The position numbers and the translations under genes are program-made. A stretch of DNA of 64,000 bases from Clostridia bacterium (GTDB lineage: Bacteria > Bacillota > Clostridia > Oscillospirales > CAG-272), in contig JAGATD010000047.1 of assembly GCA_017621415.1 (NCBI GenBank), positions 1 to 64,000 on the forward strand. Reading direction: 5' to 3'. The notes beneath the pieces are model-generated. The model saw only the letters and a list, made by a program, of their open reading frames with translations. It ran no database searches and was not told where the DNA came from. Shown here piece by piece: positions 1 to 64,000 of the stretch (position 1 is the stretch's first letter; every line of letters begins with the position of its first letter).

Positions 1-125
1 ATGAATACGTCGGAGGTAGCGAAGCGTCCTGAAGGTGTTAGAAAACGACTAAGTGTCGTTTTCCCCTGAAGGTGACCGAGCCTCAGCGAGAGCAGTCGGC
101 GATAGAAAAAGAGCATAAAAAAGAA
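1..125. repeat. Hairpin-rich repeat region, cut by the window edge
   Basis: The ten-base word CCTGAAGGTG occurs at 28-37 and 65-74, separated by a hairpin at about 41-63 (GAAAACGAC pairing with GTCGTTTTC). More G/C-rich short inverted segments follow to about 113. No ORF is supported. The design (word, unique hairpin, word) resembles the arrays at 4.5, 6.5 and 10.9 kb, but the left part lies outside the window. Confidence 0.45.
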
Positions 126-170
126 GAAATTCGTAGAATTTCAACCTTATAAACAAAAAAACATAAAGTT

Positions 171-213
171 AGAGCAAAGATGCCTAGTTTTTTTTGACAT
201 CTTTGCTCTTTTT
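171..213. terminator. Hairpin terminator downstream of the AraC gene
   Basis: A 12-bp perfect stem (171-182 with 198-209) is flanked by T-rich runs, so it could stop transcription of the AraC gene read from the right as well as anything entering from the left. Confidence 0.7.
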
Positions 214-251
214 CGGTTGTGCCTAAATGAAGCAGCCCCTTTTTGCGTTTA

Positions 252-1205
252 TTATTGATGACGCCTCATAACAAGGGGAGATTGATTGTATCTCTTTTTG
301 AATTCTCGGTGAAAATAGGATTCATTCTCATACCCCACCACCTCAATTATTTTACTTATTGGCATATCGCTTTTTAAAACAAGCTCCTTGGCTCTTTTCA
401 TTCTCTCGTCAATTAAAAGCTCTTTAAAGCTCTTTCCAAAATATTCGGATATTACCTTTGAGAGATATGGTGTAGACAGATGACATATTTTGCTAAGCTC
501 TGCTAGGGAAGCTGTTCTGTAGCTTGAAAAAATATACTCCTTAATTTCGTTTTTTCGTCTTTCCTCGGGTGTATAGCTCTTGGTTGAATACAGTAAAAGC
601 TTTTTGCTTTTTAGCGAGAGGTATTTAAAAAGAAGAGCAACCATTCTTGTCATAACAGTATTGTCAGGGGTGTATTCCGTAAGCTCAAAGAGAAGATTTT
701 CTATAATGTTTTCAATCTGCTTTTGTCCATTGGTTCTGAAATGCAAATACATTGGCGCGCCGTCTTTTTTTGCGTTTTCACCGGCAAAGTCCTCAAAAAC
801 CGTGCCTGAAAGCTCGTGGCTTATATCCAGGAAAAATTCGTCTGACATTATAATGTTTATTCCAAGGTCGCAGCTATCCGCTCGGTTAACCGAGTGAGAC
901 ACGTGCTTGTTCATTATTAAAATGTCACCGGTGTCAAGGTGTATCTCTCTGCCGTCTATAATATGAGTCAGACTGCCGCCAACCACAGTAACCATTTCGA
1001 CAAAGTTATGTGTGTGCTCGGGGAATGGTGCAAAGCGGGTGTGCGGCCGCTGAAAAACATAGGGCTCGCCTCCTTTAAGTCTGGCTGCGTTTATGGAAAA
1101 TCCGTCTCCTACGGCATAGTCGCGGGAGTTAATTTTTCCTCCGGAAAGCAGTCTTTTTTCTTCTTCGGTTATTGCTGAAAGCTTGTTTATAAGTTCCTTT
1201 TCCAT
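252..1205 (-). CDS. AraC-family regulator, probable control of rhamnose isomerase
   Basis: Transcription factor of the cupin-AraC type (317 aa). Residues about 55-125 form the sugar-sensing cupin (a 'PEHTHNFVEM' metal-binding-like strand and a 'GDILIMNKHVSHS' strand). Residues about 215-317 hold the two AraC helix-turn-helix motifs, ending in the usual 'GYENESYFHREFKKRYNQSP' signature. The ATG at 1205 follows a GAAAGGAG ribosome-binding site. It is divergent from the L-rhamnose isomerase gene across a 149-base intergenic region, so control of that gene is the natural inference. Other L-rhamnose pathway genes (kinase, aldolase) are absent here. Confidence 0.85.
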   Translation of the reverse strand: MEKELINKLSAITEEEKRLLSGGKINSRDYAVGDGFSINAARLKGGEPYVFQRPHTRFAPFPEHTHNFVEMVTVVGGSLTHIIDGREIHLDTGDILIMNKHVSHSVNRADSCDLGINIIMSDEFFLDISHELSGTVFEDFAGENAKKDGAPMYLHFRTNGQKQIENIIENLLFELTEYTPDNTVMTRMVALLFKYLSLKSKKLLLYSTKSYTPEERRKNEIKEYIFSSYRTASLAELSKICHLSTPYLSKVISEYFGKSFKELLIDERMKRAKELVLKSDMPISKIIEVVGYENESYFHREFKKRYNQSPLVMRRHQ

Positions 1206-1354
1206 AAAGCGCTCCTTTCAACACATATTTTAACATACGCATATGCAAAATGCAAGATGAAGATTAAATAAAGACGGTTTTTATAATAAAATTAACACTT
1301 GTCTATATTTAAACTGTGTGGTAGTATAAAAGAAAAAATAGAATTGGAGATAAT

Positions 1355-2593
1355 ATGAGTTACCAAGAAGCAAAAAAAGCATATGCTAAAATGGGAATTG
1401 ACACCGAGGAAGCCATAAGGAGGCTCTCGAATATTACAATCTCGCTTCACTGCTGGCAAGGAGACGATGTTATCGGCTTTGATAGCCGCGAAGCGCTTTC
1501 GGGCGGAATTCAAACAACAGGAAATTATCCGGGCAGAGCAAGAACGCCCGAGGAGCTTATGGCAGATATGGATAAGGCTATGAAGCTTATCCCCGGAAAA
1601 AAGAAGCTGAATCTCCACGCATCATATGCAATTTTCAAAGACGGAGAATCGGTAGGCAGAGACAAGCTTCGTCCCGAGCATTTTGCCCTATGGGTAGACT
1701 TTGCAAAGGCGAGAGGCCTGGGAATAGATTTTAATCCCACATTCTTTGCTCACCCTATGGTAAAGGATAATCTTACCCTCTCTTCGCCTGATGACAGTGT
1801 GAGAAAATACTGGATAGCCCACGGCAAGGCCTGCCTTAAAATAGCCGAGTATTTTGCCACCGAAACAGGTGTTCCCACGGTAATAAACTTCTGGATTCCC
1901 GACGGATATAAGGAAACACCTCAGGACCGCATGGGTCCAAGGGCCAGATATGCCGCGTCAATGGACGAAATCCTTTCCGAGAAGTACGACAAATCCAAGG
2001 TTTATGTAACCCTTGAATCAAAGGTCTTTGGAATAGGCCTTGAATCCTATACAGTAGGCTCGGCAGAGTTTTGTCTTTCCTATTCGGCAAGCAGAGGAAT
2101 TACCCCTCTTATGGATAACGGACATTATCACCCGACAGAGGTTGTGTCGGATAAAATTTCCTCGCTTTTACTCTTTAATGACAAGGTTGCCCTCCACGTG
2201 ACCTGCGGTGTGCGCTGGGATTCTGACCATGTTGTTATCCTTGATGATGAAACAAAGGAGATAGCAAAGGAAATTGTAAGATGCGGTGAGGATAAGGTGT
2301 TTATTGCTCTTGATTACTTTGACGCGTCTATAAACAGAGTTGCTGCATGGGTGATTGGCGCGAGAAATGTAAACAAAGCATTACTTTTAGCCCTGCTTTC
2401 GCCAAATTCCGAGGCAAAGGCATTGCAGGATAGCTCAAGCTTTACAAGAATGCTTGCCCTCTCCGAGGAGATGAAGACTATGCCGTTCTCCGACGTTTGG
2501 GAGGAGTATTGTAACAGAGCCTGTGTGCCGGCAGGTATTGAATGGCTTGAGGAAGTTGAAAAGTATGAAAAGGAAGTGTTGCTTCAGAGATAA
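1355..2593 (+). CDS. rhaA: L-rhamnose isomerase
   Basis: Cytoplasmic TIM-barrel enzyme converting L-rhamnose to L-rhamnulose. The 412-aa length matches the family, and 'ISLHCWQGDDV' near residue 30, 'KLNLHASYA' near 88 and the metal-site region 'LDNGHYHPTE'-like (here MDNGHYHPTE, about 252-261) are characteristic. A GGAGA-type ribosome-binding site precedes the ATG. The partner kinase and aldolase are not in the window, but lactaldehyde reductase, which handles the lactaldehyde product of rhamnose breakdown, is at 16.4 kb. A divergent AraC gene is the likely regulator. Confidence 0.93.
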   Translation: MSYQEAKKAYAKMGIDTEEAIRRLSNITISLHCWQGDDVIGFDSREALSGGIQTTGNYPGRARTPEELMADMDKAMKLIPGKKKLNLHASYAIFKDGESVGRDKLRPEHFALWVDFAKARGLGIDFNPTFFAHPMVKDNLTLSSPDDSVRKYWIAHGKACLKIAEYFATETGVPTVINFWIPDGYKETPQDRMGPRARYAASMDEILSEKYDKSKVYVTLESKVFGIGLESYTVGSAEFCLSYSASRGITPLMDNGHYHPTEVVSDKISSLLLFNDKVALHVTCGVRWDSDHVVILDDETKEIAKEIVRCGEDKVFIALDYFDASINRVAAWVIGARNVNKALLLALLSPNSEAKALQDSSSFTRMLALSEEMKTMPFSDVWEEYCNRACVPAGIEWLEEVEKYEKEVLLQR

Positions 2594-2611
2594 TTTCATA
2601 CGGAAAAGAAT

Positions 2612-2658
2612 AAAATGCACTTAATAAGCTTCAGTTAGCCGAATTAAGTGCATTTTTT
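2612..2658. terminator. Terminator between rhaA and the converging PspC gene
   Basis: A 14-bp stem (2612-2625 with 2643-2656) is flanked by A and T runs, giving a bidirectional intrinsic terminator between converging genes. Confidence 0.85.
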
Positions 2659-2663
2659 CATGA

Positions 2664-3164
2664 TCAGGGTTTTTCTATATTAACATCAAAATAAAAACCG
2701 AATTTCATCGCAACAGCCAAAGCTATGTATACGAAACCTCCGACCATAAGGAACATTGATGCGCACATTGCAAATCTAACCGTATCTACTTTCCATCCCT
2801 TTGCCGCAGCAAGCATGCTGCATACTCCCCATATTTTTTTCTGTGGGAAGTAGTCGTCTAATTCAAAAGAACCAATGTTATTTTTCAATACAGAATTAAA
2901 AGGGTTAAGCTTCAACATTGGATTAATCGTTGAAGAAATCTTTTTTAATGTGCCAAACCAAGACTGTCTCGAATTGTCTATCCTTTCAAAATGCTTTGCG
3001 TATTGCAAAAATTCCTTGGCTGATTTATCTGTTTTATCCTTGTGCTCGGCATAAAATTTCAATTCTTTTTTCAGTTCCTCGGGAGAATTGAAATTACCTA
3101 TTTCCTTAAGCTTTTCCTTATATATCTCATGTAAATCATTATAATATGCGCTGTAACCGAGCAA
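2664..3164 (-). pseudogene. PspC-domain membrane protein, probably 5'-truncated
   Basis: The C-terminal 60 residues match the PspC fold: a 'GVCSMLAAAKGWKVDTVRFAMC' type segment followed by a hydrophobic helix. Before it lies a charged soluble region. The only conventional start is a TTG at 3164 with no ribosome-binding site. The same frame stays open upstream to about 3270 and still reads like protein (for example 'KETDSYYNYANIKPRLF'), but offers no ATG, GTG or TTG. This suggests the true N terminus was lost, with the break close to the hairpin at 3273-3293 that bounds the structured element. A functional short form started at TTG cannot be excluded. Confidence 0.5.
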
Positions 3165-3272
3165 AAACAGGCGAGGTTTTATGTTAGCGTAATTGTAATA
3201 AGAATCTGTCTCTTTTACGGTGTGAGTGCTGATTATTTTATAGGAATTAAAGAGGAGAAGAAATAATAAAAA

Positions 3273-3293
3273 TCCTGACCACGAGGATCAGGA
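3273..3293 (-). terminator. Distal copy of a duplicated hairpin
   Basis: TCCTGA pairs with TCAGGA around the loop CCACGAGGA. The hairpin at 3442-3484 has nearly the same loop (CCACAAGGA) and the related stem TCCCGA/TCGGGA, so paired bases changed together. On the minus strand a T-rich run follows it. Confidence 0.55.
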
Positions 3294-3305
3294 GAAAGAA
3301 AAAGG

Positions 3306-3399
3306 CCGGGTATTCGCGAAGCGAAGATGCCCACACTCTCCGTCTGGCAAACAAGCTTGCCGACCTCCGAGTGGGGTATGTGAACCGGTTTCCTCGGCT
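3306..3399 (-). ncRNA. Candidate structured RNA element, copy 1
   Basis: Read on the minus strand this segment aligns by eye with 10667-10772 at roughly 70% identity. Shared elements are GGTTC.CATACCCCA, TGTGGG.ATCTTCGC and GCGAATACCC. A stem pairs ATACCCCACTC with GAGTGTGGGCAT. In copy 2 the inner bases are GTC/GAC instead of CTC/GAG, which keeps pairing. It lies between two copies of a terminator hairpin, downstream of the lipoprotein gene. I recognise no known RNA family. Confidence 0.5.
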
Positions 3400-3441
3400 C
3401 CGCGTGCCTCGGAAAGCAGGCTCAAAGCGAGACCGCATTTC

Positions 3442-3484
3442 CAAAACAACAATCCCGACCACAAGGATCGGGATTGTTGTTTTG
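3442..3484 (-). terminator. Terminator of the lipoprotein gene (proximal copy)
   Basis: A 17-bp perfect stem (3442-3458 with 3468-3484) sits 26 bases beyond the stop of the upstream minus-strand lipoprotein gene. On the minus strand the 3' arm ends in TTGTTTTG. Confidence 0.8.
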
Positions 3485-3510
3485 GCGCGTGTTGACAAAA
3501 AAGATGCCAA

Positions 3511-3987
3511 TTATTGTTTTTCAATAATGATTACATTTTCATCATAATCAATAGAAATCCTTACGGGATAATCTAAAAAAGTTTGAAACAAACACTGTAC
3601 TGTATTATCATCGACCATCAATGTTCCGTTTCTAACCTCACAAACGAAGTGAGCGTTTCCGGGAGCACAAGTCAAATAATTCTCATCGCCGTTTGATTTT
3701 GTTAGAGTTTTTTCAGATATTGATATTCTATATTCAACTTCATTGCATACAAACGTTGCGTGATCATTGTCAAGCCATGTCAAATTAAATCCCAATGATG
3801 TAAGCGTTTCACAAAGAGGTAATACGGCGTAATCGTCGTATATTTCCGCGTTGTTAACTATCACAATATCAGCGGAATCTGCCATGTTGGAATTCTCGGT
3901 TTCCGCTTCGTTGTTCTTTGCAGGCGAACAGGAATACATACTGAAAACCAAGACAAAAAGTATGAGTAATAATATCGTTTTCTTCAT
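3511..3987 (-). CDS. Small lipoprotein with copper-amine-oxidase-like stalk domain
   Basis: Predicted lipoprotein of 158 aa: a hydrophobic signal with the lipobox-like 'SMYSC' near residue 19, a polar Asn/Glu-rich linker, then about 110 residues that resemble the 'stalk' domain named after the N-terminal domain of copper amine oxidases (a pattern like 'AVLPLCETLTSLGFNLTW'). The family occurs on Gram-positive surfaces and usually has no catalytic role. The ATG at 3987 is preferred over an upstream GTG at 3996 because GAAAGGCGG sits at a suitable distance. It appears monocistronic with its own terminator. Confidence 0.65.
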   Translation of the reverse strand: MKKTILLLILFVLVFSMYSCSPAKNNEAETENSNMADSADIVIVNNAEIYDDYAVLPLCETLTSLGFNLTWLDNDHATFVCNEVEYRISISEKTLTKSNGDENYLTCAPGNAHFVCEVRNGTLMVDDNTVQCLFQTFLDYPVRISIDYDENVIIIEKQ

Positions 3988-4129
3988 AATATACACCGCC
4001 TTTCTGATTTCATTATATTACAATTTTTTAATATTCTCCTTGTAGTATTTCAAACAAAAATTGCCTTTCGGTCGGGTTAAACACCATTATACCGAAAGGA
4101 AGTTACAAGTCCAGATAAATATTTGAAAA

Positions 4130-4489
4130 TTATTTGTTATCAATATTCGCTTTTGCCGTTCGGCATGAAGAAACAAGCATCACGCGAAGCGTGGCGCATT
4201 TATCAGACAGAATTTTATATTGCTTTTCATCAATATAATTTGTTCTGTATGCAAGCTCAAGCCAATATCCTGTTTCACTTGCCTCTTTGAGCGCGATTTC
4301 AAGCTTGGATATGAAATCCTTTTTGCCTTGTGCATACTGTGCCTCGTGGACATTTGCACCAATCGACGTTCCGCTTCTACCGATCTGATTTGCAATTACG
4401 GATTCGTGATTCGATTTTAAGAATTTGACAAGGTTAATAATATCAACGGAAAATTCCATTGATAATTCACGGAGTTTAGATTCAGCCAT
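4130..4489 (-). CDS. Four-helix bundle protein (S23/Avd-like)
   Basis: A 119-aa protein with the full profile of the 'four helix bundle' (23S rRNA intervening-sequence, TIGR02436) family: 'LSMEFSVDII' start, 'QIGRSGTSIGANVHEAQYA' near residue 38, 'KLEIALKEASETGYWLELA' near 63, and a final helix. Relatives are encoded in rRNA intervening sequences, and the Avd accessory protein of diversity-generating retroelements has the same fold. No reverse transcriptase is present here. The ATG follows GAGGTGC. The gene starts 54 bases from the hairpin array at 4544-4713, which suggests a functional link (inference). Confidence 0.85.
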   Translation of the reverse strand: MAESKLRELSMEFSVDIINLVKFLKSNHESVIANQIGRSGTSIGANVHEAQYAQGKKDFISKLEIALKEASETGYWLELAYRTNYIDEKQYKILSDKCATLRVMLVSSCRTAKANIDNK

Positions 4490-4543
4490 AGCAGCACCTC
4501 GCTTTCGGTTATATTATAGCATAAATTTGATTGTTTGTAAATA

Positions 4544-4713
4544 GTGATGTTATGGCTTCGCCATAGTGATGTAGTGCTAACGCACAGTGATGTATTGCTC
4601 CTTCGTCGCAAAGTGATGTGATGTTTGCCCACTTCGCCGAAGGCGAAACATCACTCACGCAGTGAACATCACTGCCAAAGGCAACATCTCTTGCCCGCAA
4701 GGGCAAACATCGT
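4544..4713. repeat. Word-and-hairpin array, GTGATGT type
   Basis: GTGATGT occurs at 4544, 4566, 4587, 4613 and, overlapping, 4618. The inverted form ACATCAC occurs at 4648 and 4666, with degenerate copies at 4684 and 4707. Each word is followed by a different mini-hairpin (for example TATGGC-ttc-GCCATA, GTGC-taac-GCAC, TGCCaaaGGCA, TTGCCCgcaaGGGCAA). The left half is direct and the right half inverted, so the whole array can fold into one long stem with side hairpins. It lies just downstream of tRNA-Cys and upstream of the four-helix-bundle gene. Confidence 0.85.
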
Positions 4714-4715
4714 TC

Positions 4716-4755
4716 CAAACAAAAGAGCACTGCTCTCGCAGTGCTCTTTTGTTTG
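4716..4755 (-). terminator. tRNA-Cys terminator
   Basis: An 18-bp perfect stem with loop tctc begins at the encoded CCA end of tRNA-Cys. On the minus strand the 3' arm is CTCTTTTGTTTG, a usable but interrupted T tract. Confidence 0.75.
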
Positions 4756-4828
4756 GAGGTGACGGCCGGATTTGAACCGGCGGATAACGGTGTTGCAGAC
4801 CGGGGCCTTACCACTTGGCTACGTCACC
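4754..4828 (-). tRNA. tRNA-Cys (GCA)
   Basis: The minus strand folds as a cloverleaf: acceptor GGTGACG with CGTCACC, anticodon loop CTGCAAC (anticodon GCA), T-loop TTCAAAT, discriminator T and encoded CCA. Position 27-43 appears mismatched. A U discriminator is typical of tRNA-Cys. Confidence 0.93.
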
Positions 4829-4976
4829 AGATTTTGTTTTACCCTAATATTATATCAAAGGAAGTTCGATTTGTCAAGCCTTTTTTATATTTTATTTCAT
4901 AAATTTCAGTTTTATTAACTTTTCATCGTTTTTATTATCCAAAATGTTAAAAAACATAGATTATACGTCACGGCTC

Positions 4977-5005
4977 TTGACATTTTTGACATTTGATGAT
5001 AAAAT
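4977..5005 (+). promoter_or_regulatory. Sigma-A type promoter of mgtC
   Basis: TTGACA at 4977-4982 and TAAAAT at 5000-5005 with a 17-base spacer, 44 bases before the ATG. Confidence 0.7.
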
Positions 5006-5048
5006 ACATATCATTATTATATAATGTAATTAAGGAGAGCACGGTGTT

Positions 5049-5744
5049 ATGGAAGAAATAATGGAATTTATGCATGACTTTAATCCATTGACAATAGCGA
5101 TAAGACTTGTCTTAGCAATGATATTTGGCGGCGCTATCGGTATCGAGAGAGGAAAACAGGGTAGAGCCGCGGGAATGCGTACCCATATTCTTGTTTGCCT
5201 CGGAGCCGCTCTCGTAACAATGATAGGCTTCTTTACCACTGAGGTCCTCGGCTACTCAAACGACCCTCTTCGTATTGCCGCACAGGTCGTTTCGGGAATA
5301 GGTTTCCTCGGAGTGGGCACAATACTTCTTAAGGGCAGATTCCAGATAACAGGACTTACAACAGCTGCCGGACTTTGGTGCGCTGCCACAATAGGTCTTT
5401 CTCTTGGCGCAGGATTTTACGAGGGGGCGCTTATAGTATTTATCTGCGCAATTCTAACGATAACCATTGTTTCAAGACTTGAGAGCACTCTTAACAGAAA
5501 ATACAGACGCTTTGGAATGTATGTTGAGATTACATCAGACAAGGCGGTAAGAGTAGCGCTTGATATGATGGAGCAAAAGTGGCGCATCAGCGATATTCAG
5601 ATAACCTCACCCCGCAGCGGAACAAGCGGTAACGTAGGCATTGAGGTGAATATCCACAACCGTAATTTTTTAACTACTCCGGATGAGATAGCAAAAGTCC
5701 TCGAAAAAGAGGAATATGTCGTTTTCGCATTGGAATCTATTTAA
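5049..5744 (+). CDS. mgtC: MgtC/SapB-family membrane protein
   Basis: Inner-membrane protein of 231 aa. Residues 10-140 hold the MgtC hydrophobic core with the hallmark 'GGAIGIERGKQGRAAGMRTH' near 28-47 and 'GIGFLGVGTI' near 84. Residues about 150-231 form the soluble C-terminal ACT-like domain. MgtC proteins are linked to growth in low magnesium and to membrane potential or ATP-synthase control in some pathogens; the role in commensal Clostridia is not established. AAGGAG lies 11 bases before the ATG. Single gene with its own promoter and terminator. Confidence 0.88.
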   Translation: MEEIMEFMHDFNPLTIAIRLVLAMIFGGAIGIERGKQGRAAGMRTHILVCLGAALVTMIGFFTTEVLGYSNDPLRIAAQVVSGIGFLGVGTILLKGRFQITGLTTAAGLWCAATIGLSLGAGFYEGALIVFICAILTITIVSRLESTLNRKYRRFGMYVEITSDKAVRVALDMMEQKWRISDIQITSPRSGTSGNVGIEVNIHNRNFLTTPDEIAKVLEKEEYVVFALESI

Positions 5745-5754
5745 AAATAGCAAG

Positions 5755-5802
5755 ATTGCCGAGGATAAACAGCTCTTTTTTAGCCTCCTCGGCAATTTTT
5801 TT
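5755..5802 (+). terminator. mgtC terminator
   Basis: An 11-bp stem (ATTGCCGAGGA with TCCTCGGCAAT) is followed by a T run. Confidence 0.85.
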
Positions 5803-5832
5803 AAAAATATATAATTTTTTTCAAAAAACTAC

Positions 5833-5861
5833 TTGACAAATTCGATTTGCTTTGATATAAT
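5833..5861 (+). promoter_or_regulatory. Consensus promoter of the tRNA operon
   Basis: TTGACA at 5833-5838 and TATAAT at 5856-5861, both perfect, with a 17-base spacer, 16 bases before tRNA-Val. Confidence 0.88.
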
Positions 5862-5877
5862 GTTAAGGCACTCAATC

Positions 5878-5953
5878 GGAAGGTTAGCTCAGTTGGGAGA
5901 GCATCTGCCTTACAAGCAGAGGGTCACAGGTTCGAGCCCTGTACTTTCCACCA
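5878..5953 (+). tRNA. tRNA-Val (TAC)
   Basis: Full cloverleaf: acceptor GGAAGGT/ACTTTCC, anticodon loop CTTACAA, TTCGAGC T-loop, encoded CCA. First of a four-tRNA operon. Confidence 0.96.
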
Positions 5954-5985
5954 GAACTTGCAATAGCGAGTTCATTTACGGGTTT

Positions 5986-6062
5986 GGCTTGGTAGCTCAG
6001 TTGGTTAGAGCGCTAGCCTGTCACGCTAGAGGTCGTGGGTTCGAGCCCCATCCGAGTCGCCA
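5986..6062 (+). tRNA. tRNA-Asp (GTC)
   Basis: Cloverleaf with acceptor GGCTTGG/CCGAGTC, anticodon loop CTGTCAC, discriminator G and encoded CCA. Confidence 0.96.
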
Positions 6063-6070
6063 TCCCGTAT

Positions 6071-6146
6071 GCCTCTGTAGCTCAGTTGGTAGAGCAGGGG
6101 ACTGAAAATCCCCGTGTCGTTGGTTCGATTCCGACCGGAGGCACCA
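6071..6146 (+). tRNA. tRNA-Phe (GAA)
   Basis: Cloverleaf with acceptor GCCTCTG/CGGAGGC, anticodon loop CTGAAAA, discriminator A and encoded CCA. Confidence 0.96.
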
Positions 6147-6151
6147 TATTT

Positions 6152-6227
6152 GCGGATTTAGCTCATTTGGTAGAGCGCCACCTTGCCAAGGTGGAGGTGG
6201 CGGGTTCGAGCCCCGTAATCCGCTCCA
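6152..6227 (+). tRNA. tRNA-Gly (GCC)
   Basis: Cloverleaf with acceptor GCGGATT/AATCCGC, anticodon loop TTGCCAA, discriminator T and encoded CCA. The last 17 bases are repeated exactly at 6434-6450. Confidence 0.96.
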
Positions 6228-6230
6228 TGA

Positions 6231-6259
6231 AAAAAGGCACTCACATAGAGTGTCTTTTT
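6231..6259 (+). terminator. Terminator of the tRNA operon (proximal)
   Basis: GGCACTC pairs with GAGTGTC and is followed by TTTTTG. Confidence 0.75.
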
Positions 6260-6265
6260 GTTTTT

Positions 6266-6433
6266 ACCTATACCCGGGGCTCTGCTCCCGCCAAGAACTC
6301 TCCGAGTTCTGCGGGTTCTTTCCGGTACGTTCGTGTGTCGCCGCCTATCGCCTGCGCCTGCTCGGCTCTGCCGTCTCGCACTCGGCGCACTTCGCTTCAC
6401 GAAAACAGTTATTAACTGTTTTCCGCTAGCTCA
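6266..6433. repeat. Hairpin-rich insert between duplicated tRNA-Gly ends
   Basis: A G/C-richer segment with several local hairpins, including AACTCTCCGAGTT and AAAACAGTTATTAACTGTTTT near 6403-6422. No ORF is supported on either strand. It lies between the operon terminator and a second copy of the tRNA-Gly 3' end plus another terminator, the same layout as the elements at 3.3 and 10.7 kb, although its sequence differs. Confidence 0.5.
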
Positions 6434-6450
6434 CCCCGTAATCCGCTCCA
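6434..6450 (+). repeat. Duplicate of the tRNA-Gly 3' end
   Basis: A 17-base exact copy of positions 6211-6227 (T-arm 3' side, acceptor and CCA). It resembles an attachment-site remnant or the end of a local duplication. It is followed at once by a new terminator. Confidence 0.8.
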
Positions 6451-6483
6451 AAAAAAGACCGTTTGAAAAAACGGTCTTTTTTT
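6451..6483 (+). terminator. Terminator after the duplicated tRNA-Gly end
   Basis: AAAGACCGTTT pairs with AAACGGTCTTT and is followed by a long T run. Confidence 0.8.
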
Positions 6484-6485
6484 AT

Positions 6486-6654
6486 CCAATCCGAAGAATT
6501 GGTATGGAATCACGACGCAGTCGTGCATGGAATTGCCGCAGGCGTATGGAATCATGCGTCAACGTGCATATTCCTTCGGATTGATGCCATACATCTCTTC
6601 CTGATGATTCCATACGGCAGATAAGCCGCCGATTCCATACACGGCCTTGCCGTG
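6486..6654. repeat. Word-and-hairpin array, TATGGAAT type
   Basis: TATGGAAT occurs at 6503 and 6545, and the variant CATGGAAT at 6526. The inverted form ATTCCATA occurs at 6607 and 6632. Between words are unique hairpins, for example CACGAcgcagTCGTG, CGGCagataaGCCG and CACGGCcttGCCGTG. AATCCGAAGAAT near 6488 also pairs with ATTCCTTCGGATT near 6570. Same direct-then-inverted plan as the arrays at 4.5 and 10.9 kb with an unrelated word. Confidence 0.8.
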
Positions 6655-6707
6655 ATTTGTAAGTATCTTTTTTCTTTATAGAAAAGCCACGCTTCACGTC
6701 ATTCTAA

Positions 6708-7457
6708 TTATCCTAAAAGCACATCGGTTATAAGCATCAAGCAAAAGCCTGCGAGGAGCGCATATGTTGCACCTCTTTCATGACCGTGGGCATGGGTTTC
6801 GGGAATCATTTCGTCGCTGATAACATAGAGCATGGTTCCGCCCGCAAACGCCAAGGCAAATGGGAGTATTGCCGATGCAACACTTACCGCAAAATAGCCG
6901 AGCAGGGTTCCCACAACCTCAACAATTCCTGTAAGCATAGCGAGGACAAATGTTCTCCCCGGCTTAACTCCTGCCGCAAGCATAGGACCTATAATTACCA
7001 TACCCTCGGGGATGTTCTGCAGAGCGATACCGCCTGCAATTACAAGCCCTTGTGCAGGCTCTGTGCCAAAGCCGACACCTGCCGCAATTCCCTCAGGTAG
7101 GTTATGTATGGCAATAGCGGTAACAAAGAGAAGAACACGGCTGAGATTTTTGTTGTGGTGATTTTCAATATCAGCGCCCGCCAGCTTGTGCAGGTGGGGT
7201 ACAAGCTTGTCTACAAGATTGAGGCAAAGAGCACCCGCAAAAATACCGACAGTTGTGATGATAAGACCTGAGTCGCCTCCGTATTCAACCGAGGGGATAA
7301 TGAGTCCAAGCACTGCCGCAGCCATCATTACCCCAGCGGCGAATGACAAAACAATGTCAGAAAATGTGTGGGATATTTTTTTGAACAAAAATCCTATAAC
7401 CGCGCCAATGACGGTAGCTCCGCCAACTCCTAAAGCGGTAAGTAATACAAGTTCCAT
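6708..7457 (-). CDS. ZIP-family metal transporter
   Basis: A 249-aa membrane protein with about eight predicted helices and the ZIP signature helices: 'IHNLPEGIAAGVGF' near residue 117 and 'IALQNIPEGMVI' near 144, whose His, Asn and Glu bind Zn or Fe. ZIP proteins import divalent metals into the cytoplasm. The ATG follows AAGGAG. It is the last gene of a minus-strand run after ferredoxin, desulfoferrodoxin and rubredoxin, although a hairpin lies between it and rubredoxin. A paralogue is at 28186-28923. Confidence 0.9.
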   Translation of the reverse strand: MELVLLTALGVGGATVIGAVIGFLFKKISHTFSDIVLSFAAGVMMAAAVLGLIIPSVEYGGDSGLIITTVGIFAGALCLNLVDKLVPHLHKLAGADIENHHNKNLSRVLLFVTAIAIHNLPEGIAAGVGFGTEPAQGLVIAGGIALQNIPEGMVIIGPMLAAGVKPGRTFVLAMLTGIVEVVGTLLGYFAVSVASAILPFALAFAGGTMLYVISDEMIPETHAHGHERGATYALLAGFCLMLITDVLLG

Positions 7458-7488
7458 AATATTCTCCTTGTGTCTGAGAAATTTAAAA

Positions 7489-7552
7489 GGAAAATCGGGA
7501 AAATGCAGTCGGGATTAAGTAGCCCGGTTTGTCTGTATTCCCGATTTTCTGT
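7489..7552 (-). terminator. Hairpin between rubredoxin and ZIP genes
   Basis: GAAAATCGGGAA pairs with TTCCCGATTTTC, with a nested CGGG/CCCG pairing inside. Likely terminates or attenuates transcription from the rubredoxin side before the ZIP gene. Confidence 0.55.
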
Positions 7553-7577
7553 TTTATTTCAAAATTATGTGGTTATT

Positions 7578-7736
7578 TTATGCCTCGCTGAAAAGGTCCT
7601 TTCCAACTCCGCAAAGAGGACACTCAAAGTCCTCGGGGAGGTCCTCAAATTTGGTACCGGGGGCAATACCCTGCTCAGGCAGACCTGCTGCCTCGTCGTA
7701 TTCCCATCCGCAAGCGTCGCAAACATATTTTTTCAT
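7578..7736 (-). CDS. Rubredoxin
   Basis: A 52-aa electron carrier. Two Cys-x-x-Cys pairs ('VCDACGW' at 5-11 and 'ECPLCGVG' near 38-45) hold the single iron, and '[11 protein letters not shown]' is the rubredoxin signature. It starts at an ATG after AAGGAG. Lying directly downstream of desulfoferrodoxin (53 bases), it is the natural electron donor to superoxide reductase, as in other anaerobes. Confidence 0.94.
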
Positions 7737-7789
7737 TGTAAGTTCTCCTTATATATTATTTATTGTTTGTTTTGTTATATTATATTACG

Positions 7790-8170
7790 TTATATTTCGG
7801 TCTTCCAAAGGCCGTGAAGATTGCAGTAGGCATAAACTGCCAAGGGCTTTTCGCCGTTAAGAATAAAGGTCGCTTCGGGCTTTTCGCCGGGATTTATGCA
7901 CTTGCGCTGACCGCCGTTTTCTGTTTCAAGATAGAGCCAGGTGATGCTGTGCTCCTCCGTCATAGGATGCTCTACCGAGCCTACAAACGCATGTACCTTA
8001 TCTCCGTCAACCGTAACTACGGGAATATGCTTTTCGCGGCTGGCTTCTACAACTCCTGCCTCAAGAACAGACATCTTTTCACCGCAGCAAACCAGTGTAC
8101 CGCCGCCGGAATGTACCATTCCAACGATATTGCCGCATCTTTTACATACATAAAACTTGTTTTCACACAT
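7790..8170 (-). CDS. dfx: Desulfoferrodoxin (superoxide reductase)
   Basis: A 126-aa two-domain iron protein that reduces superoxide to hydrogen peroxide without making oxygen. The N-terminal desulforedoxin domain has 'CKRCGN' at 9-14 and 'CCGEKM' near 28-33 (FeCys4 centre I). The C-terminal domain carries the centre II ligands: 'EKHIPVV' near 46, 'VEHPMTEEHSITW' near 67 and 'CNLHGLW' near 116. The ATG follows AAGGAG. It lies 41 bases after the ferredoxin-like gene and before rubredoxin, forming an oxygen-defence operon. Confidence 0.95.
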   Translation of the reverse strand: MCENKFYVCKRCGNIVGMVHSGGGTLVCCGEKMSVLEAGVVEASREKHIPVVTVDGDKVHAFVGSVEHPMTEEHSITWLYLETENGGQRKCINPGEKPEATFILNGEKPLAVYAYCNLHGLWKTEI

Positions 8171-8211
8171 AAAAATTTTCTCCTTAAAATATTTGTTATT
8201 TATATTTGATT

Positions 8212-8907
8212 TTATTCAATAATTCTTCCGTCAGTGGAAATTGTTATCACCTGCCATGGGATAAACCTTTCGCTGTTTTTAATGGCTGTTTTTGCTGCGC
8301 TTTCAATACCGCCGCAGCAGGGAACCTCCATTCTTACTATCTTTACACTCTTTATATTGTTGCTTTTGATAATGGCTGTCAGCTTTTCTGAGTAGTCTCC
8401 GTCATCTAGTTTGGGGCAACCAATAAGCGTTATGTGATTTTTGATAAAGTCATTATGAAAATTGCCGTAAGCATATGCAGTACAGTCTGCCGCAATAAGC
8501 AGATTTGCTCCGTCAAAATAAGGGGCATTCACAGGCACAAGCTTTATCTGGCATGGCCATTGCATAAGCTGACTAGAAATATGTGAGTCATTGAATGCAG
8601 AGGAGTCGTCACGCTTGAATGCCTTAGACTGAGTACCCGGACAGCCGCAAGGAAGCTTTATTCCATGCTTTTGCATTTTTGCTGCCCTGACAGCTTCCTC
8701 GTCGTAGGCAGGAGCCTCTCTTTGCTCAAAGGTTATGGCATCAACAGGGCAAGCGGGTAGGCAGTCACCGAGTCCGTCACAGTAGTCCTCACGTGCAAGG
8801 TGAGCCTTGCCGTTTATCATTTCAATAGCGCCCTCGTGACAGGCATTTGCGCAAGCACCGCATCCGTTGCAGAGGTCTTTGTTTATTTTAATGATTTTTC
8901 TAATCAT
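8212..8907 (-). CDS. 4Fe-4S ferredoxin-domain protein, stress operon
   Basis: A 231-aa protein with two ferredoxin-like 4Fe-4S motifs at the N terminus ('CNGCGACANACHEGAI' at 13-28 and 'CDGLGDCLPACPVDAI' near 43-58), then a Cys-rich linker ('LPCGCPG') and about 120 residues of a domain often seen in small ferredoxins encoded next to hybrid-cluster-protein or Crp/Fnr regulators. Probably an electron carrier in oxidative or nitrosative stress. First gene of the operon, divergent from the Crp/Fnr gene, with a candidate operator between them. Hybrid-cluster protein itself is not in the window. Confidence 0.8.
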   Translation of the reverse strand: MIRKIIKINKDLCNGCGACANACHEGAIEMINGKAHLAREDYCDGLGDCLPACPVDAITFEQREAPAYDEEAVRAAKMQKHGIKLPCGCPGTQSKAFKRDDSSAFNDSHISSQLMQWPCQIKLVPVNAPYFDGANLLIAADCTAYAYGNFHNDFIKNHITLIGCPKLDDGDYSEKLTAIIKSNNIKSVKIVRMEVPCCGGIESAAKTAIKNSERFIPWQVITISTDGRIIE

Positions 8908-8966
8908 TTTTCATTTCCTCCTTGATATTCTGACATCATTATAGTATAATTAGAGCATCAAGTATG

Positions 8967-8978
8967 TTGAATTTTCAA
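8967..8978. promoter_or_regulatory. Candidate Crp/Fnr-family operator
   Basis: TTGAATTTTCAA fits the TTGA-N4-TCAA half-site pattern of Fnr/HcpR-type regulators (extended arms GTTGAA/TTCAAC). It lies between the divergent ferredoxin and Crp/Fnr genes, 16 bases before the regulator's ATG, where it could serve autoregulation. Confidence 0.5.
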
Positions 8979-8994
8979 CAAAAGAAGAGGAAAT

Positions 8995-9654
8995 ATGAAA
9001 AAATATCTGGAAATTTTGAAAAAATGTCCCTTGTTTTTTGAAATTGATGACGAAAGCCTGCTAAAGATGCTTAATTGTCTGGGCGCAAGAATTTTGTCAT
9101 TCGATAAAAAGTATACCGTGTTTGCGGAGGGCACACCGGCAAAATATGTAGGAATAGTTTTATCAGGGTCGGTTCAGGTGATACAGGTTGACTATTACGG
9201 AAACCGAAGCATACTTTCAGAAATCGGAGCCTCAGGGCTCTTTGCCGAGGAGTTTGCCTGCGCTGAGACCTCATCTCTTCCTGTTACGGTGATAGCAAAT
9301 GAGCCGTCGGAGATTATGCTTATAGATTGCTCACATATTCTCCATACCTGTAAGAATGGGTGCGGTCACCACCATCAGCTCATATATAATTTAATGAAGG
9401 ATCTGGCTACAAAAACAATAATGTTCCACCACCGAATAGAGGCGACATCAAAGCGTACAACCAGAGAAAAGATATTAAGCTATCTTGCGCTTGAGGCAAA
9501 GCAATGCGGGAAAAACAGCTTTGAAATTCCCTTTGACCGCCAGGAGCTTGCAGATTATCTCGAAGTTGACCGTAGCGGTCTTTCTGCCGAAATTAGCAAG
9601 CTGAAAAAAGACGGATTGATAGAAAACAACAAGAATTATTTCAGGTTGCTGTGA
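8995..9654 (+). CDS. Crp/Fnr-family regulator
   Basis: A 219-aa regulator: cyclic-nucleotide-binding-like beta barrel at about 10-115 ('FAEGTPAKYVGIVLSGSVQV' near 42), dimer helix, and winged helix-turn-helix at about 150-219 ('FDRQELADYLEVDRSGLSAE'). It lacks the N-terminal Cys cluster of E. coli Fnr, so it likely senses something else, perhaps NO or redox state through heme as in HcpR (inference). It is divergent from the ferredoxin-desulfoferrodoxin-rubredoxin operon and is followed by a convergent flavin reductase-rubredoxin gene. Confidence 0.88.
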   Translation: MKKYLEILKKCPLFFEIDDESLLKMLNCLGARILSFDKKYTVFAEGTPAKYVGIVLSGSVQVIQVDYYGNRSILSEIGASGLFAEEFACAETSSLPVTVIANEPSEIMLIDCSHILHTCKNGCGHHHQLIYNLMKDLATKTIMFHHRIEATSKRTTREKILSYLALEAKQCGKNSFEIPFDRQELADYLEVDRSGLSAEISKLKKDGLIENNKNYFRLL

Positions 9655-9728
9655 TTTTCAAAACCCGAAAATGTCAAAAAATGACAATTTAAGTTTGCAT
9701 AAAGCTCCGCACTTTTGAGAAAATATCT

Positions 9729-10343
9729 TTATGTTAATTTTTCGAAGGCTTCTCTACCGTGATTACAAAGAGGGCAAACAAAGTCATCAGGAAGCTCTTC
9801 CTCGTCGTGGATATATCCGCAAACGGTGCAAACCCATCCTTTTTTCTCTTCTGCTTTGGGCTTTGGTTTAACATTCTTGTGGTAATAAGTGTAGGTCATA
9901 GTCTCCTTGTCGGAGAGGACATCGCATTCATCGAGCGAGCATATGAACATTCCGTGAGTGCCAAGGTCTATGTAATCAATCACCTCGAGGGACATAAAAG
10001 CATTTATGTATTTAGGAAGATAAACAAGGCCGTTTGCCGAGCGGTTAGGTTGGCAGTCTTCAAACTTGTTTACGTCGCGGCCGCTTCTGAAGCCAAAGAC
10101 CTCAAACACCTTAAAGGTCGCCTCGGTTGAAAGACAGTTAACATTCATTTTTCCTGTGTTCCTGACTACATCGTGGGTGTAGGAGCCTTTGTTCAATGTT
10201 ACTCCGATGCGGACAGGTGTGCTTGTAAGCTGACAAACGGTGTTTGCAATCATTCCGTTGTCCTTTGTTCCGTCATTTGAAGTAATAACATAAAGACCGT
10301 AGCCGATGTTAAACAGTGCGCTCATATCATTCTTTTTGTTCAT
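9729..10343 (-). CDS. Flavin reductase-rubredoxin fusion
   Basis: A 204-aa fusion. Residues about 5-155 form an FMN-binding flavin-reductase domain ('TVCQLTSTPVRIGVTLNKGS' near 37). Residues about 168-204 form a rubredoxin domain ('WVCTVCGYIHDEE', 'FVCPLCNHG'). Such proteins (Hrb-like, high-molecular-weight rubredoxin) pass electrons from NAD(P)H to flavodiiron proteins that reduce NO or oxygen. The ATG at 10343 is chosen because AAAGGA lies 9 bases upstream; a longer reading from 10370 would overlap that site. A one-mismatch TTGA-N4-TCAA-like site lies at 10359-10370. Confidence 0.88.
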   Translation of the reverse strand: MNKKNDMSALFNIGYGLYVITSNDGTKDNGMIANTVCQLTSTPVRIGVTLNKGSYTHDVVRNTGKMNVNCLSTEATFKVFEVFGFRSGRDVNKFEDCQPNRSANGLVYLPKYINAFMSLEVIDYIDLGTHGMFICSLDECDVLSDKETMTYTYYHKNVKPKPKAEEKKGWVCTVCGYIHDEEELPDDFVCPLCNHGREAFEKLT

Positions 10344-10463
10344 TAGCATTATCCTTTCTTGTAATTTCAATGTTTTTTATATCTATTATATCCGCATCGA
10401 GTGATAGAAGTCAAGGGCTGCGATGAGTTTTTATAACAAATTTAAAAAAATCACAAAAAGCTA

Positions 10464-10492
10464 TTGACAAAAGAACAAACTTGTGCTACAAT
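10464..10492 (+). promoter_or_regulatory. Promoter of tRNA-Gln
   Basis: TTGACA at 10464-10469 and TACAAT at 10487-10492 with a 17-base spacer. Confidence 0.8.
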
Positions 10493-10534
10493 ACTAAGGC
10501 ACGAAATAGAAAGCAGTAATCACTGTTGATATTT

Positions 10535-10608
10535 AGCGGAATGGTGAAAGGGTATCACACCGGCCTCTGACTCCGATATTCTTGGTTCGAATCCAGGTTC
10601 CGCTGCCA
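10535..10608 (+). tRNA. tRNA-Gln (CTG)
   Basis: Cloverleaf with acceptor AGCGGAA/TTCCGCT, anticodon loop CTCTGAC (anticodon CTG), T-loop TTCGAAT, discriminator G and CCA. The mismatch at the base of the anticodon stem is common in tRNA-Gln. Eleven bases of its 3' region recur near 10768. Confidence 0.92.
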
Positions 10609-10646
10609 AACAGAAAAGACACTCCTTGAGAGTGTCTTTTCTGTTT
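10609..10646 (+). terminator. tRNA-Gln terminator, first copy
   Basis: AAACAGAAAAGACACTC pairs with GAGTGTCTTTTCTGTTT, a long perfect stem ending in a T-rich arm. Confidence 0.85.
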
Positions 10647-10677
10647 GATAGCGAACCTATGCGCCGAGCCGAGGCTT
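10618..10677 (+). repeat. 60-base direct repeat, copy 1
   Basis: Includes the 3' part of the terminator and GATAGCGAACCTATGCGCCG. Copy 2 is at 10779-10838 with only about three or four differences, a 161-base period. Confidence 0.85.
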
Positions 10678-10772
10678 GCGCAGCAAGCTTGGTTCGCATA
10701 CCCCAGTCGAAGATCGAGGAGCTTGCTCATCAGGCGAAGACTGTGGGTATCTTCGCAAGGCGAATACCCAGG
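10667..10772 (+). ncRNA. Candidate structured RNA element, copy 2
   Basis: Homologous by eye to 3306-3399 on the minus strand. ATACCCCAGTC near 10698-10708 pairs with GACTGTGGGTAT near 10739-10750, with an inner hairpin GAGCttGCTC and a following TTCGCaagGCGAA hairpin. Compared with copy 1, several paired positions changed on both sides. Its orientation relative to the upstream terminator is the same as in copy 1. Confidence 0.5.
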
Positions 10773-10778
10773 TTCCGA

Positions 10779-10838
10779 GACACTCCTTGTGAGTGTCTTT
10801 TTTGTTTGATAGCGAACCTATGCGCCGAACCGAGGCTT
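10779..10838 (+). repeat. 60-base direct repeat, copy 2 (second terminator)
   Basis: Repeats 10618-10677, including a second working hairpin (GACACTCcttgtGAGTGTC) with a longer T run. Just before it, CCCAGGTTCCG echoes the tRNA-Gln 3' region. Confidence 0.85.
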
Positions 10839-10870
10839 TGGTGACCTGCCTTATCTCAAGTCGCCCAACT

Positions 10871-11036
10871 AAGTTTGCCCATATGGGCAAGTGAAGTTTA
10901 CACAGTAAGTGAAGTTATCCTGCGGATAGTGAAGTTTTGGCTTTGCCAAAGTGGGCAAACTTAACTTCACTTGTGCGCTAGCACAAACTTCACTGCGTAG
11001 CAACTTCACTTTCGCATTGAGCGAAAACTTCACTTA
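10871..11036. repeat. Word-and-hairpin array, GTGAAGTT type
   Basis: GTGAAGTT occurs at 10891, 10909 and 10929. The inverted form AACTTCAC occurs at 10963, 10986, 11002 and 11026. Unique mini-hairpins separate them (ATCCtgcGGAT, TTGGCtttGCCAA, TGTGCgctaGCACA, GCgtaGC, TTCGCattgaGCGAA). The flanking AAGTTTGCCCA at 10871 pairs with TGGGCAAACTT near 10952. Same plan as the arrays at 4.5 and 6.5 kb. Confidence 0.85.
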
Positions 11037-11157
11037 TCTGTGCGCAAGGGAGTCGGAAACACTCTGCTTATTACGTCATGCACTTTTGTTAATACCACTG
11101 AACATTATATAATTATATTTAATTACAAATAAAGAACTGTAAATATTTGATGTAATA

Positions 11158-11191
11158 CTTGCACAAAAAGGCGAGTTTTGTCTTGTGCAAG
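11158..11191 (+). repeat. Inverted repeat upstream of the lipoprotein promoter
   Basis: CTTGCACAA at 11158-11166 pairs with TTGTGCAAG at 11183-11191, with extra ACAAAA/TTTTGT pairing inside; TTGCAACAACTTTTTTATT follows. Could be a terminator or an operator. It lies 34 bases before the -35 box. Confidence 0.5.
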
Positions 11192-11224
11192 TTGCAACAA
11201 CTTTTTTATTAACAATTTTATCGC

Positions 11225-11253
11225 TTGACTTATACCCAAAAGTGTGGTATCAT
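11225..11253 (+). promoter_or_regulatory. Promoter of the solute-binding lipoprotein
   Basis: TTGACT at 11225-11230 and TATCAT at 11248-11253 with a 17-base spacer, 49 bases before the ATG. Confidence 0.65.
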
Positions 11254-11301
11254 TATGGTGCAAAAAAGCCGCTACGTGCGGTAATAAAAAAGGAGAAAAA
11301 T

Positions 11302-13062
11302 ATGAAAACAAAAATTTTGTCTCTTCTGTTAGCAATGATGTTCATACTCGGTATGCTTGCATCTTGCAAGCCGGAAGACGAAACCCCCGACGAAGATCCC
11401 GATGCGGGAATTGTTATTCCCGAAGGCGCTCCCTCGTACAATGTAACATGGGATAAGACAGAAATCAAGTATGCTCTCACAGATGAGGATGCTTCCGGAG
11501 AGCTTGAGTCCGGATGTAAGAAGTACTATTCCGGTACTGAAGTAACCGGTACAACCGAGAAGGTTGACGGTCTTGTTTCCAACAGAAACCTTGCTGCTGC
11601 TAAGCAGGCTAACGTTACCGTTCGCTTTGACTATGAGACCGCGGCAGGCGACTGGGGCGCAAACATTGAGACCATCGTTGCTAAGACAACTACCTCCAGC
11701 TCGCAGTCCCCTGATATCTATGCGAACTTCGTATACGATCTCTCCTGCGCACAGCTTAGAGGATGCTTTGCTAACCTTCTTCAGACCGGCAAGGCTAACT
11801 ACTTCAGATTCGTTCAGCCCGATTACAATCCCGCAAGCGATAACTACTTTGACGCTAAGTCCGGTGAGGGTTACTTCTTCGAGTATATGAAGTCGCTTTC
11901 TCTCTCTGATGACAAGATGTTCATTCTCGCGTCTAACTACTGCGTAGACCTTGTTCGTTCCTTCCTCGTTGTTCCTATGAACGTTGAGCAGATGGCTACC
12001 CTTGTTGGCGAAGATGAGACAACAGGCGAGAACCTCAGCTACACCGGTGATATGACACAGGTTTCTGACTTCTACGACCTTGTTTGGAGAACTCAGTCCA
12101 GAGTTTCTACTAACGAGAAGTACGGCGAGGGCTTTACCTACAATGTAATCGCTCACTATGCTGATAAGTTCTACAGCCAGGCTGATTCTTCTGACGTTCT
12201 TTCCGGTAAGGTAGCGTTTGCTATCGGTTCGGGCTCGGGTCTTCCCGCTTCTGGTCTGCTTTATACCTCTAGCGTTGAGATTATCCACAAGGAAGCTGAC
12301 AAAAACAACCCCGGTCAGTACATATACACCTATCCCGCAGGCAACGAGGACCTTAAGGCATTCTCCCAGAGCCTTACAGATCTCTTCAAGAACAGAGACG
12401 GTGTTATTTCTGTAAGTAAGAGTGATGCGGGTGTTTCCGGATCCTTTGCTACTGAGCTTCTTGCTATTCGTTCCAACTTTGCTGCAGGCAACGTTCTCTT
12501 CGGCGGTGTTATAGCTCTCGGTTCTCTTGATACCGAGGATTACCAGAAGATGAGAACTGAGGGACAGAAGATGGGCTTCGGTGTTCTTCCTGTTCCGCTT
12601 TACCGCGCTGCTGATGAAGAGGGCAATCCCGAGGAGTACAGAACTCTCGTTCACAACATTGCTAAGGCTGTTGCAATCTCCAAGACTGCTCAGAACTTCA
12701 CTCAGTGCACAGCATACCTTGACTATCTCTCCAGAATGTCTCAGGAAGTTATTGACGAGTACTATGAAGTAAAGCTTGTTTCTAACGTACAGGGCTTTGC
12801 CGCTGCATTCAACGAGAACATGCTTACATACATCCGTAACCACGTTCGTAACTGCTTCGATAAGACCATCGAGGACTCTGTTGCTTCGTTTATCTCTTCC
12901 AGCGAAGGTAACACCACAGCAACCGAGCTTAAGCTTCACGAGAAGATTAACTCTAACGGATACGTTTATGAAAACCTTGTTACCGACTACGATGCGAGTG
13001 CTTCGAAGAAGGAAGGTTACCTCAGAGACGTTGTTAATACCTGGAATAACTATAACGACTAA
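11302..13062 (+). CDS. Extracellular solute-binding-like lipoprotein
   Basis: A 586-aa lipoprotein: signal with lipobox 'GMLASC' (Cys near residue 21), an acidic linker, then a large domain resembling carbohydrate ABC-transporter substrate-binding proteins ('VAISKTAQNFTQCTAYLDYLS' near 452). Such proteins bind a sugar outside the membrane and deliver it to a permease. No permease or ATPase gene is nearby, so a distant transporter or another role is possible. The ATG at 11302 follows AAGGAG; a longer in-frame reading from 11185 would overrun the promoter. Codon choice (AAG, AAC, GTT, CTT) is biased as in highly expressed genes. Confidence 0.75.
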   Translation: MKTKILSLLLAMMFILGMLASCKPEDETPDEDPDAGIVIPEGAPSYNVTWDKTEIKYALTDEDASGELESGCKKYYSGTEVTGTTEKVDGLVSNRNLAAAKQANVTVRFDYETAAGDWGANIETIVAKTTTSSSQSPDIYANFVYDLSCAQLRGCFANLLQTGKANYFRFVQPDYNPASDNYFDAKSGEGYFFEYMKSLSLSDDKMFILASNYCVDLVRSFLVVPMNVEQMATLVGEDETTGENLSYTGDMTQVSDFYDLVWRTQSRVSTNEKYGEGFTYNVIAHYADKFYSQADSSDVLSGKVAFAIGSGSGLPASGLLYTSSVEIIHKEADKNNPGQYIYTYPAGNEDLKAFSQSLTDLFKNRDGVISVSKSDAGVSGSFATELLAIRSNFAAGNVLFGGVIALGSLDTEDYQKMRTEGQKMGFGVLPVPLYRAADEEGNPEEYRTLVHNIAKAVAISKTAQNFTQCTAYLDYLSRMSQEVIDEYYEVKLVSNVQGFAAAFNENMLTYIRNHVRNCFDKTIEDSVASFISSSEGNTTATELKLHEKINSNGYVYENLVTDYDASASKKEGYLRDVVNTWNNYND

Positions 13063-13399
13063 TTTCTAAAAACTAAATAGTGGTTTTATAAGAACGGCGA
13101 TTCTTCGCCGTTCTTTTTTTGTATAGAGTCGACTTTATAAAAGTCGGCTCAAGAAAGCCCCGCCACTATGGCGGGGTTCTAAAAGTTATGCTGATGATTG
13201 AAAAGTAAATAAAAGTCAGCGAAAAATATCCGTGTATCAAAGGCTTCCTCTATCTATACACAAGGGAGGCAGTTTACGGGAGGCGATTGACGCAAGTTGG
13301 CAAAGCGGGGAGGCCAATCCTTAGTTTTTTCTAAATAACTATTGATTTTTAGTATTAAAGGGAGTAAAATATATCTAGCAATAAAAAGGTAGTAAAAAA
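13063..13399. other. Intergenic region with hairpins and a degenerate REP end
   Basis: Holds the lipoprotein terminator (13091-13121), a stem GAGTCGACTTT/AAAGTCGGCTC at about 13127-13151, and a GC-rich hairpin GCCCCGCC/GGCGGGG at about 13157-13177. At 13242-13316 there is a degenerate relative of the CCTCCC...GGGAGGC repeats found at 15.4 kb. No gene is supported. Confidence 0.55.
13091..13121 (+). terminator. Terminator of the solute-binding lipoprotein
   Basis: AGAACGGCGA pairs with TCGCCGTTCT, followed by seven or more Ts. Confidence 0.88.
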
Positions 13400-14080
13400 A
13401 TGAAAATTGTTCTTGCATCAAAGTCTCCGCGCAGACGCGAGCTTCTTTCTGAGATAGTTTCGGAATTCGATATAGTAACCGCTGAATGTGATGAGACATT
13501 GCCAAATGACATTCATCCAAGGCAGGGGGTAGAGCTTCTTGCTATAAGAAAGGGTGAGGCAGTATTAGGGCTTCTTTCTGAAGATGCCCTTGTTATCTCC
13601 TCTGATACTTTGGTGGAGCTTGACGGAAAGCCGTTAGGAAAACCTAAAAACGGTGAGGATGCCGCAGATATGCTAAACCTGCTTTCAGGCAGAGTTCACA
13701 ATGTACACACGGGAGTTGCCGTTCATTATAAGGGCAAGGTTTTTTCGGGGGTTGATTCAACCGCCGTATACTTTAAGCCCTTGACATATGAGCAGATTGA
13801 GGCTTATATTTTAAGCGGCGAGCCGATGGATAAAACCAATGGTCGAATATGGAATACAGATGAATTGATAAAAAAAGGTTGGATGGATAATACGGGAAAA
13901 TGGAGAACTAATAACGGTAATCCGCCTGAGTGTCTTGACAAGGCGGGCAGCTACGGTATTCAGGGACTTGGCGGCAGGTTCGTTGAAAAATACGAGGGGC
14001 GGTTTGATACGGTTGTAGGACTGTCGGTGAAGCTCACCGAGGAGCTTATAAAAAAGGCGGTAGATAATGAAAAAGAGTGA
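13400..14080 (+). CDS. maf: Maf-family nucleotide pyrophosphatase with an insertion
   Basis: House-cleaning nucleoside-triphosphate pyrophosphatase of the Maf family (226 aa). Family marks are 'LASKSPRRRELL' near residue 4, 'ISSDTLVELDGKPLGKP' near 67, and 'DKAGSYGIQGLGGRFVE' near 180. The family is normally about 190 residues. Here an extra 36 residues (146-181, DNA 13835-13942) interrupt the conserved 'GEPMDK...AGSYGIQG' loop, duplicating the Asp-Lys at its edges. It is followed by nth with a 14-base overlap (14067-14080), suggesting an operon maf-nth-RNase M5-like. Confidence 0.88.
   Translation: MKIVLASKSPRRRELLSEIVSEFDIVTAECDETLPNDIHPRQGVELLAIRKGEAVLGLLSEDALVISSDTLVELDGKPLGKPKNGEDAADMLNLLSGRVHNVHTGVAVHYKGKVFSGVDSTAVYFKPLTYEQIEAYILSGEPMDKTNGRIWNTDELIKKGWMDNTGKWRTNNGNPPECLDKAGSYGIQGLGGRFVEKYEGRFDTVVGLSVKLTEELIKKAVDNEKE
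13835..13942 (+). repeat. In-frame 108-base insertion within maf
   Basis: Adds residues 146-181, absent from usual Maf proteins. Edges are GATAAA and GACAAG (both Asp-Lys). The segment is more A/T-rich than its surroundings and Trp/Asn-rich. Origin unknown. Confidence 0.6.
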
Positions 14081-14720
14081 AAAAAAGGAGCTTGCGCACC
14101 TTGCGGTAAAGAGGCTTAAGGAGCTTTATCCGCAGGCGGAATGCGCTCTTGAATACGGGGGCGACCCGTGGAAGCTACTAGTTATGGGCAGACTGTCAGC
14201 ACAGTGCACAGACGCGCGAGTAAATATTGTCTGCAGAGAGCTTTTTGAAAAATTTCCAAGCGCTTTTGATATGGCAGAGGGTGATATATCCGAGATAGAG
14301 CGCATTGTGAAGCCCTGCGGTCTATTCAGAATGAAGGCTGATAATATAAAAGAAGCTTCCAAAATGCTGATATCCGACTTTGGCGGCCGTGTTCCCGATA
14401 CAATGGAGGATTTACTTAAGCTTCCCGGGGTTGGCAGAAAAATTGCAAATCTTTTGCTTGGCGACATTTACGGAAAGCCAAGCATAGTTTGTGATACCCA
14501 CTGTATCAGAATATGCGGCAGACTTGGACTCTATCCAGAGAGTCTTAAAGACCCTATAAAAATTGAGAGAATTTTAAAAGAGCTTATTCCACCGGATGAG
14601 GGAAGCGACTTTTGCCATAGAATAGTGATTTTTGGCAGAGAGATATGCTCGGCAAGAGCGCCTAAATGCCATAGTTGTCCTCTTTATGATATTTGCGGAA
14701 GAGGGAAGAGCAAAAAATGA
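14067..14720 (+). CDS. nth: Endonuclease III (DNA glycosylase/AP lyase)
   Basis: Base-excision repair enzyme (217 aa) for oxidised pyrimidines. The helix-hairpin-helix 'LPGVGRKIANLLL' near residue 118 includes the catalytic Lys, and 'CDTHCIRI' near 145 carries the catalytic Asp. The C-terminal iron-sulfur loop has the exact Cys-x6-Cys-x2-Cys-x5-Cys spacing ('CSARAPKCHSCPLYDIC'). Overlaps maf by 14 bases, and its stop overlaps the next start as ATGA. Confidence 0.94.
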   Translation: MKKSEKKELAHLAVKRLKELYPQAECALEYGGDPWKLLVMGRLSAQCTDARVNIVCRELFEKFPSAFDMAEGDISEIERIVKPCGLFRMKADNIKEASKMLISDFGGRVPDTMEDLLKLPGVGRKIANLLLGDIYGKPSIVCDTHCIRICGRLGLYPESLKDPIKIERILKELIPPDEGSDFCHRIVIFGREICSARAPKCHSCPLYDICGRGKSKK

Positions 14721-15526
14721 ATGAGAAAGTAAAAATATCTTTACCTATAATCGTTGAGGGAAGATATGACAAATCTACGCTTTTGTCTATTGTGGATGCC
14801 AATGTCATAACAACAGGCGGTTTTTCTATATTTAATAATAAGGAAAAGCAAAAGCTGCTTAAAAGACTAGGCGAGAATGGAATTATAGTTCTTACAGACT
14901 CAGACGGAGGCGGCAGACAGATACGTTCATTCCTTTCGGGTATTATTCAGGGGGATAAAATATATCATCTTTACATTCCCGAAGTCGAGGGCAAGGAGTC
15001 AAGAAAGGCTCACGCGTCAAAGGCGGGCCTAATCGGTGTTGAAGGAATGAAAAGCGATGTAATATTGAAGCTGCTTTCACCTTTTGTAAGTGGTAAAACA
15101 ATTGCAAAAAGTCAAAAAATGATAACAAAAGTTGACTTTTTCGAGGATAAATTGACCGGATGCGAGGGCGCTACCCAGCGTAGAGCTGAGCTTTGTAAGC
15201 TGCTTGATTTACCGCTGGATATGACACCAAACGCGCTCCTTGAAGCATTAAATCTTCTCTATGGCTATGAAGAATATAAAAATACGATATTAAGCCTCCA
15301 TTGTGCAAACGGGCCGATTGGCGGAGAAGTTGAAAGTCTCCATCGCGCAAACGGAACAAACGGTGAAGAAGTCGAAAGCCTCCATCGTGCAAACGGAACA
15401 AACGGTGAAGAAGTCGAAAGCCTCCCTTTACACAAGGGAGGCAGGCAATCCCTCCGTCTTGCTACGCAAGCCACCTCCCTTTACACAAGGGAGGCTACAA
15501 TCTACACGAGTAAAGAAAGGAATTAA
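14717..15526 (+). CDS. RNase M5-like Toprim protein with repeat-derived tail
   Basis: Toprim-domain protein resembling RNase M5 (maturation of 5S rRNA): 'PIIVEGRYDKSTL' at 8-20, 'VITTGGFSIF' near 28, 'LTDSDGGGRQIRSFL' near 58, then a DUF4093-like C-terminal region ending near residue 192. The ATG at 14717 overlaps the nth stop (ATGA). After residue 192 the frame runs into three 14-residue tandem repeats (pattern SLHRANGTNGEEVE) and then through a REP-like element, giving about 77 extra residues. The core is probably functional; the tail looks like a by-product of repeat expansion that removed the original stop. Confidence 0.8.
   Translation: MNEKVKISLPIIVEGRYDKSTLLSIVDANVITTGGFSIFNNKEKQKLLKRLGENGIIVLTDSDGGGRQIRSFLSGIIQGDKIYHLYIPEVEGKESRKAHASKAGLIGVEGMKSDVILKLLSPFVSGKTIAKSQKMITKVDFFEDKLTGCEGATQRRAELCKLLDLPLDMTPNALLEALNLLYGYEEYKNTILSLHCANGPIGGEVESLHRANGTNGEEVESLHRANGTNGEEVESLPLHKGGRQSLRLATQATSLYTREATIYTSKERN
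15293..15418 (+). repeat. Three 42-base tandem repeats at the end of the RNase M5-like gene
   Basis: Copies at 15293, 15335 and 15377. The last two are almost identical and the first more diverged. Period 42 keeps the reading frame. Confidence 0.9.
15421..15495. repeat. REP-like palindromic element
   Basis: CCTCCCTTTACACAAGGGAGGC occurs at 15421-15442 and 15474-15495, each able to fold as a hairpin, flanking GGCAATCCCTCCGTCTTGC. Related in design to the elements at 40.1 and 42.0 kb. Confidence 0.8.
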
Positions 15527-15528
15527 AA

Positions 15529-16251
15529 ATGGAAAATCATCTTTCGGGCAAAAAAATTATCTTTGACGGCGACAGTATTTGTCATGCTACCAGCGAGACT
15601 ACAGAGACCACCGACAGAGGCTGGGCATACAGAGTTGGCGCAAGGTACGGTATGGATTGGATAAATGTTGGTATTTCGGGCGGTACTGTTACCGCTGAAA
15701 TGTATTACGGTCCTAACAACTATCCAAGGCATTGGGTTTCAAGAAACATTGACAAAATACATGAAAAATACCCTGTTATTGATTACCTTATCTTTGAGGG
15801 CGGAACAAATGATGCGGATCTTCTTGATATAGGCTCTGAGCGTTTCGGTGAAATTGATCCTGCTGATTTCAGCGGTAATTATGATGATTCAACCTTTACG
15901 GGAGCTTTGGAGTGTCTATTCTTTAAGGCTATGAGCTACTACCCTCATGCAAAAATCGGATATATCGTAGCTCCCAAAATGGGCAGACCCGCAGTAGGCT
16001 ACGGCCCCGAGTACAAGCGCCGCCATTATTTCCTCAGGGCTATTGAGGTTTGTAAAAAATGGGGTGTTCCTTATATTGACCTTTGGGAATGCTCGCAGCT
16101 TAACCCATCGCTTAAATGTCACTTTGACCCGGACCTTGACGGTGCAGGAAACAAGGCTGCCGGAAAGCTCTACATAGACGGTCAGCACCTGACCGCCAAG
16201 GGTTATGACATGGTATCGACGGCAATCGGTCAGTGGATATACGGTTTATAA
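15529..16251 (+). CDS. SGNH/GDSL-family hydrolase
   Basis: A 240-aa cytoplasmic (no signal) esterase-type protein. The catalytic Ser is in 'FDGDSICHAT' near residue 11, block III is 'FEGGTNDAD' near 85, and the Asp-His pair is in 'DGQHLTAKGY' near 224. SGNH enzymes remove acetyl or other ester groups from sugars and lipids; the substrate here is unknown. An AAAGGA site precedes the ATG, just beyond the REP element. Confidence 0.85.
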   Translation: MENHLSGKKIIFDGDSICHATSETTETTDRGWAYRVGARYGMDWINVGISGGTVTAEMYYGPNNYPRHWVSRNIDKIHEKYPVIDYLIFEGGTNDADLLDIGSERFGEIDPADFSGNYDDSTFTGALECLFFKAMSYYPHAKIGYIVAPKMGRPAVGYGPEYKRRHYFLRAIEVCKKWGVPYIDLWECSQLNPSLKCHFDPDLDGAGNKAAGKLYIDGQHLTAKGYDMVSTAIGQWIYGL

Positions 16252-16294
16252 CAGATGAAAGTGTTAATTTTTTGACAAACTTTTTTCAAAACCA

Positions 16295-16324
16295 TTGACA
16301 ACCGCGGCTTCTATGATATATAAT
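16295..16324 (+). promoter_or_regulatory. Promoter of fucO
   Basis: TTGACA at 16295-16300 and TATAAT at 16319-16324 with an 18-base spacer, 36 bases before the ATG. Confidence 0.7.
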
Positions 16325-16360
16325 TGTCTTGTAAAACAATTTCAGAGCGAGGTAAAACCA

Positions 16361-17506
16361 ATGAACAGATTTGTACTTAACGAGACTTCTTATCACGGTA
16401 AAGGTGCGGTAACTGCGGTTGCAGACGAAATTGCGGCTCGCGGATTTAAAAAGGCATTTGTTGCCTCTGACCCCGATCTTATAAAATTCGGTGTTACAAA
16501 AAAGGTCACCGATGTGCTCGACGGAGCAAAGATTGCCTATGAGCTTTTCTCGGATATAAAGCCCAACCCCACTATTGAGAATGTTCAGGCGGGCGTTGCT
16601 GCATATAAGGCTTCAGGCGCTGACTGTATAGTTGCTATCGGAGGCGGCTCCTCTATGGATACCGCAAAGGCTATCGGTATTATTATTAACAACCCCGAGT
16701 TTGCGGATGTTCGCAGCCTTGAGGGTGTTGCTCCCACAAAGAATAAGTGCGTTCCCATTATTGCGGTTCCCACAACTGCAGGCACTGCGGCAGAGGTTAC
16801 TATCAACTATGTTATAACCGATACCGAAAAGAACAGAAAAATGGTTTGTGTTGACGTTCATGACATTCCTGTTGTAGCAGTTGTTGACCCGGATATGATG
16901 GCTACAATGCCTAAGGGCCTTACAGCCGCAACCGGTATGGATGCTTTAACTCATGCTATTGAGGGATATATTACCAAGGGCGCATGGACTCTCTCGGATA
17001 TGTTCCACATTGAAGCTATCAGAATTATTGCAAAGTCCTTAAGAGGCGCTGTTGCAGGTACTGACGAGGGCAGAGAAGGAATGGCTCTGGGTCAGTATGT
17101 TGCGGGAATGGGCTTCTCTAACGTAGGCCTTGGCATAGTTCACTCTATGGCGCATCCTCTCGGCGCTCTTTATGATACCCCTCACGGAGTAGCAAACGCA
17201 ATTATTCTGCCCACAGTTATGGAATACAATGCTCCCGAGACCGGCGACAAGTATAAGTATATTGCAGAGGCTATGGGAGTTGAGGGAACTGATAAAATGA
17301 CTGTAGATGAATACCGCGCAGCGGCTATCAATGCTGTAAAGCAGCTTTCGCTTGATGTTGGAATTCCCGCGGACCTTAAAGAAATTGTTAAGGCGGAGGA
17401 CATTCCTTTCCTTGCGCAGTCGGCTTATGATGATGCGTGCCGTCCCGGTAACCCCAGAGAAACATCTGTTGAGGAGATTACAGCTCTTTATAAGAGCCTT
17501 CTTTGA
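16361..17506 (+). CDS. fucO: Lactaldehyde reductase, iron-dependent alcohol dehydrogenase
   Basis: A 381-aa class III alcohol dehydrogenase that reduces L-lactaldehyde from fucose or rhamnose breakdown to 1,2-propanediol with NADH. It follows E. coli FucO closely by eye: 'IAIGGGSSMDTAKAIGI', 'NNPEFADVRSLEG', 'PTTAGTAAEVTINYVIT' and 'MGFSNVGLGIVHSMAHPLGA' with the iron-binding His residues. The ATG at 16361 follows GAGCGAGG and gives the family length; a longer reading would start inside the promoter. It suits the L-rhamnose isomerase at 1.4 kb. Confidence 0.93.
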   Translation: MNRFVLNETSYHGKGAVTAVADEIAARGFKKAFVASDPDLIKFGVTKKVTDVLDGAKIAYELFSDIKPNPTIENVQAGVAAYKASGADCIVAIGGGSSMDTAKAIGIIINNPEFADVRSLEGVAPTKNKCVPIIAVPTTAGTAAEVTINYVITDTEKNRKMVCVDVHDIPVVAVVDPDMMATMPKGLTAATGMDALTHAIEGYITKGAWTLSDMFHIEAIRIIAKSLRGAVAGTDEGREGMALGQYVAGMGFSNVGLGIVHSMAHPLGALYDTPHGVANAIILPTVMEYNAPETGDKYKYIAEAMGVEGTDKMTVDEYRAAAINAVKQLSLDVGIPADLKEIVKAEDIPFLAQSAYDDACRPGNPRETSVEEITALYKSLL

Positions 17507-17518
17507 TAGACAATATAA

Positions 17519-17555
17519 ACTCGGGTAGCGGTTTTTCCATACCCGGGTTTTCTTG
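17519..17555 (+). terminator. fucO terminator
   Basis: CTCGGGTA pairs with TACCCGGG, followed by T-rich sequence. Confidence 0.7.
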
Positions 17556-17632
17556 ATTTTTTCGGTACATTGCGCCGAAATACAATATAACAAAACAATG
17601 ATAAACTAACAAAAAAGGAGCAAATTCAGGTA

Positions 17633-18166
17633 ATGTCAAACATTTGGCACGATATATCCCCCAAGCGCATTTCCCCTGAGGATTTTATCTGCGTTATTGA
17701 GATTTCAAAGGGCAGCAAGAAAAAGTATGAGCTGGATAAGGAAACGGGATATATAATTCTCGACCGCATACTTTATACATCCACCCATTATCCCGCAAAT
17801 TACGGCTTTATTCCCCGTACCTACGGTGATGACGGCGACCCGCTTGACGTATTGCTCATCTGTGCTGAGCCCCTTGAGCCAATGTCTCTTGTACGAGCCT
17901 TTCCCATAGGTGTTATTGCTATGATGGATAACGGCAAGCGCGATGAAAAAATTATCGCTATACCCTATAACGACCCGAATTATAACCAGTATTCGGACAT
18001 CGATGAGCTTCCTCAGCACATTTTTGAGGAGATGCGTCACTTTTTCTCGGTTTACAAGAGTCTTGAGAACAAGGAGACTGCCGTTAAAGAGGTTAGTCCC
18101 AGAGCTGAGGCTGTGAAGATAATAAATGAAGCGATAGATAATTATATCGAGTGCTTCTGCAAATAA
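17633..18166 (+). CDS. ppa: Inorganic pyrophosphatase (family I)
   Basis: A 177-aa soluble enzyme splitting pyrophosphate to drive biosynthesis. 'YPANYGFIPRTYGDDGDPLDVLLI' spans the family I active site with its metal-binding Asp residues (about 54-79), and 'DNGKRDEKIIAIP' near 101 adds the second site. The length agrees with bacterial family I enzymes. AAGGAG lies 12 bases before the ATG. Confidence 0.95.
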   Translation: MSNIWHDISPKRISPEDFICVIEISKGSKKKYELDKETGYIILDRILYTSTHYPANYGFIPRTYGDDGDPLDVLLICAEPLEPMSLVRAFPIGVIAMMDNGKRDEKIIAIPYNDPNYNQYSDIDELPQHIFEEMRHFFSVYKSLENKETAVKEVSPRAEAVKIINEAIDNYIECFCK

Positions 18167-18184
18167 ATACAGGTGAATATATGA

Positions 18185-18216
18185 GATGCCGACTGATGCT
18201 GGTTGGCATCTTTTTT
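18185..18216 (+). terminator. ppa terminator
   Basis: GATGCC pairs with GGCATC, followed by TTTTTTG. Confidence 0.7.
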
Positions 18217-18351
18217 GTTTAATATATTTTAACTAATCTTTTACTGCTTGGTATTGAAAGTAAAATATTTTTATGATATAATTAAAATGGATTTATATGG
18301 GCTCGGAATATTCGCGCCCCGTTATAGAGCTTTTTTTAGGGGAGACAAAAT

Positions 18352-19041
18352 ATGAGGATACTTATTGTTGATGATGAGTCTGAAATAAGAACGGTTTTGA
18401 AGTTGTTGCTTCAGAATGCGGGGCACACTGCCGTTGAGGCTGCTGACGGTGCCAAGGCCGTCGAGGCGGTAAAGGCAGATGGGGCATTTGACTTGGTTAT
18501 AATGGACATAATGATGCCAAATCTTTCAGGTATTGATGCTGCGAAAAGCATTCGTCTGTTCTCTGAGGTACCAATACTTTTCCTTACAGCGAAATCACTT
18601 GACAGCGATAAGGAGAGGGCTTATGCCGAGGGCGGCGACGATTATCTTGTTAAGCCCTTTTCCTCAAAGGAGCTTCTCTTAAAGGTGGATGCGCTTACAA
18701 GAAGATATAACAGCTACGGCGCGAAAAAAGAAGGAGCAGATACCATTCAGCTAAGAGGAGGAGTATCTGTTTTCTGCTCGGCAAGAGAGGTAACAAAAAA
18801 CGGCATACGTGTCGATATGCGTGACAGAGAAACCGAGGTTCTTATTTATCTTGCTCAAAACAGAGGCAGGGTTGTCAGCGCATCGGAGCTTTATGAAAAG
18901 GTTTGGGGCGAAATTTCGCTTCCTTCATCAAACAATACTGTGACGGTTCACATTTTGGGGCTCAGGAGAAAGCTGGAGGATGACTCATCTGAGCCTAAGC
19001 TTATACGTACCATTTGGGGAAGGGGATACCAAATTGACTGA
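18352..19041 (+). CDS. OmpR-family response regulator
   Basis: A 229-aa regulator: receiver domain at 1-118 with acidic pocket 'VDDES', phospho-acceptor Asp52 in 'VIMDIMMPN', and the 'KPFSS' lysine; a winged-helix DNA-binding domain at about 130-229 ('NRGRVVSASELYEKVWG', 'TVHILGLRRKLEDD'). The ATG follows AGGGGAG. The last bases overlap the histidine-kinase start, so the two are translationally coupled. Confidence 0.93.
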   Translation: MRILIVDDESEIRTVLKLLLQNAGHTAVEAADGAKAVEAVKADGAFDLVIMDIMMPNLSGIDAAKSIRLFSEVPILFLTAKSLDSDKERAYAEGGDDYLVKPFSSKELLLKVDALTRRYNSYGAKKEGADTIQLRGGVSVFCSAREVTKNGIRVDMRDRETEVLIYLAQNRGRVVSASELYEKVWGEISLPSSNNTVTVHILGLRRKLEDDSSEPKLIRTIWGRGYQID

Positions 19042-20563
19042 TAATAAGGCGAGGAGAATCTTTCATTCCCTTTATGTAAAGCTTACTTTAGTCATAGTCT
19101 TAGGGTTGGTTATCAGCTGCGCTGTATTTGTGCTGGTAAGATTTTTGGGCAATTACATTATCAAGACATATTATGCTACAGATGAAGAAAAAACCGCTCG
19201 AGAAGAGGAGTATATAAACGAACTTCGTCATTATGTTCAGCAAAACAAAATTTCCTCAGAGAATACAGATCTGATTGCGAAATGGTCTAAGAGCAACAGG
19301 TATGTATACCTGTTGGTTTATAAGAATGATGAGTTGTTTTTCTCATCTGATATGCTTCCGGAAAAGCCAAGCACAGATGTTACTCCCGAAGCGCCCGACC
19401 CTGACGCACCCGATGAGGGCGGGGAAGAGGGTGACGGGGAGGACATGCCCGACACCGACGGAGAAAGCGGCACAGAAAACGATGGCGATAACGAAAGCGG
19501 AGCCGATGACGGACTCGGCGGCAGCTTTGGCTCGGGTATAACCGTTGACTATCCTACAAGAGAAGAGCTGAAAAAATATGCTGAGGAAAATGACCTTTAC
19601 GAGCTTGAAATGACCGACGGAGTGCTTTTTGCCTCTATTGCGGAGTTTACCGAATATTTGTATTATGATGTGGCAAACATTGTCAGTCTATTTATTGCTA
19701 TGGTTATCCTGTCTGTTATTCTTATCAATTATTTCAGAGGCATTGTTGCAAGAGTAAAGAAGCTTGACCAGAGTGTTATGGCGGTTGCGTGTGGAAATAT
19801 AAACCGTTCTATAGAGGTGAAAAAAGGATATGACGAGATTGCCAGACTTTCTGAGAATGTTGAAAATATGCGGTGTACTATTCTAGAGAGCATAGATGAT
19901 GAGCGCAAGGCAAGACAGGCAAACACCGAGCTTATTACAGCAATGTCACACGATATCAGAACTCCTCTTACTGTTCTTCTCGGATATCTTGATATTATGA
20001 AGAGCGAGGCGGAGGGCGATGCTATGCGTTCTTATGTTGAGGCTTCTGAAAAAACCGCAATGAGGCTGAAAAACCTTTCAGATGATATGTTTAACTACTT
20101 TCTTGCCTTTGGCAGCGCAAAAGAAAGCATTCACACAGAGGAATATGATGCCGCAACGCTTTTTGAGCAGATGCTCTCAGAGCACCTCGTTTTAATAGAA
20201 GAGAATGGATACAGTATTGTTTTAGAAAAAAAGGATGAAATGTTTGTTAAGGGCTCAACCGTTCTTACCGATGCGCCAAAGCTTATGCGCGTTATGGATA
20301 ACATTTTCTCCAATCTTATGAAATACGCGGAGAAATCCGAGCCTATTTATCTTCGGGTTGAGCTTGGACCTGAATTGTTTGAGCTTGAGGTGAAAAATAC
20401 GGTGAGACATGACAGGGACAGACAGGAGAGCAACGGTATAGGCCTTAAAACCTGTCAGAGGCTTTCTCAGTTTGTTGCCGACAGCTTTGAGTTTGAGGAA
20501 AAGGATGATAGCTTTACTGTAAGACTTAGGGTAAGGTTGATTTTACCTAAGGAAACTGGGTAA
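19034..20563 (+). CDS. Sensor histidine kinase with a highly acidic extracellular loop
   Basis: A 509-aa membrane kinase partner of the upstream regulator. The chosen start is TTG 19034, eight bases after AGGGG and overlapping the regulator's stop. Layout: membrane helix 1 near 15-40, an extracellular region with about 65 residues of mostly Asp, Glu, Pro and Gly (near 112-175), membrane helix 2 near 215-235, HAMP, the phospho-acceptor His306 in 'AMSHDIRTPLTVLLGYLDIM', and a catalytic ATPase domain with 'NIFSNLMKYA' and 'GIGLKTCQRL'. The acidic loop could bind cations or cationic peptides (inference). Confidence 0.9.
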   Translation: MTDNKARRIFHSLYVKLTLVIVLGLVISCAVFVLVRFLGNYIIKTYYATDEEKTAREEEYINELRHYVQQNKISSENTDLIAKWSKSNRYVYLLVYKNDELFFSSDMLPEKPSTDVTPEAPDPDAPDEGGEEGDGEDMPDTDGESGTENDGDNESGADDGLGGSFGSGITVDYPTREELKKYAEENDLYELEMTDGVLFASIAEFTEYLYYDVANIVSLFIAMVILSVILINYFRGIVARVKKLDQSVMAVACGNINRSIEVKKGYDEIARLSENVENMRCTILESIDDERKARQANTELITAMSHDIRTPLTVLLGYLDIMKSEAEGDAMRSYVEASEKTAMRLKNLSDDMFNYFLAFGSAKESIHTEEYDAATLFEQMLSEHLVLIEENGYSIVLEKKDEMFVKGSTVLTDAPKLMRVMDNIFSNLMKYAEKSEPIYLRVELGPELFELEVKNTVRHDRDRQESNGIGLKTCQRLSQFVADSFEFEEKDDSFTVRLRVRLILPKETG

Positions 20564-20570
20564 GGGTCTT

Positions 20571-21467
20571 ATGCTTAAATTTTTGATTCTTGACAAGAAA
20601 TGCCCCGAGGAGCTGATAAGCCAATTGGCGGGCGATGGAAAATATAGCGAAACCGAAGAAATCGTATCCTCGTTTTTCTCGCTTTTAGACGATGGGTGCG
20701 AGGTTGGATTTGCAAGACTATCTGATATTTTGCTAGTCAGAATATTTGACGGTGAAGAATATGTTTTCATTTACCCAATAGCTCTTTCAGACGGCTTAGA
20801 CGAAAGAGATGCGCTCGCAGAGCTTCGTGCCTACGCCGTAAGGGAAGAGATACCTTTGGTGCTTTGCGATGTGCCTGAGGACTCAAGACAAACTCTTGAA
20901 GAGGCATTTCGCTTTACTGAAATACATGATGATGACGGTTGCCTTTATGCCGTTGTGAAAAGCGAATTGTCAATGCTTTGTGAGCCGCTATCTCTAAGTG
21001 ACGGTGTGATAAGCCTCACTCCTCTTTCGGAATCTGATATTAAGGTTTATGCCGAAATATGCAAAAACGAGGAGATAAACAGGTACTGGGGATATGATTA
21101 CCGCGAGGATATTGAGAATCCGGAGGATGAGTTTTTTTACCTGGTTTCCGAAAAGGGGAGAAAAGACGGAACAAGCCTTTCACTTGGCATAAGATATAAC
21201 GGACATCTCATCGGAGAGGGATGCTTTTGGGGCTTTGACCTTATGGGCGGAGCTGAGATTGGATTTAGGATTTTGCCTGAGTGGCAGTCACAGGGATTTG
21301 GCCGCAGAGCCTTAAAGCTTCTTATCAGCATTGGTGAGGAAATGGGGCTTATCAGCCTTTATGCCACTGTAAAAAAAGAAAACACACCGTCGGTAAGACT
21401 GCTTGACAGTTTAATGGAGAAGCTGGGCGCCGACGAATCGGTAAACAAATATATACATAGATATTGA
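20571..21467 (+). CDS. GNAT-family acetyltransferase with N-terminal extension
   Basis: A 298-aa protein. Residues about 145-298 form a GNAT N-acetyltransferase domain with the acetyl-CoA loop in 'PEWQSQGFGRRALKLLISIGEEMGL' and 'KKENTPSVRLLDSLME'. The first ~140 residues are a separate, unrecognised domain rich in Asp and Glu. The gene starts seven bases after the histidine kinase and may share its transcript. Substrate unknown. Confidence 0.8.
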   Translation: MLKFLILDKKCPEELISQLAGDGKYSETEEIVSSFFSLLDDGCEVGFARLSDILLVRIFDGEEYVFIYPIALSDGLDERDALAELRAYAVREEIPLVLCDVPEDSRQTLEEAFRFTEIHDDDGCLYAVVKSELSMLCEPLSLSDGVISLTPLSESDIKVYAEICKNEEINRYWGYDYREDIENPEDEFFYLVSEKGRKDGTSLSLGIRYNGHLIGEGCFWGFDLMGGAEIGFRILPEWQSQGFGRRALKLLISIGEEMGLISLYATVKKENTPSVRLLDSLMEKLGADESVNKYIHRY

Positions 21468-21509
21468 CCTTAATATGTAAACAAAAGTAGTCGTTTGAAA
21501 GGAGGGCGT

Positions 21510-24095
21510 ATGAAAAAAAGCGTAGTTGGAATACTTGCTCATGTTGACGCGGGAAAAACAACGCTTACCGAAGCATTATTATACAAATCGGGTATGCTCT
21601 CAAGGCTCGGCAGAGTTGATAAGCGAGATGCCTATCTTGATACCCACTCTCTTGAAAGAGAGAGGGGCATTACTATTTTTTCAAAGCAGGCGCAGCTTGA
21701 GACCGAGGGACTTTCTATAACTCTTATAGACACCCCCGGGCACATAGATTTTTCCTGCGAGACAGAGCGGGCTCTTTCTATTCAGGATTATGCAATACTT
21801 ATAATCAGCGCCCAGGACGGAGTTACGGCGCATACGAAAACTCTGTGGCATCTTCTTGCGTCGAGGCGAATACCCACGTTCATTTTTGTTAATAAAACAG
21901 ATATTGCAGAAAGAAGAAGAGAGGACCTTGTAGCAGAGCTTAAAAATATTCTCTCGCCCGCCTGCGTAGATTTTTCAAACGATAGTTCATCGGAGTTTTA
22001 TGAGGAAGCTGCAGGGTGTGATGAGCGGCTGATAGAGGAGTTTTTTGAAACAGAGACTCTTTCTGTTGAGTCCTTGGCTCACGCCATTGCGAAAAGAAGA
22101 ATTTTTCCCTGCCTTTTTGGTTCTGCTTTAAAGCTTAAGGGTATTGACGAGCTTCTTCTGATTTTAGAAAAATACATAGTTGAAAAAAAGTATTCAAATA
22201 CTATTTTCGGCGCCAGGGTGTACAAAATAGGCAGAGATGCGCAAGGAAAAAGGCTTACCTACCTTAAGGTAACGGGAGGCAGCATAAAGCCTAAGGATAC
22301 TTTTACGGTAAAAACGGCCCGTGGTGAGGAAATAGCAGAAAAAATAGAGGAAATAAGGATATATTCGGGTGATAAATTCAAGAGTATCTCATCGGCTGGC
22401 GGCTCATCTGTTGTTGCGGTGCTGGGACCTGCCGAAACTAAGGCGGGAATGGGACTTGGCGCAGAGGGAGATGACAGGGTGACGCTCACCCCCGTTCTTG
22501 ATTACCGAATGATACTTCCAAAGGAAATAAGCCCTTACGAGACATATATGCGTCTTATGGTGCTGACCGAGGAGGACCCATCGCTTGCCTTGACCTACAA
22601 CAGCTCTACTCATGAGATAAGAGTCAGGCTTATGGGGGAAATACAGCTTGAGGTGCTCTCACGAGTAATCTTAGACCGCTTTGGATTAGCGGTAACATTT
22701 GACGAGGGAAGTATACTTTATAAAGAAACCATAGCAGATGAGGTGTACGGCAGAGGACACTTTGAGCCTCTTAGACATTATGCCGAGGTTCATCTGCGCA
22801 TCGAGCCTATGCCCGAGGGAACAGGTGTTGTTACCGCTACCGAGTGCCCAACAGATACTCTTGCGCTGAATTGGCAAAGGCTTATTATGACTCATATTGA
22901 GGAGCGTGTTCACCGTGGGGTTTTAACCGGATCGCCCCTTACCGATGTCAAAATAACGGTTGTTGCGGGTAGAGCCCATGTTAAGCACACAGAGGGCGGT
23001 GACTTCAGGCAGGCAACATACCGTGCGGTGCGTCAGGGACTTATGAAAGCTAGGTCTGTGCTTCTTGAGCCAACCTTTGATTTTCACATTGAGCTTCCTG
23101 CCGAGCTTCTTGGCAGAGCGATGAATGATATAACCAATATGTTCGGCACATCAGAGCCCCCCGAGTTCCTTGGAGATACAGCGATACTTGAGGGGAACTG
23201 TCCCGCTGCAACAATGCGCTCATATGCCTCGGAGCTGAGAGCTTATACAAGAGGCGAGGGCAGAATTGCGATGACGGTAGGTCCTTACAAGCCCTGCCAC
23301 AATGCAGATGAGGTTATAGCCGCCAAAAGCTATGATCCGCTTCTTGACGAAAGAAATCCCACAGGCTCTGTTTTCTGTAAGGGCGGCGCGGGATATGCCG
23401 TTCCCTGGGATGAGGCAGACAGTCTTATGCATGTTGAAATTCCCGGGCTTAAATCGGCAGAAGAAGATACTGTGACAGAGGCCCCGAGAATTTCAAAGAC
23501 CCTTGATTACCGCGGAACGGTGGAAGAGGACAAGGAGCTTATGCGTATTTTTGAGAACACATACGGTAAGATAAAGCCAAGACGCGCTCCGGAAAGGGTA
23601 GAAAATTCCGCACCTCCAGAGAAAAAAATCGAAAGGCCGAGAAAAGCAAAGCCAAAGGGTGAAAGCTACATTATCATAGACGGCTATAATTTTATCTTTG
23701 CCACCGATGAATTAAGAAAGATAGCCGAGGCAGATTTTGCCAGAGGGCGAGACGCTCTTGTAAGAATGATGTGCGATTATTCCTCTTTTCGCAAAATAAA
23801 GACAATAATAGTTTTTGATGCCTACAAAAGAGCGGGCGGTGAGGGAAGCGAGGAAATTATCGGAGATGTTACCGTGGTTTACACTAAGGAGTCTCAAACG
23901 GCAGATGCATTTATTGAAAGAACAACCTATGAGATTGCAGGAGAGCACACCGTAAGAGTTGTTACAGGCGACCTGCAGGAGCAGCTTGTTGTTTTAGGCA
24001 GCGGCGGTCTTAGAGTAAGCACATCAGAATTCTGGGAAGAGCTTCGGGAAACCGCCCTACTGATAAAAGAAAAAATTGAAGAATATATGAAATAA
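21510..24095 (+). CDS. TetM-like ribosome GTPase fused to a NYN nuclease domain
   Basis: An 861-aa fusion. Residues 1-650 follow the EF-G-like ribosomal-protection family (TetM/TetO): G1 'AHVDAGKTTL', switch I 'ERERGITIF', G3 'DTPGHIDF', G4 'NKTD', then domains II-V. Residues about 719-861 form a NYN/PIN-like domain like YacP/Rae1, with acidic residues in 'IIIDGYNFIF', 'IVFDAYK', 'QTADAFIE' and 'VVTGDLQEQ'. Rae1 cuts mRNA in the ribosomal A site, so the fusion may combine ribosome binding with mRNA cleavage (inference). Tetracycline resistance should not be assumed. The ATG at 21510 follows AGGAGGG; an in-frame TTG 15 bases upstream is less suitable. Confidence 0.87.
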   Translation: MKKSVVGILAHVDAGKTTLTEALLYKSGMLSRLGRVDKRDAYLDTHSLERERGITIFSKQAQLETEGLSITLIDTPGHIDFSCETERALSIQDYAILIISAQDGVTAHTKTLWHLLASRRIPTFIFVNKTDIAERRREDLVAELKNILSPACVDFSNDSSSEFYEEAAGCDERLIEEFFETETLSVESLAHAIAKRRIFPCLFGSALKLKGIDELLLILEKYIVEKKYSNTIFGARVYKIGRDAQGKRLTYLKVTGGSIKPKDTFTVKTARGEEIAEKIEEIRIYSGDKFKSISSAGGSSVVAVLGPAETKAGMGLGAEGDDRVTLTPVLDYRMILPKEISPYETYMRLMVLTEEDPSLALTYNSSTHEIRVRLMGEIQLEVLSRVILDRFGLAVTFDEGSILYKETIADEVYGRGHFEPLRHYAEVHLRIEPMPEGTGVVTATECPTDTLALNWQRLIMTHIEERVHRGVLTGSPLTDVKITVVAGRAHVKHTEGGDFRQATYRAVRQGLMKARSVLLEPTFDFHIELPAELLGRAMNDITNMFGTSEPPEFLGDTAILEGNCPAATMRSYASELRAYTRGEGRIAMTVGPYKPCHNADEVIAAKSYDPLLDERNPTGSVFCKGGAGYAVPWDEADSLMHVEIPGLKSAEEDTVTEAPRISKTLDYRGTVEEDKELMRIFENTYGKIKPRRAPERVENSAPPEKKIERPRKAKPKGESYIIIDGYNFIFATDELRKIAEADFARGRDALVRMMCDYSSFRKIKTIIVFDAYKRAGGEGSEEIIGDVTVVYTKESQTADAFIERTTYEIAGEHTVRVVTGDLQEQLVVLGSGGLRVSTSEFWEELRETALLIKEKIEEYMK

Positions 24096-24148
24096 TGTCG
24101 GCATATTAAGATACCGACACTCAGCTTTAACATGAGAGGAGCAGAGAA

Positions 24149-25708
24149 TTGAATTTAATTAAAGACAAAATTGTTGAATCGGTAAAATCGGTTTTACCCA
24201 TAGCACTTATAGTTTTCGCACTCAGTATAACCGTTGTTCCGATGTCAACTGCGGATATGTTGCTATTCCTTATAGGTGTTGTATGTCTGGTTTTCGGAAT
24301 GAGCCTCTTTACTGCGGGAGCGGAAATGTCTATGCAGCCTCTCGGTTCAAAAATAGGTAGCTCTATCGCAGGCTCGGGCAAGGTGTGGCTTATTGCCTTT
24401 GTCAGCTTTGTTATCGGTATTCTTGTTACCATATCAGAGCCTGATTTGCTTATTCTTGCAGATCAGGTTAACAGTGAGGAGCTGGTGTATATTGTATCCA
24501 TAGGTGTCGGAATATTCCTTATGATTGCGGTTTTGCGCATTGTTTTCGGAATAAGCCTTACACTTCTTATGATAGTCTTTTACATATCGGCATTTGTTAT
24601 GGCATTCTTTGTTTCTCCCTCGTTCCTTCCATTGGCATTCGATTCCGGCGGAGTTACCACAGGACCTATGACAGTTCCTTTTATTATGTCCATCGGCGCC
24701 GGTGTTTCTGCGGCCAAGATTTCTGCTGATAACCGTGATGACTCATTCGGTATTACCGGACTTTGCAGCATAGGACCCATAATTGCCGTGCTTGCCCTTG
24801 GTATCATAGGAGGCAAGGAGGGGTATTACGAGCATACGCCACCTCACGTTATCGAAGATACCCGAGAGGGAATTCTTCTTTATGCAGAGGAGTTTGCTAA
24901 CCACGGTATAGAAGTTTTAAAGGCTCTGCTACCGATAATTGTTTTTGCCTGTCTGTTCCAGCTCATAACACGAGCATTCAACAGGGTGCAAATGATAAGA
25001 CTGGGTATAGGTATGGCATATGTTCTTATCGGAATTGCTATATTCCTCACAGGCGCAAACGTAGGCTTTGTTCCTATGGGAACAGCTATCGGTGAGAGCC
25101 TGGCAGGTATTGCGGGAGGTCTTCCTCTCGTGCCTATCAGTATGCTGTTAGGTTACTTTATTGTTAAAGCCGAGCCGTCGGTTTATGTGCTTAATAAGCT
25201 TGTCGAAAATATGAGTGCGGGAGCAATTTCCGGCAAAACCACAGGCTTTGGACTTTCGGTGGGTGTGTGCGCGGCTCTCGGTCTTGCAGCTATTCGTATT
25301 ATTACCGGTATAAATATTCTTTGGTTCCTTATACCCGGCTATATTATAGCTCTCGCTCTTTCATTCTTTGTTCCAAAGATATTCGTAGGTATTTCATTTG
25401 ACTCGGGCGGAGTTGCCAGCGGTACAATGATGTCGGCATTTGTTCTTCCGCTTTGTATGGGCGCTTGCGACGCACTTCCTTATGCAAATGTTATGACAGA
25501 TGCCTTTGGTTGTGTTGCTCTTGTTGCTATGGCACCTATAATCGCAATACAGATATGCGGTCTTGCATACAGGCTTAAGACCGAGGACAGAGCCAGACGC
25601 TTTGTTTCCGCAAGCGAAAGCTTTATTGATTACGGTTACCGTGAGTCAGAGCCCGAAAAGGTATATACCTTAAAGCAGATAAAACCAAAGGAGGGTGGCG
25701 CAAAATGA
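24149..25708 (+). CDS. DUF1538 membrane protein (two-repeat transporter-like)
   Basis: A 519-aa polytopic membrane protein of the DUF1538 family. Two internal repeats each contain a 'SGGVxxGxM' motif: 'FDSGGVTTGPMTVPFIMS' near residue 168 and 'FDSGGVASGTMMSAFVLP' near 418, suggesting an inverted-repeat transporter fold. The substrate is unknown. The start is TTG with GAGGAG upstream. The stop overlaps the ATG of the tandem-PII gene (ATGA), so the two are made together. Confidence 0.85.
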   Translation: MNLIKDKIVESVKSVLPIALIVFALSITVVPMSTADMLLFLIGVVCLVFGMSLFTAGAEMSMQPLGSKIGSSIAGSGKVWLIAFVSFVIGILVTISEPDLLILADQVNSEELVYIVSIGVGIFLMIAVLRIVFGISLTLLMIVFYISAFVMAFFVSPSFLPLAFDSGGVTTGPMTVPFIMSIGAGVSAAKISADNRDDSFGITGLCSIGPIIAVLALGIIGGKEGYYEHTPPHVIEDTREGILLYAEEFANHGIEVLKALLPIIVFACLFQLITRAFNRVQMIRLGIGMAYVLIGIAIFLTGANVGFVPMGTAIGESLAGIAGGLPLVPISMLLGYFIVKAEPSVYVLNKLVENMSAGAISGKTTGFGLSVGVCAALGLAAIRIITGINILWFLIPGYIIALALSFFVPKIFVGISFDSGGVASGTMMSAFVLPLCMGACDALPYANVMTDAFGCVALVAMAPIIAIQICGLAYRLKTEDRARRFVSASESFIDYGYRESEPEKVYTLKQIKPKEGGAK

Positions 25709-26448
25709 AAAAAGTAGCGGAGGATCAGCGCGTAAAGCTCCTTGTGGGAATAATTAACCGCGAGGACGAGGAGCGCTTTACCGAGATAGTAAACGAGTTT
25801 GCGGTTGCTCTTCATTTTTCCGGTCTCGGACATGGAACAGCGCATTCAAGCTATATGACATATTTCGGCTTTAACGAAATAGATAAAAAAATGACACTAT
25901 CTCTTATTCCGGGAAAGCTTGAGCACACGATACTCAGCGAAATAGGCCACGGCTTAAAGCTCTATCTTGTAGGCCGCGGAATAGCCTTTACCGTTCCGCT
26001 TTCGGGAATTTCCAACATTATCAATGATGCAATAATTTCGGGAATCGAAAAAAGCGACAAGGTTCTTACAAGACAGGCCCCAATATCAAAGAAAAAGGAG
26101 AAAAAACGTATGCACGAGCTGGTAATAGCAGTAGTTGACAGAAAATATACAGATACAGCGATAGAGGCCGCAAGAGGTGCCGGAGCTACCGGAGCAACAG
26201 TATTCCATACAAAGAGCGTGAATAACCAAAAGGCGGCTCAGAGAATAGGAACAACGATAAGTCAGGAGACGGACAGTGTTCTCTTCCTCACCACTCTTGA
26301 ATACAAGAACAAAATAATGGAGGCGGTAAGAGACGCGGCAGGACTTAAGACAGAGGGGGGAGCCGTAATATTCTCGCTGCCTGTTGATGACCTTGTAGGC
26401 ATTGGTAGATTTGAAGATTATATCGACGGAGAAGAAAACGACAAATAA
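25705..26448 (+). CDS. Tandem PII-like regulatory protein
   Basis: A 247-aa soluble protein with two PII-like ferredoxin-fold repeats: residues about 8-115 ('KLLVGIINREDEERFTEIV', 'GLGHGTAHSSYM') and about 135-235 ('ELVIAVVDRKYTDTAIEAA', 'GATGATVFHTKSV', 'SVLFLTTLEYKNKIMEAVR'). PII proteins sense small ligands and block transporters such as AmtB. Its overlap with the DUF1538 gene suggests it gates that transporter (inference). No T-loop tyrosine like that of GlnB is evident. Confidence 0.82.
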   Translation: MKKVAEDQRVKLLVGIINREDEERFTEIVNEFAVALHFSGLGHGTAHSSYMTYFGFNEIDKKMTLSLIPGKLEHTILSEIGHGLKLYLVGRGIAFTVPLSGISNIINDAIISGIEKSDKVLTRQAPISKKKEKKRMHELVIAVVDRKYTDTAIEAARGAGATGATVFHTKSVNNQKAAQRIGTTISQETDSVLFLTTLEYKNKIMEAVRDAAGLKTEGGAVIFSLPVDDLVGIGRFEDYIDGEENDK

Positions 26449-26478
26449 TCCTTTAATGTTTTTTTGGAGGTGAAAATC

Positions 26479-28014
26479 TTGAAAAAAATATGCAGAGTAT
26501 TCTTTTCCAGGTATGCGCTTTCAGCTCTGGCAATAGTTTTGCAGGTGGCGGTAATGATTTATCTTTTCATTTTTGCCGCTTCATCAAGAGTGTATATTTC
26601 TCTTGCATCAATGCTGCTTAGCGTTGTAGCCTTTTTAAGTCTTGTTAACCGAGAAACCAACCCCGAGTATAAAATCCCGTGGTCCTTTATCATACTTACT
26701 ATTACACCCGCCGGAGCGATACTTTACTTTTTGTTCTATAAGCGCAAATTGACGCGCAAGGAGGCAAAAAGGCTTAGATGCGCCGTAAGCAGAATGAGAA
26801 GACGCGGTTTCATAAGCGAGGAGTGTACCGCCCTTTCAAGAATAGACCCACAGGCGGCAGGAAAGGTGAACCTTATTCTCAAAGAGGATGCTCTTGCTGA
26901 TGTGTACCGAGGAACAAGCTCACGGTTTTTCGCTACGGGCGAAGAGTATTTTGAGTCATTTATAAAGGATATATCCGAAGCCAAGGATTATATTTTTCTT
27001 GAATACTTTATCATTGACGAGGGTGAGCTTTGGTCAAAAATTCACGGTATTCTTAAGGAAAAGGCAGAGGCGGGGGTTGATGTAAGGCTGCTTTACGATG
27101 ACTTCGGATGTATGAGAACATTGCCTTCAAGGTATGAGCGCACTTTGCGTAAGGAGGGAATTCAGACCTATCGCTTTTCCAGGGTCAGCGCAAAGGTCTC
27201 TTCCATACATAACAACCGTGATCACCGTAAAATATGTGTTGTTGACGGAAAATACGCGTATACGGGAGGCGTTAACATAGCCGACGAGTATGCTAATATA
27301 ATCAGCCGTTTCGGTTATTGGAAGGACGGCGGAATAAGAATAGAGGGACAGGCTGTTTTAGGCTTTATTAAGCTGTTTTTGTCAAGCTGGGACCTTACGG
27401 CAGGCTGCACCAGCGACTATCAGCGATTTGCAGATACTGTATCTATGGCAGAGTCCCCCGACGGCGGCTTTTATATTCCTTACGGCTCGGGTCCCGCGCC
27501 TATTTACCGCACGTCTAACGGAAAAAATGTCTTTATAACATTGATAAACCAGGCGGAAAAGTATATTTATTTCACCACACCGTATCTCATAATAGACTAC
27601 GACCTTACCGAGGCGCTGAGGGGCGCCGCAATGCGAGGTGTTGATGTAAGAATAATAACTCCGGGTATTCCCGATAAAAAAAGAGTTAAGATAATGACAA
27701 AAAGCTCGTATCCGAAGCTTGTTGAGGCGGGAGTGAAAATTTACGAGTATATTCCGGGCTTTATGCATGAAAAAACCTTTATCTCGGACGATAAATATGC
27801 GGTTGTAGGTACAATAAACTTTGATTACAGAAGCTTTGTCCACCACTTTGAAAACGCAGTGCTTATGTATTCAACTCCAACTGTGGCGGCAGCGCTTAAT
27901 GACTTTAAGAAGACCTTAACCATTTCTGACAGAGTGAGCTTTGAGCATACAAGACTCAGCTTTATTGAATGGATATTCAAGATAGGAATGCGAATTTTCG
28001 CACCCCTTTTATAA
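26479..28014 (+). CDS. cls: Cardiolipin synthase
   Basis: A 511-aa phospholipase-D-superfamily enzyme joining two phosphatidylglycerols. Two membrane helices at about 10-75 are followed by two HKD motifs: 'DHRKICVVD' near 251 and 'MHEKTFISDD' near 430, with the usual 'YTGGVNIADEY' and 'VVGTINFDYRSF' downstream. Start TTG 26479 is preferred because GGAGGTGA lies 6 bases upstream, which overlaps the longer alternative. Single gene with its own terminator. Confidence 0.92.
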   Translation: MKKICRVFFSRYALSALAIVLQVAVMIYLFIFAASSRVYISLASMLLSVVAFLSLVNRETNPEYKIPWSFIILTITPAGAILYFLFYKRKLTRKEAKRLRCAVSRMRRRGFISEECTALSRIDPQAAGKVNLILKEDALADVYRGTSSRFFATGEEYFESFIKDISEAKDYIFLEYFIIDEGELWSKIHGILKEKAEAGVDVRLLYDDFGCMRTLPSRYERTLRKEGIQTYRFSRVSAKVSSIHNNRDHRKICVVDGKYAYTGGVNIADEYANIISRFGYWKDGGIRIEGQAVLGFIKLFLSSWDLTAGCTSDYQRFADTVSMAESPDGGFYIPYGSGPAPIYRTSNGKNVFITLINQAEKYIYFTTPYLIIDYDLTEALRGAAMRGVDVRIITPGIPDKKRVKIMTKSSYPKLVEAGVKIYEYIPGFMHEKTFISDDKYAVVGTINFDYRSFVHHFENAVLMYSTPTVAAALNDFKKTLTISDRVSFEHTRLSFIEWIFKIGMRIFAPLL

Positions 28015-28040
28015 CATTATCTTCATATTTTCGGTCATTT

Positions 28041-28085
28041 TTGGCAGAGGAGCTTTATTTTGTTTCTCTGCCAATTGTTTTTTTA
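28041..28085 (+). terminator. cls terminator
   Basis: TTGGCAGAG pairs with CTCTGCCAA, followed by TTGTTTTTTTA. Confidence 0.8.
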
Positions 28086-28185
28086 TTTTGATAGTTTGAT
28101 TTTGTCGTTTTTTAGAGGAATGCATAGTATGGATATTGGCGGAGATACCGCCATAAAACAAAAGGAATGCGAAAGGCGTTTTTTC

Positions 28186-28923
28186 GTGAATATTGTGATA
28201 CTTACGGCTCTTGGAGTGGGTGGAGCTACCGTTTTCGGCGCTCTTTTAGGCTTTGTTATGAAGGGGTTTTCTCAAAGGTATGGTGGGCTTATTATGTCAT
28301 TTGCCTCGGGGGTAATGCTGGCATCGGCGATGCTTGGGCTGATACTGCCGTCGCTTGAGCTTGGCGGAGATTTTGCCCCGGTGGTAACAATACCCGCGAT
28401 ATTTATCGGCGCTATTATTCTCGACCTTGGCGAAAGGCTTGTGCCCGAGGGAGATCTTCCGTCTTCGTTTGAGACGAGCGATCGCAGGCGGGGAGTTATA
28501 ATGTTTGTTTTTGCAATAGCGCTTCACAATCTGCCTGAGGGAATGGCCGCCGGTGTTGGATTTTTAACAGGAGATATTTCGGATGCTATGTTTATCGCAC
28601 TTGGAATAGCCATACAGAATTTGCCCGAGGGTATGGTGCTTATAGCTCCTATGATTTCTGCGGGCATAAGCCCCGGGCGTGCCTTTTTCTATGCCTTTCT
28701 CACAGGAGTTATAGAGGTGGTGGGCACTTTTTTAGGATATTTTGCAGCCCGCTCGGTATCTGTAATACTGCCGTTTGCTCTCGCGCTGGCAGGGGGAACT
28801 ATGATATATGTTATCAGCGGAGATATAATGCGCTGCCCTGATGGAGAGGGAACAAAATACTCAGGGTACTCGCTTCTTATAGGATTTTCATTAATGCTTA
28901 TATTTAATTTCATTCTGAATTAA
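28186..28923 (+). CDS. ZIP-family metal transporter, second copy
   Basis: A 245-aa paralogue of the ZIP protein at 6.7 kb; the N termini ('LTALGVGGATV') and signature helices ('LHNLPEGMAAGVGF', 'IAIQNLPEGMVLIAPM') align along their length. The GTG at 28186 is preferred because it follows AAAGG and gives the same N terminus as the paralogue; a longer frame opens upstream with no fitting ribosome-binding site. Between the cardiolipin synthase and oligopeptidase genes, apparently single. Confidence 0.87.
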   Translation: MNIVILTALGVGGATVFGALLGFVMKGFSQRYGGLIMSFASGVMLASAMLGLILPSLELGGDFAPVVTIPAIFIGAIILDLGERLVPEGDLPSSFETSDRRRGVIMFVFAIALHNLPEGMAAGVGFLTGDISDAMFIALGIAIQNLPEGMVLIAPMISAGISPGRAFFYAFLTGVIEVVGTFLGYFAARSVSVILPFALALAGGTMIYVISGDIMRCPDGEGTKYSGYSLLIGFSLMLIFNFILN

Positions 28924-28991
28924 AAAATTATTGATTTGTTTTCTGTTTTGTGGTAATATAATTGTATATTGATTTACAGGACGGTGGCATT

Positions 28992-30800
28992 ATGTCAATG
29001 GATAGAAATAATATAGATCCAAAATACAAATGGGACCTGACCGAGATATACAAGACCGACGATGAATTCGAATCGGCTCTTAAAGAAACAGAAAAGAGGA
29101 TATCAGCCTTTGGTGAAAGAAAAGATGAAATATTAAGCTCCGCTTTGGGGCTTTTGTCTGTGCTGAGAGCTTTTTCGGAAATTTCACGATGTATCGAAAA
29201 GCTCTGGAGCTATGCCTTTCTTTCTTTTGCCACAGACGCATCCTCGGGCAAAAACCAGGCAGCGGTTGCAAAGGTAAGAAGAGCCGCCTCTCTTTTCGAT
29301 GAGGCAGCTTGGTTTGTTTCACCAAGTCTTATTAAAGCCGACGATAACACTCTTGACGGCTTTTTCAAAGAATGCCCCGCGCTTTCGGAGTATTCGCGCT
29401 TTATTGAAAGAGTGCGCTTGGAGAAGCCTTACATCCTGTCTGACGAGTGTGAAAAGCTGATGTCAAAGCTCTCCGAGAGTCTTGACAGTCACGAGAATAT
29501 AAGAGATATTTTCGCAAGCTCAGATTTGCGCTTTGGCAAAATCAAGGATGATGAGGGAAAAAGCGTAGAGCTGAGAGATACAAATTATGTAAAGTATCTT
29601 ATGTCAGGCGACAGACGTGTTCGCCGTTCTGCATTTACCACTCTTTATAAGACCTATGAGGGATTTGGCGGAACATTTGGCGCTCTGTATTCGGGTTATG
29701 TAAAGGAGCAGATAACTCTCGCAAAAATGAGAGGCTATTCCAGCTCTATAACCGCATCAACATTCCGTGACGAGGTAACACCAGAGATATATAATAATCT
29801 GATAAATTCTGTCCGCGAGGCTTTGCCAATCCTTTACGGCTATTATGAAATGAAAAGGCGTGTTCTTGGGCTGAGCAAGCTTCATATGTACGACCTTTAC
29901 GCTCCCCTTATTTCCGAGCAGGATAAAAGGTATACCTACGAGGAGGCTGTGGACCTGGTTCTTGATATGGCGAGGGTGTTTGGAGATGAGTATTACAGCA
30001 CTCTAAAGCAAGGACTTACAAAAGAGGGGTGGGTAGATGTATATCCCGCGGTCGGAAAGCAGGGCGGTGCATTCAGCGCAGGGTCATTTGATACAAAGCC
30101 GTATATACTTCTTAACTTTAACGGAAAGAGTGATGATGTATCGACTCTTGCCCACGAGGCGGGACATTCTATGCACTCTTATTTTTCAAGAAAATACAAC
30201 CTGCCCCACAACTCTCACTACACTATCTTTGTAGCAGAGGTTGCCTCTACGGTAAACGAGCTTCTTTTAGCCCACAAACGGCTTAATGCGGCAGAGTGTG
30301 ATGAAGAAAAGCTATCGGTGCTTAACGGTCTTATGGAAACCTATAAGGGAACTCTCTTCCGCCAGACTATGTTTGCCGAGTTTGAGCGCGATGTGCACGC
30401 AGCGGCAGAGAGAGGCGAGCCCCTTACGGCTGAAAGTCTATCAAAGCATTATAAGAGCCTTGTTGACCTGTATTTTGGCAAGGATGTTGTAACAGACAGG
30501 CAAATTTCACTTGAATGGATGAGAATACCTCACTTTTTCTCAGCCTTTTATGTTTATAAGTATGCGACCTGTATATCTGCAGCATCGGCTATAGTTAAAC
30601 GGATTGAAAACGAGGGCGAGACGTACATTCCCAAATATATAGAATTTTTAAAATGCGGAGGCTCGCTTTCTCCTCTTGACAGCCTCAAGGTTGCGGGTAT
30701 TGATATGTGCGACCCCGGTGTTGTAAAGGCTGCTGTTAAGGATTTTGAAGATGCCATAAAATCCTTTGATAAAATCTATAATAGTATAAAATGTAAATGA
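28992..30800 (+). CDS. pepF: Oligoendopeptidase F (M3 metallopeptidase)
   Basis: A 602-aa cytosolic zinc peptidase that trims oligopeptides. The N terminus 'DPKYKWDLTEIYKTDDEFE' is typical of the family, and zinc-binding 'HEAGHSMH' starts at residue 388 with the third ligand Glu about 25 residues later in 'FVAEVASTVNE'. The ATG at 28992 is near GGACGGTGG. Ends at a convergent terminator shared with the MFS gene. Confidence 0.93.
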   Translation: MSMDRNNIDPKYKWDLTEIYKTDDEFESALKETEKRISAFGERKDEILSSALGLLSVLRAFSEISRCIEKLWSYAFLSFATDASSGKNQAAVAKVRRAASLFDEAAWFVSPSLIKADDNTLDGFFKECPALSEYSRFIERVRLEKPYILSDECEKLMSKLSESLDSHENIRDIFASSDLRFGKIKDDEGKSVELRDTNYVKYLMSGDRRVRRSAFTTLYKTYEGFGGTFGALYSGYVKEQITLAKMRGYSSSITASTFRDEVTPEIYNNLINSVREALPILYGYYEMKRRVLGLSKLHMYDLYAPLISEQDKRYTYEEAVDLVLDMARVFGDEYYSTLKQGLTKEGWVDVYPAVGKQGGAFSAGSFDTKPYILLNFNGKSDDVSTLAHEAGHSMHSYFSRKYNLPHNSHYTIFVAEVASTVNELLLAHKRLNAAECDEEKLSVLNGLMETYKGTLFRQTMFAEFERDVHAAAERGEPLTAESLSKHYKSLVDLYFGKDVVTDRQISLEWMRIPHFFSAFYVYKYATCISAASAIVKRIENEGETYIPKYIEFLKCGGSLSPLDSLKVAGIDMCDPGVVKAAVKDFEDAIKSFDKIYNSIKCK

Positions 30801-30832
30801 TAGTTTTCAAAATATGTCGATTTATGTGAAAA

Positions 30833-30862
30833 AGCGGACAATGCAAAGGCGCATTGTCCGCT
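30833..30862. terminator. Convergent terminator between pepF and the MFS gene
   Basis: A 12-bp perfect stem (AGCGGACAATGC) with loop aaaggc, usable from both sides. Confidence 0.75.
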
Positions 30863-30868
30863 AAATTA

Positions 30869-32113
30869 TTATCTTGATTTTAAGAATTTAGTCCATATCG
30901 GAATGTGTGAAGCCGATATGACAAGAGAAATAATCATTATGATGACCCATGATATTATTGTTCCGTGCCAGCCAAATGAATCGGCAATTCCCGTAAAGAG
31001 TGTGTTTGCCGCCACAACGCCAAATGATGCAGTACAGTTGAGAGCTCCTGCTACTGTCGCGCCCTTGCCACAGGGGTTAAATCTTGCGGCAATATATGAG
31101 GTGGTAAATAGGGAGGCTGCGCTCATAAGCATAACAACAAGAGCAAGTAATGTTACAATAACAAGGTAGTGAACCTCACCTAACAGCAGCATAGCGGAAG
31201 TAAGCGGAGTTGAGATAAGGAAGAAGAGAGTAATTATTACTGCTTCATTTCTAAGTATTTTTGGATAAATCAAATGCGAAATAACAGGACCGACAGCTCC
31301 CGAAACAAGAACGATAATGCTCATAACCGTTGCAAAAACAGCATTAACACTGTCATAAGACTCGTTTATCATAGTAGGCGCCATTGCCTTAAGACCTAAG
31401 TCAAACATCGTTCGTGTAAATGAAAGAATAAGTAGTAAAATTATTCCGGACTTGAGGGCTAGCTTTATAAATTCTCTCGAGCTTGAACGGTTTGTATGGC
31501 TTTTTTCGGGAGAGGGGATTTGGATTTCTTCAATATATGGCTTAACCGACCTTACAACAATTTCCCACAAAACCGCAATAGCGGCAAGTCCAACAGCCGA
31601 AACAAGAAAATTCATTCGCCACTGTGCGCCAACTATTGCCGCAAGAATATAACCGAGAACAGCGCCGATAGGGTTGCCGAATGTTACCGTGAAAAGCGAG
31701 AACTCCTGCATATCGCTTCTCAAAAGTGTGGAAACTATCTTGAATGTAGCAGGCCAAACCGCAAACTGCAGGCAGGCATTAAGTGTCCATGAGATAAGCA
31801 TTATGGGGTATGACTGATTGAAATAAATAACAATATTTGAGGCGGCAGCCCCAAGAAGTCCTATTGTAATAAATCTCTCCGGGTGCCACTTATCTGTAAA
31901 AACTCCGCCTACAATTTGCAAAACAGCATAGGCGACATAAAAAACGGCGGTTATCGTTCCTGTTTCGAGCTTTGTAAGAATACCCTCATTTACTATAAAT
32001 ACCATAGAGGCGCTGAAGCCGTTTTTTGACATACATATGTATGAATAAGCCAAAACAAGTGTGCACAAAAGCACAACACAGGCATGCTTGTTGTTTATTA
32101 TTCTTGACTTCAT
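30869..32113 (-). CDS. MFS transporter, organophosphate-antiporter-like
   Basis: A 414-aa major-facilitator protein with 12 predicted helices. 'YVAYAVLQIVGGVFTDKWHPERFI' after helix 2 fits the loop motif of the OPA/GlpT-like branch. It starts 20 bases after the malQ stop, with GGAGG before the ATG, so the two form an operon. Substrate unknown; a sugar or sugar phosphate is plausible given malQ. Confidence 0.83.
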   Translation of the reverse strand: MKSRIINNKHACVVLLCTLVLAYSYICMSKNGFSASMVFIVNEGILTKLETGTITAVFYVAYAVLQIVGGVFTDKWHPERFITIGLLGAAASNIVIYFNQSYPIMLISWTLNACLQFAVWPATFKIVSTLLRSDMQEFSLFTVTFGNPIGAVLGYILAAIVGAQWRMNFLVSAVGLAAIAVLWEIVVRSVKPYIEEIQIPSPEKSHTNRSSSREFIKLALKSGIILLLILSFTRTMFDLGLKAMAPTMINESYDSVNAVFATVMSIIVLVSGAVGPVISHLIYPKILRNEAVIITLFFLISTPLTSAMLLLGEVHYLVIVTLLALVVMLMSAASLFTTSYIAARFNPCGKGATVAGALNCTASFGVVAANTLFTGIADSFGWHGTIISWVIIMIISLVISASHIPIWTKFLKSR

Positions 32114-32133
32114 GCTACCTCCGCTAGGTTTTT

Positions 32134-33639
32134 TTAAGTTCTTTTGCTTTCTTTAATCATGGAAGAGATTTTTTGAGCAAGAGCCTTGCTGTTATATCTT
32201 GGGCTTATGCGCCAGGTCCAGTTGCCCTCAGCAACAGACGGGGTGTTCATTCTTCCATCCTCGTTCTTTAATTCAAGGTAGTCCTGTATGGGTATTATGG
32301 CAAGAGCGGCAGAGCTCCCCAGGGCAAAATCTATAAGGTCAAATGTGCGGCTTTGCCCCTTTTTGTGCGGACATTCTCTGTTAAATCTTTTTCTAGTATC
32401 TCCCGAGAGCTCTGAAATAAAGCTGCGGGCGCAGTCTGAATCGTGAGAGCCTGAATAGACTACGCAGTTTCGGTCTTTAAACATTCTTGGCAGATATTCG
32501 CTGTCATCGTCAAAAAACGCAAATTGCAGCATCTTCATTCCGGGGAAGCCTGTGTCAAGGAGCAGCTCTCTTACATCATCGGTAATAAAGCCTAAATCCT
32601 CCGCGATAATTTTTGACTTAGGGAATGCAGCCTTAACGGCGCGGAAAAGCTCTATTCCGGGGGCCGAGTCCCACTTTCCCTCTCTTGCGGTTTCGTGACC
32701 GAATGGGATATTGTAATAGCCTGCAAAGCCCCTGAAGTGGTCGATTCTAAGCACATCATAGAGCCTGAAGCTTTCTTTAACTCTCTTCAGCCACCAGCTA
32801 AAGCCATCGGACTTCATTTTTTCCCAGTTGTATATTGGGTTTCCCCAAAGCTGACCGTCGGGAGAAAATCCGTCGGGAGGACAGCCTGCAACAACTGTGG
32901 GATTATAGCTTTCGTCAAGGAGAAATTCATCGGGCGACATCCATACGTCAAGGCTGTCGTGAGCCACGTAAATAGGCATATCTCCTATTATCTTAATTCC
33001 CTTTTTATTAGCATAGGAGCGAAGAGCCTGCCATTCTCTGTCAAATTCATACTGTATCCAAAGCCAAAATGCGCACTCTTCTTTAAATTCATCTGCATTT
33101 TTTCTTGCCAGGCTTGAATTTTTGTATTCCTCGGGCCATGAGGTCCAGGCAGAGTAATTAAACTTCACCTTAAGAGACATAAACAAAGCATAGTCAAAAA
33201 TCCAGGATTTGTTTTTCTTTAAAAAGCTCTTGTAGCCTTGCTTTTCCTCTCCGCCCTTTTTAACAAATCTCGTGTGCGCGAGGCGTAAAAGAGAATACCG
33301 TGTTTCAAAAAGGTGCCCGTAATCGACCTTTTTGTTTTTTGTTTTGTGGGGTCTAAGCTCTTTCTTTGTGAGAAGTCCCTCACTGTTCAGTATATCAAGG
33401 TCTAAAAACAACGGATTTCCCGCCGCCGCGGCAGGGGACTGATAGGGGCTGTCTCCGTATGAGGTTGGGTTAAGCGGCAAAAGCTGCCAGTATTTGTTAC
33501 CCGACTCCGCCACAAAGTCTGCAAAGTCAAAAGCCCCCTTGCCAAAAGAGCCAATGCCGTAAGGCGAGGGCAGGGAGCTTACAGGCATAAGAATACCTGC
33601 TTTTCTTGAAAATGTATATTTGTTTTTTGCGTTGCTCAT
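32134..33639 (-). CDS. malQ: 4-alpha-glucanotransferase (amylomaltase)
   Basis: A 501-aa GH77 enzyme moving maltodextrin units between chains. 'RKAGILMPVSSLPSPYGIGSFG' opens the protein. Catalytic residues are in 'VLRIDHFRGFAGYY' (nucleophile Asp near 298) and 'IIAEDLGFITDDV' (acid/base Glu near 344), with 'YSGSHDSD' near 397 as the third carboxylate region; this last motif is often THDND in relatives. Cytoplasmic. Operon with the MFS transporter. Confidence 0.92.
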   Translation of the reverse strand: MSNAKNKYTFSRKAGILMPVSSLPSPYGIGSFGKGAFDFADFVAESGNKYWQLLPLNPTSYGDSPYQSPAAAAGNPLFLDLDILNSEGLLTKKELRPHKTKNKKVDYGHLFETRYSLLRLAHTRFVKKGGEEKQGYKSFLKKNKSWIFDYALFMSLKVKFNYSAWTSWPEEYKNSSLARKNADEFKEECAFWLWIQYEFDREWQALRSYANKKGIKIIGDMPIYVAHDSLDVWMSPDEFLLDESYNPTVVAGCPPDGFSPDGQLWGNPIYNWEKMKSDGFSWWLKRVKESFRLYDVLRIDHFRGFAGYYNIPFGHETAREGKWDSAPGIELFRAVKAAFPKSKIIAEDLGFITDDVRELLLDTGFPGMKMLQFAFFDDDSEYLPRMFKDRNCVVYSGSHDSDCARSFISELSGDTRKRFNRECPHKKGQSRTFDLIDFALGSSAALAIIPIQDYLELKNEDGRMNTPSVAEGNWTWRISPRYNSKALAQKISSMIKESKRT

Positions 33640-33747
33640 AAATACTCCGAAAAATGAAAGGAATTTACCTAATAAACATTATATCATTCGTCAAAATAAA
33701 AGTCAACAAAGGAAAGCGAAAAATAAAATCTATTTGTTCATAAATTG

Positions 33748-33776
33748 TTGACATTTGTCGGACAGTGTGCTAAAAT
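33748..33776 (+). promoter_or_regulatory. Promoter of the uracil uptake operon
   Basis: TTGACA at 33748-33753 and TAAAAT at 33771-33776 with a 17-base spacer. The leader before uraA is about 95 bases. Confidence 0.75.
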
Positions 33777-33783
33777 GTATCTA

Positions 33784-33839
33784 AAGACCAAAATGCTATG
33801 GAAAGGAGTTAGAATTCGTTTTCAAACCGTTTTGGTCTT
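33784..33839 (+). promoter_or_regulatory. Inverted repeat in the uraA leader
   Basis: AAGACCAAAA at 33784-33793 pairs with TTTTGGTCTT at 33830-33839. The loop holds a strong GGAAAGGAG without a start codon at working distance. No PyrR-binding or known riboswitch motif is recognised. Confidence 0.4.
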
Positions 33840-33874
33840 AATATTTATTATTACATTTTCGGAGGATAAAACCA

Positions 33875-35230
33875 ATGGCAAAAAATCTTGTCTATGACAT
33901 CCACGACAAACCCAAATTAGGAAGTCTTATACTCTTCGCTATCCAACAGGTGTTGGCAATTCTTGCCGCAACAATCCTTGTTCCGGCTATTATCGGTAAC
34001 GGTATGAGTCAGTCAGCCGCTCTGTTCGGCGCAGGTGTTGGTACTATTGTGTATCAGCTCTTTACCAAGTTCAGAAGCCCTGTATTCCTTGGCTCATCCT
34101 TTGCTTTTATCGGCTCAATGTTCGCAGCCTTTGGCGGTGCCGCATCCGCGTCTGCCGGTTATGCGGGCTTGATTCTCGGCGCATTGTTCGCAGGTCTTGT
34201 TTATGTTATCATTGCCGTTATTGTTAAGTTCGCAGGTGTTGCATGGATAAACAAGCTTATGCCTGCGGTTGTAATAGGTCCCACAGTTGCTCTTATCGGT
34301 ATGTCTTTGGCGGTTAACGCAGTTGGCGACCTTACTAAGGGTAAGGTAGTAGATATATTGGGCAACTCTCTTTGTGACCCCCATATAGCTCTTCTGTGCG
34401 GTCTTGTAACTCTGTTCTCTGTTTTTGCCTTTTCTGTTTACGGAAAGAAGATGGCAAAGCTTATTCCCTTTATTCTCGGTATTCTTGTAGGTTACGCTAC
34501 CGCATCCATCTTTACTGTTATCGGCATTCTTACAGATAATGTCGCTCTTCAGGTTATCAACTTTGCGGCATTTAAGGATATGCAGATATTCTCTCTGCCG
34601 GACTTCACCTTTATCAAGGCATTTGAGGGTGTTAAGGATATAGACGGTTCATTTATAGCAACTATTGCGGTAGCTTACGTTCCCGTCGCTTTTGTTGTAT
34701 TTGCCGAGCATATCGCTGACCACAAGAACCTTTCTTCTATTATCGAAAAGGATCTGCTTGAGGATCCCGGTCTTCACCGTACACTTCTCGGTGACGGTGT
34801 AGGCTCTTTTGCGGGCGCGTTCTTCGGCGGATGCCCCAATACTACATACGGTGAGTCTGTCGGTTGTGTGGCAATTACTCGTAATGCGTCTGTAATAACA
34901 ATCACAACTACGGCAATAATGTGTATGGTAATCTCGTTCTTTGACCCATTTGTAACCTTCTTGGCTTCTATTCCCAACTGTGTAATGGGCGGTGTTTGCG
35001 TTGCGCTTTACGGCTTTATTGCGGTTTCGGGTCTTAAGATGATTCAAAAGGTGGACCTTAACAAGAGCAGCAACCTCTTCGTTGTATCTTCTATCCTTAT
35101 TCCAGGTATCGGAGGTCTCAGCGTTACCTTTGGTGAGATAACCATTACAACTATCGCTTGTGCGCTTATACTCGGTATAATCGCTAACCTGGCATTCAAT
35201 AAATTCAACAAGTCCCAAGAAGAGGAATAA
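33875..35230 (+). CDS. uraA: Uracil/xanthine permease (NCS2 family)
   Basis: A 451-aa membrane transporter with about 12-14 helices. 'QQVLAILAATILVP' near residue 25, 'FIGSMFAAFGGA' near 78, 'VFAEHIADHKNLSSI' near 275 and 'GCPNTTYGESVG' near 317 are the NCS2 substrate-site signatures of the uracil branch. It precedes uracil phosphoribosyltransferase by eight bases, giving a salvage operon. Confidence 0.94.
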   Translation: MAKNLVYDIHDKPKLGSLILFAIQQVLAILAATILVPAIIGNGMSQSAALFGAGVGTIVYQLFTKFRSPVFLGSSFAFIGSMFAAFGGAASASAGYAGLILGALFAGLVYVIIAVIVKFAGVAWINKLMPAVVIGPTVALIGMSLAVNAVGDLTKGKVVDILGNSLCDPHIALLCGLVTLFSVFAFSVYGKKMAKLIPFILGILVGYATASIFTVIGILTDNVALQVINFAAFKDMQIFSLPDFTFIKAFEGVKDIDGSFIATIAVAYVPVAFVVFAEHIADHKNLSSIIEKDLLEDPGLHRTLLGDGVGSFAGAFFGGCPNTTYGESVGCVAITRNASVITITTTAIMCMVISFFDPFVTFLASIPNCVMGGVCVALYGFIAVSGLKMIQKVDLNKSSNLFVVSSILIPGIGGLSVTFGEITITTIACALILGIIANLAFNKFNKSQEEE

Positions 35231-35238
35231 AAAAGACT

Positions 35239-35880
35239 ATGAAAAACTATGATAACGTGGTTATATTTGACCACCCGCTTATAAGACATAAAATAGCTAT
35301 TCTTCGTGATAAGAATACAAGCATGAAGGAGTTTCGCGAGCTGGTTGAGGAAATAACCACACTTATGACATACGAAACTCTCAAAGAGGGTGTTCCCACT
35401 ACCGAAATACAGGTTGAAACGCCCCTTGAAGTATGCACCCAACAGGTGGTAAAGGACAATGCTATTGCCATTGTGCCCATACTCAGGGCAGGTCTCGGAA
35501 TGGTAAACGGTATTCATGTGCTCTTCCCATCTGCAAGAGTAGGACACATCGGTATGTACCGTGATGAGGAGACCTTTGAGCCTAAGTCATATTACTGTAA
35601 GCTCCCTGAGGGTATAGAGGACAAGCTTGTACTTGTTGTTGACCCCATGCTTGCAACAGGAGGCTCTGCTTGCGATGCTATCGCTCTTCTTAAATCCAGG
35701 GGATGTAAGCACATTAAGTTTATGGCGATTATAGGAGCGCCCGAGGGTGTTTCTAAGGTGGCAGAGGCTCACCCCGATGTTGGAATTTATGTCTCCACAC
35801 TTGACAGATGTCTAAACGAGCACGCATATATTCTCCCCGGCCTTGGCGATGCAGGAGACAGGCTCTTCGGAACAAAATAA
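35239..35880 (+). CDS. upp: Uracil phosphoribosyltransferase
   Basis: A 213-aa salvage enzyme making UMP from uracil and PRPP. 'VPILRAGLGMVNGI' near residue 79 and the PRPP loop 'LVVDPMLATGGSACDAI' near 131 are diagnostic, and 'YILPGLGDAGDRLFGT' closes the protein as usual. Directly follows the uracil permease. Confidence 0.96.
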   Translation: MKNYDNVVIFDHPLIRHKIAILRDKNTSMKEFRELVEEITTLMTYETLKEGVPTTEIQVETPLEVCTQQVVKDNAIAIVPILRAGLGMVNGIHVLFPSARVGHIGMYRDEETFEPKSYYCKLPEGIEDKLVLVVDPMLATGGSACDAIALLKSRGCKHIKFMAIIGAPEGVSKVAEAHPDVGIYVSTLDRCLNEHAYILPGLGDAGDRLFGTK

Positions 35881-35887
35881 AAACAAC

Positions 35888-35915
35888 GTGGCTGTCAGAG
35901 GTTTGTGACAGCCAC
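35888..35915 (+). terminator. Hairpin after upp
   Basis: A 10-bp stem GTGGCTGTCA/TGACAGCCAC without a T run. May be a weak terminator or processing site before the next gene, which begins 21 bases on. Confidence 0.45.
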
Positions 35916-35935
35916 AAAATATAAAGGTGATTTAG

Positions 35936-36439
35936 ATGAGTAATGTAAAAAATGACCCAAAATACAAAAACAGCCTTCTCCAGGCTATACGCGCTCAGCT
36001 TGAGCATAGAGCCCATTGGCTTTATCTTCTCTGCGACGAGGCGCAAAAGAGAGGCCTTGACCCAAGAGACTTCGGCTCTGATGCGGTAAAGAGATGCGGA
36101 CTTTCACAAGGCGCTGACCTTGTGAAAAAGGGAAATACAGATAGCTTAAAGGGGCTTAAAAAGACTTTGTTCACAAAGCCCGCCCAGCTTGTTTTCGAAA
36201 TGAAGATACTCGAATCCACAGACGAAAAGCTCTACATAGACTTTCACTATTGCCCCCTTGTTAAGGCATGGCAAAAGGCAGGTTGTACCGATGAGGAGAT
36301 CGCTATGCTTTGCGATATCGCGATGTGCGGCGACCACGGCATCGGCGAGTGCTACGGCAGTACCCTTGATTTGCCTAAATGCATAGCAAAGGGTGACGAC
36401 ATCTGCTCGCTCAGATACAACAAGAAAAAAGAAGATTAA
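35936..36439 (+). CDS. L-2-amino-thiazoline-4-carboxylate hydrolase-like protein
   Basis: A 167-aa protein resembling the ATC-hydrolase family ('YCPLVKAWQKAGCTDEEIAMLCDIAMCGDHGI' region with conserved Cys, Glu and His; written here only as a pattern at about residues 102-134). The founding enzyme opens the thiazoline ring on the way to L-cysteine, but most relatives are untested. Cytoplasmic. It follows upp and ends in a strong terminator. Confidence 0.75.
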   Translation: MSNVKNDPKYKNSLLQAIRAQLEHRAHWLYLLCDEAQKRGLDPRDFGSDAVKRCGLSQGADLVKKGNTDSLKGLKKTLFTKPAQLVFEMKILESTDEKLYIDFHYCPLVKAWQKAGCTDEEIAMLCDIAMCGDHGIGECYGSTLDLPKCIAKGDDICSLRYNKKKED

Positions 36440-36454
36440 ATTTAAAAATGAGAA

Positions 36455-36485
36455 GCCTCTCGCAGATGTATGCGGGAGGCTTTTT
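36455..36485 (+). terminator. Terminator between the ATC-hydrolase-like and GH2 genes
   Basis: GCCTCTCGCA pairs with TGCGGGAGGC, followed by five Ts. Confidence 0.85.
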
Positions 36486-36486
36486 G

Positions 36487-38181
36487 TCATTGGTAAGATT
36501 TATATATTTCCTTAACCGCAAAGTAGGATGCCTTGGGGTTCCTGTACTCGTTTAATATACCCTTGTTGTTGTAGCCCCTGGCACGGGTAATTCCAGCCTC
36601 CTCGGAGGTGCGTGTGTCGCACATCTGCCAGATGTATGTACCTGCGATTTTTTCGTCGGAAAGGAAGAGCTTTAAGCAATGAGAGAGAAGTCTTGATTGG
36701 TATTCCTCACTCCACTTAAAGGTTTCAAAATTCCTGTGTCCGTATACCGCAGCTCCGCCAAACTCGCTCATAATTATAGGCTTGTTACTAAATCCGAGAG
36801 AATCAAGTCTTTTATGAACATCGTCTACAAATTTCGCCCAGGACTCAATGTCCTCACCGTACCAGCCGTTGTATTGATTTATCGAAACAACGTCGCAGAA
36901 TTCGTAAGAAATATCCTTTAGCGCCTTGTTTGTGGCATAGGTAACAATACGGTTGCCGCCAATTTCTTTAAGCAAGCTATAATACTCACGTGACATATTG
37001 TATCCTGCCTCGGTCTCGGTGAGAATTTCGTTATGCATACCCCAAATAATTATAGATGGGTGGTTGTAGTAGTGCTTAACCATCTCTCGGTGCATATCCC
37101 CGCCTCGCTTAATTACAACAGGGTCAGAAAGCGCCGATTCGGAAAATCCACCGCCCCAGATAGGAATTTCACTCCAGAAGAGCATACCGCACTCGTCAAG
37201 TATATCAACAAAATACGGGTCGTTGGGGTAGTGTGAGCCTCTAAGCGTATTGCAGCCAAGGTCGAAGGCAATATCAACGTCTCTCAGCATCAGGCTGTGA
37301 GGAAAGGCAAAGCCAAAGTCGGGGTGGTCCTCGTGACGGTTCACACCAATCAGACGTATATCCTTGCCGTTCAATCTGATTTTACAGTCCTCTACCGAGA
37401 TTTTTCTGAATCCGCACCTGTCCTTCAGGTCATCGGTGGAGGTTGAAATTTCGATATCATAGAGGGCGGGGGACTCGGGCGACCAAAGCTCAAAATTCGA
37501 AATAACAAAGGATTTTGTAAAGAACTCTTTGCATTCCCCCTGACTTAATGTAACTTTTGTCTCTGTTTCAACATCGCATACAGTTGTCTTTACAATGTCT
37601 GTAATCTCGGTCTCGTCTGCGTTATACAGTTCGATAGCAAATCTTGCCTCAGCCTTAGTCATATCCTCATTCAGGGTGTATTCAAGCCTGTTTGAAAGGA
37701 CAGAAATGCCACATAGGGTTTCAACACTCACCGAGCGAGTGATTCCGCCGCAGTGGTACCAGTCAACAACCCTCTGAGGAATAGATTTTTCGTCAAATGA
37801 GTTAGAAACCTTAACAGTCAGCCTGTGTGTGCCCTCGGTGACACCGCGCTTTATAAGCTCAAATTGGCAAAAACCGCCGTAGTGACTGCCAAGCAGCTCT
37901 CCGTCAAGCCAGACGGTTGCCTCGGTCATAACCGCGCCAAAAACGAACCTTAAGGTACCGCCCTTGGTATAAAATTCCCTTTCGTAAAAGGCGGCTCCCT
38001 CGTATTCAAGAAGCCCCCACATAGTGTTCCATACAGAGGGTACGGTAACAGTCTCGCCTGACGGAATACCGTTTTGCCAGCCATCGCTTTCTCCTATGCC
38101 CTCGGGGTCGACAGCGAATTTCCAAGCGCCGTCAAGGAGCTGAATATGTCTTATCTTATGTTCGTCAAAAAGCCGTATCAT
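36487..38181 (-). CDS. uidA: Beta-glucuronidase (GH2)
   Basis: A 564-aa intracellular glycosidase removing beta-linked glucuronic acid. Sugar-binding domain (1-180), immunoglobulin-like domain, then TIM barrel with 'GVNRHEDHPDFG' near 276, acid/base Glu385 in 'GMHNEI' and nucleophile Glu473 in 'IIMSEFGG'. 'NQYNGWYGED' and the C-terminal Asn-x-Lys motif ('YNNKGIL'), which contacts the uronate carboxylate, separate glucuronidases from galactosidases. Its ATG overlaps the stop of the upstream AraC gene (ATGA), so regulator and enzyme are translationally coupled. Confidence 0.9.
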   Translation of the reverse strand: MIRLFDEHKIRHIQLLDGAWKFAVDPEGIGESDGWQNGIPSGETVTVPSVWNTMWGLLEYEGAAFYEREFYTKGGTLRFVFGAVMTEATVWLDGELLGSHYGGFCQFELIKRGVTEGTHRLTVKVSNSFDEKSIPQRVVDWYHCGGITRSVSVETLCGISVLSNRLEYTLNEDMTKAEARFAIELYNADETEITDIVKTTVCDVETETKVTLSQGECKEFFTKSFVISNFELWSPESPALYDIEISTSTDDLKDRCGFRKISVEDCKIRLNGKDIRLIGVNRHEDHPDFGFAFPHSLMLRDVDIAFDLGCNTLRGSHYPNDPYFVDILDECGMLFWSEIPIWGGGFSESALSDPVVIKRGGDMHREMVKHYYNHPSIIIWGMHNEILTETEAGYNMSREYYSLLKEIGGNRIVTYATNKALKDISYEFCDVVSINQYNGWYGEDIESWAKFVDDVHKRLDSLGFSNKPIIMSEFGGAAVYGHRNFETFKWSEEYQSRLLSHCLKLFLSDEKIAGTYIWQMCDTRTSEEAGITRARGYNNKGILNEYRNPKASYFAVKEIYKSYQ

Positions 38182-39677
38182 TCAGAGCCTCTTTTCTTAA
38201 TATATTGCTTTGGTGAAATTCCGTAATATTGCTTGAAATTCTTAGAAAAAACAGCAGGGTCAACAATTCCGCACTGCTCGGCAATCTTAGAGATGCTTAC
38301 ATCATCGCCGTAAAGACTGAGCAGCTCCTTCGCTTTTTTCATCCTTATTGTAGTAAGGTATTTTTTAGGAGTCATTTTAGCAATTTCAAAGAATTTTGTT
38401 CTCACATAGTCTTTAGCATATCCGCTTTCCTTAAGGAGCTTTACAACACTTAATTCGCTGTTGTCAAAGTTCTTTTTTATATTATCCATCATAGCGTAAA
38501 CAATAGCCGCCATGTCGCTCTTCGGATAATCGAGATTAAGGAGAATAAAGTTTATATAGCTGTCGCACAGAGATGTAAAATATTCCTCTTTGCCAAAGCG
38601 GTTATATAGAGCAAGCTCGGCGAGCTTTTTGCCCTCGCCGTAAATATTGTCGTAAAGTACGGTTGCATCATCAAAGCGAGAAAGCTTTTCAAAATTACCG
38701 GTAATAGAGATGATGTTATATTTGTGCTCTGAGATAATTCCGTGCTTTACCCCCGGGGGAACAATTACAATAGAGCCCTCGTATATCGGATACTCGCTTT
38801 TTTCGGTAAGAAATACTGCCTCGCCGGTTTGCACCAGCATAACCTCGTAAAAGTCGTGTGTATGCTTAATGCCTGAGGTTCCCTGAGCCGTATTCCAAGC
38901 AGCAGGATCCATGGTTAAGAAGTCGTCAATCTTCTTAAGGCGCATATCTACATAAAAATCTCGGTCAGAGGGAATTCCGTCATTAAATGTATAAAGGTCT
39001 ATCAGCTCCTCCGAAATTTTACAGGGCTCATCCCCGGAGGAATAGCTGCGGTCCGTAAGGGTAAATGAAATGTCATCAAGATATTGAACACCCTTGATAT
39101 TCGTTGCCGAGTGAATAAGCAGCGCCCTTGTGGGGAGCTCTCCGCCCGCGTTTATCTGAATATCACGTGTTACGGTTTTTTCTTGATTAGAATATATGAA
39201 TAACTTCAGTTTTGATTCTTTAAGCTGATCAATATTATGATAATATTCAAATTTCAGCTTGTACCACCTGTTTGCGCATAAGGTAATTTCATCAGCCTCA
39301 AGCCCGTCGGCTTTTATAGATAGCTTTTTTGCGTCGGTATTCGGCTGGTCGGAGGAAACAAAAAAACCAAGAGAAAACATACGCGCGTTTGCCTTGTTGC
39401 AAAACTCTATAGCCCAATATTTGGGGCGGTAGTACCATATCGGTTCAAAGTAATACCTCATCTCAAAAACAAATGATGAGGGCGAGGAAACGATGGCATT
39501 GCCGCCAATATTTGTTGTGCTGTTAACATTGTGGGTGGTGTTTGAGGTTAGAATTTTAATTACACGGTTGTTCGGATTTTCAGGATCGTAATCTGTATAA
39601 AAACGCGCTCCGTAAAGCCCGCGAAACTCGGGCGTAAGCTCGTTATCATTGGAGATTATTCTTGCGTGAATATCCAT
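38178..39677 (-). CDS. AraC-family regulator with a jelly-roll (LamG-like) N-terminal domain
   Basis: A 499-aa regulator of unusual build. Residues about 15-215 form a beta-sandwich domain that aligns by eye with the second jelly-roll of the lipoprotein at 43.5-49.2 kb: 'DPENPNNRVIK' against 'DPKNAANKVIK', 'RWYKLKFEYYH' against 'TWYKFKLVYHF', 'ESKLKLFIYSN' against 'ESKLLIYVYNN', and 'GVQYLDDISFT' against 'GSQYIDNVSVS'. Residues about 250-345 hold the cupin ('KHTHDFYEVML', 'IVPPGVKHGI') and 395-497 the two helix-turn-helix motifs. No signal peptide. It overlaps the glucuronidase start by four bases. Likely regulator of the glycan locus. Confidence 0.85.
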   Translation of the reverse strand: MDIHARIISNDNELTPEFRGLYGARFYTDYDPENPNNRVIKILTSNTTHNVNSTTNIGGNAIVSSPSSFVFEMRYYFEPIWYYRPKYWAIEFCNKANARMFSLGFFVSSDQPNTDAKKLSIKADGLEADEITLCANRWYKLKFEYYHNIDQLKESKLKLFIYSNQEKTVTRDIQINAGGELPTRALLIHSATNIKGVQYLDDISFTLTDRSYSSGDEPCKISEELIDLYTFNDGIPSDRDFYVDMRLKKIDDFLTMDPAAWNTAQGTSGIKHTHDFYEVMLVQTGEAVFLTEKSEYPIYEGSIVIVPPGVKHGIISEHKYNIISITGNFEKLSRFDDATVLYDNIYGEGKKLAELALYNRFGKEEYFTSLCDSYINFILLNLDYPKSDMAAIVYAMMDNIKKNFDNSELSVVKLLKESGYAKDYVRTKFFEIAKMTPKKYLTTIRMKKAKELLSLYGDDVSISKIAEQCGIVDPAVFSKNFKQYYGISPKQYIKKRGSE

Positions 39678-39836
39678 AAAAAGCTAGCTCCTTTTTAATC
39701 ACCTGCTTCGGATTTGTGCGTTTTTCACTAATATTTAAACATATTTTTGTCAAATTGTCAATAAGCAATACTATCTACCACGTTTTTTAACTTTTTTTTG
39801 GAGCAAATAAACAAAAAAACAGCCCTTGTTCCGTGA

Positions 39837-39842
39837 TATAAT
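39837..39842 (+). promoter_or_regulatory. Candidate -10 box of module 1
   Basis: TATAAT, 62 bases before the peptide ATG, with no good -35 box, as expected for an activator-dependent promoter. CCCT/AGGG forms a small hairpin downstream. Confidence 0.45.
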
Positions 39843-39903
39843 CTAAAATGAAGCGAAACCCTCAAAACAGGGTAAAATTTCACAATGATGGAAAGGAGTT
39901 AAC

Positions 39904-40032
39904 ATGAAAGAAAAAAGCAAGTATTTAAATGCCGAATGTGAAATTCTCCTTTTGTCCGAGACCGATGTTATTGCTACCTCGGCAGCCACAGACAAGTGGA
40001 GCGGAGACGTTGACAGCGGCGGTTGGACCTAA
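39904..40032 (+). CDS. 42-residue peptide, module 1
   Basis: A short ORF (ATG after GGAAAGGAG) translating to 42 aa: a charged start, 'CEILLLSETDVIATSA' in the middle, and the tail 'KWSGDVDSGGWT'. It is a paralogue of the peptide at 51570, sharing AE-E--LL--D-I-TSA and the W-SG---D-D-GW tail. No signal sequence. Short Clostridial peptides with a DVI-TS core are often seen but have no assigned function. It is followed at once by its own terminator, then a REP element, then a secreted-protein gene. Precursor, regulator and structural roles are all open. Confidence 0.7.
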   Translation: MKEKSKYLNAECEILLLSETDVIATSAATDKWSGDVDSGGWT

Positions 40033-40064
40033 GCGGTAATTTTTGATGACGTTTGCCGCTTTTT
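40031..40064 (+). terminator. Terminator or attenuator after the module 1 peptide
   Basis: AAGCGG (40031-40036) pairs with CCGCTT (40056-40061), with extra pairing inside and a T run after. It overlaps the peptide stop codon. Confidence 0.6.
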
Positions 40065-40076
40065 CCCGATCGGAGT

Positions 40077-40232
40077 AACAGCCTTCCCTGTTGGGGAAGG
40101 GGGACCACAACGGGGTTCCCCGAAGCGAGCGTAGCCGAGCTTTGGGGGTTCGCGATGGTGGTGGATGAGGTTTACACCTTCGGGTCGCAAAGCAACAAAT
40201 CTCCCTCAAAATTTCCTCGCTTGCTCGTAAAA
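40077..40232. repeat. REP-like element, variant 2
   Basis: CCTTCCCTGTTGGGGAAGG hairpin start, then GGGGTTCCCC, AGCGAGCGTAGCC and GGTGGATGAGGT segments typical of MITE-like repeats in gut Clostridia. It lies between the module 1 peptide and its secreted partner; module 2 has no such element. Confidence 0.65.
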
Positions 40233-40275
40233 CCAAATTAAAAACAAAAAACAAAAATTCTGAAAGGAAAGAAAA

Positions 40276-41922
40276 ATGAAAAACACAAAACTCTCTAGAA
40301 TCATTCTCCTTGCGCTTTCTGTCGCTGTCCTTGTAGGATGCGCACTCGCCTTTAGCGTAAGCGCGGCTGAGGAGAAAACAACCAATGACATGATTTACGC
40401 TCAGAACGTAGTTTACGGCGATAAGGTTGCGATAGCTTATGCTGTTAACGTACCGGTTGCTGATGCCGCAAACACTACGGTTAATTACTATTGGGAGGAT
40501 GCGCCTGACGTTATTAAAAAGGCTACATATTTTCGCAACGACACAATAGATGGTGTAGAATATCCCGTATTCATCACCGAGGGCGTAGCTGCAAAAGAGC
40601 TTGCTAAGGTAGCATATGTTACTACCGACGGCGGCAAAACACATAAGAGCTACTCCGCAGCAGAGTACCTTTATGTAAGACTCTATGAAGACGGCTTTGC
40701 GGCTAAGACCGAGGCTGACGGCAAGGACTATAACAGAAAGCTCCTTTATCAGAACCTCCTTAACTACGGTGAGCAGGCGCAGATTGTCTTTGATCATAAT
40801 GGTACGCGCCTTACCGAGTACAGCTTCGCTTATACAACAAATAAAGACGTTAAGCTTAACGGCGCATCTTATGTATTTGGTGCGGAAACCGTAACCGCTA
40901 CATATAGCGGTGCAGGTCCTCTTGAAAGTTGGATTTCTATTGACACAGAGGGTGTCGAGACCGTGCTTGCAAGTGCTGACATTACCGTTGACGGTGTAAT
41001 TAAGGTTGATGTAAATCTTGGTGCTCATAATTGTGCTGACGTAGATCCCAAGGACCACAAGTGCGATACCTGTGGCGAAGTTCTTTCCGAGTGTAAGAAC
41101 GAAAATGCAGACCACCTCTGCGACATCTGCGGTGTGGTAGTAAGCACTTGCGCTGACGCAAACTCTGACGGTAAGTGCGATGTTTGTGGTATTTATACTT
41201 TTGCAAGCGACGTTATAAATTCAGGCAGTGCTATCACGATCCGTAATATTACTTCGTCGGCAAAAGCAATGACAAGCGATACTATAACTAATTCCTCTAG
41301 CATCTCTTCTGGTGCACCTGATACAATGCCTTATGGTGCGCATTTGTATCTTGATACTCCTGCTTCGGCGGCAAACAAGGTTCTTGTTATTAATACAAAC
41401 GCAGCAACTGGTCCAGCTCCTTCCGGAAGCACGAAAGTAACAGACTATTTATCTGACATTGTTTTTACACCCGATGTAGCGGTAGAAAATGGGGATCTCA
41501 TAGTTCTCGAATTTGATTATTGTCTTCAGTCTCTTACTAGTGCACCCCAAAACGGTTATCCTCTTTACTGGTATTTGGATTATAGTGGTGAAACGGCTGA
41601 TGCTACTATGAATGCAATTTATAGCTACAATAAGGGCAACCCAAGACTGCAAGCGGATAGCGACAAAGCTTATTCATTTACAAAGGGAACTTGGGTAAGA
41701 ATTAGACTGGTATGCGACAATACAAACAAAAAATTATACACCTACATTTCCAACAATGGTGGTGAGAGCTATAATACTTGTGCTACTGTTAGCTCTCTTG
41801 CATCAACACTTGAAAACATTGGATTTAGTACTAACGTGAGTAGCATTGTTGCTGTTCAATACGTAGATAATATAAAATGCGTAAAGACCACCGCTGAGGC
41901 TTACGGAATCACTCTCAACTAA
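40276..41922 (+). CDS. Secreted protein with Cys-rich linker and jelly-roll domain, module 1
   Basis: A 548-aa exported protein: signal peptide at 1-33 ending 'SVSAAEE' (a lipobox-like 'LVGC' lies inside, so lipidation is possible). Residues 35-170 align with the N-terminal domain of the module 2 protein ('EYPVFITEGVAAKELAKV' against 'TYPVFYAAGIAPKDINKV'; 'EYLYVRLYE' against 'DYLYARLYK'). Residues about 255-310 carry three spaced repeats of the pattern KCDxCG, like zinc-binding knuckles. Residues 320-548 form a LamG-like jelly-roll ('GTWVRIRLVC', 'VQYVDNIK'). Probably surface glycan binding. AAGGAAAG precedes the ATG. Confidence 0.75.
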   Translation: MKNTKLSRIILLALSVAVLVGCALAFSVSAAEEKTTNDMIYAQNVVYGDKVAIAYAVNVPVADAANTTVNYYWEDAPDVIKKATYFRNDTIDGVEYPVFITEGVAAKELAKVAYVTTDGGKTHKSYSAAEYLYVRLYEDGFAAKTEADGKDYNRKLLYQNLLNYGEQAQIVFDHNGTRLTEYSFAYTTNKDVKLNGASYVFGAETVTATYSGAGPLESWISIDTEGVETVLASADITVDGVIKVDVNLGAHNCADVDPKDHKCDTCGEVLSECKNENADHLCDICGVVVSTCADANSDGKCDVCGIYTFASDVINSGSAITIRNITSSAKAMTSDTITNSSSISSGAPDTMPYGAHLYLDTPASAANKVLVINTNAATGPAPSGSTKVTDYLSDIVFTPDVAVENGDLIVLEFDYCLQSLTSAPQNGYPLYWYLDYSGETADATMNAIYSYNKGNPRLQADSDKAYSFTKGTWVRIRLVCDNTNKKLYTYISNNGGESYNTCATVSSLASTLENIGFSTNVSSIVAVQYVDNIKCVKTTAEAYGITLN

Positions 41923-41956
41923 TTAAGTTTAACATTTAAACACTAATTTGTACTTC

Positions 41957-41994
41957 ATCGCGGCTTTTGCGCACGACCAAAAGCCGCGATTTTT
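41957..41994 (+). terminator. Terminator after the module 1 secreted protein
   Basis: A 13-bp stem ATCGCGGCTTTTG/CAAAAGCCGCGAT followed by Ts. Confidence 0.88.
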
Positions 41995-42002
41995 AACCCG
42001 AG

Positions 42003-42147
42003 AAGCCTTCCCCTCGAGGGGAAGGTGGCAGACGACTGTCTGACGGATGAGGTGTTCGTTACGCAAGCATCGGTAATGCGACAATGCCGAAGAGCTGTTA
42101 CACCTCATCAGTCACTTTGTGACAGCTTCCCCTCAAGGGGAAGCCTT
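42003..42147. repeat. REP-like/MITE-like element, complete
   Basis: Ends AAGCCTTCCCCTCGAGGGGAAGG and CTTCCCCTCAAGGGGAAGCCTT are inverted hairpins. GACGGATGAGGTG and CACCTCATCAGTC mirror each other inside. This matches a common non-coding repeat design of gut Firmicutes. It sits just upstream of the toroid gene. Confidence 0.88.
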
Positions 42148-42180
42148 AAGTCAGAAAGGCAAAACGAGAAATATAGAAAT

Positions 42181-43500
42181 ATGTATACTAAAAATGACAT
42201 TATAACCGAGGAGAGGATAAATTCTCTTCGTGAAATAAGAAACAAAAAAAGAGAAAAGGACTTTGAGGCTCTTATCCCTGCTATGGGAAAGGCGGCGGTA
42301 GACGAGATAAGTAAAATTTACGAGATGTTCGACCACCGAATGCTCATTTGGCTTGCGGGGCTTTGGGAGCCGGAGATTGGCGGATTTTATTACTCAAATT
42401 CCGCGAGAGACCACGAGGGCTTTCTCCCCGATCTTGAGTCCACAAACCAGGCGATAGGCTTTATTACCAGGCAGTGCAGACTCTGCCTGGGCGAAGAAAA
42501 CGGAGAAATGCCTATAACCAAGCTACCCGAGAGATTTGCGAGCAAGATTTGCTCCTTTGCATACGGGCTGCAGGATGAAGACGGATACTTCTATCACCCC
42601 CAGTGGGGAAAGGACGTTCCCGAGACCAGAAAGGGCAGGGACCATATGGCTGCCTGGCGGCTTATTGAGCCGCTTGGCGTTGAGTGCAAGTACCTGAGAC
42701 CGACACAAAGACCTAAAACAGGCGAGAAAAAGGTGACTTTACCCGAGCATTTTTCTTCTCCTGAAGCATTTGCCGCCTGGCTTGACACAAAGGAGCTTGA
42801 GGGCGGTAGGTCCTATTCTTTCGGTCATTATATAAATTCAACAACAGGCTATCTTTTCTCAGCGGGAAAAGAGTATATAGACATACTGGTAAACTGGCTC
42901 AACGAGCATCAAAATCCCGAAAACGGACTATGGGAAAGCAAGGTGACCTATGACGCGGTTTCCGGCCTTATGAAGCTGGGACTTTGCTATCCCGACTTTG
43001 GCGCAGCGCTCCCCTATCCCGAAAAATCCTTTGAGAGCGCTATGGCTGCCGTGCTTTCCGACCAGCCTGTAACCTTTGGCTGCGAGTTCTATAACGCATG
43101 GGCGGCTATGAACGCATCAATTAAGTCTATGGAATTTGCGGAAGATTTTGTTCTTGCCGACAAATGCAGAAAAAGACTTTTTGAAATGGCGCCCGAGCTG
43201 ATAAGGGTTACGGGTGAAAAAATGGCAAAATGCAGAGTCTCTGACGGCAGCTTTGCCTACTTTACCGAGGAGTCGGGAAAAACCTGCCCCAGGTCTCAGG
43301 GTGTTCCTGTGGGGCTTGCCGATGTGCGTGAGGGAGATATTAACGGCAACGGATGCTCAACCCAAGCCCCCCTTAAGCATATGTTCTCTGCCTTTGGGGT
43401 GAGCAATCCTCCTTTCTTCTGTGAGGAGGATGCCGAATTTCTCTTCGAGCTTATGGATGCGAGAGTAACCGCCCCAAAAAAAGCGGTTGCGGAGCGCTGA
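42181..43500 (+). CDS. Toroid-domain protein without signal peptide, module 1
   Basis: A 439-aa protein, mostly alpha-helical by composition, not recognised as a named family. Motifs shared with three other proteins here: 'IWLAGLW', 'GGFYYSNSARD', 'GFLPDLEST', 'GYFYHPQWGK', 'RKGRD', 'NGLWE', 'SGLMK' and 'EGDINGNG' (D-V-N-A-T in the others). The pattern of repeated helices with Trp, Tyr and acidic residues suggests an (alpha/alpha) barrel such as glycan lyases and glucuronyl hydrolases have (inference). The ATG at 42181 aligns with the paralogue's start; the longer reading runs into the REP element. Twenty-three bases before the giant lipoprotein gene. Confidence 0.75.
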   Translation: MYTKNDIITEERINSLREIRNKKREKDFEALIPAMGKAAVDEISKIYEMFDHRMLIWLAGLWEPEIGGFYYSNSARDHEGFLPDLESTNQAIGFITRQCRLCLGEENGEMPITKLPERFASKICSFAYGLQDEDGYFYHPQWGKDVPETRKGRDHMAAWRLIEPLGVECKYLRPTQRPKTGEKKVTLPEHFSSPEAFAAWLDTKELEGGRSYSFGHYINSTTGYLFSAGKEYIDILVNWLNEHQNPENGLWESKVTYDAVSGLMKLGLCYPDFGAALPYPEKSFESAMAAVLSDQPVTFGCEFYNAWAAMNASIKSMEFAEDFVLADKCRKRLFEMAPELIRVTGEKMAKCRVSDGSFAYFTEESGKTCPRSQGVPVGLADVREGDINGNGCSTQAPLKHMFSAFGVSNPPFFCEEDAEFLFELMDARVTAPKKAVAER

Positions 43501-43523
43501 TTTTTTGATAAGAGGAAATAAAA

Positions 43524-46500
43524 ATGAAAAAGATTTTATTGTTTATATTAACAGTTTGTCTGGCTCTCGGGCTTTTGGCATCCTGCGCTGATGACTCCGA
43601 CAAGGATGACGCAGGCACCCAAACCCCCGGCGGACCTACAGGCGAAGAGGTAACAGGCGGTTCTGATGTCTGGTCGAACAGCATTGTTCCAACTATTGTT
43701 GATGCGAAAGATGACGTTTTTGACCTTTCTGACAACATTTATTTGCATATTAAGAACGCTACGGGCAAATCTCCCGAGATTGCCGACAGCATAAGCGCGG
43801 ATAAAAGCAATTATATTGTTCTCGGCAAGGTTAACTGCGATCTTGTAACAGAGGCATATAAGAAATTTGAATCCTATGTTAATGTTGACGAGCTGTTTGA
43901 CAAAAAACAGTCCGCTTGGCTCATATATGTAAAGAACGGCTCTGTCGCTATAGCTTACAGCGATATCCTTGCTAAAAAGGATGCGGTTGACTATCTTGTC
44001 TCTCAGGCAAAGGGCGCAAGCTTCGCTCCCGCAAACGGTGTTTTCGCAAAGGAGACCCTTGAGATTGAGGAGTACATAAAGGAGCTGAGAGCAGCAGAGC
44101 AGATGACGGATATGGAGGTAATAGGCTCGGTTCTCGGCGCTGACGCTCTTGCCAGCTTTAAGGACCTTTATGCTATGTTCGATTCTGACCTTTACATCTG
44201 GCTCGCGAACCTCTGGTGTCCTGATAACGGCGGATTTTATTATTCCGCATCCGCGAGAAACAACGAGGGCTTCTTGCCCGACCTTGAGTCTACCGCTCAG
44301 GCGCTGCAGCTCCTTGACAGAACAGGTCTTTCCGCAGCCTACAGCGGCAAATGGTCAAATATGCTCCCTGATGATATAAAGGCTAAGCTTTTGAGCTTTG
44401 CTAAGGATATGCAGGCGGAGGACCATTATTTCTACCACCCCCAGTGGGGCACAAGCATAAACTCAAGCCGCAGGGGACGTGACGCAGGCTGGGCAAGAAC
44501 AATTATTACCGGTCTTGGCGGAACTCCTAACTATTCCTTTGTTGGCGATACAAATGTTGAGGATTTGTCAAGCCTTACTCAGAGCTTTAAGAACAGCTCA
44601 AAGGTGTCTGCTGTATCAAGGGTTGTGTCGGTTGCAGCCTCAAGTGCGGTATATGCTACTACCGAGAGCTTTATAGCTTATCTTGACTCGCTTAACTTCA
44701 GCAAGAACTCTTACTCGGCAGGAAATACAATTAACTCTACCGTGTCTGAGATAAAAAAGCACGGTCATTGGGATACTCTCAGAAAATATCTTACCGAGCA
44801 TCAGAACAAGGAGAACGGACTTTGGGAGGATGAGGTAAGTTACCAGTCTGTAAACGGACTTATGAAGCTTTGTACCTGCTTTGGCTCAAGCTTCCCGAAT
44901 GCGGACAAGGCGCTGGACTCGGCTATAGAAATTCTCTTGTTGCCTATTGATGACGAGCTTACCGGTATAACCTTTGTTTATAACCCCTGGGTAGCTATTG
45001 CGAACCTGCTTAACGCGGTAGACACTGCCACAAAGACCGATCTTCGAAATATGCTTCACGAAAATGCGGCGAATATCTTTAAAATGACAAGAGAAAAGCT
45101 TTCCGCATTTGCTAAGGATGACGGCGGCTTCTCTTATCTCAGAGATTATTCCTCGCCATTCTCCCAGGAGGCGCTTGTAGCTGTCAGCGGAAGCGCTGAG
45201 AGTGATGTTAACGCAACAGCTATCGCTATCTCAACGGTAGTCTGGTATATGGAAGAGGTATTTGCCATTAACTTCCCAACAGTTTATTCAAAGTATGAGT
45301 CGGTATACTTCCTTGATACACTTACAGGCCTTGGTTCTATTATAAAGGATGCTCAGCTTTCTGAGCCTCCCGCGGTAATAACCTTTGACGATTATATTGA
45401 AGAAGAAGCGCAGATAGAGGGTAATGTTGTTATAAGACCTGTAAACGGTGTTTTAAATACTATCGGAAATACCGAGTCTGACGGTAACGGATATAAGTGG
45501 TTTGAGTCAGCCGTTGTACCTAATCCCGCAGAGGGGGCTGACCCTAAGGACCTTGTGCTTTATGTTGCCGATAAGGTTTATACAAATGATGACGGCAAAA
45601 CCGAGGTAGCCGATACTCAGAGTAATACAACCTTTGAGATACTTAATATGGGCGCTCCCGGAAACTGCTATATCTTCGAGGCTGATATTCTCTTTGACGG
45701 TACCAGCGACGCGTCGAGTCCTATAATGCAGATTATGTATTTCAGAAACGGCTCGGCTCTCAACTCCGCTTGGGTCAACCTGTATCAGTATGAGAGATTT
45801 GGTGAAAAATATCTTCGTATTGAAGAAAATTGGGCGGGCGCTGACGGTTTTAAGGACAAAGAGGTTGTAAGCGGTATTCCCTGCGACGAGTGGTTCAAGC
45901 TCAGAATTGAGATGTATAAGGATTACTCGGGCGAGGGCGGTCAGCTTAAAACTATGATGAAGTTCTATGTCAACGGCAAGTATGCCGGCACCAGCGACTC
46001 GGGTCATTATGCAGACGGAGCCTATAAGGACTTCCTTGTAAATGCGGTAAAGCTGGCTTATTACAGACATGCGGCATCCGCATTCTATCTTGACAATATT
46101 TATGTTGCTAAGAGCTCAAAGAACTATGAGGGTGAAAAGATTAGTGTTTCTGACTCCTCTGATGAGGTTAAGGATAAATATGTCTGGGACTTCGAGAGCG
46201 GAATTCCATCCTTTGATACCAACTTCACCGAGGTGTTCTACCAGGATAGCGACAAGAATACCATAGCTATTGACGCTAAGGATTGGACAAGTGAGCTGGA
46301 TGCAATTTACGGCGGCTCAAACTCTCCCGGAGCTAAGATATACTCTGTTCAGGACCCGAAGAACGCGGCAAACAAGGTTATAAAGGCATATTCATTCAAT
46401 ACAAAATCTCGCTCTTATACCGCTACAATGTATGTTGATGATGTTTTGACAGCGGAGGGCGGCAAGACCTGGGAGGTTGAGTTTGACTACTACTTCGAAA

Positions 46501-49166
46501 AGCTCGAGTGGCTTTACGCGGCTGACTTCTTCTCAGTAAACTTCCAGAATATTAACGGCGCGCCTATCGCGGGCATTACCTTTGAGGCGCTGGGCTGGGA
46601 GGAGACCCATAAGTCAGAGCTTCTCGGAATAAGACTCAGCGACGGCACAAAGCTTACTAACTTTGGTATTAACGATGATACCTGGTATAAGTTCAAGCTG
46701 GTTTATCATTTCAATGAAGAAAAGCCCGAGGAGTCAAAGCTTCTTATTTATGTTTATAACAATGAAACAAACGGATATGACTGCCTCGCTAACACAACTC
46801 TTTCGGCTAAGATTGACAAAATTGAGCGCGTAGGCTTCAGCTTCTTAAGCTATGACATAAGAGGAAGCCAGTATATAGATAATGTTTCTGTTTCAAGAAC
46901 CGCGCTTGAGTATGATATCACGGCTAAGCCTATCGAGGGTGAGATAACCATTCCCGAGGAAGAGGATACAAGTATACATATCGACACAACCTCAAGAGGC
47001 GAGGGCGCAAACTACAATAACGCTTTGAGCTTTGAGAATGTGACATTTGATTCTCTTGTGAAAGACGGTAAAATGGCAAACAACACCGCGAGAGGCGACG
47101 GTATAGCCGACGGCAACAGAACGCTGTCCTTTGTAACACTGGGTGACAACAAGGCGCTTGTTTACGAGTCGCTCGGCAGCGGAAACCACGCGCTGAACTT
47201 CGTAGCCCAGAAGCCTGCTTACGATGGCTTCATCTTCGAGGCAGATATCAAGCTTAATGATGTTGATACCACCTCGGGCAGAGATATTCGCTTTACCGGT
47301 ACAAAGACTAATGGCACAGCAGACTCTTCGCTTTACGGCTTCAATATTAAAATCCATAAGAATCCTAAGGAAAGCGTCGGCGGTTATATTATAACAGTCT
47401 CGGGCAGCGAGCAGAAGATAACTGTTAAGGACAACAGCTGGTTCAACATCCGCCTTGAGACCGACGGACTTAACACAGGCTCTCTGTTTATCCTTTGCAT
47501 AAACGGTGTAACTGTAACTAGCGGAAAGCTTAGCGAAAGCATTTCCGGAATAAAGGGAGTTGAGCTGTTCACTCCGTCTACATATAACGGTCACGGATGG
47601 GAAAAGGGCTCTATCAGCCTTGATAATGTTTATGTCAGCGGTAAGGGAACACCTCCTCCTTACGACATCATTACAGATGACGGAAGAGGCGACGGATATT
47701 ACAAGACCGACGCGATAAACTATACCGGCAAGACCTATGAGTCTCTTGTTTCAGGTGGTTATATGAATGTTAATACCTACCGTAAAGACGGTATAAACGA
47801 GGGTCTGCGCTCGCTTGCGGTAAGAGACATTGACAGCGACGCTGTACTTTCTTACTCAGCCTTGGGCAGCGGAAATCACGCGCTGAACTTTGTTGCTGTA
47901 TCTCCCGCGGTAGATGGCTTTGTTTTCGAAACCGACCTTATGGTTGAGGGAGCTACCATCGACGAAACCAGAGATATTAGCTTTATCGGAACCGCGACAA
48001 ACGGTACAGCGGCTGCAAATCTGTGGGGATTCAATATAAAGATTCGCTCCAATCCCGATAATACGGTTGGCGGCTACATTATAAGCGTTAGCGGTCTTGA
48101 CCACGAGTTCTATATTGCTGCGGGCGCGTGGGTTAACATTCAGTTCGTAGCTTACGGTCTTGATAAGGACGATGAGGTAACATTTGCGGTAAACTCGGTA
48201 CAGAAGAGCTTTAAGCTCACATCGTCAATATCGGCTATTAAGGGTGTTGAGCTTTATACCGCATCTGATAACAGCGGACTTAAGGGCTTTACCTCCGGTA
48301 CAATTAACCTTGATAACACATATGTTTCGGGTACTGGTGTTTACAATGCTCCCGAACAGATAACCACCTCCTCAAGAGGCGAGGGCCATTACATAAGCTC
48401 CTCGATTAAGTATTACAGCTATCTTCAGTATTCGGATATTGTTGATGCCGGCTTGATGGCTGAAAATACCGCTAACGACCGCGGCGACGGTATTTCCAAG
48501 GGACACAGAACCGTATCTCTCAAGGATTCAAATGATGTTACCGCTTTGGTTTACACCGCCACAGGTAGCGGAAATCACTCGCTTAATTTCGTGGCTCAGC
48601 CTAACAATAAAGATGGATTTGTCTTTGAGACAGATATAATGCTTGATAAAGTTCTTGCTTCCGAAACGAGAGCAATAGCATTTATCGGTTCAAGCACAAA
48701 CGGAAGCAAAACCGCAGACGTTTGGGGTGTGAATATAAAGCTTTATCCTAATCCCGACAGTGTTGTAGGCGGATATATTCTCACTGCTTCAGGCACTGAC
48801 TGGAAGGGTGTTATTCCCGGAAATACATGGGTTAATATTCGCTTTGAGGCAAATTCGCTTGAAAAGGGCGGAGCATTCTACCTGCATGTAAACGGTGAAA
48901 TGGTTGCCATAGGCGAGCTTGGAAGCGATATATCAAATATCAAGGGTGTTGAGCTCTACACACCGTCAACCAATGGCGGAGTAGATGGCTTCACCGAGGG
49001 TAGCATTTACCTTGATAACACGGCAGTGCTTGTCAGCGGTATTGAGACAAACCCTGATGAGGGTGGCTCAGGTTCCGGCTCCGGCTCAGACTCAGGCAGT
49101 ACAGATACCGGTAGCGGAAACATGACCGGCGGTGACGTAGACGGTTCCGCATGGGACAAAAACTAA
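43524..49166 (+). CDS. Giant lipoprotein: toroid domain plus five jelly-roll domains, module 1
   Basis: An 1880-aa surface lipoprotein. Lipobox 'GLLASC' near residue 21; a small alpha/beta domain at about 50-160 resembling the N-terminal domains of GH20/GH84 enzymes; toroid domain at about 190-600 with the same motifs as the signal-less neighbours ('GGFYYSASARN', 'YFYHPQWGT', 'NGLWED', 'SDVNATA'). Then two LamG-like domains (about 619-865 and 886-1128), three tandem ~229-residue repeats (from about 1156, 1385 and 1614), and a Gly/Ser-rich tail ending 'GGDVDGSAWDKN'. Probably anchored to the membrane and reaching outward to bind or process a polysaccharide. AGAGGAAAT precedes the ATG. Confidence 0.78.
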   Translation: MKKILLFILTVCLALGLLASCADDSDKDDAGTQTPGGPTGEEVTGGSDVWSNSIVPTIVDAKDDVFDLSDNIYLHIKNATGKSPEIADSISADKSNYIVLGKVNCDLVTEAYKKFESYVNVDELFDKKQSAWLIYVKNGSVAIAYSDILAKKDAVDYLVSQAKGASFAPANGVFAKETLEIEEYIKELRAAEQMTDMEVIGSVLGADALASFKDLYAMFDSDLYIWLANLWCPDNGGFYYSASARNNEGFLPDLESTAQALQLLDRTGLSAAYSGKWSNMLPDDIKAKLLSFAKDMQAEDHYFYHPQWGTSINSSRRGRDAGWARTIITGLGGTPNYSFVGDTNVEDLSSLTQSFKNSSKVSAVSRVVSVAASSAVYATTESFIAYLDSLNFSKNSYSAGNTINSTVSEIKKHGHWDTLRKYLTEHQNKENGLWEDEVSYQSVNGLMKLCTCFGSSFPNADKALDSAIEILLLPIDDELTGITFVYNPWVAIANLLNAVDTATKTDLRNMLHENAANIFKMTREKLSAFAKDDGGFSYLRDYSSPFSQEALVAVSGSAESDVNATAIAISTVVWYMEEVFAINFPTVYSKYESVYFLDTLTGLGSIIKDAQLSEPPAVITFDDYIEEEAQIEGNVVIRPVNGVLNTIGNTESDGNGYKWFESAVVPNPAEGADPKDLVLYVADKVYTNDDGKTEVADTQSNTTFEILNMGAPGNCYIFEADILFDGTSDASSPIMQIMYFRNGSALNSAWVNLYQYERFGEKYLRIEENWAGADGFKDKEVVSGIPCDEWFKLRIEMYKDYSGEGGQLKTMMKFYVNGKYAGTSDSGHYADGAYKDFLVNAVKLAYYRHAASAFYLDNIYVAKSSKNYEGEKISVSDSSDEVKDKYVWDFESGIPSFDTNFTEVFYQDSDKNTIAIDAKDWTSELDAIYGGSNSPGAKIYSVQDPKNAANKVIKAYSFNTKSRSYTATMYVDDVLTAEGGKTWEVEFDYYFEKLEWLYAADFFSVNFQNINGAPIAGITFEALGWEETHKSELLGIRLSDGTKLTNFGINDDTWYKFKLVYHFNEEKPEESKLLIYVYNNETNGYDCLANTTLSAKIDKIERVGFSFLSYDIRGSQYIDNVSVSRTALEYDITAKPIEGEITIPEEEDTSIHIDTTSRGEGANYNNALSFENVTFDSLVKDGKMANNTARGDGIADGNRTLSFVTLGDNKALVYESLGSGNHALNFVAQKPAYDGFIFEADIKLNDVDTTSGRDIRFTGTKTNGTADSSLYGFNIKIHKNPKESVGGYIITVSGSEQKITVKDNSWFNIRLETDGLNTGSLFILCINGVTVTSGKLSESISGIKGVELFTPSTYNGHGWEKGSISLDNVYVSGKGTPPPYDIITDDGRGDGYYKTDAINYTGKTYESLVSGGYMNVNTYRKDGINEGLRSLAVRDIDSDAVLSYSALGSGNHALNFVAVSPAVDGFVFETDLMVEGATIDETRDISFIGTATNGTAAANLWGFNIKIRSNPDNTVGGYIISVSGLDHEFYIAAGAWVNIQFVAYGLDKDDEVTFAVNSVQKSFKLTSSISAIKGVELYTASDNSGLKGFTSGTINLDNTYVSGTGVYNAPEQITTSSRGEGHYISSSIKYYSYLQYSDIVDAGLMAENTANDRGDGISKGHRTVSLKDSNDVTALVYTATGSGNHSLNFVAQPNNKDGFVFETDIMLDKVLASETRAIAFIGSSTNGSKTADVWGVNIKLYPNPDSVVGGYILTASGTDWKGVIPGNTWVNIRFEANSLEKGGAFYLHVNGEMVAIGELGSDISNIKGVELYTPSTNGGVDGFTEGSIYLDNTAVLVSGIETNPDEGGSGSGSGSDSGSTDTGSGNMTGGDVDGSAWDKN
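46989..49035 (+). repeat. Three protein-level tandem repeats in the giant lipoprotein
   Basis: Units start near 46989, 47677 and 48365 (period about 688 bases). Each has RGEG or RGDG, 'GSGNHALNFVA' (or HSLNFVA), 'VGGYI' and 'IKGVEL(F/Y)T'. Clear tandem duplication, moderately diverged. Confidence 0.88.
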
Positions 49167-49197
49167 AGATATTTTAATTCGCAATACGCAAAAAAAG

Positions 49198-49226
49198 ACG
49201 GCGAGGGGCAAAAAGCTCCTCGCCGT
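49198..49226. terminator. Convergent terminator
   Basis: ACGGCGAGG pairs with CCTCGCCGT around ggcaaaaagct; A and T tracts flank it. Between the giant lipoprotein gene and the converging AraC gene. Confidence 0.75.
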
Positions 49227-49263
49227 TAAACTTATAACCAATAAAGCGTATGATTTTTATGCG

Positions 49264-50118
49264 CTACATTTTTGATGATGCATTCTTTTTTGCTCGGTAT
49301 GCCGTGGGAGACATACCGAATTTCTTTTTAAAGGAGCGGTTGAAATAAGAAATATTGTTAAATCCGCATTCAAGGGCGATATCTATTATTCTTCTATTAC
49401 TCCTGGATATCATTTTCTTTGCATTCGACAGCCGTTGCTCCTGAGTGTACTCGGCATAACTCATGCCGACCTCTTGTTTAAAAAGACGTCCTATATATTT
49501 TTCATTTTTATTGTAGGTTTTTGCAAATTCCGACAGAGACATATCTGTTTGGTACATTTCGTCAGCATGCCGCTTCATAAGATACACAAGCCAGTGCATC
49601 TCGTGCTTGAGCTTCGGCGCATTCTTGTCTAGATACAAAAGATAATCTGAAACCAGATCGCCTATGCGAAAAAGCTCCTCAGGTGTTTCGATATATTCGC
49701 AGTTATCAAGCTCACATAAAAGCTTTTCAAAATCTACCCCGGAGTGCTTACAGGCTCTTTTTGCTATTTCGATAGATTTTGCCTTATCAATAACAGCATT
49801 ACCCACATAAACAACGGCACTGACATTATCACCTATCACAACGGGATTGGCTATTTCATAAAGGCCGTAAATACAGTGTCCTCCGAAAGGCTGTTTGGTT
49901 TGAATAGCTTTATTGTTGGCATACATTTTGCAGCGCAAGCATGCAGCTCCCCCTCTGGGAGTAGATTTTGCTATGGCGCAATATCTTTTTGTATGTACAA
50001 TATTTTTTAATTCTAGCTTTGAGTCAGGACTATCCATAATTCCCGACAAATCCAGAATGCTAATATGGAAGTTTCTTCCTTTGGATAATTCATCAATCAA
50101 AAATTGAAGCGTTTGCAT
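49264..50118 (-). CDS. AraC-family regulator with PocR-type sensor domain
   Basis: A 284-aa regulator. Residues about 5-160 form a PocR ligand-binding domain with conserved Cys residues ('RGGAACLRCKMYANNKA' near 55, 'HCIYGLYEIANPVV' near 81). Residues about 185-284 form the AraC DNA-binding domain ('DIALECGFNNISYFNRSFKKKFG'). PocR domains sense small hydrocarbon or sugar derivatives. It is divergent from the FAD-oxidoreductase gene with 160 bases between, and separates the two modules, so it may control module 2. Confidence 0.88.
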   Translation of the reverse strand: MQTLQFLIDELSKGRNFHISILDLSGIMDSPDSKLELKNIVHTKRYCAIAKSTPRGGAACLRCKMYANNKAIQTKQPFGGHCIYGLYEIANPVVIGDNVSAVVYVGNAVIDKAKSIEIAKRACKHSGVDFEKLLCELDNCEYIETPEELFRIGDLVSDYLLYLDKNAPKLKHEMHWLVYLMKRHADEMYQTDMSLSEFAKTYNKNEKYIGRLFKQEVGMSYAEYTQEQRLSNAKKMISRSNRRIIDIALECGFNNISYFNRSFKKKFGMSPTAYRAKKNASSKM

Positions 50119-50278
50119 AAGCTTTTCCGAAACCTTTTTTGTTATATTATAGCATAAAAATATCCTTTGTGCAAGTATTTTGTTCCCTTTGTGTTAGATA
50201 ATAGTTTATGTGAGTGTTAGAATTATAATGTAAGTGGAATAAAATCAATTTATTCGTGATAAACGGAGGAACAGATAT

Positions 50279-51529
50279 ATGAAAAAATATGACGTTGCAG
50301 TCATAGGCGGTGGCTTTGCAGGCTGCGCGGCGGCTTTAGCGGCTGCCAGAGAGGGAGTCAATGTTTTGCTTGTTGAAAAGTCAAATGCTTTAGGAGGCGC
50401 TCCCGTAAATTGCCTTGTAAACCCATTTATGCCCTTTTCTACTAAAATCAACGGTGTGCGAACCGAGCTATCGCAGGGACTTTTTACTACCATTTGTGAC
50501 AGGCTGCGTAAGCACGGAGCAATGCTTTACGACACTCTTCACGAAGAGGGGCTGAAGTATGTGTTAAGCCAAATGATGGAGGAGGCGGGAGTGGACCTTC
50601 TTTATCATGCTTACATATTCAGGGCTGAAAAGGAAGAAGGAAAAATAAAATCCATATCTGTAGCTACAAAGAAAGGCGAGATGAAAATAGAGGCTGATTA
50701 CTTCGTTGATGCTTCGGGCGATGCTCAGCTTACCTACCTTGCCGGTTGTCCCACAATTCTCGGCAGACCGGAGGACAGTCTTTGTCAGCCAATGACGCTT
50801 TGCTTCAGGCTTGGTAATGTAGATGTAGAAAAGTTTATTAAAAGCAATAAGAGAATGCAAGCCGCATATAAAAAGAGTCTTGCAAAAGGAGCGTTTTTGA
50901 ATCCCAGAGAGGACATTCTCTTCTTTAGAACTCCTATTCACAATGTTCTACACTTTAACACTACAAGGGTAGTAAAGAAAAATCCTACAGATCCCGAGGA
51001 TGTTACTGCTGCTGAGCTTCTTGCAAGAAAGCAGGTATACGAGATATACGACTTTATGAAGAAAAATGCCGATGGTCTTGAGGACAGCTTCCTTATGATG
51101 ACTGCTGCGGAAATAGGTGTTAGAGAAAGCCGTATGGTAGTTGGAGAGTATGTGTTAACCGAAAAGGACTGTAGAGCATTTACCAAATTTGATGATTCGG
51201 TTGCGGCATGCAACTATGACATTGATATCCATAATCCCGAGGGCTCGGGCACAAGCCACTACTATTTCCCTGAGGGAGAGTATTACACCATTCCGTACAG
51301 AAGCCTTATACCCCAAAATATGGATAATCTTCTGGTTGCCGGAAGATGCATTTCATCCGACCACGGGGCGCAGGCATCATACAGAATTATGCCCACTGTA
51401 TGCTCTATTGGAGAGGCGGCAGGTGTTGCAATAGCTCTTGCGGCAAAATCAAATAAAAGCGTCAGAGAGATAAGTGTTTCCGAACTTCAGAAAACACTTA
51501 AGAATAACGGTGCGTTTATTGGAATTTAA
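50279..51529 (+). CDS. FAD-dependent oxidoreductase
   Basis: A 416-aa flavoprotein of the FAD_oxidored type. The N-terminal Rossmann fingerprint 'VAVIGGGFAGCAAALAAARE' is followed by 'VEKSNALGGAPVNCLVN', and the C-terminal FAD contact is 'LLVAGRCISSDHGAQASYRIMP'. Substrate unknown; in a glycan locus it could oxidise or reduce a released sugar (inference). The ATG follows CGGAGGAA. It ends 40 bases before the module 2 peptide, possibly on the same transcript. Confidence 0.87.
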   Translation: MKKYDVAVIGGGFAGCAAALAAAREGVNVLLVEKSNALGGAPVNCLVNPFMPFSTKINGVRTELSQGLFTTICDRLRKHGAMLYDTLHEEGLKYVLSQMMEEAGVDLLYHAYIFRAEKEEGKIKSISVATKKGEMKIEADYFVDASGDAQLTYLAGCPTILGRPEDSLCQPMTLCFRLGNVDVEKFIKSNKRMQAAYKKSLAKGAFLNPREDILFFRTPIHNVLHFNTTRVVKKNPTDPEDVTAAELLARKQVYEIYDFMKKNADGLEDSFLMMTAAEIGVRESRMVVGEYVLTEKDCRAFTKFDDSVAACNYDIDIHNPEGSGTSHYYFPEGEYYTIPYRSLIPQNMDNLLVAGRCISSDHGAQASYRIMPTVCSIGEAAGVAIALAAKSNKSVREISVSELQKTLKNNGAFIGI

Positions 51530-51569
51530 ATATACAAAAAAACGAAACGGAAGGAGAGATGTATTTTAA

Positions 51570-51698
51570 ATGAAAAAAACGACTTATACCCAGGCTGAGG
51601 TAGAGGTGATCTCCTTGTTATCAACGGATATCATCACATCGTCGGCAGGTTCGTGGAGCGGCTCCGGTGGCGATATTGACCCCGATGGTTGGATTTAA
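51570..51698 (+). CDS. 42-residue peptide, module 2
   Basis: Paralogue of the peptide at 39904, identical in length. It has 'AEVEVISLLSTDIITSSAG' then 'SWSGSGGDIDPDGWI'. AAGGAG lies about 13 bases before the ATG. No signal peptide. It is only 49 bases upstream of the secreted-protein gene. Keeping size, order and tail motif in both modules argues that it is a real, selected gene. Confidence 0.72.
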   Translation: MKKTTYTQAEVEVISLLSTDIITSSAGSWSGSGGDIDPDGWI

Positions 51699-51747
51699 AA
51701 GACGGTTTAGAAAAAGAGTAAAATTTATATTTTGAAAGGAAAATACT

Positions 51748-53271
51748 ATGAAAAAGACAACTAAACTTATCATTTTCGCATTTTCTCTTACTCTGATTAT
51801 ATCAGCATTTGCAGCCTTAGGTGTAAGCGCTGCGGCTGAAGATGAGGGAGCGCTGACTATAAAATCAATCAATATAGCTTATAAGGATCAAATTGAGCTT
51901 CTCGTTGCGGTGGATGTGGATTATGCCGAGAAAGACAATGTTGAAGTTACTTATACTGTTGATGGCGAGCAGTACACAGCTAAGCTTCATCCAACCGAAA
52001 CATGTGTTAAGGATGAAGTTACGTATCCCGTATTCTATGCGGCAGGCATAGCTCCCAAGGACATTAACAAGGTTATGACCTTTGAAGCTCATATAAAGGA
52101 CAGTGACGCAACCGGAACCCCTTATTCGGCTTCTATTCTTGATTACCTTTATGCAAGACTTTATAAGCAGAATTACATTAATGCAACTACAAGCGATGAT
52201 ATTAAGAGAAAGGATCTCTACCTTAATACTATCGCCTATGCTTCAAGCGCCCTTGATGTTCTTGTGAATTTAAATCTTGAAGAAGCTAAAAGAGAGCCTC
52301 TCTTCATCACTGATTATGTATTTGCTTGGTCGGATGACGATAACGCGGCAGTTTCCGCGGGTAGACCCTTTGGCGCATTCCCTAAGGGAACAGAAATTAC
52401 TCCTGTGTATAATGGAACTGTTACCGATTGGAGCTTTACCGATGTTGACGGCGAAAAGCTTGGTGAGGCTAAAGACGGAGTTGCATATGTTTTGAACGAG
52501 CACACGAAGCTTGTTGCCGTTGTTGTTGATTCATATACCGTTATGGACTATGAGAACGGCGCATCTAATGCTTTTGTATCCTCCAAAGACGGTGACGGTA
52601 ATGCTATAACCGGCAATCTTCCCGCAAATGCAAATACTCTTACTATGGGTCTTGCAACCGACGGTGACAACCAATTCCTCCAGGTTCGTAACTACGCAGA
52701 CAGCAAAAAGACCGGTGTTACTACCGTAAATCTTTCCAACACTCTTCAGGCAGGCAACTGCTACACCTTTGAAACTAAGGTAAACGTTAAGGGAGCTAGT
52801 GCGGGCTATAACTCTGCGCAGATTAAATTTGTCAACAATAACGGCGGCGAGGCAGTTAATCTCTTCCTTGGAATGGCTACCGTTGACGGAAAAACTGGCG
52901 TTGCAATCGCAACTACTGGCGATAACTCATCTATTGCAAAGGGAACTAAGCTCTTTGATGCTACTGACAAGGTTATCTCCACCAATACCGGTTGGTTCAC
53001 TCTTCGCATTGAATTCTACTTCGGTGGACCTGATGCAGAGGATGCAACGGATGAGGAAAAGGCAGCATCAAAGGCAAAAACCTATATGAAGCTCTATGTT
53101 GACGATATCCTTGCATACGACGGTCAGGCTAACTGGGCGATGGGCGCAGGCATCACTCACGCACAGATCGACCACATCTCTGCAGGTAAGACTCACAACA
53201 CTTGCTACGACGATATCTTCTTCACCAGAACAGATAAGGCATACGTTGCAGGAAACGAATACGCAGAATAA
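51748..53271 (+). CDS. Secreted protein with jelly-roll domain, module 2
   Basis: A 507-aa exported protein: signal peptide at 1-31 ('GVSAAAEDE'), N-terminal domain at about 35-170 homologous to the module 1 protein, a middle segment (about 185-260), and a C-terminal LamG-like domain at about 265-500. The last domain closely resembles the final domain of the lipoprotein at 54.7 kb: 'YTFETK', 'SAGYN', 'QIKFV', 'NGG', 'IATTG', 'KLYVDDILAYDG'. It lacks the Cys knuckles of the module 1 protein. GAAAGGAAA precedes the ATG. Confidence 0.78.
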   Translation: MKKTTKLIIFAFSLTLIISAFAALGVSAAAEDEGALTIKSINIAYKDQIELLVAVDVDYAEKDNVEVTYTVDGEQYTAKLHPTETCVKDEVTYPVFYAAGIAPKDINKVMTFEAHIKDSDATGTPYSASILDYLYARLYKQNYINATTSDDIKRKDLYLNTIAYASSALDVLVNLNLEEAKREPLFITDYVFAWSDDDNAAVSAGRPFGAFPKGTEITPVYNGTVTDWSFTDVDGEKLGEAKDGVAYVLNEHTKLVAVVVDSYTVMDYENGASNAFVSSKDGDGNAITGNLPANANTLTMGLATDGDNQFLQVRNYADSKKTGVTTVNLSNTLQAGNCYTFETKVNVKGASAGYNSAQIKFVNNNGGEAVNLFLGMATVDGKTGVAIATTGDNSSIAKGTKLFDATDKVISTNTGWFTLRIEFYFGGPDAEDATDEEKAASKAKTYMKLYVDDILAYDGQANWAMGAGITHAQIDHISAGKTHNTCYDDIFFTRTDKAYVAGNEYAE

Positions 53272-53288
53272 TTCTTAATCAACACTTT

Positions 53289-53326
53289 TCGTGGCTTTCG
53301 CATATTCCGCGGAAGCCACGATTTTA
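53289..53326 (+). terminator. Terminator after the module 2 secreted protein
   Basis: TCGTGGCTT pairs with AAGCCACGA, followed by TTTT. Same position as the terminator at 41957 in module 1. Confidence 0.8.
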
Positions 53327-53342
53327 AAACTCGGACTAAAAA

Positions 53343-54680
53343 ATGAAAACTAGAGAAGAAATCTTAACAAAAGAAAGACTTGAGTATGTCAGAGCTTGCA
53401 GAAATGCTTCAAGAGAGTCTGCATTTGCTGAGGTTAAAGACAAAATCGGCGAAGCCGCCTCTGCCGAGCTTAAGAAGCTATACGACATATTTGACGAAAA
53501 AATTTATATTTGGCTTTCAGGACTTTGGGACAGGGACTGCGGAGCATTTTATTATTCCGAATCAGCAAGAGACACATCCCCCTATCTTCCGGATATCGAG
53601 AGTACGGTTCAGGCGCTTCGCTTTCTTAACAATTCCGGTATGATACGAGCGGGCGAGGGCAATTACATTAACAGAATCCCCGTCGAGGTGCGCGAGGGAA
53701 TAGTTAATTTTGCGCTTTCGCTTCAGGATGATGACGGATATTTTTATCACCCTCAATGGGGAAAGAATATTTCGGCTTCAAGACGCGGCAGGGACCTTTC
53801 ATGGGGCAAAAATACATTAAAGGAAGCCGGCGTTACACCGAGATATATGCTTCCCACAGCCAAAACGTCTGACGGCAAGCGCTCGGAGCATCTTCCCGAT
53901 TATCTAAAAAGTATAGATGCATTCAAAAAGTATCTTGACGGAATGGATATCACAAACAATTCTTACTACGTCGGAAATGTTATTGAGTCCACAATGTCTT
54001 TAATATCTGCCGCAGGAGAAGAATACACAAATTATCTTGCAGAGTGGCTTAATTCAAAAAACAGGTCAGACAACGGTCTTTGGGAGGAGGAAATCAAATA
54101 CTCCTCCGTTAACGGACTGATGAAAATGTCGGGCAATTATCCTGCTATGAGGGTTGGATTGCCTCATGCCGCAGCATCCTTAAAAAGCGCAATTTTTGCG
54201 GTGATGAGTGATGAGCGAATGAAGTTTGTTTGTGAGGTTTATAACCCCTGGGCAACGATTGTAAATGTTTTCAGAGCTAACGGTAATGCCCAGGAAAATG
54301 GAGAACTGGACATTCTTCGACGTCAGCTAATCGACAATGCTCCCGCACTTATTGCAAAAACCGCGGAAAAAATCGGAGTGTTCAGAAAGTCCGACGGCTC
54401 CTATTCTTACTTTAAGACTATGTCAAGCGCAATTTCTCAGGGTTCGCCCGTTGCCGTTCCCAGAACCAACGAGGGCGACGTTAACGCAACTACCATATGC
54501 GTTGGATCTACCACAAGATGTATGAGGTCGGCGCTGGGGCTGCCTGCAATTCCGATTTATGCTCCCGAGGACGGGGAATTGTTCTTTGAGCTTTTGATGT
54601 GCTCTTCGGTTGTAGAAAAAAAGTACAACTTAGATTATTTTCCCGAGAAGCCCTCTGACGAAGAGGAGCTGGGCGAGTAA
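53343..54680 (+). CDS. Toroid-domain protein without signal peptide, module 2
   Basis: A 445-aa paralogue of the protein at 42181 along the whole length ('IYIWLSGLWDRDCGAFYYSE', 'YLPDIEST', 'GYFYHPQWGK', 'ASRRGRD', 'NGLWEEE', 'VNGLMK', 'EGDVNATT'). No signal peptide, so probably cytoplasmic. No clear Shine-Dalgarno lies before the ATG (only an A-rich stretch), unlike its neighbours. Followed 21 bases later by the second large lipoprotein. Function not recognised; an (alpha/alpha) barrel glycan-active enzyme is the best guess. Confidence 0.75.
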   Translation: MKTREEILTKERLEYVRACRNASRESAFAEVKDKIGEAASAELKKLYDIFDEKIYIWLSGLWDRDCGAFYYSESARDTSPYLPDIESTVQALRFLNNSGMIRAGEGNYINRIPVEVREGIVNFALSLQDDDGYFYHPQWGKNISASRRGRDLSWGKNTLKEAGVTPRYMLPTAKTSDGKRSEHLPDYLKSIDAFKKYLDGMDITNNSYYVGNVIESTMSLISAAGEEYTNYLAEWLNSKNRSDNGLWEEEIKYSSVNGLMKMSGNYPAMRVGLPHAAASLKSAIFAVMSDERMKFVCEVYNPWATIVNVFRANGNAQENGELDILRRQLIDNAPALIAKTAEKIGVFRKSDGSYSYFKTMSSAISQGSPVAVPRTNEGDVNATTICVGSTTRCMRSALGLPAIPIYAPEDGELFFELLMCSSVVEKKYNLDYFPEKPSDEEELGE

Positions 54681-54701
54681 GTTATAACGAAAGGAAACAG
54701 T

Positions 54702-57700
54702 ATGAAAGGAATTTTTAAAATCTTAAGCTTTTTGATTATATCCTTTGCGCTTCTTGTGTCCTGCACCCCCGAGGAGCCGGATATTGGCGGCGAAGAAAAT
54801 GTGACCCAAACAAGCGGTTGGGTGGCAAATGATATAGTATATTACCGTGGAGATGCTGATTTGCCTCTTGACGGGATGACCGATGAGCTTTTATACAAAA
54901 CCGAGGTGAAGCTTCAACCTCGTGGAGGTGCCGAGAGCGACAAGCTGTTTATTGTCGGTAAATATGACAGTGAGCTGTCACGTCTTGCTTATTCGAAGCT
55001 CGAGAGAGTTTCGACAAACTCCGAGCTTGAGAGCTCGTATGTTATATGTACAGACGGTGTGTCGGTGGCAATAGCCTATGAAAATTATGTTACCCGATAT
55101 GCAGCCATAGATTATTTCTTAAGTAATTTTAGCTCCTTAGACCTGACAAAGCAGGGGACCCTGGTAAGCAAGACCATTGGCATCGAGGAGTATGTAAATG
55201 AGACGAGAAATGAGCTGAGGGAAAAAGATTTTTTGGGCTTATCGTCCCTTTCTGCAGGCGCTGTAAGGGTATTAAAGGAACTGTATTCACTTTACGACGA
55301 GGATGCCTACATCTGGCTTGCAAATCTTTATGATCCGGACATTGGAGGCTTTTATTATTCCAACTCGGGAAGAAATACGCAAGGCTTCTTACCCGACCTT
55401 GAGTCAACAGCCCAGGCGCTTATGTTTATGGCAGATAGCGGAATGTTAGATAATTACGGCGGAAAATACGGCGATGCCGTATCGCCTGAAATGAGAAAGG
55501 CGATTTTGGCATTTGCAAAAAACAGCCAGGACCCTGATGACGGATATTTTTATCATCCTCAGTGGGGTAAAAGCATTAGCTCAACAAGGCTTGGCAGAGA
55601 TCTCGGCTGGGCAACAAGAATTATAAGTGCCTTTGGTGAAAAGCCCATATGGGATACTCCCAACGGTGTTGGTGGTGAGCAGGGCAAACCGGGCAGCGAG
55701 GTTGCTATGACCTCTTCGCTCCGCGCAGGCTCGGCTTTACCTGTTTCTAGAATAGTGCTTACGGCAGCTCCCGCATATCTTAAGGATGTGGAACTGTTTA
55801 AAGAGCATCTTGAAAATGATTTTGATTGGGAAAATAATTCTTACAGAGCGGGTAATGCGATAGAGTCTGAGCTTGGACAGATACAGAACGCAGGCAAGGA
55901 GTATACAGAGGCGCTAATCGAATTTTTGAATTCAAAGCAGAAGTCAAACGGATTGTGGGAGGACAGTATAAACTACGATTCGGTTAACGGTTTGATGAAA
56001 ATTTCGGTAGCTTATACCGAACTGAAGGCGGAAATTCCCAAAGCCGATGTGGCTATGAACAGCGCTCTTACAATGCTGAAATCCGATGACAGCGCATCTC
56101 ATGTATGCTCTGTATATAACCCATGGAAGGCTGTTGCAAATATTTTAGAGAGTATTAAGAAAGTTTCGGGCGACTCGGAGGTTCAGAAGCTCAGAAAATC
56201 ATTTATAGATGAGGCCGAGGAGCTTATTAAAGTAACCCTTGATAAGCTTATGGTATTTAAAAAGAGTGATGGCGGTTTTTCATATTATGTCAAGTATTCG
56301 GCGGCAAATTCTCAAGGCTCGGCGGTAGCTCTTGAAAAAACCGAAGAGAGCGATGTTAATGCAACAATGATTTGCGTTAACAGCATTATAACGGCAATGT
56401 TTGACGTGTTCGGAATTGAGCCTGTAAATCGCTATTATCCGGTAGATTATGCTTTTCTTACCGATACCATTATGCACCTCGGAACAATTATCAAGGATGA
56501 GATTCCCGATGCCGAGGTAATAACCTTTGATGAATATGATCCCTATATGGGTAACAGTGAGGGCGGAGTTGAAAAGTCTCCCGATGATTATGTAGAAAAC
56601 ATTGTAGGAGACATAGAAATTGATAATAGCGGCTACAAGTGGTTTGAGAGCGCTGTTGTAAAAAATCCTGATCCCGATGCTAAAAAAGAAGATGACAAGG
56701 TTCTTTATGCAAAGTCAAATGTTTGCATCGGAGAAGAAAAGACCGTGGCAGAAAAGCCAAGCAGCACAAGATTTAAAATAGGCTATGCCGATCTTGCTGT
56801 TTTGGGCAACTGCTTTGTATACGACGCTGATATGTACTTTGTTCCAGGCTACGGAAAGGTAAGCAGTAGCGGAAAGCCTACATCAGACCCTATGCTTCAG
56901 ATATTCTTTATGACAGAGTCGCTACCTCAGGCGTCGCTTAATTTCTCGGTTTATACAGAAAATGGCACCGATTATGTCAAGATAGGTGAGAATTATGCAG
57001 GCCTTGACGGCAAGGAGAGCAATATTGCAGGCGGAATACCTATGGGAAAATGGGTAAATATCCGACTTGAGTATTACAAAGATTATGAAACCGTCGAAGA
57101 GAACGGCAAGGTAACAACCCTGTTTAAGCCGGCTCTTAAAATATTTGTTGACGGAAAGTTTATGGGAGATTGCGATGCTACCATAACAGGCAGCGATTCT
57201 TCCGGCAAGTTAAATTATTATGACAGAAAGGTAGACCAGGTTTCTGTTTCATACTACCGCTATCTTGCAAGCGAGGTATACTTTAACAACGTGCTTGTTG
57301 AGCGCACGAGAAAAGAGTATGTCAAGGGTGAAAATCCCGATGCGATGATAGATCCTTCGCTTCCTGACGAGGAGATGCGCGAGAGCTACGGCTTTGAGGA
57401 TGGACTCCTTAACACCTCAAATGTTGCAAACAAGGTAAGAGTGCTTGATTTCGGTGTTAAAAAGTACATAAATGCCAGCGAGGGACAGACCTACAATCCG
57501 TATATTTCATATAGCATTGTTCAAGACCCTAAAAACGCGGCAAATAAGGTACTTAAGGTGGAGGCTCTTAAGGATGAGACGTTTGACAAGCCATCGAGAA
57601 CAGAGGTAAATCTTTACAACTCTGCGGCAAACGGAACAGATTATATTTTCGAGAGCAAATTCTACTATGATTCGGATTCTATCGGAATAAACGGTGACCT

Positions 57701-58814
57701 TACTCAGCTGTTCTTTATGAACAGTCTTGAAGGACAGCTTTATTCTCTTCGCATTTCTGCGCAGGCAACAAAAGGAGTCTTTAAGCTTTCTCTTATTGAG
57801 AACAACATAGGTTCCGATAAAGATACCGGCACAGGAGAAACTATTTGTGATAATTTAGCCTGTGACGGGTGGTTTACTCTTAAAATAGTATTCCACAGAA
57901 CAGGCAATGCCGATACCACCGGCGCAGACATTTATCTCAACGGTGAGCTTGTAAAAGCCGATAGAACCTTCAAGGCTGCGGCTCTTGAGCAAAATCCGCT
58001 TGTTAAGGTTGTTTTATCGCATCAAAAGACTAATAGCTCTACAGTCTACCTTGATGACATTTCATTTAAGAAAAGCGGAGAGGTTGTCGAGGATGTGGAA
58101 TCCGACAAGCCTGTCGCAGATTTTACCGACGGATTTAACACAAAGTATCTCCACAGCTACAGCTACTCCGGAAATGATCTTTTAGAGGTAACCGATATAG
58201 ATCCTGTAAAAATGGAAACCCTTTGTACAAAGTTCTATCTTTATGTAGACCCTAAGAATGATGCAAACCAGGTTCTCAGAGCGGTAAATAAGAACGGTGG
58301 AACTACCCCCGGATATACAAGAGTTAATATTTCGGGAGACAATACCGCGGGGGATAAATACACCTTTGAAACAAAGATGTATATAGAGACATTCTCTGCA
58401 GGATACAATCTGACCCAGATAAAGTTTGTGGATAAAAACGGCGGAGCCGCATTTAACACTTATATATCAATAGATTCTTCTACCAAGAATCTAAAAATAG
58501 CAACCACCGGCAGCGGAATATCCCCTGCAGCGGGAACAAACCTGCTTTCAGGCTCGGAGATTAAGGAAACGAGTAAAGCATGGTTTACCCTTAAAATGGA
58601 ATTATACCATAAGGGTGTTGAGTCTTCCGCAACAAACACCTACCTTAAGCTTTATGTAAATGACATTCTTGCTTATGACGGTATTGCCTACGGCGCCCTT
58701 GGAGCAGAAATAGATTATGTGGATATTGTGCATTGCAAGACCACAAAATCCAGCGCTGTTCTGTTTGATGATATATCGCTCACAAGAAGCAATGTAGCCT
58801 ACGTTAAGGACTGA
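54702..58814 (+). CDS. Large lipoprotein: toroid domain plus three jelly-roll domains, module 2
   Basis: A 1370-aa paralogue of the 43.5 kb lipoprotein. Signal with lipobox 'LLVSC' near residue 22; alpha/beta domain at about 45-155; toroid domain at about 170-575 ('GGFYYSNSGRN', 'GYFYHPQWGK', 'NGLWED', 'VNGLMK', 'ESDVNATM'); LamG-like domains at about 605-873, 895-1128 and 1141-1370. It lacks the triple repeat and Gly/Ser tail. Its last domain is closest to that of the module 2 secreted protein, suggesting domain exchange within the cluster. GAAAGGAAA precedes the ATG. Confidence 0.78.
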   Translation: MKGIFKILSFLIISFALLVSCTPEEPDIGGEENVTQTSGWVANDIVYYRGDADLPLDGMTDELLYKTEVKLQPRGGAESDKLFIVGKYDSELSRLAYSKLERVSTNSELESSYVICTDGVSVAIAYENYVTRYAAIDYFLSNFSSLDLTKQGTLVSKTIGIEEYVNETRNELREKDFLGLSSLSAGAVRVLKELYSLYDEDAYIWLANLYDPDIGGFYYSNSGRNTQGFLPDLESTAQALMFMADSGMLDNYGGKYGDAVSPEMRKAILAFAKNSQDPDDGYFYHPQWGKSISSTRLGRDLGWATRIISAFGEKPIWDTPNGVGGEQGKPGSEVAMTSSLRAGSALPVSRIVLTAAPAYLKDVELFKEHLENDFDWENNSYRAGNAIESELGQIQNAGKEYTEALIEFLNSKQKSNGLWEDSINYDSVNGLMKISVAYTELKAEIPKADVAMNSALTMLKSDDSASHVCSVYNPWKAVANILESIKKVSGDSEVQKLRKSFIDEAEELIKVTLDKLMVFKKSDGGFSYYVKYSAANSQGSAVALEKTEESDVNATMICVNSIITAMFDVFGIEPVNRYYPVDYAFLTDTIMHLGTIIKDEIPDAEVITFDEYDPYMGNSEGGVEKSPDDYVENIVGDIEIDNSGYKWFESAVVKNPDPDAKKEDDKVLYAKSNVCIGEEKTVAEKPSSTRFKIGYADLAVLGNCFVYDADMYFVPGYGKVSSSGKPTSDPMLQIFFMTESLPQASLNFSVYTENGTDYVKIGENYAGLDGKESNIAGGIPMGKWVNIRLEYYKDYETVEENGKVTTLFKPALKIFVDGKFMGDCDATITGSDSSGKLNYYDRKVDQVSVSYYRYLASEVYFNNVLVERTRKEYVKGENPDAMIDPSLPDEEMRESYGFEDGLLNTSNVANKVRVLDFGVKKYINASEGQTYNPYISYSIVQDPKNAANKVLKVEALKDETFDKPSRTEVNLYNSAANGTDYIFESKFYYDSDSIGINGDLTQLFFMNSLEGQLYSLRISAQATKGVFKLSLIENNIGSDKDTGTGETICDNLACDGWFTLKIVFHRTGNADTTGADIYLNGELVKADRTFKAAALEQNPLVKVVLSHQKTNSSTVYLDDISFKKSGEVVEDVESDKPVADFTDGFNTKYLHSYSYSGNDLLEVTDIDPVKMETLCTKFYLYVDPKNDANQVLRAVNKNGGTTPGYTRVNISGDNTAGDKYTFETKMYIETFSAGYNLTQIKFVDKNGGAAFNTYISIDSSTKNLKIATTGSGISPAAGTNLLSGSEIKETSKAWFTLKMELYHKGVESSATNTYLKLYVNDILAYDGIAYGALGAEIDYVDIVHCKTTKSSAVLFDDISLTRSNVAYVKD

Positions 58815-59018
58815 TTTTAATTTGAGGTATATGCGTCTGATAAAAGGAATTATTCCGTCGGGCGCATATATTTCACAACACAGAAATAAAGCAAAATATG
58901 TTACACACAATGGAAAAAATAATAAAGCAATTTCCATAAAAAAACTAGCAAAAAAACTTGAATACACCTATTCCTTATGCTATAATAGGCTTGGATTTAA
59001 AAAAAAGGAGACCTTTTT

Positions 59019-60620
59019 ATGAAGAAAAAGACAACGCTCGGTGTTATGCTCGACGTTTCGAGAAATGCCGTTATGAATATGGAAAATCTTAAGAGATACT
59101 TTGATGTTCTCAAGAAGATGGGATACAACTGCGTGTTCCTTTATGCAGAGGATACATATGAGGTAGAGGGCGACCCTTACTTTGGCTATATGCGCGGAAG
59201 ATATTCTAAGGAAGAAATGCGCGAGATGGACGAGTACGGCAGAAGTGTCGGTATTGAGGTTATACCCTGTATTCAGACTCTTGCCCACCTTACCCGCATC
59301 AGCAAGTGGAATCAGTATGTAATGGACACACCGGATATACTTATGGTTGACGATGAGTCTACATATGAGTTTATCGACAGAATGTTTAAGACTCTTTCCG
59401 AGTGCTTTACTACCAAGAGAATCCATGTTGGTATGGATGAGGCGCATATGCTGGGTAGAGGAAAGCATCTTGACAAATACGGTTATGAGACCGTTGACGT
59501 GCTTATGACCCGTCACCTTGACAGAGTTTGTGAGATTGCAAAGAAGTATGACTATGAGCTTATGATATGGTCGGATATGTACTTCCGCCCTTGGAACAAC
59601 GGTGATTATTATATAGGAAAGGCAGAGATGCCCGAGGAATATATAAAGGCGCTTCCCTCTAATGTTATTCCTGTTTATTGGGACTATTACTCAAAAGACC
59701 CACAGCGCTATGACGACATGATTTATAATCACACCCAGCTTTCCGATAAGACCTGGTTTGCGGGCGGCGCTTGGACCTGGGGCGGCTTTGCTCCCCATAA
59801 CGGCTGTTCAATAAAGTGCTCTCCTCCTGCTATTGAGGCTTGTAAAAAGTACGGCATTAACAATATCTTTGTTACCATGTGGGGTGACAACGGTGCCGAG
59901 TGCTCAAAGTATTCGGTTCTTCCCACCCTCTTCCTTATTGCCGAGCACGTAAGAGGCAATACAGATGAGGCTCTTATAAAGAAGAAGTTCGAAAAGCTCT
60001 TCGGAATAGGCTTTGACGAATTCCTGCTTCTTGATACACCTAATAATGTAGCACTCCCCGAGGATACATCAAACCCCGTTTGTCCTTGCAAATATATGCT
60101 TTATTCCGACCCGTTTGTAGGATTCCCCGATTCTACTGTAAAGCTTGGCGAGGGCGCGAAATATCCCGAGTATGCGGCAGCGCTTTACAATGTAGCAAAG
60201 AAGTCGAGAAAGTACGGCTACCTCTTTGACTCTATGGCTAAGCTTTGCGACGTTCTTGCGGACAAGTACGAGCTTGGTGTAAAAACAAGAAACGCATATA
60301 AGGCAGGCGATAAAACCGAGCTTTACCGCCTTGCTAACGAGGAATACACAAGAATCGAGAAAAATCTCCGTGCCTTTATCAAGGCATTTGAAAAACAGTG
60401 GATGAAGGAGAACAAGCCCTACGGCTTTGAGGTACAGGATGCGCGTCTCGGCGGACTTCTTTACCGTATCGGCTCCTGTAAAAAGCGCCTTACCGACTAC
60501 TGCAAGGGCAGTCTCGACTCAATCCCAGAGCTTGAAGAGGATATTCTCAAGTACAAAGCCGAGGGCGAAAGTATATACCTCAACCTTTACGCAAATAACG
60601 TGACATCCTGCGTAATGTAA
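59019..60620 (+). CDS. Beta-N-acetylhexosaminidase-like enzyme (GH20-type)
   Basis: A 533-aa TIM-barrel enzyme without signal peptide. 'HVGMDEAHMLG' near residue 144 matches the Asp-Glu catalytic pair of GH20, where the substrate's N-acetyl group assists; 'VIPCIQTLAHL' near 80, 'MIWSDMYFRPW' near 185 and 'WTWGGF' near 251 fit the barrel. It lacks the usual N-terminal GH20b domain, though the two giant lipoproteins carry a domain resembling one. AAAAAGGAG precedes the ATG. It completes the set glucuronidase plus hexosaminidase. Confidence 0.8.
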   Translation: MKKKTTLGVMLDVSRNAVMNMENLKRYFDVLKKMGYNCVFLYAEDTYEVEGDPYFGYMRGRYSKEEMREMDEYGRSVGIEVIPCIQTLAHLTRISKWNQYVMDTPDILMVDDESTYEFIDRMFKTLSECFTTKRIHVGMDEAHMLGRGKHLDKYGYETVDVLMTRHLDRVCEIAKKYDYELMIWSDMYFRPWNNGDYYIGKAEMPEEYIKALPSNVIPVYWDYYSKDPQRYDDMIYNHTQLSDKTWFAGGAWTWGGFAPHNGCSIKCSPPAIEACKKYGINNIFVTMWGDNGAECSKYSVLPTLFLIAEHVRGNTDEALIKKKFEKLFGIGFDEFLLLDTPNNVALPEDTSNPVCPCKYMLYSDPFVGFPDSTVKLGEGAKYPEYAAALYNVAKKSRKYGYLFDSMAKLCDVLADKYELGVKTRNAYKAGDKTELYRLANEEYTRIEKNLRAFIKAFEKQWMKENKPYGFEVQDARLGGLLYRIGSCKKRLTDYCKGSLDSIPELEEDILKYKAEGESIYLNLYANNVTSCVM

Positions 60621-60654
60621 TATACAATATTAAAAAGGAAGACCGGCAAAAATG

Positions 60655-63051
60655 TCAGTCTTCCTTGTTCTTTTCCCAGAATTCGGTTATAACCTCCTTG
60701 AGCCTTGCGGGAGTCTCGATAAATTTTACTCCCTTCCATAGCTTTGGCAGGCTGTCCCTATATAGCGGGTCGTCAAAACGGTCATCAATAAGCACAATTA
60801 CACCTCGGTCATCCTCACGGCGAATAACTCTTCCTGCCGCCTGAAAGACTCGGTTCATTCCGGGGTAAATGTATGCGTATTGCTTACCCTCCTCGTATTT
60901 TTCCTGATAGTATTCGGCAATAGCCTCCCTCTCGTATGAAAGCGAGGGCATACCAATACCCACAATAACAGCACCGATAAGCGAATCTCCCGCAAGGTCA
61001 ATTCCCTCGGAGTATATTCCGCCCATAACGCAAAATCCTATGAGATAGGACTTGTCGGGAGCCTTAAATTCCTCGAGAAAGGCAGTTTTTTCCGCCTGAG
61101 TCATATTCCTTTTTTGCGCAAGAATGTTGAGCTTCGGGTATTTTGCTCTGAATGCTTCGGCGAGCGCCTCGTTGTATTCAAAGGATGGGGTAAATACCAT
61201 ATAATTGCCCCTCTTTGCCGAAACGGCAGCCGCAACCGTGCGCACAACCGCAAGCAGGGTGTCCTCCCTTTCGGAGTAGCGGGTGCTTATTTTGTCCATA
61301 ATGCTGACCGTGAGTTGCTCAGGGGCAAAGGGAGAGTTCACCTCCAGAGTTTCGTCTGAGCGCTCACCGCCAAGAGTTTCTCTGTAATATCCGAGAGGAG
61401 AAAGTGTTGCCGAGAACAGCACCGCACCGTGCCCGAGCGCAAGCCTTTTCTTTATACCCGGACCGGTATCAAGACAGAAGAGTTTTGCGCGAATGTTGCC
61501 GTCATCATAAAAGATAAGCAGCTTGTATGCCGAGTCAAATCTTGCAAGTGTGTCAGAGAAGCGCTTTATTGCGTAATAGTAGCTTCGAAGAGCTTTAAGG
61601 CGCATATCCCGCTCTTCGTCTCTTGCGGTAAGATTTATCTTTATTTCTTCGTCGATAACCGACATAAGCTCGTCAAATAGCTGATAAAGCCGTGAGGGAA
61701 TATCCGAGAGGGCTGCGGCGCCTATCGTTTCTTCGTCTTTAGTTTTTCTAAGCTCGTCTTTTACAAATGGGAAAAGTGTCTCTCTAAAAACGGTTGAAGC
61801 AGTAATAGCCAGCTTTTTTGTGGCCGAAAGCGGTCCGAGAAGTTCATTTGCAGAAATCTCGAGAAGAAAATCTGCCGAAATCTCAGCCGAAAACATTTCT
61901 CTTGCCCGCTCGCCAAGGTTGTGCGCCTCGTCAACAAGAATTGCAAACCTGCCCCCTCTTGTAAAGTAACGGCGGATATAAACAACAGGGTCAAACAGAT
62001 AGTTAAAATCACAGATTACTACGTCACAAAGCTCGGAATATGAAAGCTCAAGCTCATAAGGACAAACCTCAAAAGACTCGGCAACAGGTACAAGCTCCTC
62101 AGCCGACATAACTGTAATATTTTTAGAATAAAGGGCGAGGGTTGCCTCAGTGAGTCTTTTGCAAGCAGAGTTTTTGCAGGCAGCCCGCGAGTCACGGCAG
62201 GCATGGCCGCCAATACAACAGCGGTCCTTTGCGGACAGGATAACCGCTCTGAGCTTTGCTCCCTTTTCGGCAAACAATTCAAGGCATTCTTTTGCCGCCT
62301 CTGCAGTGGTTGTTTTTGGCGTAAGGTAAAACACCTTGTCGCAGCGACCGTCGCCTAGTGTCCTAAGGGCTGGGAAGAGAGCCGAGACGGTTTTTCCCGT
62401 ACCTGTGGGTGCCGAGGCATAAAGCACACCGCCTCTTGAAAGAGTGCGATAAGCCGAGCGCACAAATATACTTTGTCCCTCTCTGATGGCTGAGTAAGGA
62501 AATTTAAGGCTTTTTAGAGTGGGCAGTCTCTCGGTAACTCTTTCTATTTCGGGCTTGGCATATACCGAAAGAGTGCTTACGCATTTGTCAAAGAAAGAGG
62601 ATAGCTTCTCGGCGGAGGGAGTTTCTCTTGTCTCGGTATATATATCCGAGGTCTCGCTAAGGCAAATAAGTCTTATTATAGCCTCGCTGTATCCCATAGA
62701 TTGGCATAGAATGTGCCCGATAATGAATGCTTCGCCCCTCATCTGAGCCGTCTCGTGCTTGTTAGGCTTTGCGGAGGGGGACTCCACAATTCTGCCAAGT
62801 GTTATTTCGTTTTCAGACAAAGCGCTGACATAGGGCGACATCTCAAAGTCAAATCCCCCTGATGAAAATTCAAAATACAGCCTCTCGGGAGTGTGCTCGC
62901 CTATAATTTTGGTCAGTCTCCTTACCGTAAGCTCGGCGAGCCTTGGCTCATCCTCGTCTCTTGTATTAAAGGTAGAGAGCGACCTGCGGGCAAGGGTAAC
63001 AAATTCCTTAAGCTCTATTCCGATTTTGCCGCTTTCGGCATCATATCTCAT
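60655..63051 (-). CDS. XPD/DinG-type ATP-dependent DNA helicase
   Basis: A 798-aa superfamily 2 helicase. Walker A 'SAPTGTGKTVSAL' near residue 215, four clustered Cys at about 283-305 ('RCCIGGHAC', 'CKNSAC') for a likely 4Fe-4S cluster, DEAH box 'LVDEAHNLGERA' near 378, and C-terminal 'QAAGRVIRREDDRG' near 743. The N-terminal ~190 residues are an extra domain not recognised here. The ATG at 63051 follows GGGAGGTAA; an upstream longer reading is unlikely. Probably DNA repair (R-loop or damage processing). Confidence 0.87.
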   Translation of the reverse strand: MRYDAESGKIGIELKEFVTLARRSLSTFNTRDEDEPRLAELTVRRLTKIIGEHTPERLYFEFSSGGFDFEMSPYVSALSENEITLGRIVESPSAKPNKHETAQMRGEAFIIGHILCQSMGYSEAIIRLICLSETSDIYTETRETPSAEKLSSFFDKCVSTLSVYAKPEIERVTERLPTLKSLKFPYSAIREGQSIFVRSAYRTLSRGGVLYASAPTGTGKTVSALFPALRTLGDGRCDKVFYLTPKTTTAEAAKECLELFAEKGAKLRAVILSAKDRCCIGGHACRDSRAACKNSACKRLTEATLALYSKNITVMSAEELVPVAESFEVCPYELELSYSELCDVVICDFNYLFDPVVYIRRYFTRGGRFAILVDEAHNLGERAREMFSAEISADFLLEISANELLGPLSATKKLAITASTVFRETLFPFVKDELRKTKDEETIGAAALSDIPSRLYQLFDELMSVIDEEIKINLTARDEERDMRLKALRSYYYAIKRFSDTLARFDSAYKLLIFYDDGNIRAKLFCLDTGPGIKKRLALGHGAVLFSATLSPLGYYRETLGGERSDETLEVNSPFAPEQLTVSIMDKISTRYSEREDTLLAVVRTVAAAVSAKRGNYMVFTPSFEYNEALAEAFRAKYPKLNILAQKRNMTQAEKTAFLEEFKAPDKSYLIGFCVMGGIYSEGIDLAGDSLIGAVIVGIGMPSLSYEREAIAEYYQEKYEEGKQYAYIYPGMNRVFQAAGRVIRREDDRGVIVLIDDRFDDPLYRDSLPKLWKGVKFIETPARLKEVITEFWEKNKED

Positions 63052-63135
63052 CGCTCTTACCTCCCGTTCATTTGATAAAAATATTTTACCATATAAAAAG
63101 GGCAAAGTCAATATTGACTCTGCCCAAAGTGTTGT

Positions 63136-63972
63136 TTAATCCCCTGCCGATTCCTCGCTGAATATAGATAACAGTCTTGCCTTTGTTTCAAGCCAGCAGG
63201 ACTTTTTGTCTTTGACAAATGAATATCCCGCGGTGTATCCTCTGAATCCGATTACAGGAAGCGCCGAAAGCTTGATTAATCCGTCAATCACCACCGAGGG
63301 TGTAAGGTCGCCCCTTACATTTAAAATTACCGAAACGGTAAATATCATACAAAGAGTAGATGGAAGCAGATTTAACAGCGCCTTCAAATACTTTTTCTTA
63401 CTCGGGTCCTCAAGCTCAGATGAGGATGAAAGTGTGCTTCCCGAGAGAAGCAGGGCCGGGGTCAGCTTTACCGCCCGCATCCTCCGTGCCTTAGAGAAAT
63501 AATATCTATCCCTGAGCCTTACCTTGCCCCCTTTGCAGTAGGCATCGTATTCCTCCTCGGTGTAGCCTGCCTCGGCAATATAGTTTGAGCGTCTAAAGCT
63601 TAATTCTTCTCTTGAATACTTAAGGCAAAAGCTTCTTAGCTCCTTTATGTTCCCGGCGCCGACAGCGGCTCTTGCAGCCTTGTATTTTGAAAGAGCTTCC
63701 TTGTATTCGTCACATCTCTCTCCCAGCCTCTCGCCTGAGTCCTCGAGAGAAAAGTAGATAATATAAGAGGCGCAAAGCATAGCCGCAAGAGTTGTGGTAA
63801 ATGCAGAGCTGCCAAAGTCGCTTAGGCTAATATCTGCAAATATAATAAGCGCCGATACCGCAAGCGTAATAAGCGCAATAGCCTTGCCGGCATTGTTTAT
63901 AAAGAAGCTGTATCCGCCCTTTACCATAGAGGAAATTTCAAGCAATTCCTTGTCAAAAGTACTGTCATTCAT
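63136..63972 (-). CDS. Membrane protein of unknown function
   Basis: A 278-aa protein not recognised. Predicted helices near 28-46 and 55-73, a long charged cytoplasmic-type region (75-185, rich in Lys, Arg and Glu), and two helices near 198-215 and 232-250. No signal peptide or known motif. The ATG at 63972 follows AAGGAGAAA. It lies 84 bases upstream of the helicase on the same strand and may be cotranscribed. Confidence 0.6.
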   Translation of the reverse strand: MNDSTFDKELLEISSMVKGGYSFFINNAGKAIALITLAVSALIIFADISLSDFGSSAFTTTLAAMLCASYIIYFSLEDSGERLGERCDEYKEALSKYKAARAAVGAGNIKELRSFCLKYSREELSFRRSNYIAEAGYTEEEYDAYCKGGKVRLRDRYYFSKARRMRAVKLTPALLLSGSTLSSSSELEDPSKKKYLKALLNLLPSTLCMIFTVSVILNVRGDLTPSVVIDGLIKLSALPVIGFRGYTAGYSFVKDKKSCWLETKARLLSIFSEESAGD

Positions 63973-64000
63973 TTTCCGTCTTTCTCCTTGCCATACGGAA

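Follow-up and report, generated by a model that had tools for sequence, protein, structure and literature searches.

A cytoplasmic AraC/XylS regulator with a jelly-roll domain homologous to that of a surface lipoprotein of its own locus

Why should a transcription factor that works inside the cell carry a domain of the kind that surface proteins display outside it? The question is raised by a 64,000-nucleotide stretch of DNA from a Clostridia bacterium (the window), in which a 499-residue AraC/XylS regulator with an N-terminal jelly-roll is encoded on the minus strand (38178..39677). Among the AraC-type regulators found in uncultured gut bacteria, a known inducer is the exception. When the extra domain of such a regulator has a homologue in a surface protein of the same locus, the inducer can be searched for with the ligand of that surface protein.

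The regulator is identified by its open reading frame, by Pfam matches to AraC_binding and HTH_18, both above the Pfam cut-offs, and by orthologues. AraC_binding is matched by residues 268-318 (PF02311, E=7e-9, 35.9 bits against a cut-off of 21.1; PF07883 is matched as well), within a cupin-type ligand-binding domain that extends over about residues 264-340 (38658..38888, minus strand, with an approximate end). Residues 417-494 (38196..38429, minus strand) match HTH_18 and form the double helix-turn-helix DNA-binding domain of the AraC/XylS family (PF12833, E=3e-14, 53.5 bits against 33.6; PF00165, 45.3 against 26.6). By these matches the regulator is, in its C-terminal half, a typical AraC/XylS protein, which has cupin and double helix-turn-helix in common with AraC, RhaS and MelR and, by fold, with Rns and ToxT, both of which are matched by Foldseek. 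The regulator differs from the members of the family that sense through a cupin by an extra jelly-roll of 210 residues in front of that cupin. The N-terminal half (residues 1-260) has no Pfam match, and therefore no membership in a curated ConA-like family. The regulator has neither a signal peptide nor a membrane segment, the highest 19-residue hydropathy being 0.9-1.3 across the five proteins with this fusion, and the intracellular location assumed in an earlier, sequence-only reading of the locus is in this way upheld.

The same reading had taken the N-terminal region of the regulator for a copy of the second jelly-roll of an 1880-residue lipoprotein (43524..49166, plus strand), which is recognised by a hydrophobic, lipobox-type N-terminus and by orthologues in the other fusion loci. 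Regulator residues 13-220 align with lipoprotein residues 920-1138 at 25% identity (BLASTP, E=4e-16), and when the five regulator domains (A5) are compared as a profile with four lipoprotein domain-2 sequences (A6), the match extends over 199 columns with 100% probability (hhalign, E=1e-38). The profile-profile comparison, proposed beforehand as a check on which the idea could fail, is thus clearly significant. Against repeats 3-5 of the 1880-residue lipoprotein the regulator-domain profile gives 0.5%, i.e., no match, from which follows that the relation is specific to domain 2. The jelly-roll body of the regulator (residues 13-215; 39033..39641, minus strand) accordingly has its counterpart in residues 885-1133 of the lipoprotein (46176..46922, plus strand), as found by BLASTP, profiles, tree and model. 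A second lipoprotein (54702-58814) contains, at 57513..58811 on the plus strand, a pair of jelly-rolls that belong to this family but are more distant; they match the regulator more weakly in BLASTP (E=1e-7 and 1e-5), are found also by profile matches, with E=1e-8 for the last domain, and are placed in the family by the tree.

The predicted structures agree with this. In the AlphaFold 2 (AF2) model of the regulator, pLDDT is mostly 80-95 in the jelly-roll body from residue 31 onward, and twelve predicted strands (24-30 through 194-208) pair in order, one to one, with twelve strands predicted for domain 2 in a second model that covers lipoprotein residues 46-1145. In Foldseek both models match ConA-like folds of the PDB (PL14, the PL36 enzyme Aly36B, an ulvan lyase, TtX122 and lectin-type sandwiches), and legume lectins are among the matches of the regulator jelly-roll. 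The prediction is therefore one of the two-sheet jelly-roll of the ConA-like lectin/glucanase superfamily, and the likeness of folds expected earlier is borne out in predicted strand order and in the PDB folds matched. The regulator domain has no sequence-family match to these lyases and lectins, the likeness being one of predicted beta-sandwich fold alone, and the related lipoprotein domains have only weak matches to curated ConA-like sequence families.

The jelly-roll of the regulator differs from that of the lipoprotein in the order of its parts. The linker that follows the body (residues 222-262; 38892..39014, minus strand) is, by homology, the counterpart of the first strand of lipoprotein domain 2: an HMM built from the linker only matches residues 887-926 of the L028 lipoprotein (E=3e-7) and residues 878-901 of the L026 lipoprotein (E=7e-5), while the best shuffled match has E=0.64. 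From this follows that the regulator has the body first and the first strand after it, which is the reverse of the lipoprotein order. The copy in the regulator would then be either a circular permutant or a piece excised from a tandem array in a shifted register, and the latter is suggested by matches extending across the boundary between domains 1 and 2. The AF2 model gives no clear evidence of circular permutation, since pLDDT in the linker is about 40-62. That the missing first strand might be encoded upstream in another frame was considered and rejected, as the intergenic region has no such frame.

How widespread is the fusion? Full-length relatives occur in four of the 69 genomes of the genus, that of the window included, and amount to five distinct proteins from four species of this one genus of ruminant-gut Clostridia. 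Their identities to the window regulator are 69% (genome G031), 43% (G014) and, for the two copies in G012, 39% and 36%. When 84,980 species genomes were scanned, the same set came back together with a near-identical copy from a different Oscillospiraceae assembly, and two of the fusion records give roe deer gut as source. Outside the genus, samples of the family, the order and the class (about 390 genomes each) contained no fusion at E<=1e-6 to 1e-8, thresholds at which divergent fusions could be missed. The search for further AraC proteins of this kind, which the earlier reading had called for, has thus been successful, with all of them confined to one genus. That two genes have been joined by a faulty gene model or assembly, as might be imagined for a draft genome in 60 contigs, is extremely improbable, since five distinct proteins, taken from independent assemblies, have the same junction; as an annotation error the fusion is ruled out by its orthologues. 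The fusion gives the AraC/XylS family a new sensor architecture; in the literature no paper was found on an AraC protein fused to a jelly-roll or to a carbohydrate-binding module, which is weak evidence as coverage was incomplete. As a separate observation, a premature stop codon interrupts the helix-turn-helix region of the G014 regulator (L010/L030), by either inactivation or assembly error.

When the AraC halves are placed in a tree, the fusions and one unfused regulator, L013, form one clade (support 99/97) adjoining L002 and L003, two unfused regulators of the window genome. That unfused relatives surround the fusion clade, and that the linker retains a remnant of the next repeat, argue together that the domain was borrowed by the regulator from the lipoprotein side, as had been supposed from the start. 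L013 groups with the fused L029 (92/87) and shares its genomic place, with pyruvate kinase as the next gene in both, which suggests that L013 has lost the domain. Between species, a regulator without jelly-roll (L043, 11446-12234) and one with it (L029, 10001-11485) stand in the same place before pyruvate kinase. Loci with and without the jelly-roll, this same-place pair among them, are natural comparisons.

Homology and conservation of the fused domain are near certain. Among the five fusion proteins the jelly-rolls are 27-59% identical, and when the window is compared with L026, the regulator domain has a pN of 0.25 and domain 2 one of 0.23, with pS at 0.79, near saturation; as judged from these values the jelly-roll is under purifying selection. 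The linker, with 11 of 41 residues invariant, is among the most conserved stretches of the N-terminal half. In the cupin, all ten unfused relatives (L002, L003, L012 and L014-L020) retain an intact His-x-His and second His motif, while it is wholly or partly lost in three of the five fusions, and also in the unfused L013. Loss of the cupin histidines in fusions, when they are intact in unfused relatives, fits a shift of sensing from the cupin to the new domain. It is conceivable that the fusion arose by accident and is nearly neutral, with the jelly-roll as a passenger and all the work done by the cupin or the DNA-binding half, and both the distribution over a single genus and the secondary loss in L013 could be read in this way. 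We consider this very unlikely, because the domain has been kept in five proteins with low pN/pS and invariant linker residues, and it is the cupin motif that has degraded instead.

If the jelly-roll has a function, the next question is whether it binds what the lipoprotein binds. Regulator domains and domain 2 are 20-31% identical and group together in the jelly-roll tree (89/94); domain 2 is monophyletic within this group (99/97), and the regulator domains alone are supported at 69/70, at which level their monophyly is not established. Fourteen aligned positions, W138/Y139 included, are identical in all nine sequences, and only one is fixed differently, His189 being invariant in the regulators and Phe1107 in domain 2. 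Further residues that are invariant in domain 2 are not retained in the regulator domains. The low identity, the exchange of His for Phe and the separate grouping of domain 2 would be expected if the fold had been kept and the ligand changed, so that the two domains bind different molecules; with fourteen shared positions against a single fixed difference, we hold this to be clearly unlikely. It is plausible that the two domains would have one glycan as their common ligand.

We therefore come to the proposed function, to which we give an even chance in its complete form, with ligand and wiring included: the jelly-roll is a second sensor copied from the surface lipoprotein family. A cytoplasmic AraC/XylS regulator would have gained a ConA-like jelly-roll before its cupin, as an out-of-register copy from the lipoprotein family encoded beside it. 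The most likely ligand of the jelly-roll would be a soluble piece of the polymer with which the lipoprotein deals at the surface. After import, this piece would be processed to completion by cytosolic enzymes, and it may be a uronic-acid-containing oligosaccharide. Binding would alter the activity of the regulator at the divergent promoter of a cassette of peptide, secreted protein, enzyme and lipoprotein and, in the window, also at the regulator's own operon with a GH2 enzyme. A transporter was not recognised in the cassette.

Jelly-rolls often mediate protein contacts. The domain could thus be a module for oligomerisation or for binding a protein, e.g., an unexported cassette protein or the conserved small peptide encoded between regulator and cassette, rather than a sugar sensor. 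For TtX122, a jelly-roll of similar fold, assays revealed neither clear binding of carbohydrates nor clear activity (PMC10916295), from which follows that the fold alone proves nothing about the ligand. Since the closest homologues of the regulator domain are surface-protein domains in a carbohydrate-type locus, and the cupin is the usual dimerisation domain of AraC proteins, we regard the protein-binding alternative as unlikely, though worth keeping in view.

The sensor reading draws on the gene order. All five fusion genes are divergent to a cassette for a secreted protein, a soluble, enzyme-like protein of about 430 residues, and a lipoprotein. In the window, the secreted protein has 548 residues (40276..41922, plus strand) and homologues in the same place in L026-L030; some of these homologues have a C-terminal domain that is also found by the jelly-roll profile (E=6e-10 to 4e-7). 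The lipoproteins that match domain 2 strongly all sit in fusion loci; in the L029 locus the fusion is present and the lipoprotein is without a strong domain 2. L013, which has lost both jelly-roll and cupin histidines, retains the cassette, and since the unfused L002 and L003 also adjoin such cassettes, the clade looks like the cassettes' dedicated regulator.

The soluble protein of the cassette (42181..43500, plus strand), 45-70% identical to its orthologues, is a stand-alone, cytosolic version of the N-terminal alpha-helical domain of the lipoprotein, with homology over about 400 residues and without signal peptide. This helical domain is probably catalytic; it has no Pfam or PDB sequence match, and the Foldseek matches of the lipoprotein model are dominated by the jelly-rolls. 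Such signal-less copies occur in each cassette that was seen, and the window has a second one at 53343-54680 (plus strand). With the jelly-roll in the regulator and the helical domain in the soluble protein, both parts of the lipoprotein have cytosolic twins in the locus. It is possible, though we put it at somewhat less than an even chance, that the transcription factor senses with a permuted copy of the binding module of the surface protein under its control, one kind of module thereby testing the substrate outside and the imported product inside, with the enzyme domain mirrored inside too.

The window regulator had further been described as translationally coupled to a beta-glucuronidase. 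The stop codon of the regulator does overlap the start of a GH2 gene by 4 bp (ATGA; 36487..38181, minus strand), but the enzyme, recognised by its GH2 domains, has the beta-galacturonidase 6ncw/6ncx as closest solved relative and best full-length PDB match (E=5.7e-98), a likeness by which the enzyme is described as uronidase-like. The GH2 gene is absent beside the other fusion genes, which have different neighbours, and the overlap is peculiar to the window genome; translational coupling was therefore rejected as a conserved feature, and the GH2 gene does not belong to the conserved unit. A carbohydrate context of the fusion loci is likely from their gene content, with this uronidase-like GH2 and a GH20 in the window, genes of uxaB-uxaA-uxaC type beside the L028 fusion and GH43 near L029.

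The closest precedent in principle is given by the RsgI anti-sigma factors of Clostridium thermocellum, regulators with a carbohydrate-binding module or glycosidase domain that resembles the surface enzymes they control (PMC4711584). RsgI is a membrane protein with its sensor outside the cell, whereas the borrowed domain here belongs to a cytosolic DNA-binding protein, and none of the five fusions has the membrane segment and external sensor of the RsgI type. If the sensor reading is true, RsgI-type sensing has a cytosolic counterpart in this regulator, which then exemplifies how a sensor can arise from a surface domain copied in permuted order, and the cell may sense inside what the adjoining surface protein handles outside.

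In the intergenic region, a stretch of TTGTCAAAT type, about 20-35 bp long and 50-90 bp from the start of the window regulator, is common to the upstream regions of three fusion genes and overlaps a likely -35 box. The search for an operator common to regulator and cassette gave only short shared words. A dispersed repeat with 18 genome matches at 78-100% identity occupies 40030-40235, and similar-looking sequence precedes 42181.

First on the divergent side is an open reading frame for a small peptide of 42 residues (39904..40032, plus strand); orthologous frames that share its motif are present at each of the five distinct fusion loci. It belongs to a family of 42-50 residues with the motif E-x-E-I...D-I-I-T-T-S-G...D-G-x-W, located between regulator and cassette and without Pfam or NCBIfam match, of which the window has another member at 51573-51692 (plus strand) and further members are found in L026, L028, L029, L030 and L041. 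The genome has about 15 copies, and several of them immediately precede a gene that encodes a secreted protein of the 40276 type. The C-termini of the lipoproteins (49060-49166 in the window; L026 and L030) resemble the tails of the small peptides, with GGDVDGSAWDKN, GGNMDGSSWDEN and GGIVDGYYDEK in the former and GGDMDGTSWDEN and GGKVDGYWD in the latter, so that lipoproteins and small peptides possibly share a C-terminal tag.
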